Source: a virus
DNA length: 39,284 bases
IMG/VR virus record: IMGVR_UViG_3300036401_000116
Coordinates: 1-39,284 of that record
Reading direction: 5' to 3' (one strand)
Shown piece after piece: positions 1 to 39,284 of the stretch. Made by a program: the position numbers and the translations under genes. Under the pieces are notes generated by a model. It made no database searches. It was not told the DNA's origin and saw nothing but the letters and a program-made list of their open reading frames with translations. Each line of letters starts with the position of its first letter. The stretch's first letter is position 1.

Positions 1-247
1 CCTAATCTGCCACTCAAGTAGAAATAGATTCCTGACGTTGCAGCGTAACAGTCATAAGTGATTGTGCATTCAAGCGTTGCGAGTTTGCGAGGTCCGATCG
101 TCCGCCGCGCGGCCCCGCGGCCAGGAAGTGCAAAGTCCGCTCTCGCGTAATGTCCTCACGGAAAACACGAGCGCACCAGAAAAAATCCTGCAAAAATTGC
201 CGAAAGAAATCTAAGATGAGAAGTAGAAGAGAGGAGGAGGAGATACT
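1..247. other. Non-coding leader before the late operon
   Basis: I see no convincing gene here. It holds a GC-rich inverted repeat at 104-121 (6-bp arms, 6-base loop) without a following T-run, then an A-rich stretch at about 180-210, then a purine-rich tract at about 213-245 that ends in a strong ribosome-binding sequence for the small frame starting at 248. I could not recognise a clean sigma70-type promoter pair. The position just ahead of the packaging genes would suit a late-operon leader or a packaging signal, but nothing in the bases proves either. Confidence 0.4.
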
Positions 248-382
248 ATGTCTACTCTCACTCTCTCTCTCCCTGTAAGGGTCTCCCTACAAATCACAGT
301 GTGTGACCCCCCCCTACCTTCCCCCCGACTACCTAATGAAATGACTAAGAATTCTTTGCCTGCGGCGGCCTCGGTGTGGTAG
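248..382 (+). CDS. Possible small leader protein (44 aa)
   Basis: This short frame runs ATG to TAG and encodes 44 residues beginning MSTLTLSLPVRV. Its main support is the site before it: repeated GGAGG-type sequence ending a few bases ahead of the ATG, one of the best ribosome-binding sites in the window. The stop lies 14 bases before the ATG of the next gene, a spacing that suits coupling, and that next gene has no visible site of its own. The product is rich in Leu, Pro and Ser, has no recognised domain, and is partly encoded by a pyrimidine-rich run, so composition alone could keep the frame open. It may be a genuine leader peptide or chance. Confidence 0.35.
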   Translation: MSTLTLSLPVRVSLQITVCDPPLPSPRLPNEMTKNSLPAAASVW

Positions 383-396
383 TTCTCAACGCCACC

Positions 397-879
397 ATGA
401 CGAAGACAATCGGAGTTCACGAGCTGGCGTATGAGACGTTCCACCGAATGCTGCAGAACATGCAGGAGCGGCAGCATGCCGATGCGTTCCCGGTCTGGAA
501 AGTGTCAGCTGGACGCTTGCTGGAGTTCCTTGTGTGGTATTTCGAGGAGTCGCAGCGGCTGCAGTGTGCGACGTGCATGCCGATGGTGATCAACTTCTCG
601 CCGGCAGTTGGTGGCGCTGGAAGGTATGACCCGGCGTCGATGGATCGCAGGCAGTGGCCCTACAAATACTCGGTGGCCTGCAAGATGATCAGGGCCGAAA
701 AGGGTGTCGGATACATGGCAACGCACGCGGAAGTGCTCGCCTACATCAGGGCCAACCCGGACATTGGCATGAACACGCAGAAGCGGAAGGATGAGGAGGA
801 GGCCACGAAGCGTGAAATCGCGCAACGATCGAGGTTGCAACCGACAACGCCACCCGCTACGAGTAGCAACCATGAGTGA
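397..879 (+). CDS. Hypothetical phage protein (160 aa)
   Basis: The product is a soluble protein of unknown function, first gene of normal size in the forward operon. I chose ATG 397 (MTKTIGVHELAYETF) over the in-frame GTG at 376. Neither has a clear Shine-Dalgarno, and the GTG overlaps the stop of the preceding small frame. The middle contains two cysteines (CATC) without a second pair, so a zinc site is not convincing. The last 30 residues are charged, then Pro/Thr-rich, and look disordered. The stop overlaps the next gene by eight bases (ATGAGTGA), which implies coupled translation. No family was recognised. Confidence 0.7.
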   Translation: MTKTIGVHELAYETFHRMLQNMQERQHADAFPVWKVSAGRLLEFLVWYFEESQRLQCATCMPMVINFSPAVGGAGRYDPASMDRRQWPYKYSVACKMIRAEKGVGYMATHAEVLAYIRANPDIGMNTQKRKDEEEATKREIAQRSRLQPTTPPATSSNHE

Positions 880-1237
880 AACGCAAGCCCTCTCGACCCC
901 CACCGACGCCACACCAACTCCGAAAGGCAAGCGCGCGAAGAAGCAGCGGCGCTACCGGCTGTTCCCTGGCGACGATGGCGGCGACTTCAGGATCTACGTC
1001 ATCAGCGAAGACCCGGCGCACGCGAAGGGCACGCTGATCCCGGCGCCCGGTGTCGGCGGATTCGACTCCACGCACGCGGCGCAGAAGTTCCTGCGCGCGG
1101 AAGGCCATCGGTTCGTCGGCCTGCAGCTGATGATCAGCAAGGCCGTGCACATGGCGCGCATCGCGCTCGAGGAGAAGCCGCAGGTCAAGGTCGAGTGGAA
1201 GCCGCGCGCGCAGGTCTCGGGCCCGCCCAAGGAGTAG
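872..1237 (+). CDS. Hypothetical basic protein (121 aa)
   Basis: The start is ATG 872, which overlaps the previous stop in the pattern ATGAGTGA. The first 30 residues are Thr/Pro- and Lys/Arg-rich (KGKRAKKQRRYR) and probably disordered and nucleic-acid binding. The remainder (RLFPGDDGGDFRIYVI through residue 105) looks like one compact alpha/beta domain. A helix follows the phrase HAAQKFLRAEGHRF, reminiscent of small phage proteins that carry a sequence-extraction tag, but I do not recognise a named family. It lies between another unknown gene and the Acb2/Tad1-like gene, just ahead of the terminase, where phages often keep accessory genes. Confidence 0.75.
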   Translation: MSETQALSTPTDATPTPKGKRAKKQRRYRLFPGDDGGDFRIYVISEDPAHAKGTLIPAPGVGGFDSTHAAQKFLRAEGHRFVGLQLMISKAVHMARIALEEKPQVKVEWKPRAQVSGPPKE

Positions 1238-1246
1238 GCTAGCGAC

Positions 1247-1495
1247 ATGAAACCAACCGACGCTGACCTGCACGCCAGGTTCTTCTTCCGCAAGCCGACC
1301 CCGGACACGCTGCCGAGGTTCGAACAGATCAACGAAGCGTGCTTCGAACTTGCGAAGCTGATTCGCGACAAGGTGCCGGAAGGCATCGACCTCTCGCTGG
1401 CGCTGATGCACCTCGAGGACGCGCGCATGCGCGCGAACTTCGGCATCTCCCTGGAGACGAGCACGCCACTGGTGTCGACGCCGGTCAAGCCGTGA
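1247..1495 (+). CDS. Acb2/Tad1 hairpin-like protein, candidate cyclic-nucleotide sponge
   Basis: This 82-residue protein resembles the small helical-hairpin proteins now grouped as Acb2/Tad1-type domains. The family pattern I recall is an aromatic N-terminal segment, then F/Y-x-x-I, a helix ending in a Pro turn, then S-x-A-x-x-x-L-x-x-A-x-M-x-A-N. Here I see FEQINEACFELAKLIRD (about 28-44), VPEG, LSLALMHLEDARMRAN (about 52-67) and a short tail. Known members bind cyclic di- or tri-nucleotides or the Thoeris signal and so block CBASS or Thoeris immunity. The usual Trp before Ala-Asn is Arg here, so ligand binding is uncertain. AAGGAG lies before the ATG. The function is inferred from a remembered pattern, not a database hit. 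Confidence 0.6.
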   Translation: MKPTDADLHARFFFRKPTPDTLPRFEQINEACFELAKLIRDKVPEGIDLSLALMHLEDARMRANFGISLETSTPLVSTPVKP

Positions 1496-1498
1496 TCC

Positions 1499-2236
1499 GT
1501 GGCCAAGAAGGTCGACACTCAGATCCTCGACCCGAAGGCCAAGGACAAGATCGAGCAAGCGGCGGCCGCGGTCGGCCTCTCGTTCCAGCAGCTGGTCGAG
1601 TTGGTCTCTGACAGCGGCGCGCTCGCCTCTCCGCCAGCCAAGGACAAGGATGGGTTCACGCCGACGATCACCATGCGTGACCTCGGTCGGCGCATGTGGA
1701 CCGAGCTCCAGATCACGCAGCGACCGGAGCGAGCCAAGTGGTTCACGACGCTGCTGCGGCCGCAACAGGTCGCGCTGATCGTCACGCTGCGCGAGCATGG
1801 CTACCGCAGCGAGGTCATCGGCCACGAGCTGCAGATGGACCCGCTCGAGGTGGCTCGCCTGTTCAACGAGCACGCCGACAACATCGGCGCGCAGGTCAGC
1901 CAGATCAGGCTCAACACCCTCGCCGGTCACATCCAACTCGCCTACGAGCGCGCGCAGCAGGGGCTGGTGGATCAGAAAGAGTGGGCCGCCTACTTCCGAG
2001 TGACCAAGGAAATGGTCGGTCTGCTCCAGTCGCTCGGCATCGTCGACAGCGCGGTGCGTCGCGTCGAGGTGACGCACAACGTCAACTTCGGAGAGCAGCA
2101 AAAGGCCGAGGTCGAGGCGATGGTGCAGCTCGAGCTGAAGAAGAAGAAGCGCATCGAAGAGATCAAGCAGGCCGACTTCGTGATGGTCGATACCGTCAAG
2201 GGCCTGAAGCTCGAAGGCGAAGGAGAGACCAAGTGA
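1499..2236 (+). CDS. terS: Probable terminase small subunit
   Basis: The protein (245 aa) probably recognises phage DNA and hands it to the large terminase, whose gene follows after one small gene. It begins at GTG 1499, three bases after the previous stop, with no clear Shine-Dalgarno, so it is probably coupled. Residues about 1-40 contain a short helical segment. Residues about 80-120 (RPQQVALIVTLREHGY, then SEVIGHELQMDPLEVARLF) form a convincing helix-turn-helix. The following region is helical and could be the oligomerisation core. The C-terminus is a Lys/Glu-rich helix (LELKKKKRIEEIKQ). HTH plus coiled region plus position is the typical small-terminase layout, but these subunits diverge strongly, so the call rests mainly on context. 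Confidence 0.65.
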   Translation: MAKKVDTQILDPKAKDKIEQAAAAVGLSFQQLVELVSDSGALASPPAKDKDGFTPTITMRDLGRRMWTELQITQRPERAKWFTTLLRPQQVALIVTLREHGYRSEVIGHELQMDPLEVARLFNEHADNIGAQVSQIRLNTLAGHIQLAYERAQQGLVDQKEWAAYFRVTKEMVGLLQSLGIVDSAVRRVEVTHNVNFGEQQKAEVEAMVQLELKKKKRIEEIKQADFVMVDTVKGLKLEGEGETK

Positions 2237-2460
2237 CCGTGATCGCACACAAGACCAAGTTCCTCGGCATCGGCGTTCCTTCAAGACCAGGCAAGTGCCC
2301 GCACTGCAGCAACGAGATGCCGGTTGACTCGGTGGCCTTCTGCGACGAGGAGAAGTGGCTCGGCTACGCCACGCTGTTCTGCTCCGAGGAGTGTCTGCAG
2401 GCTGGTCACTTGGTCATGGCCAAGGAGCATCACGTCGGCGGGCACATGATCAAGTGGTGA
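2233..2460 (+). CDS. Small zinc-ribbon protein (75 aa)
   Basis: The gene starts at GTG 2233, overlapping the small-terminase stop as GTGA, and its own TGA overlaps the large-terminase ATG as TGATG. It is therefore locked in the translation chain between the two terminase genes. Two cysteine pairs, CPHC near residue 22 and CSEEC near residue 50, give a treble-clef or zinc-ribbon fold. A lone Cys near 37 and His residues near the C-terminus may also take part. It may be an accessory DNA- or protein-binding factor for packaging, but that is inference from position only. It is one of several tiny zinc-ribbon proteins in this genome. Confidence 0.7.
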   Translation: MTVIAHKTKFLGIGVPSRPGKCPHCSNEMPVDSVAFCDEEKWLGYATLFCSEECLQAGHLVMAKEHHVGGHMIKW

Positions 2461-4175
2461 TGGAAGAGTCGACCCTAACGCTGGAGCAGCTTCGCACCGA
2501 GCGGTTGAGCCGGGAACGCGACTACTACACCTCGGACGAGGGCTTCCTCGACTTCGTGCGCGACAGCGGTGCGGCACCGGATGCTGAGTGGCAACCGCAC
2601 GGTCGCTACGCCCAGCTGCTCGTCACCTGGCAGGGCGACCCTGACCCGGACAACCCGGAGATCACCAACTTCCGATCGAAGATGGCGCTCTGGCCGCGCG
2701 GCTCCTTCAAGAGCCAGGTGTTCACGATCGGCCAGGCGGCGTGGCTGATTGCGCGTGATCCGAACATCCGCATCCTGATCTGCTCGGAGACCGCGCGTCA
2801 GGCGCAGAAGTTCGCCGCCGAAGTGATGAAGATCGTGGACAGCCAGTGGTTCCGCGATCGGTTCGGCGTGCACCGCGGCGACAAGTGGAAGGAGGCGTCC
2901 GGCGTCTTCTACTCGGCGCTGCGCACGCGCCAGGGCATCAAGGATCCGACGCTGGCCTCGTCGGGCGTCGGCGAAGTGCAGACCGGCGCGCACTGGGACG
3001 TTGTTCTAATGGACGACGTTTGCTCGCAGGAGAACACCAAGACGCCGGAGTCGATCGACTCACTATGGTCGTGGTTCTCCGAGGTGCAGTCGCAGCTCGA
3101 CCCTGGCACCAAGCTCTTCGTCATCGGCACGCTCCACCACTACAACGACATCTACTGTCGCATCATCAAGGATCCGGCGATCGCCGCGACCTTCGAGATC
3201 AGCAAGCACGCATGGTGCGAGCCGCTGGTGGATCCGCGAGGCAAGGAGCCGACGACGCTCTTCTTCCCGAAGAGGCTCACGCGCGCGTTCATCGCTGACC
3301 GCAAGGTGAAGCAGGTGCCGCGCCTGTTCGCGTGCTTCTACGAGAACAAGCCGCAGACTGGCGACGACCAGATCTTCCACGAGGACTACTTCCACGTCAT
3401 CCGCGACCAGGACGTGCCCGGCTCCGTGTGGACCTACGTGCTCACGGACTTCGCGTTCACCGCCGACGAGAAGAAGGCGAAGTCCAAATCGGACCGCTGC
3501 TGCTTCTGGGTCGTGAGTCTCGACTGCAATCGCACCGCCTACGTGCGTGACCTCTACATTGGTCGCTGGCGTCCTTCGGATTCTTGCCGGATCGTGTGTG
3601 ACCTGTGGACCAGGTTCCAACCACTCAACGTGAAGGGTGTCGGCGTCGAGAAGACGACGCACAAGGAACTCCTCATGTCGCTGTTCGAGGAGGTGCGTCG
3701 ACAGACCTTCATCCGGCCGCGCTTCATCGAGATCGCTGGGCGCAACCAGGAGATCAAGGACATCAGGATCGAGTCGATCGAGCCGCGCTTCCGCGGCGGC
3801 AACATCTACTTCACCGAGTTCGTGCGCCAGCAGTTCGCCACGAAGTGGAAGCCGATGCTCGACGAGATGACCGAGTGGCCGTTCAGCGCGAACGACGACA
3901 TCCCCGACGCGATCAGCGACCTCGACAAGGTGGACGACTCGGGCAAGTTCTACTTCCCTGGGCCACCGCCTGGGTGGACACCACTCGAGGTGAAGCGATT
4001 CACACCACCGACGGTCGACGGGCGCTATAACCCTGACGCCAAGTATCCAGCACGCGAGTTCACCAAGAACAAGGAGCATGATCTGTGGGGCAGCAAGAAC
4101 AGCGATTCCGCACCGGGAAGCCTCTTCCGCGGAACCTCCAACCAATCAAACCGCGACATCTTCGGCCCGCAGTAG
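2460..4175 (+). CDS. terL: Terminase large subunit (packaging ATPase-nuclease)
   Basis: This 571-residue protein is the packaging motor. The ATPase half shows a Walker A-like WPRGSFKS at about 78-85 (Lys84), Walker B VVLMDD at 181-186 followed by a coupling motif, and GTLHHYND at 223-230. The nuclease half begins with a TDFAF strand whose Asp330 fits the first metal ligand of the RNase H-like fold, and later acidic residues near EKTTHKE and NDDIPDAISD complete the expected set. ATG 2460 shares a base with the upstream stop. An ATG further upstream in the same frame would only extend into a shadow of the zinc-ribbon gene. The length is normal for a phage terminase. The last 91 bases overlap the next gene. 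Confidence 0.93.
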   Translation: MEESTLTLEQLRTERLSRERDYYTSDEGFLDFVRDSGAAPDAEWQPHGRYAQLLVTWQGDPDPDNPEITNFRSKMALWPRGSFKSQVFTIGQAAWLIARDPNIRILICSETARQAQKFAAEVMKIVDSQWFRDRFGVHRGDKWKEASGVFYSALRTRQGIKDPTLASSGVGEVQTGAHWDVVLMDDVCSQENTKTPESIDSLWSWFSEVQSQLDPGTKLFVIGTLHHYNDIYCRIIKDPAIAATFEISKHAWCEPLVDPRGKEPTTLFFPKRLTRAFIADRKVKQVPRLFACFYENKPQTGDDQIFHEDYFHVIRDQDVPGSVWTYVLTDFAFTADEKKAKSKSDRCCFWVVSLDCNRTAYVRDLYIGRWRPSDSCRIVCDLWTRFQPLNVKGVGVEKTTHKELLMSLFEEVRRQTFIRPRFIEIAGRNQEIKDIRIESIEPRFRGGNIYFTEFVRQQFATKWKPMLDEMTEWPFSANDDIPDAISDLDKVDDSGKFYFPGPPPGWTPLEVKRFTPPTVDGRYNPDAKYPAREFTKNKEHDLWGSKNSDSAPGSLFRGTSNQSNRDIFGPQ

Positions 4176-4576
4176 AAGCTGGCCAGATGGTGCGCGAGCT
4201 GCTCATCAACGAGTTCGGCGAAGACGCTCCGTTCCTGCAGCAGGCTCAGGATGGCGTCGAGGGCTTCGTGCATCGCTGCATCGAACAACTCGGAGCTCCA
4301 GGCCCGGTCGGCAACGCGATGCCGATCCAGAATGGATCGGACTACCGCATGCCGGCGCGCAACGCTCAGCAACTCCGTCAGGACATGGCCGCCGACGAAC
4401 GTCAGGTGAAGCGCGCGCCAGGCCGCGAAGCCGTCGTCAACGAGCACGTCACCGAGGAGGAGATGGACCGCCGCGGCGAGCTCGCGAGTCCGGTAGCTCC
4501 TCCGCCAAAGAAGCGAGAGCTCATCCTTCCAGCCTCAGCTGCTCCAGCGAAGAAGTCAGGCGACTGGGTGCTGTGA
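4085..4576 (+). CDS. Hypothetical protein (163 aa)
   Basis: The start is GTG 4085, supported by AAGGAG eight bases upstream inside the terminase gene. ATG 4187 is the alternative and would remove the overlap. Residues 1-34 are basic and Pro-rich. Residues about 35-75 (MVRELLINEFGEDAPFLQQ) look helical and folded. The rest is charged, contains a Pro/Lys-rich linker and ends DWVL. No family was recognised. It sits at the junction between packaging and carbohydrate genes, and its stop overlaps the next start as GTGA. Confidence 0.65.
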   Translation: MGQQEQRFRTGKPLPRNLQPIKPRHLRPAVEAGQMVRELLINEFGEDAPFLQQAQDGVEGFVHRCIEQLGAPGPVGNAMPIQNGSDYRMPARNAQQLRQDMAADERQVKRAPGREAVVNEHVTEEEMDRRGELASPVAPPPKKRELILPASAAPAKKSGDWVL

Positions 4577-4785
4577 GCATCTACGAAACAGTCACGGTGC
4601 ATTGCTTCGGCTGCGGCAAAGAGGTAGTCATCCCAGCAGGCCCACACAAGGCGGCGATACGCGATGGAAAACAGAGACCGATTTTCTGCTCCCGGCGGTG
4701 CAACCAAACCTTTGTTGCCAGGGAAGGGGCCAGATCTCAAGAAGGAGGTTCCGCGCCTCACCATCCTGCTCTCGGTTCCGGCTGA
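4573..4785 (+). CDS. Small zinc-ribbon protein (70 aa)
   Basis: The frame starts at GTG 4573 in a GTGA overlap with the previous stop. CFGC at about 13-16 and CSRRC at about 42-46 form a convincing pair of zinc knuckles. Coding character seems to end near residue 55, where the frame enters the start of the glycosyltransferase gene and becomes Gly/Ser/His-rich. It overlaps that gene by 122 bases. Either the small protein really has this tail or the downstream gene starts later than annotated. It resembles the zinc-ribbon protein coded between the terminase genes. The function is unknown. Confidence 0.6.
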   Translation: MSIYETVTVHCFGCGKEVVIPAGPHKAAIRDGKQRPIFCSRRCNQTFVAREGARSQEGGSAPHHPALGSG

Positions 4786-5347
4786 GAAGGTTGATCTACT
4801 CGACACGGCGGTTGGCTGGATCGAGAAGAGCACGCCGCTCAAGCACAGGCTGGTCGTCGCACTGATCGGCACGTTGAGTGATGAGAAAGTCGGCTGGGTC
4901 GCATCACTGATGTCTGCGGCCCGTGGCTCCGACTGGGTGCTGATGCAGTCGGCTGAAGGCGTGAACCAGGCGATCGACCGCGACCTTGCCAACGCCACGA
5001 CCGACTACATCCTCAGCATCCCGGTCGACTGCCTGCTCACCGACCCGGAGTGGTTCGGCAAGATGCAGATGCCGTTCACCAAGGACTCCAGCTGCGGGAT
5101 GTCCTTCGCGTTCGACGACATGGCCGGCAACACGCGGCCGCCGCATCGCTGGGATCCTCGTCAAGACGTTCCCGGTCGCGTCTTCATGGTGCAGAGGTCG
5201 TTCGTCGCTTCAGCCCTTGGCCAGATCAAGTTCGGCTTGGCCGAGGACGACTACAGCAGCCCGCTGCAGCATGCGCTTCGCGGTCTCGGCCTGTGCTCGT
5301 GGGCCATTCCTTCCGTCAGGCTCACACTGCTCAAGACGGTCAAGTGA
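4664..5347 (+). CDS. Glycosyltransferase, GT-A (family 2-like)
   Basis: The protein probably transfers a sugar from a nucleotide-sugar donor. From residue about 28 it follows the GT-A pattern: a first strand TILLSVP, a later strand LVVALIG, then a helix with ANATTDYILSIPVDC, where the strand ending PVD occupies the DxD-like metal site, followed by PEWFGKM. The rest contains the phrase WAIPSVR near the end. At 227 residues it is a minimal catalytic domain without membrane anchor. ATG 4664 is the only reasonable start, though residues 1-27 lie in the overlap with the zinc-ribbon gene. The next gene starts in its stop codon (GTGA). The acceptor (virion protein, modified DNA base or host surface glycan) cannot be told from sequence. 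Confidence 0.7.
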   Translation: MENRDRFSAPGGATKPLLPGKGPDLKKEVPRLTILLSVPAEKVDLLDTAVGWIEKSTPLKHRLVVALIGTLSDEKVGWVASLMSAARGSDWVLMQSAEGVNQAIDRDLANATTDYILSIPVDCLLTDPEWFGKMQMPFTKDSSCGMSFAFDDMAGNTRPPHRWDPRQDVPGRVFMVQRSFVASALGQIKFGLAEDDYSSPLQHALRGLGLCSWAIPSVRLTLLKTVK

Positions 5348-6696
5348 TCCGCGCTGTCGGTAGGTCAGGTCCGCCGCGCGTCGCGATCGCCGACGACGCC
5401 GGACTGATCTACAGCGACGATTGGCGCATGGGTTGGCTCGCCGGCTTCAAGAGGCTCGGCTGCGAGGTCTTGGTCGTCGATGTCGCGGCACTGCGCCGCG
5501 CTGGCGGAGGTCTGTTCAGCACGCGCGGTGGAACCATGGCGCGTGGGCTCGCCGAGAACATCATCGCGTGGCGGCCAGACTTGCTGTGGTGCCATCACGG
5601 TCGGGCTGCCGGCAACGAGTCGTTCCTGTCGCAGTTCAAGCGACGCGGAATCCCTACCGCGGTTTACCTCTGCGACGAGCCCTACGAGACCGGGGAGACT
5701 GCGCGCTACAGCCCCCGTTTCGACTTCGTGTTCACGATGGATCCGTTCACGGTGAAGGCGCACGCCGAGTCGAGATCGCAAACACAGCGACGCGGCGTCT
5801 TCTATCTTCCGCCGTGCGTCGACACAGATCTGTTCACGTTGCGGGACTACTCCGACAGGCGGGTGCAAGCATTCTTCCTCGGCAACCCGATGCTGAAGCC
5901 GCGCGAGCCATACCTTCGAGCTGTCGAGAAGCTGGTGAGCGGCACGGAGATCCGCTACTGGCCTCGACCGAGAGCTGGTCGACACTCAGTTGTCGCCAAG
6001 GGCAATCCAGATTGGATCCCGTGGGACCAGCATCCGAGCTACTACGCCAACTGCGTCGTTGGCCTCAATGTGCACCGTAGCCCGGTGATTACTCGAGAGT
6101 GCTTTCGGACCAGGGTTGAGCGTCGCCGTCTGCCGTCGATGGCCGTTCCGACAGGCCTGCAGCTGTGCAAGGAGATGCCGGCTGACGAAGGGACTGGATT
6201 CTGGAACGACGCGAACCTTCCAGCGGCGCACGTCAACCCGAGGTTCTTCGAGATGGCTGCGTGCGGCACTCTCGTTGTGAGCGATGACTCGAGGTTGGAG
6301 CTGCAGCGCATGTTCCCGATGGCGCCCCGCGCCAGTGGCGTTGATCACTTCGTCGAGCTCGTGCTCTACTACCTTGAACACCAAGACGAAGCCGAGGAGA
6401 TTGGACACGCATGTTCCAACCAGATTGGAAGGCGGCACACCTACCGGCACCGCGTGGCCGAAGTCCTGGTGCGAACTGGCTTGATGGATCTGCTGCCGGC
6501 AGAAAAGTTTTCCTCCTTGGGGGCGCTGGAGGGTTGGTTGAGTCCGCAGGCTTTGCCGCTGCCAGAGGTGAACTCTCCATCGGCACGAACTGGAGCCTGC
6601 GAGTGGTGGAGCCCTCCTGTTGGCTTGTCGTGGACCAGGGGGTCTGGAAGAGCGAAGGATCTCTCCTCGCTAGATGTTCCACAGGCATGGTTGTAG
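5344..6696 (+). CDS. CgeB-like glycosyltransferase (GT-B fold)
   Basis: The product (450 aa) resembles CgeB/glycosyl-transferase family 1-type enzymes. The N-terminal half has Rossmann-like strands (RVAIADD, LVVDVAAL, LLWCHHG, TAVYLCDEPYE). The C-terminal half has PSYYANCVVGLNVHR, then VNPRFFEMAACGTLVVSDD, the usual donor-binding segment with an E-M-A-A-C-G signature, and a final helix with RHTYRHRVAEVL. The start is GTG 5344 in a GTGA overlap. Family-like sequence stops near residue 385. The remaining 65 residues look like out-of-frame translation of the following gene, which overlaps by 286 bases in the -1 frame. The enzyme may really end in a non-conserved tail, or the two genes may be joined by a frameshift. 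Confidence 0.75.
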   Translation: MIRAVGRSGPPRVAIADDAGLIYSDDWRMGWLAGFKRLGCEVLVVDVAALRRAGGGLFSTRGGTMARGLAENIIAWRPDLLWCHHGRAAGNESFLSQFKRRGIPTAVYLCDEPYETGETARYSPRFDFVFTMDPFTVKAHAESRSQTQRRGVFYLPPCVDTDLFTLRDYSDRRVQAFFLGNPMLKPREPYLRAVEKLVSGTEIRYWPRPRAGRHSVVAKGNPDWIPWDQHPSYYANCVVGLNVHRSPVITRECFRTRVERRRLPSMAVPTGLQLCKEMPADEGTGFWNDANLPAAHVNPRFFEMAACGTLVVSDDSRLELQRMFPMAPRASGVDHFVELVLYYLEHQDEAEEIGHACSNQIGRRHTYRHRVAEVLVRTGLMDLLPAEKFSSLGALEGWLSPQALPLPEVNSPSARTGACEWWSPPVGLSWTRGSGRAKDLSSLDVPQAWL

Positions 6697-7391
6697 TTGC
6701 CGGCGCGAACATCTTCGGCGGCGGAGTCTTCAGCACGGCGCACGCGCGACGCATGAAGATGGTCGGGCAAGGTCAGCGCGCGATCACTGAGATCAGGATC
6801 AAGTCGCTTGGTGGCGCGAAGCGCACCAAGACTGGGCACATCGAGTTTGCCACGGTTCCGCCGTTCATGCCGACTTCTGCTTCCGAGCCCTTCCACCCAG
6901 GCGCCAACAGCTTGTGCTTCGCCATCCAGCTGGCTCACCTCATGGGTTGCGACCCGATCTACGCTGTCGGTTTCACTTTGCAGAACGGCGTTGGCTACCA
7001 CTTCGGGCACACCAACCCGGTGACGAAGCGCACCACGTTCTACGAGCAGAAACGTGCCTTGGCATGGTGCGAGTGGCACAGCAAGACCTTCCCTGGTAGG
7101 GTTCGCCTCGACCCCGGCTTCAGCGGTCCGATCTACGACATCTTCCCGAAGGCGAACTTCGATGCGATCCAAGAACCCGCCAGATCACATGCTCCCGACG
7201 ATGGCCGACGCGAACCAGAGTCGCGAGACCAGCATGCCGCTGCAGAAGAACCAGTTCGACACGATGGCGACGGACATCGACCCCTACACGAAGATGGGGT
7301 CCAACCCAGCGGTGAGCGCGAAACAGCAGAGGTTCATGGGGATGTGCGCGCACTCACCGGGCAAGGCGAAGGGCAAGTGTCCATCGCATGA
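6411..7391 (+). CDS. DUF115/MptE-like Rossmann protein of the glycan module
   Basis: From about residue 30 the protein shows GRKVFLLGGAGG, then a strand with IGTNWSL and WLVVDQG, and later ANSLCFAIQLAHLMGCDPIY followed by AVGFTL. This order (glycine-rich first strand, Asn in the second, Asp in the third, then a lAxxlG-IyxxG helix-strand) is that of DUF115-type proteins, related to sialyltransferase-like and flagellin-glycosylation enzymes. ATG 6411 is the only upstream start, with GAGGAG about 11 bases away, but residues 1-29 are a shadow of the CgeB-like gene. Residues beyond about 255 look like a shadow of the next small gene. It could therefore be translated independently or reached by -1 frameshifting from the upstream gene. 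Confidence 0.6.
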   Translation: MFQPDWKAAHLPAPRGRSPGANWLDGSAAGRKVFLLGGAGGLVESAGFAAARGELSIGTNWSLRVVEPSCWLVVDQGVWKSEGSLLARCSTGMVVVAGANIFGGGVFSTAHARRMKMVGQGQRAITEIRIKSLGGAKRTKTGHIEFATVPPFMPTSASEPFHPGANSLCFAIQLAHLMGCDPIYAVGFTLQNGVGYHFGHTNPVTKRTTFYEQKRALAWCEWHSKTFPGRVRLDPGFSGPIYDIFPKANFDAIQEPARSHAPDDGRREPESRDQHAAAEEPVRHDGDGHRPLHEDGVQPSGERETAEVHGDVRALTGQGEGQVSIA

Positions 7392-7422
7392 GGTGTCGGA
7401 AGAGTTCTCGCACAAGGACTGA
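7201..7422 (+). CDS. Small DUF3008-like protein (73 aa)
   Basis: The frame carries the phrase SAKQQRFMGMCAHSPGKAKG and ends PSHEVSEEFSHKD. This matches the short K-x-Q-x-R-F-M-x-x-V phage and bacterial proteins of the DUF3008 type, which I know only as small basic proteins of unknown role. The start is uncertain: ATG 7189, 7201 and 7234 are all in frame and none has a clear ribosome-binding site. 7201 is a compromise. It overlaps the tail of the previous gene by about 190 bases, and the reading phase with protein-like character passes from that gene to this one near 7190. It lies immediately upstream of the portal gene, whose AAGGAC site lies within its last codons. Confidence 0.6.
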   Translation: MADANQSRETSMPLQKNQFDTMATDIDPYTKMGSNPAVSAKQQRFMGMCAHSPGKAKGKCPSHEVSEEFSHKD

Positions 7423-7425
7423 CCC

Positions 7426-9867
7426 ATGACCGTCGCCTCCGACAGGTTGCAGCTCGGCAACAGCACAAACCCGCCGATGACGCGGGTGAACAGCTACGCG
7501 ACGCCGAACCGCGGCATGGGCGTGGCGACGAAGCGCAAGGGGACAGATCCAGTCTTCGGCGCGCACTCACTGGTCGAGACCTACCAGGACAACCGGAACG
7601 TCGAGAAGGTCAGCAAGCTCTACAACGAGATGGTCGGGTTCCCCAACCTGGCCGATGATCCGTTCGTGTTGGAGCAAGCGAAGGCCGCCGTGCTGGCGTC
7701 GCTGAAAGATGTCTTCGCGACGATGCAGTATCTGCGGAACAAGTGGCTGATCCTCTACCGCCTCTACCGCGGCGAGACGATCAACCAGTTCAACTACGGC
7801 CGCATGCAGCTGCACTCGCCGACGCCGTTCAAGCTCGTCGAGTCGATCCATCCAAGGATCATGCGAACGGTGTTCGGCAGCGATCAGTGGTTCAAGCTCT
7901 ACGGCGTCGACAACGAGCACGACGTTCCTGCGGCGGCGCAGGAGATGCTCAGCTACGACCAGCTTCGCGTCTGCAACTACAAGCAGAAGGCTTCGAGGTT
8001 CATCCGTGACGGTCTGATCTACGGCACTGCGATCCAGAAGACCTACTGGAAGCAGGAGATTGGCGAGCGTTCCTACCGCGTCGCTCGTCGCGTCCCGGAC
8101 CCGAAGATCCCCGGCGCCTCTCGAGTCGACATGGAAGCGGTGACGAGGAAGGAGTTGCTCTTCGACGGCAACGACGTGCTGCCGATCAGCATCTTCGACT
8201 TCCAGGCTTCGCCGTGCGCGTCGTCGATCGACGAAGCGGAGTGGTGCCTCGACCGATCCATGTGGCCCGACTTCCGCGTGAAGCAGATGGTCGAGATGGG
8301 GCACTGGATCGGCCTCGAGGGTTTGGCCGGCTACGGAGGCAGCAACGACTTCAGCTACGAGGATCCGTTCAAGCAGCGCAAAGCCTACGCCTACGGTGTC
8401 TACGACAACCGCAACGGCGCGCAGGCTCCCCACATCCCGCACTACGAGTGCGTGGATTGGTGGGGCCCGCTGGTGATCAAGGACGAGAGCGGCTCCTACA
8501 CCACCCGCATCTGCAACGTGGTGATGCTGGACCCGAACGGTTTGGCGCTGATCCCGCGCGTGACGCAGAACCCCTACTGGCACGGCAAGAAGCCGTATCA
8601 GGTGTGGCGTCCGATCGAGCTCGAGGGCGAGCTCTTCGGCATGGGTGTGATCGAGCCGATCGCCAGGCTCTCCGTGGAGAAGGACACGAAGCGTCAGCTG
8701 CTGATGGCGGCGACGCAGCTCGAAGGCAACCCGATGATGGTTGTCTCCGATCAGGCGAACATCGCCCCAGGCCAGCTGCTGGCGCAACCCGGCCTGATCA
8801 TCCGTGTGCCAGGCAACCCGAACGAAGCGGTGATGCCGGTGCAGTTCAATCAGGTGAGCGACACCGTGCTGCGCGCTGAGAACGTGCTCGAGGTCGAGAT
8901 GCGTGAGGTCACTGGCGTCACCGCGCCAGTCCTTGGCGCGACCGATCCACTCGGCGGCTCAGGCAAGACTGCGACGCAGAGCAACAACGACCTCAACGAG
9001 GCGAACATGCGCCTCAGTGGTCCGATCAACAACTACGACACGGAAGTCACCGTGCCGATGTTGGACATGATCGTCTGGAACAACATGCAGTTCATGTCCA
9101 TGCCGAGGGTGATCCGGCAGATCGGACCGATGGGGATCAGCTACCGCGACCGTTTCATGGTGCGGCCCGAGGACATCCTCGGTCGCTTCATCTGCCAACC
9201 TCTCTCCGGCTTCCGGTTGCTGACGAAGCAGACGCAGGTGCAGCAGCTCGTCAACCTGCTCGATCGAGCGCCGGTGATCAACCAGCAGTATGGTCCGAAG
9301 GCCGTCAACATGCCGAGGCTGTTCGGCTACATCTTGGAGAACGGCTTCGACATGAGGAACGTGGATGAGTTCATCCAACGTTCCCCGGACGAGACTCACC
9401 TGCTCACCGCTCTCGAGGAGCACGAGCTCTGGTATCACGGTAACGTTCCGCCGCGCCGCGCCGACGACAACGATCTTCGCCACTGGCTGGCGCACAGCGA
9501 AGAACTCAAGTCGGAACGCTTCCAAGCTCTCGAGGAGTCGGATCCGCCGACCGCTGCGATGGCAAGAGCGCACATCGCCGACCACATGCGGAAGCTGGCG
9601 CGACTCGCCGAGCTGCAGGAGCAGATGATGATGATGATGCAGCAGCAGGCGACGCTGCAGAACTTGGTCGGCGCCACAGTGGACGCTGGCGGTGGCATGA
9701 CCGAAGAACTCGGCAGCGACAACGGCGTGGCGCCAGAAGGCGCCGCCACTCCAGATCAGCAACCCACGAGTCCCAAGATCAGGCGCAACGAGAACGAGCG
9801 GCAAGGGCCGTCGGCTGACGTGAAGAGCCCGGCCATGGCCGGTGCGCCCAACCCAGGCGCCATGTGA
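7426..9867 (+). CDS. Portal protein
   Basis: At 813 residues this is a large portal of podovirus type, forming the dodecameric ring through which DNA enters and leaves the head. Supporting features are its position between terminase and scaffold/capsid genes, its length, the wing-like N-terminal region (LILYRLYRGETINQF at about 108-122, FKLVESIHPRIMRTVFG), the repeated aromatic/charged strands in the centre, the phrase RPIELEGELFGMG preceding a helix IEPIARLSVEKDTKRQ, and the C-terminal helical part containing a Met-rich run near residue 735. The last 75 residues are Gly/Pro/Gln-rich and probably disordered. The start ATG 7426 is preceded by AAGGA seven bases upstream. The stop overlaps the next gene as GTGA. 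Confidence 0.85.
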   Translation: MTVASDRLQLGNSTNPPMTRVNSYATPNRGMGVATKRKGTDPVFGAHSLVETYQDNRNVEKVSKLYNEMVGFPNLADDPFVLEQAKAAVLASLKDVFATMQYLRNKWLILYRLYRGETINQFNYGRMQLHSPTPFKLVESIHPRIMRTVFGSDQWFKLYGVDNEHDVPAAAQEMLSYDQLRVCNYKQKASRFIRDGLIYGTAIQKTYWKQEIGERSYRVARRVPDPKIPGASRVDMEAVTRKELLFDGNDVLPISIFDFQASPCASSIDEAEWCLDRSMWPDFRVKQMVEMGHWIGLEGLAGYGGSNDFSYEDPFKQRKAYAYGVYDNRNGAQAPHIPHYECVDWWGPLVIKDESGSYTTRICNVVMLDPNGLALIPRVTQNPYWHGKKPYQVWRPIELEGELFGMGVIEPIARLSVEKDTKRQLLMAATQLEGNPMMVVSDQANIAPGQLLAQPGLIIRVPGNPNEAVMPVQFNQVSDTVLRAENVLEVEMREVTGVTAPVLGATDPLGGSGKTATQSNNDLNEANMRLSGPINNYDTEVTVPMLDMIVWNNMQFMSMPRVIRQIGPMGISYRDRFMVRPEDILGRFICQPLSGFRLLTKQTQVQQLVNLLDRAPVINQQYGPKAVNMPRLFGYILENGFDMRNVDEFIQRSPDETHLLTALEEHELWYHGNVPPRRADDNDLRHWLAHSEELKSERFQALEESDPPTAAMARAHIADHMRKLARLAELQEQMMMMMQQQATLQNLVGATVDAGGGMTEELGSDNGVAPEGAATPDQQPTSPKIRRNENERQGPSADVKSPAMAGAPNPGAM

Positions 9868-10289
9868 CGCAACTCGACTTCTCAGCTCCTCCGCCAGACG
9901 ACATCGCCTTCCGCGACGTGCGGAAGGACGAGATCGAGCAGCTGGAGGCGGCCGACAAGCGGATCGCCACCCTGCAGGCCGCGATCACCATGGCTGATGG
10001 CGTGCTGCAGATGGCTTCCGGCGCTGGGTTCCAGCTGTTCGTTCAGGCGCTCCGCGACATGCGCCAAAGTCGCATGAAGGAGCTGTTTGGGGCCAAGAAC
10101 GACCGTGAAGCCAACATCCTCACCGGCAGGTGTCTCGAGCTCGAGGCCGTGATCAACGTGGTCGATCGGACCAAGAGCACACGGCAGACTCTTGCGGAAG
10201 CTCTCGCCGGAGCGCAGGATGCCAGGAAGCAACTTGAGCGGCGGATTCCGCCGCCGCCAATCCCAAGAGAACCAAGGAATCCAGCATGA
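9864..10289 (+). CDS. Hypothetical coiled-coil protein (141 aa)
   Basis: The gene starts at GTG 9864 in a GTGA overlap with the portal stop. After a short acidic N-terminus the protein is almost wholly helical, with long Glu/Lys/Leu segments (RKDEIEQLEAADKRIATLQ at about 20-38 and later LAGAQDARKQLERR), then a Pro-rich end (RIPPPPIPREP). It has no transmembrane segment and no enzyme motif. Between portal and scaffold genes such proteins are often minor head or scaffold-associated factors, but this is inference. It ends in an ATGA overlap with the next gene. Confidence 0.7.
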   Translation: MTQLDFSAPPPDDIAFRDVRKDEIEQLEAADKRIATLQAAITMADGVLQMASGAGFQLFVQALRDMRQSRMKELFGAKNDREANILTGRCLELEAVINVVDRTKSTRQTLAEALAGAQDARKQLERRIPPPPIPREPRNPA

Positions 10290-10546
10290 GTGGCCACGCA
10301 ACAAACGAAGGCGTCGGTGCGGCACAGTCCAAGACCGGCGACATGGCGACCCCGCTCAACCGCGGCATGGGGCTCAGCGCCACCATGGGCGCGATGGGCA
10401 GCAAGACGCGGAGCCCGCACAACGCTGCGGGTGGTCCCGCCTACGACTACCAGGATGTCGACGGAGCGAGTGCAGACGAGCACCTCGTCGGTTACGAGAC
10501 CGGCAACGGTGGCTCGAGCGACACGCCCGCTGGCACCCACGGCTAG
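10286..10546 (+). CDS. Hypothetical low-complexity protein (86 aa)
   Basis: ATG 10286 overlaps the previous stop as ATGA. The product is Gly/Ser/Ala/Met-rich with no predicted core, containing NRGMGLSATMGAMGSK and ending SSDTPAGTHG. The NRGMG phrase also occurs at the N-terminus of the portal protein (PNRGMGVATKRKG), which may reflect a shared binding segment or simple composition. It has no recognised family, signal peptide or membrane segment. A minor structural or head-assembly peptide is possible. It is followed by the longest gap in the head operon, about 150 bases, containing a hairpin. Confidence 0.6.
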   Translation: MSGHATNEGVGAAQSKTGDMATPLNRGMGLSATMGAMGSKTRSPHNAAGGPAYDYQDVDGASADEHLVGYETGNGGSSDTPAGTHG

Positions 10547-10600
10547 AAGCGCAAGTCCAGTTCGCCGCATCACGCGGACAAAAACTAATGCGGTCCCGGT

Positions 10601-10624
10601 TCTCCCGATGGGTCATTCGGGAGA
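10601..10624 (+). other. Hairpin before the scaffolding gene
   Basis: TCTCCCGA at 10601-10608 pairs perfectly with TCGGGAGA at 10617-10624 around an 8-base loop. Two further G-C pairs are possible across a one-base bulge. No T-run follows, so it is a poor rho-independent terminator. The right arm contains a GGGAGA that could serve as a ribosome-binding site for ATG 10631, a 62-codon frame I do not accept as a gene. An RNA-processing or stability element ahead of the highly expressed scaffold and capsid messages is the most natural reading, but it is unproven. Confidence 0.45.
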
Positions 10625-10694
10625 CCACTGATGCTCGGAGTCGTGACCGAGGCTTTGGCACTGAAGCTGCGGGAGTCGTGCGCCGCGAAGTTCG

Positions 10695-11723
10695 ATGACA
10701 ACAAACCAACCCAGTCAATTCTCAGCACGCTCCGACCAGGCGGCACTCGCTCTGAAGGCAGGCATGAAGGATCGCCACGGCAATCCACTGCAGCCCAGGA
10801 GTGTGCCGGTCGATGCTGATGGTCAGCCGGCTCGTCCACTGCCCCCGGAAGGTTCCTACGCACGTCAGCAGATTGAGGCACAACGCGCCGCAGCCGCGGC
10901 GCGCATGAATCCTCAACAGCCCGTGCCGACCCAGCCGGCAGCGCAGAACGGACAGCCACAAGGGCAACCACCTCAGCAGCCGAACGCAGAGCCGCCAGCT
11001 CAGGACGCTTCTCCGAACGCCCAACGACGCTTCAGTGAACTGACCGCGACTCTGCGACAGCGAGAGCAAGCCCTGCAGCAAGCAGAGGCGAGAAGCCGAC
11101 AACTCGAAGAGTCCCACGCCCAGCTGCAGGCTCGCCTGCAGTCGGTCGAGGAGGGCTACAAGAAGGTGATCGGACAGAACCTGGAATCGCTCGATCCTGA
11201 AACGCGAGCTGCAGTGATGCAGGACGCGCGCATGACCGAGTTGGTTGCCGGGATCGAGTCTCGCCTCCTGCAGCGGATCGACCCGATGCTGAAGTCAGTG
11301 CGAGACCGTGCCGCGCAGGACGATCTCTCGCGACTGGCTACGAAGTATCCTGGGTTCCGCCTGGACACGCATCTTGAGCTGATCGAGATCTTCCGCGAGA
11401 AGAACCCAAACTGCAGCATCGAACAAGCGTTCCGCGCCGTCGCGGAACCGGAGGAGCTCGCCCTGAACCAGGACCGTGCGCCCGCGATTCCACCCATCGC
11501 GATGCCGTCTCCTGGCAATGCAGCTCCGAGGTATGTCCCGCAGCCTGATCCGAAGCAGCTGACTCCCGAACAGGAAGTCGAGCTCGACAGGCAGCGTGCG
11601 TTCAAGCTTGCTCGCAGCACTGACACTCTCGATCGGCGTGATGCCGGTCGGGCAATGGATCAGCTGCTGAGGAGCAAGCTCGCCGCGAGACTTCCGAAGG
11701 GGCCGCCGAGCTATCAGCGGTAG
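10695..11723 (+). CDS. Capsid scaffolding protein
   Basis: This 342-residue protein directly precedes the major capsid gene and has the usual scaffold composition. It has an N-terminal disordered region rich in Pro, Gln and Ala (about 45-105), a coiled coil at about 110-165 (LTATLRQREQALQQAEARS and on), a second helical region (LLQRIDPMLKSVRDRAAQD), and a basic helical C-terminus (AMDQLLRSKLAARLPKG) of the type that docks scaffold to capsid. It has no catalytic motif, so an assembly protease is not expected here. ATG 10695 has a GAAG four bases upstream. Its stop is followed immediately by the long hairpin that precedes the capsid gene. Confidence 0.8.
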   Translation: MTTNQPSQFSARSDQAALALKAGMKDRHGNPLQPRSVPVDADGQPARPLPPEGSYARQQIEAQRAAAAARMNPQQPVPTQPAAQNGQPQGQPPQQPNAEPPAQDASPNAQRRFSELTATLRQREQALQQAEARSRQLEESHAQLQARLQSVEEGYKKVIGQNLESLDPETRAAVMQDARMTELVAGIESRLLQRIDPMLKSVRDRAAQDDLSRLATKYPGFRLDTHLELIEIFREKNPNCSIEQAFRAVAEPEELALNQDRAPAIPPIAMPSPGNAAPRYVPQPDPKQLTPEQEVELDRQRAFKLARSTDTLDRRDAGRAMDQLLRSKLAARLPKGPPSYQR

Positions 11724-11729
11724 CGCGCT

Positions 11730-11768
11730 GGGTTGAGTCGCGGTCAACCACGACCGCAGACCCAACCC
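11730..11768 (+). promoter_or_regulatory. Long hairpin filling the scaffold-capsid gap
   Basis: Bases 11730-11745 pair with 11752-11768 around a 6-base loop: GGGTTG, GTC and GCGGTC on the left match GACCGC, GAC and CAACCC on the right, broken by one A-C mismatch and one bulged base. The structure occupies nearly the whole gap between the scaffold stop (11721-11723) and the capsid ATG (11771), ending two bases before the ATG. There is no Shine-Dalgarno in this gap and no T-run afterwards. It could stabilise a processed capsid message or regulate initiation. Confidence 0.6.
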
Positions 11769-11770
11769 AA

Positions 11771-12802
11771 ATGACCTCTTTCATCGGTGACACTTCGATT
11801 CTGTCCACGTTCGACATCGAGCGTGGCAACCGTGAGGATCTCCTCGAGATCATCACGAACATCTCGCCCATGGACACGCTCATGCTGTCCGGGCTCGAGA
11901 AGGTTCCAGCCTCCAACACCACGCACGAGTGGTTGGTGGACATCCTCGCCGACTTCGGCGACCCGGACGTTGGCAATGCCGACGTGCAGGCCGTCGCGGA
12001 AGGTTCGGACGCGACCTTCGAACCGCTTGTCCCGCGCAAGCGCCTGTGCAATCTGACGCACATCATCCGCCGGACCTTCGATGTGTCCGACACCCAGCGT
12101 GACGTGAACACCGCGGGCATCCGCGACGAATACGTCTACCAGCTGCGCAAGGCGTCGATGGAGCTCGCTCGCTTCATCGAGTTCGCGCTCGTGCATTCGA
12201 TCCGTCAGTTCCAGACGGCTCAGGGCAACAGCGTCGGCGTGCTGCCGCGCAAGATGGACGGCTTCTACGCCTTCGCGTCCGCCAACGACCCGACCTGCGT
12301 GACCACCCTCGGCCTCTCCGAAGAGGAAATGGGCACCGTCACTCACGTCACCGGCAACTCGCCGACGAACTGCATTGATGAGTGCATCCTCAATGCGCAG
12401 CTCGAGGCGATGTGGAACAAGGGCGCGATGACCGACACCATCTGGGTGAACGCGCCGCAGAAGCGGAGCCTGTCGAACCTGGTGCTGAACCCGAACAGCC
12501 AGGTCCGCTACAACATCAACGTGGCGGAGCGCACCGTGATCAACACGGTCGACTTCTACCAGTCAGACTTCGGCACGCAGAAGATCTACCTGCACCGCTA
12601 CCAGTCGAACGACGTGATCTCGATGGCCGAGGCCAACAAGATCCGCATCGCCGTGCTGCGCCCGGTGCTCGCCGTCGAGCTGGCGAAGGTCGGTTCTTCG
12701 ACGAAGGGCATGATCGAATGGGAGGGCACCCAGGAGTTCCTGGCTCCCAACGCCATCGGCTTCATCTTCGGCCTGTGCGAGGGTGTCGCGGGATGTCCCT
12801 GA
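11771..12802 (+). CDS. Major capsid protein, SU10-like
   Basis: This 343-residue protein matches the pattern of the SU10/phiEco32 major capsid family (HK97-type fold). It opens with a Thr/Arg-rich N-arm and ITNISPMDTLMLSGLEKV, then HEWLVDILADF, an AEGSDATFE segment in the E-loop area, then NLTHIIRRTFDVSDTQRDVN, and a long spine-like helix with MELARFIEFALVHSI. The C-terminal half has RTVINTVDFYQSDFG, a strand YLHRYQSNDVI and an NKIRIAVLRPVLAVELAK end. ATG 11771 is the only start consistent with this N-arm, yet it lacks a Shine-Dalgarno and abuts a long hairpin. It has no obvious N-terminal delta domain, consistent with a separate scaffold. Confidence 0.9.
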   Translation: MTSFIGDTSILSTFDIERGNREDLLEIITNISPMDTLMLSGLEKVPASNTTHEWLVDILADFGDPDVGNADVQAVAEGSDATFEPLVPRKRLCNLTHIIRRTFDVSDTQRDVNTAGIRDEYVYQLRKASMELARFIEFALVHSIRQFQTAQGNSVGVLPRKMDGFYAFASANDPTCVTTLGLSEEEMGTVTHVTGNSPTNCIDECILNAQLEAMWNKGAMTDTIWVNAPQKRSLSNLVLNPNSQVRYNINVAERTVINTVDFYQSDFGTQKIYLHRYQSNDVISMAEANKIRIAVLRPVLAVELAKVGSSTKGMIEWEGTQEFLAPNAIGFIFGLCEGVAGCP

Positions 12803-12819
12803 TCAGGTAGGTTGACCGC

Positions 12820-13242
12820 ATGAGTGATTGCATCCCACATTCCGGCTACATCGATCCTCGTGGTCGCGGAACTGTCTGCGGCGCGAGGTTCGGTCATCGT
12901 TACAACATCAGCGCCCATCGCGCGGCGTGGATGGAGAAGCGAGGGGTGATACCGGCCGGAATGTTTGTCTGTCACTCATGCGACAATCCATCCTGTGTGA
13001 ACATTGATCACCTGTTCCTCGGAACTCACAAGGAGAACATGAGGGACATGAAGTCAAAGGGTCGGCAGGCAAACGGAGAGCGGCAGCATCTGGCGAAACT
13101 TTCTGAGGATCAGGTCACCTGGATCAGGAAACTGTGGGTCGCTGGAAGGATGACTCTGAAAGAAGTCGGCGATCTGTTTGGGGTGAGTGATTCAACCGTG
13201 CTCGCCATTCATCAGCGTCGGACTTGGAGCCACGTCTACTGA
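12820..13242 (+). CDS. HNH endonuclease with C-terminal HTH
   Basis: The 140-residue protein is a homing-type HNH nuclease. Residues about 28-36 (RYNISAHRAAW) begin the family core, VCHSCDNPSCVNIDHLFLG at about 49-67 holds the cysteine knuckles and catalytic HNH histidines, and HKENMRDMKSKGRQ closes the finger. Residues about 100-130 (MTLKEVGDLFGVSDSTVLA) form a helix-turn-helix that would give DNA specificity. It lies between the capsid gene and the head-tail genes, a common insertion place for mobile HNH genes. It is homologous in pattern to the HNH gene at 37878-38342. ATG 12820 follows 17 bases after the capsid stop. Confidence 0.88.
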   Translation: MSDCIPHSGYIDPRGRGTVCGARFGHRYNISAHRAAWMEKRGVIPAGMFVCHSCDNPSCVNIDHLFLGTHKENMRDMKSKGRQANGERQHLAKLSEDQVTWIRKLWVAGRMTLKEVGDLFGVSDSTVLAIHQRRTWSHVY

Positions 13243-13373
13243 TGACGGTCAGATCTTGTCGCCTTTGCGGCGGAGTGATAGCCGCTGTTCGCGAAGGGAA
13301 GCAGATTACCTTCACCTGTGGATCATGTGGGCGAATTGAGCGCAAGTTCCTCACCGTAAAGGGTGGGGGTTGA
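13242..13373 (+). CDS. Tiny zinc-ribbon protein (43 aa)
   Basis: The ATG at 13242 shares its A with the stop of the HNH gene. The 43 residues begin MTVRSCRLCGGVIAAV and contain two CxxC knuckles, CRLC at 6-9 and CGSC at about 26-29, spaced as in a rubredoxin-like zinc ribbon. The basic end KFLTVKGGG follows. Despite its length, the complete four-cysteine motif and the one-base coupling make it a credible gene. Function is unknown; it may be a partner of the HNH gene or an independent structural peptide. Confidence 0.6.
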   Translation: MTVRSCRLCGGVIAAVREGKQITFTCGSCGRIERKFLTVKGGG

Positions 13374-13420
13374 AGAAAGTGCACTGACCCTCGCCGTGTG
13401 CGAGTGATCGCGAGACCCTG

Positions 13421-13843
13421 ATGCTCTACACCTACAGTTGCAAGCGATGCGGATGGTCTGACACCCTCAGTCTTCCGGCGTCCCAGTTCGAGACGCCGCA
13501 GCCGTGCCCGAAAGGGCACCTCGCTGATCGCGACTTCCTGGCCGATTGGAAGACGATCCAGACTCCATCGAGCTCACGCAACGCGAACAAGGTCAAGGAC
13601 AGCAAGCGCATCTGCGGGGCCAGCACCAAAGCCGCGGCTCGCCGTAAGGAAGCCGCCTACGGCGAGCACATCCACGAGCGCAGGAAGCAGCTCGCCAACG
13701 ACGGCAACAAGCGATCGTCGTTCAAGCACACGCACTCGATCCCGGCCGAGCTCTTCCACGGCAAGAAGAAGGAGACTGGCGACGACCAATACTGGAACGA
13801 CCCGAAGAACGTTGCCAAGCACAGCGACTTCAAGGTTAGCTGA
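13421..13843 (+). CDS. FmdB-like zinc-ribbon protein (140 aa)
   Basis: The first 33 residues ([16 protein letters not shown], then QPCPKGH) form a FmdB-type zinc ribbon with CKRC and C-P-x-G-H. The remainder is Lys/Arg/Asn-rich and contains a central helical region rich in Ala, Arg and Glu ([20 protein letters not shown]), then [21 protein letters not shown] and an acidic [12 protein letters not shown] end. It resembles small phage proteins near head genes whose role is unknown. ATG 13421 follows a 47-base gap that includes a small CTCGC/GCGAG stem. The stop overlaps the next gene as TGATG. Confidence 0.7.
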
Positions 13844-14814
13844 TGGGCTTCTTCGCTAGATTCTTCAGGCTGTCATCAACCAGCAAGCGAACCTACAAGT
13901 TCTTCACCGACGGTAGCGACGTTGGTCCACCAGGACCGCCAGGGCCGACTGGGCCAACAGGACCAACAGGCCCTCAAGGTGCGACGGGTCCGCAGGGACC
14001 GCAAGGTGCGCAGGGTCCACATGGAATCCAAGGAGCGACTGGAGCTACCGGCGCTACGGGACCAACTGGTCCACAGGGACCGCAAGGAGATCCGGGTGCT
14101 ACTGGAGCGACTGGTCCAACTGGAGCCACCGGGGCCACTGGAGCGACTGGAGCAACGGGGCCGCAGGGTCCACAAGGAGATCCTGGCGCGACTGGAGCGA
14201 CCGGCGCCACTGGAGCCACCGGCGCTACTGGCGCAACTGGCGCTGCGGGCACCAACGGAACCAACGGGACCAACGGAACCAACGGGACCAACGGAACGCC
14301 CGGAGACAATCTGCGCGTCAGGTTCTCTCCTGGGCTGCAGAACGCTGCTCTGACTGGGACGAAGACTCTCACCTCCGGGACAGCCTTCGCGCTCTACATG
14401 GGCAAGTGCCCGGTCGGCGTGTCGTCCGTGACGGTGATCTGGCGGGTCACGACGAAAGCCACTCTCGTCACCTGGGCCGAGATCGCCATTGCGACAGGAT
14501 CTGTCAATTTCAACGGCAACTCGACGCTGACGGTCGGGGGCTACACGGACGTCTCAATCAAGATTCTTGCGACCGGAGTCTACACCACAGCCGTGACCGT
14601 GACGCTGGCTCAGAATGATGATGTCTGGATCCTGATCGGCAATGCAGTGACCGGCGCCGCTGGCGTCGTCAGGGCAGCCACGGTCGCTGACGACCTTCAG
14701 ATCGGATACCAGGCAAGCAAAGCTTCTCGTCCGTCGACAATCGTGGGTTCTCCAAACTCATTCACACTGGAAGGAGCCACCATCCTCCCGGTCCTACTCG
14801 GCATCTCATACTGA
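13843..14814 (+). CDS. Collagen-like fibre protein
   Basis: The protein (323 aa) has a basic, aromatic N-terminus ([12 protein letters not shown]), a Gly-X-Y collagen-like rod from about residue 28 to 153 and a beta-rich C-terminal domain of about 165 residues. Such rods in phages form trimeric triple helices, as in head fibres and side-tail fibres. X-Y choices are mostly Pro, Ala, Thr and Gln, ending in five Gly-Thr-Asn repeats that could be glycosylation-prone or simply flexible. The C-terminal domain (from [11 protein letters not shown]) contains many Thr/Val strands and is presumably a globular tip. Its position between capsid and adaptor genes suits a head-decorating or adsorption fibre. 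ATG 13843 shares its A with the previous stop. Confidence 0.85.
13924..14301 (+). repeat. Gly-X-Y collagen-type coding repeat
   Basis: A 378-base run of 9-base-related units encodes 42 consecutive Gly-X-Y triplets. The second half has a tandem GGNACCAAC pattern (Gly-Thr-Asn) at about 14250-14295. Such DNA is prone to slippage, so length may vary between relatives. Confidence 0.9.
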
Positions 14815-14815
14815 C

Positions 14816-14911
14816 ATGGGCCTAAAAGCAGTCTTCAAGAAAGCCAAGCAAGCCTCAGCGAATTGGCGTCGTCTGCTTCGCAGGCTGTTCACTCGGAGGA
14901 TCCGTTCGTGA
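14816..14911 (+). CDS. Candidate basic micropeptide (31 aa)
   Basis: A 31-codon frame begins one base after the collagen gene's stop and ends in a GTGA overlap with the adaptor gene. The product starts MGLKAVFKKAKQ and continues with NWRRLLRRLFTRRIRS. It contains 11 Lys/Arg and no acidic residues, and the second half would form a strongly amphipathic helix. No Shine-Dalgarno is visible, but its stop position is exactly what the rest of this operon uses for coupling. Reading an alternative upstream start for the adaptor (TTG 14863) would make this frame meaningless, yet the GTG 14908 start has a much better ribosome site. It may be a leader for the adaptor or a membrane- or nucleic-acid-binding peptide. 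Confidence 0.45.
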   Translation: MGLKAVFKKAKQASANWRRLLRRLFTRRIRS

Positions 14912-16593
14912 CCAGCACCTTCCAAGATGACTTCGATCGCGTCGACGGACCGATCGGCAGCGACTACCTGATCCCTTGCGGCATGGTCTCGATCTCGAGC
15001 GAGGCCGTGATCCCTGTCGGTTTGTCCGGCGACTCGCCAGAGACCTTCGACCCAACGTCGGTGAAGACGCAGGTGCTGGCAGTCTCCGAGGACATGGACT
15101 CGCCAGACCAGGTGCTGCGCGCGGTCTGGGCCCGCGACCTGAATCCTCCGACAGGAGGGGCGCCGCTGAGTGTCGACACCGACCCGGCTTTCACGATCCT
15201 GGCGCGCATGAGCAAGGATCCGCTGATCGTCGACCTTGGTGCGGACGAGGATCCCTATTGCTACGACCAAGGCTACGGGCTGCGCGTGACGTGCCCGATC
15301 GACAACAGCGCGCCGATCCTCAAGATCGTCAAGTTCCAGCCGCTGCGTCGAGCTCCAGGCCTCAACCGGCCGGCGTCGAGCGAGCCTGACGGCGCCACGG
15401 TGCTAGCGAGCTACACACTGCAGGCCCCAGATCTGAACGTCGACCCGGTGTGGTTGGCGGAGCAGTCCATCACCGTGCCGGCCACGGGCGACATCCCATA
15501 CCAGGGGTTCTGGCAGGACATGCGCCTTCGGATCAGGCGTGGCGAGGCCGAGGTCATCCTCGAGGCGTTCATCAACGACCGGCACCTGAATCAGCCGGCG
15601 CTCACCTACACCGACAAGCGCGACCCGTTGTGGTCGGTGGTCGGTCGGCCAGGCTTCGAGTTCCTGTCCGCCACGGATGACTCACAACCTGTCGGCGCCA
15701 GTCCCTACGCGCTGATCGGTGAGCCGTTGATGCGCTGCACGCTGTTCGCGACGCAGACGGTCAAGGAGTTCACCAAGCCGGTTGTCCTCTCGCCCGACAA
15801 CTTCTTCACCTACGCAGAGGTGGTGAACCGTGTCGTGACCTTGGTCGAGAAGAACGGCGACGCCAAATACAGCAAGACCACCTCTGGTCAGACCAAGCTC
15901 GCTGTCTACCTGCAGTTTGTTCTCGACGCTGAGGCGCACATCATCAGGAAGACCGGCTTCTGGCAATGGCTCTGGCGTGAGCAGTCGATCTACTTCATCA
16001 ACGGCATCGCCAACTACGAGCTGCCGGACGACTGCGGGATGGTCAACCTGATCAGGCCTGGCAACTACAGCGGCCCGCCACTGAAGCAGATCCCGATGTG
16101 GGAGTTCAGGAAGCGGTATGGCTCGGTGAGCGGTGCCGGTGGTCCGCCGCGCATCTACATGCTCAAGGGAGAGTCGGTGAACAACCGCCAGGAGATCCTG
16201 GTCTACCCGACTCCGGTCGTGCTGACGGCAACAGGCATGGTTCCTGCTGTGCAGGTCGAGACTTCGCTGGTCGCCGATGCCTACATGCAGGTCGAGTATT
16301 ACGCCAAGCGGCTGCGGCCAACGGCGGTCGACAGGCAGATCCCCTACATCCCGCAGGAACACATCGACGTGCTGATCTGGGGCGCGGCTGCGCACGCCAT
16401 GGTGCTCGACACCGACGCCGACAACACCGCGGCGACGCAGCAGGTGTTCGAAGGCAAGTTGCGCGACCTGATTCGCGAGCAGTTCCGCGGCAACAGCAAC
16501 GCGCCGGAGGTGGTCCGCTCTGCGGCCGACCTCGGGCCTGTCGGCATCTCGGTGCCGCTGCTGCGCTACCAGCAGTTCGAGGGCCTGCTGTGA
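14908..16593 (+). CDS. Head-tail adaptor with N-terminal beta-sandwich domain
   Basis: The protein is 561 residues from GTG 14908, which has GGAGG eight bases upstream. Residues 1-290 look like a lectin/laminin-G-type sandwich: FQDDFDRVDGPIGS start, several aromatic strands, and FWQDMRLRIRRG near 195. Residues from about 291 to 561 follow the podovirus adaptor pattern: NFFTYAEVVNRVVTL, TGFWQWLWREQSIYF, ANYELPDDCGMVNL, PPRIYMLKG and IPYIPQEHIDVLIWGAAAHA. In the virion the C-domain would bind the portal and the nozzle. The N-domain may give a fibre dock or bind carbohydrate. Fusion of the two domains is unusual in size. The next gene starts in its stop (GTGA). Confidence 0.65.
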   Translation: MTSTFQDDFDRVDGPIGSDYLIPCGMVSISSEAVIPVGLSGDSPETFDPTSVKTQVLAVSEDMDSPDQVLRAVWARDLNPPTGGAPLSVDTDPAFTILARMSKDPLIVDLGADEDPYCYDQGYGLRVTCPIDNSAPILKIVKFQPLRRAPGLNRPASSEPDGATVLASYTLQAPDLNVDPVWLAEQSITVPATGDIPYQGFWQDMRLRIRRGEAEVILEAFINDRHLNQPALTYTDKRDPLWSVVGRPGFEFLSATDDSQPVGASPYALIGEPLMRCTLFATQTVKEFTKPVVLSPDNFFTYAEVVNRVVTLVEKNGDAKYSKTTSGQTKLAVYLQFVLDAEAHIIRKTGFWQWLWREQSIYFINGIANYELPDDCGMVNLIRPGNYSGPPLKQIPMWEFRKRYGSVSGAGGPPRIYMLKGESVNNRQEILVYPTPVVLTATGMVPAVQVETSLVADAYMQVEYYAKRLRPTAVDRQIPYIPQEHIDVLIWGAAAHAMVLDTDADNTAATQQVFEGKLRDLIREQFRGNSNAPEVVRSAADLGPVGISVPLLRYQQFEGLL

Positions 16594-17510
16594 CGAAGTG
16601 GCAAGCGTTCCCGCTGCGGCAGCCAGCTCAGCCTTGGCCAGGCACCAACGAGAAGGGTGGCAAGCTCGACGACGGTCGCGGCAACCTCAACAAGAACTCG
16701 AGCAACTGCACGATCAATCGCGCGGACGAGCTCAGCAAGCGCAAGGGCTTCGTTCGTGGCCTGAATGAACGCTTCGGCACCGTGGTCTGCGGCCTCTTCC
16801 CCTACACGGACGGGTGTGGCCGTGAGTGGCTGCTGGTCGCCAGCGACGACGGCATCGCCATCAGGCAGCCGTTCGTCATCCCCACCTTCACCGTGGACGA
16901 CAGCTACCCATCCGACAGCTTCGACGACGTGGCTGGTATCAGCACGCTCGACTGGCGGAACACCGAGCTCTACGAGGCGGTGGCCGGATCGCTGCTGCGT
17001 TCGGTAGGCACCTCGACGGCGCCGTTCGACGCGGCGAGCTACCTTCGCTGGTTCAAGGCCGCGGCGTCGCAGTCCTACCAGGTGCAGATCGAGTATGCGT
17101 TCACCGCGGCGCTCACCACGACGCAGGTCGTCAGCATCGCGATCAAGGGCAACAATGACCTACTGACCGGGGCCTACCTGCAGGCCGACCTGCAGTTCGC
17201 GGCCGGTGGCGCCTACGTCGCCAAGCTCTACAAGGTCAACGCCTCGAGGACGAGATCGCTGCTCGGACAGATCGTCGTCTCTGGGTCGGTGGTCAATCCG
17301 AGCGGCTTCTTGACTCTCACCTACACGAAGACCTTCGGGTCCACGGCGACCTTCATCCCGAAGATCAGCGTGGTTCCGACCGGAGGCTCTCTGCAGGAGT
17401 TCTCACCGTCATCGTTGAGCTCGATCGAGGATGCTGACCTTGGTCAGATCTCGGCCATCGGCTGCAACGCGAACGCTTCGATCCTCGTGGTCAGCGGAGG
17501 TGCGGTGTGA
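16590..17510 (+). CDS. Probable tail nozzle-associated protein (306 aa)
   Basis: The start is GTG 16590 in a GTGA overlap. Residues 1-95 (WQAFPLRQPAQPWPG, then NKNSSNCTINRADELSKRKG and LFPYTDGCGREWLLVASDDG) look like the opening of podovirus nozzle or tubular proteins, where a short leader is followed by the first beta-propeller blade. The rest is a beta-sandwich with aromatic and Ser/Thr-rich strands. It is followed in an overlap by the much larger nozzle candidate, whose C-terminal half has the propeller. This and the next gene may correspond to a single nozzle protein in relatives, here split. The assignment is from position and pattern only. Confidence 0.55.
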   Translation: MTKWQAFPLRQPAQPWPGTNEKGGKLDDGRGNLNKNSSNCTINRADELSKRKGFVRGLNERFGTVVCGLFPYTDGCGREWLLVASDDGIAIRQPFVIPTFTVDDSYPSDSFDDVAGISTLDWRNTELYEAVAGSLLRSVGTSTAPFDAASYLRWFKAAASQSYQVQIEYAFTAALTTTQVVSIAIKGNNDLLTGAYLQADLQFAAGGAYVAKLYKVNASRTRSLLGQIVVSGSVVNPSGFLTLTYTKTFGSTATFIPKISVVPTGGSLQEFSPSSLSSIEDADLGQISAIGCNANASILVVSGGAV

Positions 17511-20500
17511 CGGTCCTTGGCCTTCGTTTCCCGAAGATGTTCGAGCATGCGTTCATGTCGGCGAGCAACACGCCGGCAACGAACGCAGCCACGCTCACAT
17601 CGCTGACCGGCACACCCTACGCCTTCGGCATCGTGTCGTCGGTCATCCCGATCGCAACAGCTCGCTACAGCGAGGTGCGCAAGGTCGTCTTCTACTGCTC
17701 GGTGCGCAACGTTGCGATCACGGCCAAGTGCCGTCTGCGTGTTGCGGCGATGTCGAGCAGTAGCTCGGCGATCGTTCCGCAGCCGTTCACTCTGGCGCCG
17801 AGCCAGCTGGTGAGGACTGTGGGCAGCGGCGCGGTGTTCACCAACACGCCTCCCGACGTGGATCACGTCTTCGCGAAGGCTGGCAGCACGACTGTCGCTA
17901 ACGTGCCGGCGAACGACAACATGATCGACGGACCGGCGGTGACGCTGACCGTCGAGTTCGATCGCTTCCTCGCCGACTCCGCAGACTTCTTCGCCTACTG
18001 GGACAGTCAGGTGGCGGCGAACGCCTACCTCGGCTTCCGCATGGTGGTGGAGAGGACTGACACGAATTGGGGCGCGTCGACGCAAGACATCGCCACCTTC
18101 GCTGATGTCGGCGTCTCGATCGTGCAGGCGCCAGGCGTGAACAACAAGTCGGTGACCTTGGTGCCGGCCACCGTCGGCTACATCAACGACAGCGTGATGG
18201 CGACCGCCTACCCATCGCTCTATCGCGGTCGCCTGTTCCGCTACATCGCCGCCAACTGGGACAACATCACTTCGGTGAACATGCTGTCCTACTGCTTCTG
18301 GGCGAACAACGCGACGCGCACGTTCAGGGTCGGCCTCCACGACCTGACGAGCTACGCGCCGAACGCCTTCAACCTGCTCTACGAGGAGGAGTTCTCGGAC
18401 AACGCTGCAGGCAGGGCGGCTGGCGACGTGATGTTCTGCCGGTCTGCGGACGTGAAGGGATTCCTGGTCGATGGCGCAGACCACTGCGTGCTCTACGACA
18501 ACCAGAACGCTGGCGCGATCAGCGAGCCGGCGACCTGGTTCGAGATCATTCAGAGCGGCTACTCGAAGACGGAGTGCCACCACGACGGCGGCAACCAGTA
18601 TCGGGTCGATTCCACGCCGACGCTCTACGGCTCGCCGGCCTGTCCGCCGTTCGATCCGACCTGGTATCAGTCGTTCCCAGACGATCGCATCCTCGATCGG
18701 CGCCTGTTCCTGGCGCACGACCACATCAGCACGGTCACGCAGACGACGACTCGTCTGCACATGGACGCCAACCTCGAGAGCAACATCATCGGGCTCTCCG
18801 GCACCTCAACCACGCTGGTCGGCATCAGCCCGCAGCTGACCTCCACTCCGTCAGCCACCGCCGGCACCAAGACTCTCTACACCTCGGCCTTCTCGCCCGA
18901 TCCGATCAACCTGGCTGGAGTGAGGAAGCTCATCTGGGGCATCGTGGTTGGCACCGGCGTCGGCACCGACGACCTGATCGGCACCGCTGAGCTGATCTAC
19001 GTGCTGAACGTGCCGGCGAGCGAAGAACCGGAGATCGGCAGCATCTTCGAAACCGCGGCTTTCGACCCGGAGGGGTGCGCGAGCACGGCCGCTGGCCTTG
19101 GCGACCCTGGCGTGTTGGTGATCACCAACGGCGACACGGTGCCGCAGAAGTTCGACCCGGTGCACGAGGCGATCGAGGACGCCGGAATGCAGGCTCCGTT
19201 CTGTGACGAAACGCTGCCGACATCGGTGGTGCACGACACGGCGAGCTCGCCAGATGGCGGCCTCGGCATCGGGACTTACGTCTACCGCTACACCTTCCGC
19301 AACTGCTGCACCGGCAAGGAGAGCAATCCGAATGACGCAGATATCGTCGTCGACACGAGCGGCGCTTCGCCAGCTGCTGAGGTCACACTCAACTTCACCA
19401 ACGTGCGAATCCCAGGAGACCCCCAGATCTGCGAGATCTGCCTCTACCGCACCGTGCTCGATGGCGCCTACCCCGTTCTCGCCAAGGTGGGATGCTTCGA
19501 CCCAGATACCACCAGCACCTTCACCGACGTGCTCGCCGATGCTGATCTTGATTTCACCAACAATGGGCTGAGCCTGCTGAACGCGCCGATGCCGTGCGTT
19601 CCGATCGTGGTCGACTTCGCGAACCGGCTCTTCGGCATGGGCAACATCCCAGACCTGTCGCCGGCCGGCACGGTCAGCGCGGTCACCGGCAGCGACATCA
19701 TCGTTGGTGACTTCGACGTGCAGTGGACGCGCTGCCTCGAGGGCCAATACATCCAGCTTGAGGGTGACTGCCGCGCCTACGAGATCGCGTTCGTGATGCC
19801 TCCGCCAGTTGGTCTGTCGCCGCCGTTCGGGCAGCTGAAGCTGACGGAGAACTACGAAGGCACGGATGTCACCGGCAAGCTCTACACGATCTGCGGTCGA
19901 CCCAGCCGCATGATGTGGAGCGAGCCGTTCGAGGCGGAATACTGGCCGGAGGCCAACTTCCTCGACATCGAACCTGGCGACGGCGATCGCCTGATGGGTG
20001 CGGTCTCCAACTTCGACAGCCTGGTGATCTGCAAGCGCCGGAAGACCTACGTGCTGCGCTACAGCACCACACCTTCGGAGGTCTTCGTGCCAGCGAGGAT
20101 CAGCAGCGACATCGGCTGCATCGCCCCACGCAGCTTCGCGCAGGTGGAGTCAGGGAGCGTGTGGCTCAGCGATCGCGGCCTCGCCATGTTCGATGGCAGG
20201 TCGGTGCACATGATCGAAGAGTCAGTCGCCTTCTCGGAGATGTTCACCGACCCGGACGACGCCGACTACGTGCGGCGTGACAGCAACGGCCGTGTGATCG
20301 GAGCGTGCGCGGTCTACTACCCGAAGCGACAGCAGTATCTGATCCTCCTGCCGACCGTGCAGACGGATCGTGGCGCCAACCTGGTGATGGTGTGGGACAC
20401 GCAACTGCGGAACATCACGCTGCATCGCTACTGCCAGGAGTTCCTGGCGATCGCGATCGGCAAGGACTCGGACGGCAACCAGCGCGTCTACGCGGGGGAC

Positions 20501-21244
20501 TCCAATGGCTTCGTCTGGCTACTCGACATCGGCGACAGCGATGGAGTCGGCTTCCCTGGCCAGACAGGAACCGTCACTGGCACGGTCACCGCGACTGGAA
20601 CTGGTGCAGGACTTGGAGCCAGTTTCATCGAGGATGAGAACGCGAGCTTCATTGAAGGTGGACTTCCGGCGCTGGCTGGGCTCTCTGGAATCACTGGCCT
20701 CTCTGGAGCCTTCGATGGGACCGATCTGGGTCTTGCCGGAGTCTGCGTCTTCTACCGTGCAGCTGACGCTGCACCAGACGATCCATGGTCGGTGCGAACC
20801 GTGTTCGCGGCCTCTGAGCACCGCTTGTTCGTGACGCCCAGCTTCACCAACGACGCACCGCCTGTCGGCTACGACTACATGATCGGGCCGATCGACTTCC
20901 GCGCCGAGTTCAAGCCGACCAACTACGGCGACGACGACGTGCTGAAGAGGAACTGGCGCCAGGCGTTGGTCTACGAGCCGGAGGCGGTGAGCTCGATCGT
21001 GCGGGTGCAGATGATCCCGGACTTCCAGAGCAGCGACGACCTCGAGGGTTCGATCACGGACGACGACGGCAACACTGGCCAAGGTCTCACCTTCGACTTG
21101 TCCTTCAGCAAGGGCCGTCAGACTGCGCCGATGGCTCGCCAGATCTACGACTTCGAGCAGGTCGTGATCACCAACTTCGCACCTGAGCAGCCGGTGCGCA
21201 TCCTGAACCATGTGCTCATGGTCGAGCCGCACATCTCGAAGTGA
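17507..21244 (+). CDS. Tail nozzle (beta-propeller) protein
   Basis: The protein is 1,245 residues from GTG 17507 (GTGA overlap). The N-terminal half consists of beta-sandwich domains rich in Thr, Asn and aromatics. From about residue 580 it follows the nozzle pattern: IGTYVYRYTFRNCCTG, DPQICEICLYRT, VDFANRLFGMGN, RPSRMMWSEPFEAEYWPE, AVSNFDSLVICKRRKTY, SSDIGCIAPRSFAQ, VWLSDRGLAMFDG and VYAGDSNGFVWLLDIG, which are typical propeller blades seen in podovirus distal tail proteins. A glycine-rich spacer and a final domain (FKPTNYGDDDVLKRNW) complete it. It is long for a nozzle, about one and a half times the usual size, because of the extra N-terminal domains. It presumably forms the distal short tail. 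Confidence 0.75.
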   Translation: MTVLGLRFPKMFEHAFMSASNTPATNAATLTSLTGTPYAFGIVSSVIPIATARYSEVRKVVFYCSVRNVAITAKCRLRVAAMSSSSSAIVPQPFTLAPSQLVRTVGSGAVFTNTPPDVDHVFAKAGSTTVANVPANDNMIDGPAVTLTVEFDRFLADSADFFAYWDSQVAANAYLGFRMVVERTDTNWGASTQDIATFADVGVSIVQAPGVNNKSVTLVPATVGYINDSVMATAYPSLYRGRLFRYIAANWDNITSVNMLSYCFWANNATRTFRVGLHDLTSYAPNAFNLLYEEEFSDNAAGRAAGDVMFCRSADVKGFLVDGADHCVLYDNQNAGAISEPATWFEIIQSGYSKTECHHDGGNQYRVDSTPTLYGSPACPPFDPTWYQSFPDDRILDRRLFLAHDHISTVTQTTTRLHMDANLESNIIGLSGTSTTLVGISPQLTSTPSATAGTKTLYTSAFSPDPINLAGVRKLIWGIVVGTGVGTDDLIGTAELIYVLNVPASEEPEIGSIFETAAFDPEGCASTAAGLGDPGVLVITNGDTVPQKFDPVHEAIEDAGMQAPFCDETLPTSVVHDTASSPDGGLGIGTYVYRYTFRNCCTGKESNPNDADIVVDTSGASPAAEVTLNFTNVRIPGDPQICEICLYRTVLDGAYPVLAKVGCFDPDTTSTFTDVLADADLDFTNNGLSLLNAPMPCVPIVVDFANRLFGMGNIPDLSPAGTVSAVTGSDIIVGDFDVQWTRCLEGQYIQLEGDCRAYEIAFVMPPPVGLSPPFGQLKLTENYEGTDVTGKLYTICGRPSRMMWSEPFEAEYWPEANFLDIEPGDGDRLMGAVSNFDSLVICKRRKTYVLRYSTTPSEVFVPARISSDIGCIAPRSFAQVESGSVWLSDRGLAMFDGRSVHMIEESVAFSEMFTDPDDADYVRRDSNGRVIGACAVYYPKRQQYLILLPTVQTDRGANLVMVWDTQLRNITLHRYCQEFLAIAIGKDSDGNQRVYAGDSNGFVWLLDIGDSDGVGFPGQTGTVTGTVTATGTGAGLGASFIEDENASFIEGGLPALAGLSGITGLSGAFDGTDLGLAGVCVFYRAADAAPDDPWSVRTVFAASEHRLFVTPSFTNDAPPVGYDYMIGPIDFRAEFKPTNYGDDDVLKRNWRQALVYEPEAVSSIVRVQMIPDFQSSDDLEGSITDDDGNTGQGLTFDLSFSKGRQTAPMARQIYDFEQVVITNFAPEQPVRILNHVLMVEPHISK

Positions 21245-22680
21245 CCTTCCAGACCTGTGATCTCTCGCCGTTCGTCGCCAAGGTGGTGGCCCAGAAGGGC
21301 AGCCTTGAAGACGCGGCGTCGGCGCTGCAGATCTTCATCCGCCAACTCGAGGGCTACCTGAAGCAGCTGAAGGCGGCCATCTGCGTCGACCTGGCGAACG
21401 CTGGTGGAGTGCGCGACTTCACTGACTTGCTCGACGTGCCGCACAGCTACGCCGCACAAGCTGGGAAGTTGGTCAGGGTGAACAGCTTCGAGACCGGGCT
21501 CGAGTTCTTCACGGCTGCGGCAGGCATCACCAGGTTCACGCAGCTCATCGACGTTCCGAACACCTACGTTGGTTCGTCGTTGAAAGGGGTGCGTGTCAAC
21601 GCCGCGGAGACCGCGCTCGAGTTCTACCTGCGATCGTTGATCGGTCTCTCCGACTTCCCTGCGAGCTACACGAGTCAGGCACTCAAGTTCCTGCGGGTCA
21701 ATGCCGGTGCGACAGCGGTTGAGTTCGTCGTCGCCGCGCTCACTCTGCTCAGCGACTTCCCAGCGAGCTACTCAGGCAAGGCTCTCGAGTGGCTTCGCGT
21801 GAACGCCGGAGAGACTGCGACGGAGTTCTTCACGCCGATCTTCACGCTGCTGACTGACGTTCCGAACAGCTACTCAGGAGCTGCTGGGAAGTTGGTCGCG
21901 GTGAACGCCGCTGCGACTGCCCTGGAGTTCATCGTCTCTCCGTCCGGCACTTCGTTCAGTTCGCAGCTTGACTGGAACGTCGGCACCACGGAAGCCAATG
22001 TGTCTGTCGGCAGCGCCACCTCGCAATACAAGGGTGGGCCACTCTGGACTGGAACCGGAACCGGAACCTTCCCGACTGTGGCGTCAACCAACGTTCACAC
22101 CTCTCAGGGTGGAAGGATCAGGAACACATCGAGCACATCGAACAGTTCACTGAATGAGTGGCACTCGACCACGGACTTCGTGTGGCGCGGCAACGCAGCT
22201 GGTCGTGGCGGCTTCCAGTTCTTCTACCGATTCGGCAATGCGGTCACGCCGTCGACCAACATGAAGTGCTTCTTCGGGTTGATCGTGTCGGCTGCCTCAG
22301 CTCCTGTCGGCACGGTTGATCCAAGCAGCTTCCTGAACTGCATTGGCATCGGTTGCGACGCGGCAGACACGAACCTCAGCATCTTCAACAACGATGGTTC
22401 CGGTTCCGCGACCAAGACCCCATTGGGATCAAGCTTCCCAGCCAGGACCACAGACACGCTCTACGACGTCGTGATCATTGCTCCAGCTAACGGCGGCAAC
22501 GTCACCTACTCGGTGACCAACCTTGGCACTGGAGCGGTGTCTACGGGGACGATCTCGAGCGATCTCCCTAGCACAACCACCTTCCTTGGTTGGATCACAT
22601 GGATGAGCAATGGGCCGACAGCTGGTAGTGTTGCCACCGCGTTCGACTTCACCCGCATGATCGTGAACTACAACCCATGA
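21241..22680 (+). CDS. Tail fibre with five repeats and a beta-rich tip
   Basis: The protein (479 aa) starts at GTG 21241 in a GTGA overlap with the nozzle. Residues 1-50 are helical and could attach to the tail. Residues 60-230 hold five copies of a unit of about 35 residues with the pattern LxDVPxSYxxxxGKxxRVNAxETxLEF; this fibre repeat is common in phage adhesins. Residues from about 235 on form a Ser/Thr/Gly-rich domain (LDWNVGTTEANVSVGS, and a final FDFTRMIVNYNP) that is probably the receptor-binding tip. No chaperone-like or peptidase C-terminus was recognised. The gene ends in an ATGA overlap with the next. Confidence 0.75.
   Translation: MTFQTCDLSPFVAKVVAQKGSLEDAASALQIFIRQLEGYLKQLKAAICVDLANAGGVRDFTDLLDVPHSYAAQAGKLVRVNSFETGLEFFTAAAGITRFTQLIDVPNTYVGSSLKGVRVNAAETALEFYLRSLIGLSDFPASYTSQALKFLRVNAGATAVEFVVAALTLLSDFPASYSGKALEWLRVNAGETATEFFTPIFTLLTDVPNSYSGAAGKLVAVNAAATALEFIVSPSGTSFSSQLDWNVGTTEANVSVGSATSQYKGGPLWTGTGTGTFPTVASTNVHTSQGGRIRNTSSTSNSSLNEWHSTTDFVWRGNAAGRGGFQFFYRFGNAVTPSTNMKCFFGLIVSAASAPVGTVDPSSFLNCIGIGCDAADTNLSIFNNDGSGSATKTPLGSSFPARTTDTLYDVVIIAPANGGNVTYSVTNLGTGAVSTGTISSDLPSTTTFLGWITWMSNGPTAGSVATAFDFTRMIVNYNP
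21418..21930 (+). repeat. Five tandem fibre repeats
   Basis: Five imperfect coding repeats of about 105 bases lie here, corresponding to residues 60-89, 99-128, about 135-162, 169-196 and 203-230 of the fibre. Copies 3 and 4 share DFPASYxxxAL and are the most similar. The others carry DVP. The DNA has drifted more than the protein, suggesting old duplication under protein-level selection. Confidence 0.8.
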
Positions 22681-23459
22681 CCGCAACCGCCCCACCGCCG
22701 ACGATCCAGCAGCCGGCCGGCGCACAGGCGCCGCCGACCGTCCAGGGTCTTCCTCCGACAGGACTGCAGCAGCAGCTGGCGACGATCAACGCGAACCACG
22801 CCAGCGCGTCCGCGCAGGGGATCCACAGCAACCCGCAAGCTGCCAACCAGGCGCTGCCGGCATCGGTGACTGGCGGTCAGCCTGGCGCCCAGCCACGTGG
22901 CTCCACGTCGCTCGGCCAGCTGGCGAAGACCCTCGCCACCTCCTACGGCCTGGCTCTGCCGCGTGGCGACATCGTGGACGAGCAGGGCAACTTCCTCGTC
23001 ACCCCGGACCAGCTGGCGTCAGCGAGCGGCGGCAAGGAGTCGATGGGCACCGCCGCGGCGAAGATGAACTACATCGCCGACGCGATCCAGCGGCAGCAAC
23101 AGCAGCAGGAGCTGCAGAAGTCTGAGGCGGCACTTGCCACTGGTGCCGGCCTCGTCGGCAAGCGCGGCCGCGGGTCGCTCGCCATGCTGCAGGAAGGCAC
23201 CTACAACAACATCGCGCAGCTCTACCAGAGCCAGCAGCACAAGGCGGCGGACTTCAGCTACTTCATCGAGAAGGAGAAGTTGGATCTGGCTGCGCAGATC
23301 CAAGAGCGCCAACGCAAACTGGAACGCAACAAGGCTCGTGGTCAGTTCGTCACCGGAGCTGCTCTTGGAATCGCTGGAGCACTCTCTGGCAACTGGACCG
23401 CAGCAACTGCTGGTGCTGCTCAGGCTGGCGGAAGCGCGGGCGGGACCGGATGGTTCTGA
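22677..23459 (+). CDS. Putative internal virion protein (260 aa)
   Basis: ATG 22677 overlaps the fibre stop (ATGA). The N-terminus is Pro/Gln/Ala-rich and disordered (to about 70). The centre is helical with a Gln-rich coil (IQRQQQQQELQKSEAAL at about 138-154), a second helical segment follows (FIEKEKLDLAAQIQERQRKL), and the C-terminus is a Gly/Ala-rich hydrophobic stretch (QFVTGAALGIAGALSGN to GGTGWF) capable of membrane insertion. This composition and its place between fibre and large ejection genes fit the smaller ejected proteins of podoviruses, as in the gp7/gp14 class of T7 and P22. The role is inferred from composition and position. Confidence 0.6.
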   Translation: MTATAPPPTIQQPAGAQAPPTVQGLPPTGLQQQLATINANHASASAQGIHSNPQAANQALPASVTGGQPGAQPRGSTSLGQLAKTLATSYGLALPRGDIVDEQGNFLVTPDQLASASGGKESMGTAAAKMNYIADAIQRQQQQQELQKSEAALATGAGLVGKRGRGSLAMLQEGTYNNIAQLYQSQQHKAADFSYFIEKEKLDLAAQIQERQRKLERNKARGQFVTGAALGIAGALSGNWTAATAGAAQAGGSAGGTGWF

Positions 23460-23493
23460 TGCAGCCGTAGCGAATTGAAAACGGAATAAAATC

Positions 23494-24834
23494 ATGCCGA
23501 CAATCGGACGAGACCCGGAGATCACCAAGAACGAGATCGAAGCTGGTAGGCGCGGCGGTGAAGCTGCGCAGGCCGCCTCCGACTCGATCGACAAGACCTA
23601 CGAGAGCGGTGAGAGGAACGCCACTCAGATGGCTTCCGTGTTCGGCAGCGCAGAGGCCCAGGGCGAGCAGAACAAGGAGACGAGGCGCAGCAACCAGATG
23701 CGCGAGGCGCAGACCAGCGACCAGCAAGACATCGAGATGGCTGATCGCGGTCTCGAGCAGCAAGGCCCCTCCCGCGCCGATCGTCTCCGTCAGGAGATGG
23801 AGAACGGACGGCAGTCGGCGCAGATGGACAAGCCTCTCGAGGTGCAGGGCCCGGACAGCAAGACCGGCACCGTGCAACAGACCGAGCAGAGGAAGTCACT
23901 CGACACCGAGAAGATGGCCGCTGCCAAGCTGAACTCACAGGCGCACATGCTGGAGGCTAGCAAGCGTCTGCAGGACGCCAGGATCAAGGGTGACACCGAA
24001 GGCGAGAAGGCGGCGATCAAGGATCTCCACGAGCCGATTGTCAGTGCGGCGAAGCTCTACGACGACGGGAAGAACCCGAACAAGGGGTTCGACGACGCGC
24101 AATGGAACCAGCTCAAGAGCCTCGCCACGATCGAGGGGAAGGGGAACCCTGACCCGTCACTCCAGCAGGAGATCGCGAACAAGAAGTTCGGGCCTGCGGT
24201 CAGTCGGTTCCTGCAGAGCCACCTCAACTTCCAGGCCCTCAAGTTCACTGCCGGCACCGGCCACCTGCCTGACGGCAAGCTGGTCGACATGGCGAGTCCA
24301 GAGTGGCAGGCGTTCGGGACGACGGCCGGCGCCGTGCAGAGTTGGTTGGCGATGTCGGACGCGATGACCGGCGGTCTGACTTCGTTCGGGATGAAGATCA
24401 ACTCGATCGCCGACAAGAACGCGGTGATCAACCGGATGTCGGCTACGGCTATGCTCGAAGGCATGAAGCCGTTGACTCCTCAAGGCGGCTCCAACCCAGT
24501 GCCGTCTCAAGGAGGCGCAAGTGCCAGACCTCAACAACCCGGATCTGGAGCCGAAGGCTCCCCCCCACCCGACATCCGTCGCCAGCGAAGAGCCCTTGGC
24601 GGGCCAAACTCAAACGCTGCCACAGACGAGCAGCAGCTCCAGGAGCGCGAGCAGCGAGGGATCGACTTCCAGCAATCCGTCGACGAGCGGCGGCGGGGCA
24701 ATGCCGGGACCGATGAGCAGGAGCGCGAGCAGCGAAGAACCTACGTCCAGCAGCTCGGCGACGAGCGGCGGCGGGGCAAGGTCGGCGACTCTGGAGCAGC
24801 CGAGTCAATCCGAAGAGCAAGGTCAGGATACTGA
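23494..24834 (+). CDS. Putative internal virion protein, C-terminus overprinted
   Basis: The protein is 446 residues from ATG 23494, with a weak site and an A-rich 34-base gap before it. Residues 1-175 are charged and helical (repeated Gln/Glu/Arg), 175-330 form a folded helical region (LHEPIVSAAKLYDDG, FLQSHLNFQALKF, VQSWLAMSDAMTGG), and 343-446 are low-complexity with two 26-residue repeats containing REQRxxxxQQ and DERRRG. The last 314 bases are also the start of the next gene, read in another frame. Coding constraint in that tail is doubtful, and the folded part ends before it. It is probably another ejected or head-internal protein. Confidence 0.65.
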   Translation: MPTIGRDPEITKNEIEAGRRGGEAAQAASDSIDKTYESGERNATQMASVFGSAEAQGEQNKETRRSNQMREAQTSDQQDIEMADRGLEQQGPSRADRLRQEMENGRQSAQMDKPLEVQGPDSKTGTVQQTEQRKSLDTEKMAAAKLNSQAHMLEASKRLQDARIKGDTEGEKAAIKDLHEPIVSAAKLYDDGKNPNKGFDDAQWNQLKSLATIEGKGNPDPSLQQEIANKKFGPAVSRFLQSHLNFQALKFTAGTGHLPDGKLVDMASPEWQAFGTTAGAVQSWLAMSDAMTGGLTSFGMKINSIADKNAVINRMSATAMLEGMKPLTPQGGSNPVPSQGGASARPQQPGSGAEGSPPPDIRRQRRALGGPNSNAATDEQQLQEREQRGIDFQQSVDERRRGNAGTDEQEREQRRTYVQQLGDERRRGKVGDSGAAESIRRARSGY

Positions 24835-27800
24835 TCAGGGCGGAGAGGGTGGCGAAGAGCCACAGGGCGACGAGGAGCCGCAGGGCCCTGGTGGCCACAC
24901 CCCAAGCAGCTTTCTCGCCACTGAGCAGGTCGGCTGGCTGACCAAGGACATCAACAAGGCGGTTCGATCTGGGGACTCGAAGACCGCCGCCAGGTTGATG
25001 GACGAGCAGTTCGCCAAGGTGATGGAGGGACTGCACACGCAGGAGTTCCTCAGTCAGGCGCAGCATCCTCTGTTGGCGAGTCCCAACATGGAGAAGTCCC
25101 GGCCAGAGGTTGCCATGGCCGCGGTGGCTTCTCAGGTCGCGCGCCGCGAGATGATGATCGGCGACGTGCTGCAGCGGCACGACTGGGGGAGCATCCAGAG
25201 CTACGGCGACTCGATCGTGGAACGCTACAAGACGCGCAACAAGGCGCCGCTGATCAACGAGACCGCAGGCATGACCCCGCAGCAACTGCAGGACATGACC
25301 TACCAGTTCGAGCCTGTCCGCGTGGATCCGAACGAGGTGGCGCAGTTCAGGCAGCGTCTGGTGAAGCTCGACCAGGAGATGAGGCCGCTCGGCACCTCCG
25401 TCTGGACGGACACTAGAACGGCACGCATCGCCAAGATCCTGAACGTCGAGGCGGGCCCAGGCACTCCAGGCTACCTGAAGAGCGAAGAGCAGAGCATCAC
25501 AGGACAGATGTCGCTACCAGAGCGCGCGCTGCTGCAGGTCAGGTTTGGCGCTGAGGAAGCGGCCCAGGAGACCATCGACATCGCAGAGGGTGTAGCGTCA
25601 ACGTTGGAGACGCTTGGCTCGAGGTCGCTCGACGCGCTGACTGGCGGAAACGGCGCCGCGCACTACAACCCGCCTACGAACTGGGTGCAGGACGCGGAAG
25701 GTAAGTGGTGGAACAACGGCGGCAAGGTCGGCGTGAGCGAGATCACCTCGGCCATTTGGTATCAGATGACCGGCCACCTGATCCAGAAGGAGATGCAGGA
25801 CTACGGCGACGCGAAGTCCGCGGCGATCATGCGCGAGAGCGGGATCGAGTCGTTGGCTACCGGCGTCGGCCACGTCATCGGCTCGTTCGCCCCCTACATG
25901 GCGACTGGCGGTGTCGCCACGAAGTGGATCACCAAGGGGCTTGGTTGGTTGGCGACTGGTGGAAAGGCTGTGGAGAGTCTGGGGAGAGCCGCCAAGATCA
26001 CCCAGTGGCTCGCTGAGGGTGCCGGCGCTGCTGCCGGCATGGGTGCCTACGAGGGCGTGAAGAACGGCAAGATCGAGGGCTACGGCGTCGCCTTCGCTGA
26101 GGGCGCCAAGATGGGCCTCCTGATGATGATGATGGGGGCCATGGGCCGCAGCACGGAGCGGCTCCTGAACCGGACGATCGGCATCCCGGCAAAGCTCGCT
26201 CAGGTTCTGTCTGGGGCTGCTGAGGGTGTTGGCTTCGCCCACCTGGACCCACACACCTGGGAGCTCGGTTGGCAGTTCCTGAAGAACCCCAACGCCGACA
26301 CCTTCGCCCCCTACGCCAAGGTCATGGCGATCAACTCGATCGCGATGGCGGCGATCAAGGGCGCCACCGGCACGACCCCTGGCGGCATGGCCGGCGAGGG
26401 GCTTCGTGACCTCCGTCAGCAACAAGAGCTGTCCAAGACTGCTGCTGGCGCTGCTGCTCCAGAAGAGGTGGCTGCCTCGGCAACCGAAGCGGGGGTCTCA
26501 ACAGAGACCCTGGGAGCTCACGGAGAGGCGCTGCGGCAGCGGGAGGTGACGGCAGGGAAGCTGCCGGAGCAGGCGCTGGAGGCACACCAGCGCGCCCAGG
26601 AGACCGGGGAACGGCTCAACCTGGAGCGCACCGGACTTGCTTCCACCGAAGGTGAAAAGCAGGACGTGCGGTTCTCCACCGTGGAGGAGCTGCGGCGGAT
26701 CAAGGAGATGCCCGCCGGCCACGAGAAGAACCAGGCGATCATCGATGCGCTCAACAGGTCGCGTGGGGCCCTGGGCAAGAGCTTCGCCAAGTTCGCCGAG
26801 GACGTGGTTCCCAAGGTGATCGAGGGCAAGGAACTCGGCAAGGCGAAGGAGATCACCGAGGCCGGGAAGGTCGTCAGCAAGATGCTTGGCGTCCAATACC
26901 GACCGAGGGAAGCTCCGAAGGTCGAAGAGAAACTTCCCGAGTGGGTCAGACAGTCAATGGTGGAGAGTGGCAAGAACCCATCGCGCATGTTCAACGAGGT
27001 CGATGCGTCAAGGCCGGGCTTCGCTGAGATGGTCGCCAAGGATCCCGTCGTGCAGAAGATGCCTACTGATCTTCGCGAACGGGCTCAGCGCGGAGATCTG
27101 TCGGTCGCGGAGTATCAGGCCGAGGTGAAGCGCCAGAAGGAGTCGCACGACTTCATCCAGCACATTCAGAGGGAGCCGACGGAGGGCACCGTCGCCGAAG
27201 CCCGCGCACCCTCTCCGCCAGCAGAAGGCACCCCAGCGTCCCAGCGGATGCAGCCGTCACTCGAGCAGGAAGGCGTGCCAGGCACCGCCAAGATCCGAGC
27301 CAGCGACGTGCTCAGGGACATGCAGGGCTACGAGGGTGACCCGGTGCGCGTCCCCATCCGCCAGGGAGTCGGCGTCAGGGGTCACAGCACCAAGGGTATC
27401 CTGGGCTGGTTCCACACCCACGAGAACATCGTGCGCATGGAGGGCGCCAGGGACATCGTTACCGGGGCGCACGAGTGGTCGCACGCCATGGACCGTGCCG
27501 CTGGCTTCTACTCGGAAGGAGCCAGGGAGGTGGCCGGGCTCAAGGCTGCAGCCGCCACCTACCCTGGCTTGGAGAAGCTCCCAGAGAAGCAGCAACGCAG
27601 TGAGGGTTGGGCCGAGTTCTGGGCACGGCACATGCTCGACGACCCAGACCTCAAGAAGGACACCGGCGCCTTCCACGACGAGGCGATGAAGTGGTTGGCT
27701 CAACCACAGCAGGCCGAGATTCGCGCGCAGGTCGAGAGAGTCCAGAGCTCACTGCGGCAGTATCGAGACCAGGGTGCGGTGAAGCGCGGCGAAGCGGCAA

Positions 27801-30517
27801 TTCACTTCTACGACGACGAGAAGAGCATCCAGGAACTCAAGTCAGTCGGCGTGATGAAGGACACGCTGCCGCACAAAGCCGCTGGCTTCTTCCGAAAGCT
27901 GACCACGGCCTTTCGGAAGGCTGTGACTGACGATCTGGTCGGCCTGAAGAACGCTCAGTTCGAAGCGTTGAAGAGGGAGCTCGGTAGCAAGGAGGCGGCG
28001 CAGAAGGCTCTCGAGGAAACGCCGATCACCGCCAACCCGGCGAGGTTGATGGATGTCTTGAGGATGACCGCCAGCAAGCAGGCAGAGAGGTTCTTGCTGC
28101 ACTCCACTCACAACTTGAAGGGTGAGCGCACTGGCATCTCAGGTCAGGAGGCTCTTGGAAGTTTCGACAGCAGGCAGCAGCGAGTCGATTTCGAGAACTA
28201 CCTTCGAGCCAAGCGAGAGCTCGAGGACATCGAGAAGGGCAAAGAGACGACCATCAGCAAGCAGGACAACCTGACGACGGTCGCCAAGCTCGAGACCAAA
28301 GACTTCGTGGATCGTGCCGAGGCGCTGAAGCAATACGACAATCGAGTCATCGACTACGGCACGGAGGGCGGCCTCTGGAGTAACGAGCAAGCTGACGCGA
28401 TCAAGAACGCCTACAAGGTCTACGTTCCGTTCATGCGCTTCCTGGAAGGCCCGAAGGTGATCGCGCCAGGTCGCGGAGTTGCCGAGCGTGGCACAGGGGT
28501 CCGCAGTTCTCACGGTTCGCAGCTCGAGATCGTCGATCCGCTCACCTCGATCGCGGACATGACCAGGAACGTCATCACCAAGGCTCAGCAGAACATGGTG
28601 ATGAAGGCGATGGTGAAGTTCGGCCTGCATCACGAAGGCGTTGGCAGCTTCGTCACTGAGGTGAAGCGCGGCCTCCTTCCGAAGGATCACCCGCTCCAGG
28701 AGATCGTCAAGGCTTTGCAGGCTGGTGCGCAGAGCGATCAGGCCTCAATGGCTCTCGACAAGGTTGGCGAGCTTCTCGAGTCGATGGAGAAGGCTGGGGA
28801 GATTGGTGCCATGGTCACCCTCTTCGGCCAACAGACCATCCCGAAGGGGAGCAAGCCGTTGATCGCGCACACGCTTCACCTGACGGAGGAAGAGATCAAC
28901 GAGTTGCCGACTGAACGCGCACAGAAGATGGCTCGAGAGAAGAACGGGAAACTGCTGTGGCTCGAGACCGACCTCGAAGCCTACGACGCGCTGATGGGCA
29001 TCGCATCTCCGCAGAGCTTCGTCGATCTGATGCCGGCCTTTGCCAGAGCGATCGTGGAGAAGCCGGCGAAGTGGTTGCGCGCTGGGGCCACCGTCGCTGC
29101 GCCTGCATTCGCTGCGCGCAACCAGGTCAGAGACGTGATCCAGAATGCGGTCTACTCCGGCGGTGACGGCAACCCAGTGGCAGCTGTCGGTCGAGCGATC
29201 AAGGGCGCGATGCAGGTCATCGGTGGGAGTGAGGAATCCCAACTGTGGGACGCTCTCGGCGGTAGTGCGTCCACGTTCCACAGCACGGAGATCGCCGCTG
29301 GAAGGGCGGCGCCGATCCTGAGCGGTGAGTCGCGCGGAGTGATGACCAACCTGAAGTTTGCCTATGGCAAGATGGTCGACGCCATCGGCACGCCCGAGTC
29401 GTTCCTCCGCGTCCAGGAGATGAAGATGGCTAGGGACAAGGCGCTGGCGGAGGGCAAGCCGACGCTCGAAGCCAACCTGCTCGGACTCGAGGCTGGCCGC
29501 GAGAGCGGGATCAACTACGCGCGCATGGGATCCCTGGTGCGCGGCCTGAACCGGATCACCCCCTACACCGGGGCATCAGTCAACGCGACCGGCAAGTTCC
29601 TCCGTCAGCTCAGTGGGGCAGACGGAGGCAATGTCGCCTTGAAGACGATGCTGCGTGGTTTCACTTCGATCACGGTGCCGACCTTGGCGCTGTGGTGGCT
29701 CAACAAGGACAAGGAGTGGTATCAGCAGCTGCCAGAGTGGGAGAGGCTCAACTACTGGCACATCGACCTTCCGTTCGGAATTGGAAGGTTGAAGATCAGC
29801 AAGCCGTTCGAGCTTGGAAGGTTGTTCGGGAACCTGCCGGAGCATGTGTTCGACCTGATGCACGGCAGCAACCCGATGAGCACTGGCAAGGTCATGGGGG
29901 ACTTCTTCCAAAGCCTTCTGCCGAACTCGATGATGCCAGCTTTCATGGCTCCGATCGTCGCTGCCTGGGCTAACAAGGATCCGTTCACCGGCAGGTCGAT
30001 CGTGCCCGACTGGATGGAGCGAAGCCGGCTGCCGCACGACCAGGTGACCGCCTACACCAGGTGGTATGGCAAGATGCTCTCTGATGCCTTCCTGCTGACC
30101 GGGCTCGATGTTTCACCGATGCACATCGAGCACTTCACCAACCAGATGACTGGTGGAATGATCGGCCGAGTCAGCGACTTCACCGAGTCGATGGCCGAGC
30201 TTGGTGGGTTCGTGAAGTCTCACGAGCACCTGCACGCTACTGATATCCCAGTGGTCGGCACGATGTTCGGTCGAGGAGACTTCACTCAAAGCCGCGACGT
30301 GCAGAAGATCTTCGATCTTAGTTCGGAGTTCGAACAGAAGGCCGGCAGCAAGCAGTTGACCATCGACGACCGTCGACAGCAGCACCAGGTCGACATGGCG
30401 AAGAAGCGCATCAGCCTGATCATGGGCCAGGCCAGGGATGGGAAGATCTCTCGCGACGACGCGAACAAGCAAGCCTACGATGTCGCCCACGACGCCCTAG
30501 AAAGGTTCAAACCATGA
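24521..30517 (+). CDS. Giant polyvalent virion protein with zincin motif and LPD38-like end
   Basis: The protein is 1,998 residues from GTG 24521, chosen because AAGGAGG lies six bases upstream. Residues 1-125 are Ser/Gly/Glu low-complexity. A helical hydrophobic region with Gly/Ala-rich segments (about 445-560) could insert in membranes. Residues 984-988 read HEWSH, with a Glu near 1028-1031 in the phrase EGWAEFWARH, giving a gluzincin-like HExxH plus distant Glu. From about 1640 the sequence follows the large polyvalent domain LPD38 (RITPYTGASVNATGKFLRQL, then LPEWERLNYWHIDLP, KPFELGRLFGNLPEHVFD). Such proteins are packaged and ejected with the genome. I see no transglycosylase or RNA-polymerase motifs. 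Confidence 0.75.
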   Translation: MPDLNNPDLEPKAPPHPTSVASEEPLAGQTQTLPQTSSSSRSASSEGSTSSNPSTSGGGAMPGPMSRSASSEEPTSSSSATSGGGARSATLEQPSQSEEQGQDTDQGGEGGEEPQGDEEPQGPGGHTPSSFLATEQVGWLTKDINKAVRSGDSKTAARLMDEQFAKVMEGLHTQEFLSQAQHPLLASPNMEKSRPEVAMAAVASQVARREMMIGDVLQRHDWGSIQSYGDSIVERYKTRNKAPLINETAGMTPQQLQDMTYQFEPVRVDPNEVAQFRQRLVKLDQEMRPLGTSVWTDTRTARIAKILNVEAGPGTPGYLKSEEQSITGQMSLPERALLQVRFGAEEAAQETIDIAEGVASTLETLGSRSLDALTGGNGAAHYNPPTNWVQDAEGKWWNNGGKVGVSEITSAIWYQMTGHLIQKEMQDYGDAKSAAIMRESGIESLATGVGHVIGSFAPYMATGGVATKWITKGLGWLATGGKAVESLGRAAKITQWLAEGAGAAAGMGAYEGVKNGKIEGYGVAFAEGAKMGLLMMMMGAMGRSTERLLNRTIGIPAKLAQVLSGAAEGVGFAHLDPHTWELGWQFLKNPNADTFAPYAKVMAINSIAMAAIKGATGTTPGGMAGEGLRDLRQQQELSKTAAGAAAPEEVAASATEAGVSTETLGAHGEALRQREVTAGKLPEQALEAHQRAQETGERLNLERTGLASTEGEKQDVRFSTVEELRRIKEMPAGHEKNQAIIDALNRSRGALGKSFAKFAEDVVPKVIEGKELGKAKEITEAGKVVSKMLGVQYRPREAPKVEEKLPEWVRQSMVESGKNPSRMFNEVDASRPGFAEMVAKDPVVQKMPTDLRERAQRGDLSVAEYQAEVKRQKESHDFIQHIQREPTEGTVAEARAPSPPAEGTPASQRMQPSLEQEGVPGTAKIRASDVLRDMQGYEGDPVRVPIRQGVGVRGHSTKGILGWFHTHENIVRMEGARDIVTGAHEWSHAMDRAAGFYSEGAREVAGLKAAAATYPGLEKLPEKQQRSEGWAEFWARHMLDDPDLKKDTGAFHDEAMKWLAQPQQAEIRAQVERVQSSLRQYRDQGAVKRGEAAIHFYDDEKSIQELKSVGVMKDTLPHKAAGFFRKLTTAFRKAVTDDLVGLKNAQFEALKRELGSKEAAQKALEETPITANPARLMDVLRMTASKQAERFLLHSTHNLKGERTGISGQEALGSFDSRQQRVDFENYLRAKRELEDIEKGKETTISKQDNLTTVAKLETKDFVDRAEALKQYDNRVIDYGTEGGLWSNEQADAIKNAYKVYVPFMRFLEGPKVIAPGRGVAERGTGVRSSHGSQLEIVDPLTSIADMTRNVITKAQQNMVMKAMVKFGLHHEGVGSFVTEVKRGLLPKDHPLQEIVKALQAGAQSDQASMALDKVGELLESMEKAGEIGAMVTLFGQQTIPKGSKPLIAHTLHLTEEEINELPTERAQKMAREKNGKLLWLETDLEAYDALMGIASPQSFVDLMPAFARAIVEKPAKWLRAGATVAAPAFAARNQVRDVIQNAVYSGGDGNPVAAVGRAIKGAMQVIGGSEESQLWDALGGSASTFHSTEIAAGRAAPILSGESRGVMTNLKFAYGKMVDAIGTPESFLRVQEMKMARDKALAEGKPTLEANLLGLEAGRESGINYARMGSLVRGLNRITPYTGASVNATGKFLRQLSGADGGNVALKTMLRGFTSITVPTLALWWLNKDKEWYQQLPEWERLNYWHIDLPFGIGRLKISKPFELGRLFGNLPEHVFDLMHGSNPMSTGKVMGDFFQSLLPNSMMPAFMAPIVAAWANKDPFTGRSIVPDWMERSRLPHDQVTAYTRWYGKMLSDAFLLTGLDVSPMHIEHFTNQMTGGMIGRVSDFTESMAELGGFVKSHEHLHATDIPVVGTMFGRGDFTQSRDVQKIFDLSSEFEQKAGSKQLTIDDRRQQHQVDMAKKRISLIMGQARDGKISRDDANKQAYDVAHDALERFKP
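24640..24779 (+). repeat. 78-base tandem repeat inside a two-frame overlap
   Basis: A 78-base unit starting CAGGAGCGCGAGCAGCGA at 24640 recurs at 24718 after exactly 26 codons, with matching GACGAGCGGCGGCGGGGCAA near 24681 and 24759. Both overlapping genes translate it: Arg/Glu/Gln-rich repeats in one frame and Ser/Gly-rich repeats (SASSE and STSGGGA type) in the other. Confidence 0.85.
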
Positions 30518-30909
30518 AGCTCCTCCTGTTCGCTCTCCTCCTCTGCTTTCTACCGTCCTGCCAAGCCTTTCGCGACCTCGCAAAAGACGAAGCGAGGAAG
30601 TTCTGGAACGAAGAAGCCAGGCCAGTGATCGAGGAGAAGATCACCGCGAAGCTCAACGAGAAGGCGCCGCAGCTCGTCGCTCAACTCGACACCAACAAGA
30701 ACGGGCGCGTCGAGCTCGACGAGATCAAGGGACTCAACGTGAAGGATCCACAGCTGTGGCTGACGGTGATGAACCTCATCGGCACCCTGCTGGTCGCCAA
30801 CGGGAGCAAAAAGCGTGATGACCAACTCTGGGACTCGCATGCGGACACGAAGGTCGCAATGGCCACTTCTGGCGTCCCTGTTCGCGGCTTCAGCGGCAAC
30901 AGCAGCTAG
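30514..30909 (+). CDS. Lipoprotein with EF-hand calcium loop (131 aa)
   Basis: The start ATG 30514 overlaps the giant gene's stop (ATGA). Residues 1-15 are a signal peptide with lipobox LPSC (Cys16). After a helical segment, residues 59-70 (DTNKNGRVELDE) are a canonical EF-hand loop: Asp, Asn, Asn at 1, 3 and 5, Gly at 6, Val at 8, Glu at 12. A hydrophobic stretch at about 81-97 may be a membrane-associated helix. It is first of four small exported or membrane proteins after the structural genes, the usual place for lysis functions. No lytic domain is visible. It may be a calcium-dependent envelope protein or a superinfection-exclusion lipoprotein. Confidence 0.7.
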   Translation: MKLLLFALLLCFLPSCQAFRDLAKDEARKFWNEEARPVIEEKITAKLNEKAPQLVAQLDTNKNGRVELDEIKGLNVKDPQLWLTVMNLIGTLLVANGSKKRDDQLWDSHADTKVAMATSGVPVRGFSGNSS

Positions 30910-31030
30910 TTGCGTCCACACCTTCGACGCGGTGTCAGCGTTGCCCGACGGCTACTGGACTGCGACCTACAACCTTTTTGACGGAGTGCTCTCGGACCTA
31001 TGGTCTCTTCTAGCGATGATCTTGCCGTGA
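30818..31030 (+). CDS. Small exported peptide, possible lipoprotein (70 aa)
   Basis: The chosen start is ATG 30818 (an in-frame GTG lies three bases upstream). It overlaps the previous gene by 92 bases and the next by 31. The N-terminus RTRRSQW plus the Ala-rich segment LLASLFAASAATAASC is a signal peptide with an approximate lipobox ending at the Cys. A second hydrophobic segment (LSDLWSLLAMILP) ends the protein. A small lipoprotein or a holin-like double-membrane peptide is possible. No family was recognised, and overlap on both sides lowers certainty. Confidence 0.45.
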   Translation: MTNSGTRMRTRRSQWPLLASLFAASAATAASCVHTFDAVSALPDGYWTATYNLFDGVLSDLWSLLAMILP

Positions 31031-31290
31031 AGATCGACCCAGCCGCGGCCTTCCTCAAACTTGGTCCAGCAGTAGGCGTGATGCTCGCCTTCGCGAGTGG
31101 CGCCGTGTGGATCAACGCGAACTTCCAAGAGCTGTCCTTCAGCAACAAGCAGCTCACGCAAGCGATTGGTCAACTCGAGCACCGCATCGACGGAATGCAG
31201 GACCGATGGACAACGAGAGACATGGCACAGTGGGTCGAGCTCCTGAAAGCGAAGAACTCGACCCTGTTGATTCCCGACGTGCCTCGGTGA
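31000..31290 (+). CDS. Single-membrane-segment coiled-coil protein, holin or spanin candidate
   Basis: The product (96 aa) has one transmembrane segment at about 17-38 (FLKLGPAVGVMLAFASGAVWI) followed by a helix-rich exposed part (FSNKQLTQAIGQLEHRIDGMQDRW) that can form a coiled coil. This is the arrangement of inner-membrane spanins and of some holin-associated proteins. It starts at ATG 31000 within the previous gene and its stop overlaps the next gene as TGATG. With the lipoprotein genes on each side, an inner-membrane/outer-membrane spanin pair is conceivable, but no endolysin lies in this window and no holin family was recognised. Confidence 0.55.
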   Translation: MVSSSDDLAVKIDPAAAFLKLGPAVGVMLAFASGAVWINANFQELSFSNKQLTQAIGQLEHRIDGMQDRWTTRDMAQWVELLKAKNSTLLIPDVPR

Positions 31291-31946
31291 TGTTCAGGAT
31301 CTTCTGGCTCGCCTACTGGACGTTCATCATCCTGCTGTTCGTGGTCCTGCTGAAGGGCTGCGCCTCTCCTCCGCACGCCAAGACCCTTCCGCCTCTCGCG
31401 CGGGCCAAGGAGTCGACGATCGACAAGGTGCTGGAGCGGCCGCTGGTCGACGCCGTGTTGTCGATCCTCGCCGCGGCGCCGCACTACGAGGGGCAGATCA
31501 TCGAGCACTGGGGAACGACGACCGGCCGCAGCCGAGGCGGTGTGAACCCCTACATCTGGCTGCCGAAGACTGATCGGCACCCGAAGGTCGGCGAGGATGT
31601 GGTGCTCAAGTTCACCACACGCGCCCTTGAACCGTTCCCCATCGAAGACATCTACCTGGTCGTCGGCACCAAGATGCTCGACACGCCGGTGGACTTCACG
31701 CCCTATGGAATGCCTGGCTCGCAGCTGCTGATTGATCCTGAGTGGATTGTGCGCGTCCCTGCCAGACAAGATGTTGATGGCATGGTAAGGCACCAAGCAC
31801 AGACCGGCGAGGCTGTGCTTCGGTGGACTGCTCCTGTGTGGTCGGCAGGGATGCGCTTTTTCATCCAGATCGTGACTGCGAGCCCCGGCGAGACAGCTTC
31901 AGGGTTTCTTGCCTCTCATGCCGTAGAAGTCCTAGTCGGCTCATAA
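31290..31946 (+). CDS. Exported lipoprotein (218 aa)
   Basis: ATG 31290 shares a base with the upstream stop. Residues 1-23 form a long hydrophobic segment (WTFIILLFVVLLKGC) with an LKGC lipobox. The following 190 residues have a beta-rich pattern (VVLKFTTRALEPFPIEDIYLVV, then strands to VEVLVGS) and probably fold outside the cytoplasm. This is last gene of the rightward operon, and its final 86 bases are overlapped by the end of the convergent operon. A periplasmic or outer-membrane role (lysis or superinfection exclusion) is plausible. There is no recognised family. Confidence 0.65.
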   Translation: MFRIFWLAYWTFIILLFVVLLKGCASPPHAKTLPPLARAKESTIDKVLERPLVDAVLSILAAAPHYEGQIIEHWGTTTGRSRGGVNPYIWLPKTDRHPKVGEDVVLKFTTRALEPFPIEDIYLVVGTKMLDTPVDFTPYGMPGSQLLIDPEWIVRVPARQDVDGMVRHQAQTGEAVLRWTAPVWSAGMRFFIQIVTASPGETASGFLASHAVEVLVGS

Positions 31947-32109
31947 CCCGGAAGATCGCGATCCCGATCCCGATCGCTGCGCAGTCAGGGCCCTCGATCT
32001 TGAAGACCTTGGCGCGGGTCTCCTCGAGGTCACGCAGCAGCGAGACCATCTCCTTGGTCATCTTCAGGCGCGGCCACTTCTTGACCCGCTTGACCTTCCT
32101 GTTCCTCAC
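31861..32109 (-). CDS. Hypothetical protein at the operon convergence (82 aa)
   Basis: The start is GTG 32109 in a GTGA overlap with the RecU-like gene, which supports translation. Residues 1-40 are basic and helical (RVKKWPRLKMTKEMVSLLRDLEE without a recognised motif beyond that). A short hydrophobic segment follows (CAAIGIGIAIF), and then a basic Arg/Ser tail. The tail is antisense to the last 86 bases of the opposite-strand lipoprotein gene and may be uninformative. No family was recognised. Confidence 0.5.
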   Translation of the reverse strand: MRNRKVKRVKKWPRLKMTKEMVSLLRDLEETRAKVFKIEGPDCAAIGIGIAIFRVMSRLGLLRHERQETLKLSRRGSQSRSG

Positions 32110-32516
32110 GACTGCAGCGCGTCGTTGAACCAGGCGAGCAGGTCACCGACCTTGTAGCCCATCGCGTCCATCAGCGGGATCGACTTGCGACCGACGGCGA
32201 GCCTCGAAGCCTGATGCCAATGCATGCACATGATGTCGTCACCGTGCTGCCACACGACGATGGAGATCGCGCCACAGTTCGAAGCCTGGGTCAGTGCGCG
32301 CACCTGATGCACAAGCAGCCCGGGCTCTCCTCCGACGGGAAGAGACGACCGCTTCACCTGCTTCGCCTCGATTACGATCGCTCGCCCCTTGGAGGTGAAG
32401 CCGAAGAAGTCGCACGGCGTCTGCTGCAGCTCCTCCGGCACCTTGAACACAAAGGCGGCCTGCAGGTCGTAGATCGAGCGGAAGACTGAACGCAGTCGCA
32501 GTTCGAGTTTGATCAT
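32106..32516 (-). CDS. RecU-like PD-(D/E)XK nuclease, probable Holliday junction resolvase
   Basis: This 136-residue protein matches the RecU pattern: CDFFGF (Asp36), then strand IVIEAKQ (Glu50, Lys52), then a helix with HQVRAL (Gln71) and a strand with ISIVVW. These supply the metal site and catalytic Lys of the fold. RecU-type nucleases cut four-way junctions and other branched DNA, which fits a replication operon where concatemers must be cleared before packaging. The N-terminal region is helical. The start ATG 32516 overlaps the upstream stop, and its own stop overlaps the next gene (GTGA). Other Mrr/VRR-like nucleases are less good matches but cannot be excluded. Confidence 0.65.
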   Translation of the reverse strand: MIKLELRLRSVFRSIYDLQAAFVFKVPEELQQTPCDFFGFTSKGRAIVIEAKQVKRSSLPVGGEPGLLVHQVRALTQASNCGAISIVVWQHGDDIMCMHWHQASRLAVGRKSIPLMDAMGYKVGDLLAWFNDALQS

Positions 32517-32746
32517 GCCTTCAGCAGCCTAACGAACTCGGCCTCGGCTGCACGGCAGATGGCGGACATCTCCATGTCGCTCTCCGTCGCTTGCATCTTA
32601 GCGGAGAACCTGTCGTCGAGCTCTTCGAACGCCTTCCAGAAGGACTCGGGCATGACCGGCTTCGCGTGCAGGTGGTAGAGCTTCTCGATGGACCGACTGA
32701 GCTCAGCCGCTTTCGACTTCATCCTGAGCTGATGCAGCTTGTTCAT
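32513..32746 (-). CDS. Hypothetical helical protein (77 aa)
   Basis: ATG 32746 is preceded by GGGAG a few bases upstream, so it is preferred over upstream in-frame starts in the primase-helicase gene, whose end it overlaps by 44 bases. The product is almost entirely helical and charged (KSKAAELSRSIEKLYHLH at the start, then SFWKAFEELDDRFSAKMQ). It has no motif. Position between the primase-helicase and nuclease genes suggests a replication accessory role, without further evidence. Confidence 0.65.
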   Translation of the reverse strand: MNKLHQLRMKSKAAELSRSIEKLYHLHAKPVMPESFWKAFEELDDRFSAKMQATESDMEMSAICRAAEAEFVRLLKA

Positions 32747-35700
32747 TGATCTCCCTCTTCCACTGATGCTCAAGCAGGTGCAGCGGCGTGTCGAGTGGCA
32801 CCATGCCGTTCGGCCCGTCCTGGTTGATCGTGCTGACCGCTGGACCGTTGCGCATCGAGAACCAGGTGCGCACGCCTTGCACCCTCGCCGGCCACAGCTC
32901 TGGGTAGTCCTCGGCCATCAGCAGCGCGCCCTTGACGATCTTGAAGCCACCCTTCGTGAGGCGCAGCTGCACGAAGAAGCCTCGGCCCCCGGTGCGGTTG
33001 ATCTCGAAGACACCCTTCCGCATCAACGTCATCAACCAACGCTCGAAGGCCGAATAGTCCATGCCGACGACAGAGCGCAGCTCTTCCTTGCTGACCGCTC
33101 CGAACAACTTGTTGAGCACGTTCCTCGCCTGCACTGGATCATCCAGCCCAAGGTTGGCGGCGATCGCGAACTCCACACCGAACGGGTCCAGCACACTTTG
33201 CGAGCTCAGGCAGCTGGCGGAGAAGCGAGCGTAGCCGAGGTCTTCCCAGGTCTGCTCTAGCCACTTGATCGCCCACTGGACGTGGACCTTGCGCACGCTG
33301 CAGGTCGAGAGATCATTGCCCACATGGCTCAACGTCATGTTGGCTACCGCTACTGCGATGCGAAGGACGGAAAGCAGCTTTTCCTTCTGCGTGAACAGGG
33401 GAAGCTCTTCGGAATACTTCGCAGTCCACTCCTCCCCGACGACATGACGCGCAAGTTCTACGGCCCCTTCAGCAAACGTGATCTGGTCTGGCTCCATGTT
33501 CCAGGCACGGATGACGACTGCCCGCATCAGGTCGACCGTCCAGTGGTTTTCTACATTCTGCGGACCGACGCTTTCCTCCAGCTCGTCGATACCTACGGCG
33601 AAGTCGAGGCGCGAAAGAGACTCTGGCGAGCCATAGAGCTGCAGCAGATGCTCGCACGGGTGAGCGAAGGACCGCTTCCCTCCGTTGAGCCAGTTGCAAA
33701 TCGAAACTAGGCGCACCGCTGCCGGCAGACTCTGCGAGCCGTAGATCTTGGTGCCTTCCACGCGGCCGATGTCGCGAGCTGCCTGCAGCATCGGGAAGAT
33801 GGCGACCTCCTTGCCGTCGTCGCTGAGCATCAGGTGCGCTTCGTCGAGCACGAGCATCTTGCCGTGGTTCCTCGGCAGCAGCCCTGGCTTCATCTTCTGC
33901 TGGCCTGCGACGCTGGCTGATCCAATGGTGAATCCAGCTCTACTGAAGTTGCCCATCATCGTGAAGTGCTGGCCGAGGCCGAGGTGCGCCAGGTAGGTGC
34001 GCGCGGCGACGCTCTTGCCAGACCTGGTTGCACCGATGATCGCGCAGTCGAGCCAGCCCCTCCGTTTGGTCCCCTCGTGGTGGATCCACAGAGCTGAGTG
34101 GGCGGCGAGCTCGAGGGTGGTGTGGATTGACTGCCGGCCGAAGACGTGCGTGACGTGGTTGCTCACGTCCATGTGGCGCACGGCCAGGTAGTCGTCGATC
34201 TGGTCGGTGTGCTCGGCCTTGTAGGGCACGAGGTTCAGCAGGTCGAACTTCAACGGGCTGAGGTCGATCAGCTGCTTGTCGAGCGGCACCAGGTTGGTGC
34301 ACCAGACCATGGCTGACTTGTTGGTTGGGTAGACCCGGCCGGTGATCTCCATCTCCCCGGAGAGTGGCGGCTGCTCTGTGCTCACCACCTCGATCATCCG
34401 CTGCTCGTCGTCTCCTTCCTTCGCCTGCGCGACCCACGCTGCCCCCGTCGTCCCTTCCTGTGTCTTCACTCTGCAGGGTGTGCATGACCGTGGTTTCCCG
34501 ACCACGTTCTCTATGATCCACTCGGATGGGTTGCGTTGGATCATCGCCTGCGCCAGCTGTTCCTGCCGGCCGCCCCAGTCGAGCACTCCACCAGGCGCGA
34601 CGATCGGTCCCTTGCATTGGGAGCAGATCGCCTTCGTCCCCATGTCGCACTCCAGGATCGAGGTCTTGGGGATCAACAGCACGTCGGTGTTCACCGCGCC
34701 GACCTGGCAGCGCATCTTCACGTCGGTGTGCAGCTTGTCGAAGACCTCGCCGTAGTTGATCTGCAGCGCCTTGGGCACGCTGCGCCGGCTCGCCTCGAGC
34801 GTGAACTGCGGGATCATCGCCAGGTCTTTGTTGCCTGCGTTCACCCAGTCGCGCAGGTCTGCGCCCCACTTCTCGAGAGGGTTGATCGGGATGGCGCGCA
34901 GGAACACCGGGCAGCGGTTCTGCGCGAAGCTGTCGCCAACGCCTTCGATCAGGTTCTTCCGGCGGCGCAGCATCTCGGTGCGCTTCTTCTCGTCCGGGGC
35001 GATGCTGTCCTCGCCAGGCCCTTGGAAGGTGTCGTTGTCGTAGCAGATCTCGACGGCGTGGCCGCGCCAGGCGTCAGGGATGGCGTGTGGCGGGATCGGC
35101 GAGCCTGCACCGCCGGTCCAGGTGACGACCATGATCCCCTTCTGCTCGAACTCCAGGGCATCGAGGGCAGCCAGAACGTCCCACTCGCCTTCGCAGAGCC
35201 AGATCAGCTGGTCTGGCTTGATCACACCAAGGAACGGCCAGAAGCCGAGTGCGCCAGCTGAGCCCGACACCGCGGCGCTCCACGACCACTTCCGGTCGCC
35301 ACCCGACGGGTTGTAGCGCCGATACCGAGGCCGCAACCTTCCGTCAGGCCAGAACTGCGTGAAGATGATCTCGCCGTTGATCGCGCCGAGGTGCAGGCGC
35401 TCGATGCGCTCCTGATCGAAGTGGCCGCACCGCTGACGGAGGAAGGTGCGGAGGCCGTCGTTCTCTTCGTCCTCGAGGAGCGAGCGCGTGCACTCCTCCA
35501 TGAGCTCCACGGTCATCTCCTTCGGCCACGTCTTCGTGCCCTTCCTGCCCTTCCTCACCGGCAGCACGACGCCGAGAAGGTCAGCCAGGGCTTTGCACGA
35601 GTCGAACGGCTTGGTCGGCGAGAGCTGGTCCTTGATCGACCACCAGGCGAAGAGGTCGCCCTTGGTGCCGCATTGGTGGCACGTCAGCCAACCGCTCTTG

Positions 35701-35870
35701 ACGCTGACGCTTGCGCTGCCCGACTTGTCAGGGCAGATGGGGCAGGCGACCTGTAACCAGTCGCCCTTGGGGGAATCCGACTTGACCTCCACCCCCATCT
35801 TCTTCAGACTTAGAAGCGGGTTGGTTGCGAAAGCCGACCGAACGAGACCGAAGCTGCCAGTTGCCTGCAT
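32703..35870 (-). CDS. Primase-helicase: CHC2/TOPRIM fused to MCM-type AAA+
   Basis: The protein is 1,055 residues from ATG 35870, with AGGAG eight bases upstream. Residues 43-67 hold a CHC2 zinc finger (C43, C46, C64, C67). TOPRIM follows with CEGEWD (Glu227 metal ligand) and YDND at 277-280. Residues about 370-550 look like the MCM N-domain: OB-fold strands with a zinc ribbon (C416, C419, C463, C466). The AAA+ core has Walker A GATRSGKS (613-620), Walker B LVLDE (673-677), a sensor Asn near 726 and an arginine finger SLSRLD (751-756), matching MCM LSRFD. The C-terminus resembles a winged helix (SKEELRSVVGMDYSAFE). One chain would thus prime and unwind. It may be a new fusion for a phage; I cannot search databases. 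Confidence 0.82.
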   Translation of the reverse strand: MQATGSFGLVRSAFATNPLLSLKKMGVEVKSDSPKGDWLQVACPICPDKSGSASVSVKSGWLTCHQCGTKGDLFAWWSIKDQLSPTKPFDSCKALADLLGVVLPVRKGRKGTKTWPKEMTVELMEECTRSLLEDEENDGLRTFLRQRCGHFDQERIERLHLGAINGEIIFTQFWPDGRLRPRYRRYNPSGGDRKWSWSAAVSGSAGALGFWPFLGVIKPDQLIWLCEGEWDVLAALDALEFEQKGIMVVTWTGGAGSPIPPHAIPDAWRGHAVEICYDNDTFQGPGEDSIAPDEKKRTEMLRRRKNLIEGVGDSFAQNRCPVFLRAIPINPLEKWGADLRDWVNAGNKDLAMIPQFTLEASRRSVPKALQINYGEVFDKLHTDVKMRCQVGAVNTDVLLIPKTSILECDMGTKAICSQCKGPIVAPGGVLDWGGRQEQLAQAMIQRNPSEWIIENVVGKPRSCTPCRVKTQEGTTGAAWVAQAKEGDDEQRMIEVVSTEQPPLSGEMEITGRVYPTNKSAMVWCTNLVPLDKQLIDLSPLKFDLLNLVPYKAEHTDQIDDYLAVRHMDVSNHVTHVFGRQSIHTTLELAAHSALWIHHEGTKRRGWLDCAIIGATRSGKSVAARTYLAHLGLGQHFTMMGNFSRAGFTIGSASVAGQQKMKPGLLPRNHGKMLVLDEAHLMLSDDGKEVAIFPMLQAARDIGRVEGTKIYGSQSLPAAVRLVSICNWLNGGKRSFAHPCEHLLQLYGSPESLSRLDFAVGIDELEESVGPQNVENHWTVDLMRAVVIRAWNMEPDQITFAEGAVELARHVVGEEWTAKYSEELPLFTQKEKLLSVLRIAVAVANMTLSHVGNDLSTCSVRKVHVQWAIKWLEQTWEDLGYARFSASCLSSQSVLDPFGVEFAIAANLGLDDPVQARNVLNKLFGAVSKEELRSVVGMDYSAFERWLMTLMRKGVFEINRTGGRGFFVQLRLTKGGFKIVKGALLMAEDYPELWPARVQGVRTWFSMRNGPAVSTINQDGPNGMVPLDTPLHLLEHQWKREINEQAASAQDEVESG

Positions 35871-35889
35871 CTACAGAGCTCCTGCAACA

Positions 35890-35926
35890 GAAAGGCTCGC
35901 TGCGCGATCCACGCAGCGAGCCTTTC
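35890..35926 (-). terminator. Strong hairpin, probable terminator or attenuator
   Basis: GAAAGGCTCGCTGCG at 35890-35904 pairs perfectly with CGCAGCGAGCCTTTC at 35912-35926 around a 7-base loop. The 15-bp stem is GC-rich with T/A ends. In the minus direction it lies just after the probable single-strand DNA-binding gene and just before the primase-helicase gene, so it could end or attenuate that transcript, reducing primase relative to binding protein. The U-run after it is short, so efficiency is uncertain. Confidence 0.7.
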
Positions 35927-35957
35927 ATCTTTCCGAGCCGAGCTGCCGATGCAAGGA

Positions 35958-36743
35958 CTAGAACGGGTTGTCGTCGCCGCCTTCCTCGTCGGTGCGCAGC
36001 TTGCCGCTTCCGTGCGCAGCCATCACCATCTTGTGCCACTCCATCGCAAGCGCCTGCACTTCGGGCGGCGTGGTCTCGGTGCGCTGCCAGGTGGGCTCCA
36101 TCGAGAAGTAGGTGGTCTGCCGGCCGTCCTCGAGCTGCTTCGGCTTCGCCTTCACCCTGACCACTACAGGGTGTGCCCACAGGTTCTTGTCGCTCATCAT
36201 CCAGGTGGAGACGAACTGCTTCGCTGCGGTGAAGCTGGTGCGGCTACATCTTAGGATCGCCGGGCCCTGGTCGGTCATCACGACGAAGTTGTGCGACTGC
36301 GCGCCGAGCGGCTTCTGGTTGTCGACCCACTCGGTGCACTTGCCGCAATCCTCACACGCACCGTAGACGCTGCCGGTGATGGCGTCGCGGCTGATGCACT
36401 TCTGCAGGCCGTTGTAGCGTGCGTCCTTCGGGTTCAGGTAGAGCGCATTGCTCTTGGTGTGCGCGACGAAGAGCAGCCGCAGCGGCGCCGTGAAGACCTG
36501 CTGCGACGCGCTGTCCATGAAGCGGCCAGGGATGGCACCCTCCACGCCCTCGAGCACCGGCGGGCTCATGCCCTGCAGTAGTCGAAGCGTCGGTAGAACG
36601 AGGTCGCTCTGCTCCACGTTGTCGCGGCCGACGAGGTGCGACCTGTCGCGCGGCACAGAGGAGAGGACGGGGAGGAGATCGGAGCCGGCGAACGCCGCCG
36701 GCTTCCACGGTGCGATTTCTTGTTTCTCTGGTTCAGTTGTCAT
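35958..36743 (-). CDS. Probable single-stranded DNA-binding protein
   Basis: The product is 261 residues from ATG 36743, overlapping the upstream stop (ATGA). The body is beta-rich with aromatic and charged strands (LRLLFVAHTKSNALYLNP, HPVVVRVKAKPKQLEDG). A cysteine cluster (C130, C133, C136, with C116 and C166 possible) suggests a zinc insert. The end is acidic and finishes DDNPF, like the tip of bacterial SSB (DDDIPF), which recruits replication partners. Position immediately upstream of the primase-helicase gene agrees. No exact family is recognised and the fold is assumed to be OB-like; a Cys-rich replication or recombination protein is the alternative. Confidence 0.55.
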   Translation of the reverse strand: MTTEPEKQEIAPWKPAAFAGSDLLPVLSSVPRDRSHLVGRDNVEQSDLVLPTLRLLQGMSPPVLEGVEGAIPGRFMDSASQQVFTAPLRLLFVAHTKSNALYLNPKDARYNGLQKCISRDAITGSVYGACEDCGKCTEWVDNQKPLGAQSHNFVVMTDQGPAILRCSRTSFTAAKQFVSTWMMSDKNLWAHPVVVRVKAKPKQLEDGRQTTYFSMEPTWQRTETTPPEVQALAMEWHKMVMAAHGSGKLRTDEEGGDDNPF

Positions 36744-37168
36744 GGTTCTTCAGTTGCTCCCTTCCACCCCTTCACCATGACAGTTGGTGTCATGCTGAAG
36801 TTGAGGAAGTCGGGGATGGTGTGGAGGTCGATCGTTTCCTTCTCGACTTGCTCTTTCAGGTAGGCAACGACGGAAGGCTTGTAGAGCACCAGCTTCTCGA
36901 ACTTGGTCACGTCGCCGTGAACTTCTTCGAGCCACGCACGCACCTGCGGTTCGTTCTCCTGGTTGCAGCTGACCGCGAAGTTCTTGCGGAGGGAGACGCC
37001 GAGCTCCTCGCTGAGCTTGAACGACTTGACGCCTTCTTCGAGCATGGACTCGACGAGCTGGCGCTCCGCGGTCTTGCATGCTTCGTAGGCTCTGCTGTGG
37101 GCTTCCTTCGCATCGTCCATGAGGCGACGCGCGGTGAAGTAGGCTTGCGCTTTGTCGAGGTGGCTCAT
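36740..37168 (-). CDS. Hypothetical phage protein (142 aa)
   Basis: Helical residues 1-40 (AQAYFTARRLMDDAKEAHSR) are followed by an alpha/beta part with SFKLSEELGVSLRK, then WLEEVHGDV and KPSVVAYLKEQVEKE. I recognise the layout of a widespread group of small phage proteins found near single-strand binding and recombination genes, with the pattern of a strand-rich start, a W-L-E/R helix and a final strand. The family has no function I can name. Start and stop both overlap neighbours (ATGA), so it belongs to the same translation unit as the DNA-binding protein. Confidence 0.7.
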   Translation of the reverse strand: MSHLDKAQAYFTARRLMDDAKEAHSRAYEACKTAERQLVESMLEEGVKSFKLSEELGVSLRKNFAVSCNQENEPQVRAWLEEVHGDVTKFEKLVLYKPSVVAYLKEQVEKETIDLHTIPDFLNFSMTPTVMVKGWKGATEEP

Positions 37169-37455
37169 GCGAAGAGGTCACCCTTCGGCACGCCCACCGA
37201 TTCAGCTGCTGGTGGTGCGGGAACCTTCTTCTTCAGGTCGATGATCTCGCACTCGAGCTTGTTGCTCTGCGCCTTGAGCTCCCTGATCTGTCGCTCAGCG
37301 GCCTCCAGTGCGACGGCCTCGGGGCTGGGAGGGCTCTCCGGTGTTTCGTTTGCGATCAGGGAAAGACACGCCTGCACTGTTCGTGGGTTCGACGATCGGG
37401 CGATCTCGATCCACTCGTCGTGTTGGATCATCACCGTCAACTTTGACTTGGCCAT
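37165..37455 (-). CDS. Hypothetical coiled-coil protein (96 aa)
   Basis: ATG 37455 has AGGAG five bases before it. Residues 1-35 are alpha/beta with KLTVMIQHDEWIEIAR. Residues 45-80 form a coiled coil (EAAERQIRELKAQSNKLE). The C-terminus is Pro/Ala-rich. A small alpha/beta start followed by a coiled coil would suit a multimeric or partner-binding protein. No family was recognised. It overlaps the tail of the gene upstream by 161 bases. Confidence 0.65.
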   Translation of the reverse strand: MAKSKLTVMIQHDEWIEIARSSNPRTVQACLSLIANETPESPPSPEAVALEAAERQIRELKAQSNKLECEIIDLKKKVPAPPAAESVGVPKGDLFA

Positions 37456-37621
37456 TGCTGCTCCTGGTGTCTAGTAGGAAGGCGAGGAGTGGAACCACTC
37501 GCCCTGGGAAGGTCTTCGCGTAGAACGTGGCGATCCATCGGTTCGTCTCGGTCTCGAACCTGTTGATCTTGACCCACTGTTCGAAGTGTTCGATCGGACT
37601 TGGTTGTGGTGGGTGTGGCAT
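37295..37621 (-). CDS. Hypothetical protein (108 aa), C-terminus doubtful
   Basis: ATG 37621 shares a base with the upstream stop (TGATG). The first 50 residues (EHFEQWVKINRFETETNRW, then TFYAKTFPGRVVP) look protein-like and folded. After about residue 56 it enters the region of the downstream coiled-coil gene and turns into a charged, low-complexity tail (RRVDRDRPIVEPTNSAGV), which may be a mere shadow. The frame could therefore be a short gene with an overprinted end. Confidence 0.45.
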   Translation of the reverse strand: MPHPPQPSPIEHFEQWVKINRFETETNRWIATFYAKTFPGRVVPLLAFLLDTRSSNGQVKVDGDDPTRRVDRDRPIVEPTNSAGVSFPDRKRNTGEPSQPRGRRTGGR

Positions 37622-37881
37622 CAGCGGCCCCGTAGCTTGAGGTAGTCCTCGTAGCTGGAGAACGTCGCCGCAGCTGACGCCACCGGCGTCGCATCGGCGA
37701 TCGACTTGTCGAGCTCGGCCTTCCGAGTCTCGAGGTAGGCGAAGATCGACGGGTAGTCGCTGATCCAGCTCTGCGCGCGCAACCACGCGAGGTAGGAGAC
37801 CGGCACGTCCTTGATCGCGACACCGCGATGAACTCCCCATTCCATGATGAAGTCTGGGGCTACAGCAGGCCGCTTGATCAT
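37621..37881 (-). CDS. DUF3820-like small protein (86 aa)
   Basis: The start is ATG 37881, with GGAGG five bases upstream; an in-frame GTG lies four codons further upstream. The N-terminal part (DFIMEWGVHRGVAIKDVP then SYLAWLRAQ) resembles DUF3820-type proteins, which carry a F/W-G-x-x-x-G-x-x-L-x-D-V-P-x-x-Y-L-x-W-L pattern. They are frequent in phages and often adjoin exonuclease or DNA-metabolism genes; their role is not established. The rest is helical (AYLETRKAELDKSIADA). The stop and next start overlap. Confidence 0.65.
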   Translation of the reverse strand: MIKRPAVAPDFIMEWGVHRGVAIKDVPVSYLAWLRAQSWISDYPSIFAYLETRKAELDKSIADATPVASAAATFSSYEDYLKLRGR

Positions 37882-38342
37882 CGCTTCCTCCACTTCCGAA
37901 GAAGCTTGTAAATGCTGTTTCGAGTCACTCCAACAGCCCGCGCGAGATCTGGCTGGCTCAGTCTCCTCTTGTTGGCGAACACGAAAGCGATCTGCTCGAC
38001 GGAAAGACCGGCCTGCCGACCTTTCCTGATCGCATCCTGTCTGTTGTCCAAGGCCGTGCCAACGAACAGATGAGACGGTCTAGCACATCCAGGCGTGTCG
38101 CAAGCGTGGCATACCATCAGACCTTTCTTCGGCCACGCACCATGAGCGAAGAACCACGCGACGTGAGTCGTAGGTCTCCTGCTCCATTTGCCATTCACTC
38201 GAACACGCATCCATCCATAGCCCTTCTTGTTGACCTGACCGAACCACAGCCAGCAGCTTCCATATGAGCCTTGGCTGATCTTGTTGACGAAGCGTTCGAA
38301 CATAGTCACGTTGCGGAGCTTCAGATCGAAAGCCGCTTTCAC
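37878..38342 (-). CDS. HNH endonuclease with C-terminal HTH
   Basis: The product is about 154 residues from GTG 38342, forming GTGA with the upstream stop; a GTG one codon earlier is equivalent. The nuclease core holds SCWLWFGQVNKKGYGW, then MVCHACDTPGCARPSHLFVG and NRQDAIRKGRQ, the same arrangement of Cys knuckles, His and Asn as in the other HNH gene of this window. Residues about 130-155 (LARAVGVTRNSIYKLLRK) form a helix-turn-helix. Embedded among replication genes with overlaps on both sides, it is either a homing-type mobile gene or a domesticated nuclease. Homology with the gene at 12820 suggests a common origin. Confidence 0.85.
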   Translation of the reverse strand: MKAAFDLKLRNVTMFERFVNKISQGSYGSCWLWFGQVNKKGYGWMRVRVNGKWSRRPTTHVAWFFAHGAWPKKGLMVCHACDTPGCARPSHLFVGTALDNRQDAIRKGRQAGLSVEQIAFVFANKRRLSQPDLARAVGVTRNSIYKLLRKWRKR

Positions 38343-38749
38343 CACGCGACCCCCTCGCTCTCTTCATCCGTCAGCATGCGTTCGAGTTGAATATGCTTGT
38401 TGATCACGCGACCTTCGAAGAACGCTTTGACCCTGCCGTTGAGCAGACGGAGGAGTGCGGTCGGGGTCTTGATCGTGATCATGCGATCGCGAGCTTCGTT
38501 GTAGCAGAGGGTCAGCTGACGGTTGTCGTTGAGCGACAGCTGCACCTTGAAGATCTCTAGTGGCTCGTCACCAGGTAGCCGATCAGGAACGCGGGACTTT
38601 TCGGATCGGGTGGGAGAACCATCTTCCCGCCGAGTTTCCCGGACCCTTTGGACTGGACGCGAAGTCCTCTTTGCGGCGAGTCGGGCTTGGGCGGTGTTGC
38701 GTGCCGCATTCTTTGCACGTTTCTCTTCTGCTGTGTTCTTTCGCGCCAT
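38339..38749 (-). CDS. Hypothetical basic protein (136 aa)
   Basis: ATG 38749 has GGAG seven bases upstream. Residues 1-60 are very basic and probably disordered (ARKNTAEEKRAKNAARN and on). Residues about 65-125 form a small alpha/beta domain (FKVQLSLNDNRQLTLCYN, then a RLLNGRVKAFFEG strand-helix). Such an N-terminal basic extension often binds nucleic acid. No family was recognised. It overlaps the HNH gene start. Confidence 0.65.
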   Translation of the reverse strand: MARKNTAEEKRAKNAARNTAQARLAAKRTSRPVQRVRETRREDGSPTRSEKSRVPDRLPGDEPLEIFKVQLSLNDNRQLTLCYNEARDRMITIKTPTALLRLLNGRVKAFFEGRVINKHIQLERMLTDEESEGVAW

Positions 38750-38752
38750 TGG

Positions 38753-39007
38753 TCAGCTCCGCTCATGCTTGCGTCCTGATCCAAACTCTTTGGTTAGAGC
38801 GGCCGAGATCACGTCAGCAGCTATCTTGTCGACCACGAAGTAGAAGACTTCCTTCGGCATCCCGCGTTCGCTGATCGGAGTCACGGAAGAAGCACTTGCG
38901 TGCTTCAAGCCATCGGCGACAGCGCGAGTTGAGTCCCCGATCTCCTCCAGCAGGTCTTCGCAGAGCTGGACCTGAGATCGCTTGCATGAATAGATGAGCT
39001 TGCTCAT
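38753..39007 (-). CDS. Hypothetical small protein (84 aa)
   Basis: The start is ATG 39007, whose ribosome site is weak. Residues about 10-45 are helical and acidic (QVQLCEDLLEEIGDSTRAV), and residues 50-70 are another helix (KEVFYFVVDKIAADVISAA). The C-terminus is basic. There is no signal peptide or membrane segment and no known motif. Three bases separate it from the next gene downstream, so the two are in one transcript. Confidence 0.6.
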   Translation of the reverse strand: MSKLIYSCKRSQVQLCEDLLEEIGDSTRAVADGLKHASASSVTPISERGMPKEVFYFVVDKIAADVISAALTKEFGSGRKHERS

Positions 39008-39019
39008 GGTGAGTTGGTT

Positions 39020-39058
39020 TTACCGAGCGATCACGTAGAGGTCAGACAGGCGCAGCAT
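39020..39058 (-). CDS. Possible 12-residue leader peptide
   Basis: A 12-codon frame (MLRLSDLYVIAR) has GGAGG about eight bases before its ATG and ends 12 bases ahead of the 39007 start codon. It lies within and just beyond the end of the truncated gene. It could be a leader that couples the weak downstream start, but so short a frame may be chance. Confidence 0.2.
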   Translation of the reverse strand: MLRLSDLYVIAR

Positions 39059-39284
39059 CGTCACCCTCCTCCGCCGCCCGCTTCACGATGTCCTCGACCG
39101 AGGTCGGTTCGTTCTTCTTCGGCGCGAGGCCGAGCGTGATCAGCCGACGAGCCTTGCTCACCAACGCCTCGGCGATGGCGACCTTGACCTTGATCAGGTG
39201 AATCTCGCTTTCGACGAGCACCTTCCTGCCGATTTGCTTGCGCAGGTCGTTGAGGATGGTGTCCAGGATCCAAAGGCAGCGAGC
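39042..39284 (-). CDS. Hypothetical protein, 5' end beyond the window
   Basis: The frame is open to the window edge and shows 80 codons before TGA. The visible part is helical and charged (LDTILNDLRKQIGRKVLVES, then HLIKVKVAIAEALVSKARRL) with a Lys-rich end and the phrase LGLAPKKNEPTSVEDIV. No motif was recognised. Its start lies to the right, so size and family cannot be judged. Confidence 0.6.
   Translation of the reverse strand, partial: ARCLWILDTILNDLRKQIGRKVLVESEIHLIKVKVAIAEALVSKARRLITLGLAPKKNEPTSVEDIVKRAAEEGDDAAPV

Follow-up and report, generated by a model that had tools for sequence, protein, structure and literature searches.

The Acb2/Tad1 hairpin family (PF24729) is known for phage sponges, proteins that sequester the alarm molecules of bacteria; an Acb2-type sponge is a homohexamer that binds cyclic oligonucleotides tightly, leaves them uncleaved and rescues the phage from CBASS. 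The family includes T4 Acb2 itself (Vs.4; PDB 7UQ2), which, like Pseudomonas Acb2 (8H2J, 8H2X), is built from a short N-terminal helix and two antiparallel helices; Tad1 differs in placing an N-terminal antiparallel beta-sheet before its two helices (PMC12043709). In T4 Acb2 the mutation Y8A disrupts both dinucleotide binding and the triggering of Panoptes (PMC12657218; PMC12657230), and Bas35, which belongs to the phage set scored as Panoptes-resistant, carries an Acb2 with a natural T68M change described as decreasing binding affinity (PMC12657230). The binding site of T2 Acb2 is probably disrupted (PMC12657218); the T2 protein reads LRDKPH where T4 reads KGYKPH, with Asp in place of Tyr. 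According to predictions from the Panoptes work, a phage has to give up Acb2 or retune it (PMC12657218).

Here we describe a variant of this hairpin gene at positions 1247-1495 (+ strand) of the window, by which we mean the whole 39,284-base IMG/VR contig. The gene is the only PF24729 member in the contig, and the phage carries SU10-like portal, capsid and adaptor genes.

Family membership and predicted fold

The 1247-1495 gene is an intact open reading frame of 82 codons that starts with ATG; AAGGAG precedes it, where the neighbouring upstream gene ends. The first-pass annotation had called it Acb2/Tad1-like on the strength of a hairpin motif, to be checked by HMM search and structure prediction. 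The motif is present in the product, and the 82-residue protein matches PF24729 over residues 14-64 (E=2.9e-10; 40.6 bits, above the curated Pfam cut-off of 27 bits) as well as phrog_1454, a family without an assigned function (E=4.4e-14); these matches, together with a conserved slot in related phages, make the motif more than a chance resemblance. A PDB search with the window protein as a single sequence gave no match; family sequence profiles reached 9PTQ, which by its PDB title is Acb2 homolog 43 with 3'cADPR, at 4.6e-8 and 2.6e-6 in two profile searches.

An AlphaFold2 model of the single chain, built from 41 aligned sequences, has helices at residues 5-12, 22-42 and 47-68, and the latter two form a long antiparallel pair as in solved PF24729 members, with a pLDDT of about 98 for the hairpin part. 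The best Foldseek match is 9PTQ (probability 1.00; TM 0.63/0.74; rmsd 1.2 over 56 columns), with T4 Acb2 7UQ2 next; since the Foldseek E values exceed 0.1 and helical hairpins are common, the fold fits the HMM result and is by itself no proof of kinship. VIA-align likewise pairs the model with 9PTQ (Z 7.2, rmsd 1.7, 61 residues), with the other Acb2 structures 7UQ2 (Z 6.7) and 8H2X (Z 5.9), and with CbTad1 8KBF (Z 4.8). VIA rows of the 4DCI type (Z 7.4, rmsd 6.4) were discarded as generic helix matches.

Like homolog 43, with which it shares 25% identity, the window protein is a short hairpin without a long loop insertion, whereas T4 and Pseudomonas Acb2 have a longer hairpin insertion. With Tad1 it has a C-terminal hairpin segment in common, a weak resemblance (E about 0.002), but the model contains no strands and thus lacks the N-terminal beta-sheet domain, which rules out Tad1 proper as its identity. 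The gene is therefore a true PF24729 member of Acb2 architecture, and of the original Acb2/Tad1-type assignment the family stands and the Tad1 part falls away. Elsewhere in the family, cyanophage S-2L carries a PF24729 hairpin stretch (2501-2713) that lies between tail genes, mostly without an annotated gene of its own, and has the family Tyr, Arg and Thr all present.

A conserved slot with canonical, tandem and variant copies

The gene had been placed just ahead of the terminase. It does lie upstream, but two genes intervene before the large terminase subunit (terL, 2460-4175, +; phrog_38, E=4.8e-66): a terS-like gene (1499-2236, +), so called by position and synteny and without a family match in Pfam and phrog searches, and a small Cys-rich ORF (2236-2460). 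On the other side lies a conserved neighbour, orfB (869-1237, +), which is 98-100% identical in the related contigs L001, L016 and L017 and found no family match in the same two types of search. L001 and L016-L020 all have the order orfB, hairpin gene, terS-like gene, small ORF, terL; L021 keeps orfB, hairpin gene and terS. The small ORF is 100% identical to that of L016 and 58% identical to that of L001, with flanking genes at 96-100%, a pattern that points to mosaic exchange.

The hairpin copies in this slot are of two kinds. L016 and L017 have terL genes 99-100% identical to that of the window, but their hairpin copy, of a kind that we call canonical, is only 68-71% identical. The sister phage L001 carries a doublet in tandem, with a canonical copy (L001a, 4319-4561) followed by a variant (L001b, 4571-4816) that is 90% identical to the window gene and is its ortholog; the 36 other viral contigs searched have one hairpin copy each, and the window gene and L001b are the two variant sequences known. 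The canonical copies of the clade (L001a, L016, L017, L019, L020) occupy the same slot and are 60-71% identical to the window protein.

A 71-residue QSregVF_b (PF12843) gene (4820-5035) separates the hairpin gene from terS in L001, and L018 and L019 have relatives of it ahead of terS; the window has none between 1495 and 1499. Judged by the junctions, the window could have lost the canonical copy together with its leader, as well as the QSregVF_b gene, a direction of change that we infer. These near-identical phages thus form a natural series (canonical alone, canonical and variant in tandem, variant alone), which makes the trade-off between evading CBASS/Thoeris and tripping decoys directly testable with three small genes.

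Replacements at ligand-pocket positions

Alignment with T4 and Pseudomonas Acb2 equates the Tyr of the family motif F-x-Y-H with T4 Y8 and Pseudomonas Y11, the Arg of S-R-E-K with Pseudomonas R67, and the Thr of L-A-L-T with T4 T68. The window protein has replaced all of these and the motif His (Y14F, H15R, R47I and T54M), at codons 1286-1291 for F14 and R15, 1385-1387 for I47 and 1406-1408 for M54 (all +). At the stacking-Tyr site L001b has Asp, as T2 Acb2 does. We take Pseudomonas R67 to be a ligand residue, and presumably the same holds for the basic residue at Pseudomonas K26 and T4 K23, which is N29 in the window protein and Asn also in the canonical clade copies.

The Thr is retained by 121, and the Arg by 119, of 123 relatives with data, figures that may be overstated since the relatives were partly collected with motif-like patterns; Met at the one site and Ile at the other occur only in the window protein and L001b. 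Where aligned, both residues are also kept in bacterial-genome members found by profile. Across 125 distinct family stretches, this pair alone has lost Tyr, Arg and Thr jointly. The scaffold residues are retained in the variant, and 10 of 15 highly conserved positions are kept in the window protein, the five lost including the pocket residues. Variant and canonical copies differ at 16 of 70 core positions, all three named contact sites among them, for which random placement gives p about 0.01, a value that serves as a guide only because the sites were named after the alignment had been inspected.

The first-pass annotation had instead singled out the replacement of a conserved Trp by Arg, from which it suggested another ligand. 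That replacement is real (R62, codon 1430-1432, +), but all five canonical clade copies examined have Arg as well, so it is not special to the window gene and is ruled out as a sign of a new ligand. To judge from the alignments, what sets the window protein apart from these copies is the loss of Tyr, His, Arg and Thr; the copies have all four, and share its Arg for Trp. The idea of an anti-defence sponge holds as far as family membership goes, but sponge activity is only putative, with Tyr, Arg and Thr each replaced at a site whose role in ligand binding is known or inferred; a PF24729 match alone is insufficient for annotation as a working sponge, and the suitable label for the gene is Acb2-family hairpin protein, ligand unproven.

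By alignment, the Thr-to-Met change of the window protein and L001b corresponds, in T4 numbering, to T68M in Bas35; one of the pocket replacements has thus been described too in a phage that evades a bacterial trap for such proteins. Through this parallel the window variant is possibly linked to Panoptes.

Origin and possible role of the variant

The variant has evolved fast: the branch of the variant pair is 0.27 long, whereas those of the nearest canonical copies measure 0-0.06. Its dN/dS is 0.57-0.65 between the window gene and L001a, L016 and L017, compared with 0.15-0.17 among these three canonical copies, which are under stronger constraint, and 0.01-0.04 for terL in the near group. Comparison of the window gene with L017 (p=0.16) and with L001a (p=0.09) does not reject neutrality, and L001b against L001a departs slightly from it (p=0.011).

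Among retuning, disabling and decay, we favour pocket-focused change. Our main reading, to which we give a probability of about 0.5, is that the window gene is a divergent paralog of an Acb2/Tad1-hairpin sponge whose scaffold was kept and whose ligand pocket was rewritten, and either retuned or disabled. Most likely it began as a second copy of a canonical sponge gene next to the terminase genes; this variant copy would then have changed fast in the pocket (Tyr to Phe, or Asp in the sister copy; His to Arg; Arg to Ile; Thr to Met) and retained the helical hairpin that serves as the scaffold of Acb2-type oligomers. Such a protein would be expected to show weaker or different binding of cyclic di- or trinucleotides and cADPR-type signals, the usual ligands. 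The likely advantage would be to keep the sponge fold without draining a signal whose loss trips Panoptes-type decoys; alternatively, the variant may target another signal. More tentatively, the phage lineage as a whole, with its canonical, variant or tandem copies, might answer a Panoptes-type dilemma through a variant whose ligand lies beyond the signals known so far, or which retains the fold and leaves the guarded signal undrained.

The alternative that survives best is decay, in which a duplicate without function drifts unselected and the window phage happened to keep only that copy. The two variants differ from each other with a dN/dS of 0.59, for which neutrality is not rejected (p=0.16); this makes decay possible, and the renewed difference at the Tyr site (Phe, Asp) and the disappearance of the defining pocket residues fit it too; we nevertheless regard it as doubtful, given a reading frame that is intact in both genomes, scaffold residues that are still present, the slight constraint between L001b and L001a, and the variant's standing as the sole copy found in the window record. 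It is improbable that the protein is an ordinary Acb2-type sponge that still binds the usual CBASS/Thoeris signal and blocks that defence: beyond the PF24729 match, Phe could stack like Tyr, and homolog 43, solved with 3'cADPR, has Thr for Tyr by alignment, but that protein keeps the His, the basic residue, the Arg and the Thr (GREKS, KT) where the window protein has R15, N29, I47 and M54, and lower affinity is reported for T68M. Least likely is a subunit that enters canonical-sponge hexamers and alters their pockets, an arrangement suggested by the tandem doublet of L001 with its near-identical scaffold motifs and disfavoured by the lack of a second copy in the window record, though the record may be incomplete.

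Pocket-focused change in a kept scaffold remains our preferred account of the window gene. Near-identical phages were not found in GenBank, and a host search of genome contigs with the clade alignment found no relative. The window holds several further genes of note. A glycosyltransferase-like gene (PF13524; 5410-6693) lies between the terminase and portal genes, and an HNH endonuclease gene, perhaps encoding a homing endonuclease, sits directly 3' of the major capsid gene (12820-13242). The structural module includes a collagen-like repeat protein (PF01391; 13843-14814), and close to the end of a reading frame of 1998 residues (24521-30517) lies LPD38, a large polyvalent protein domain.
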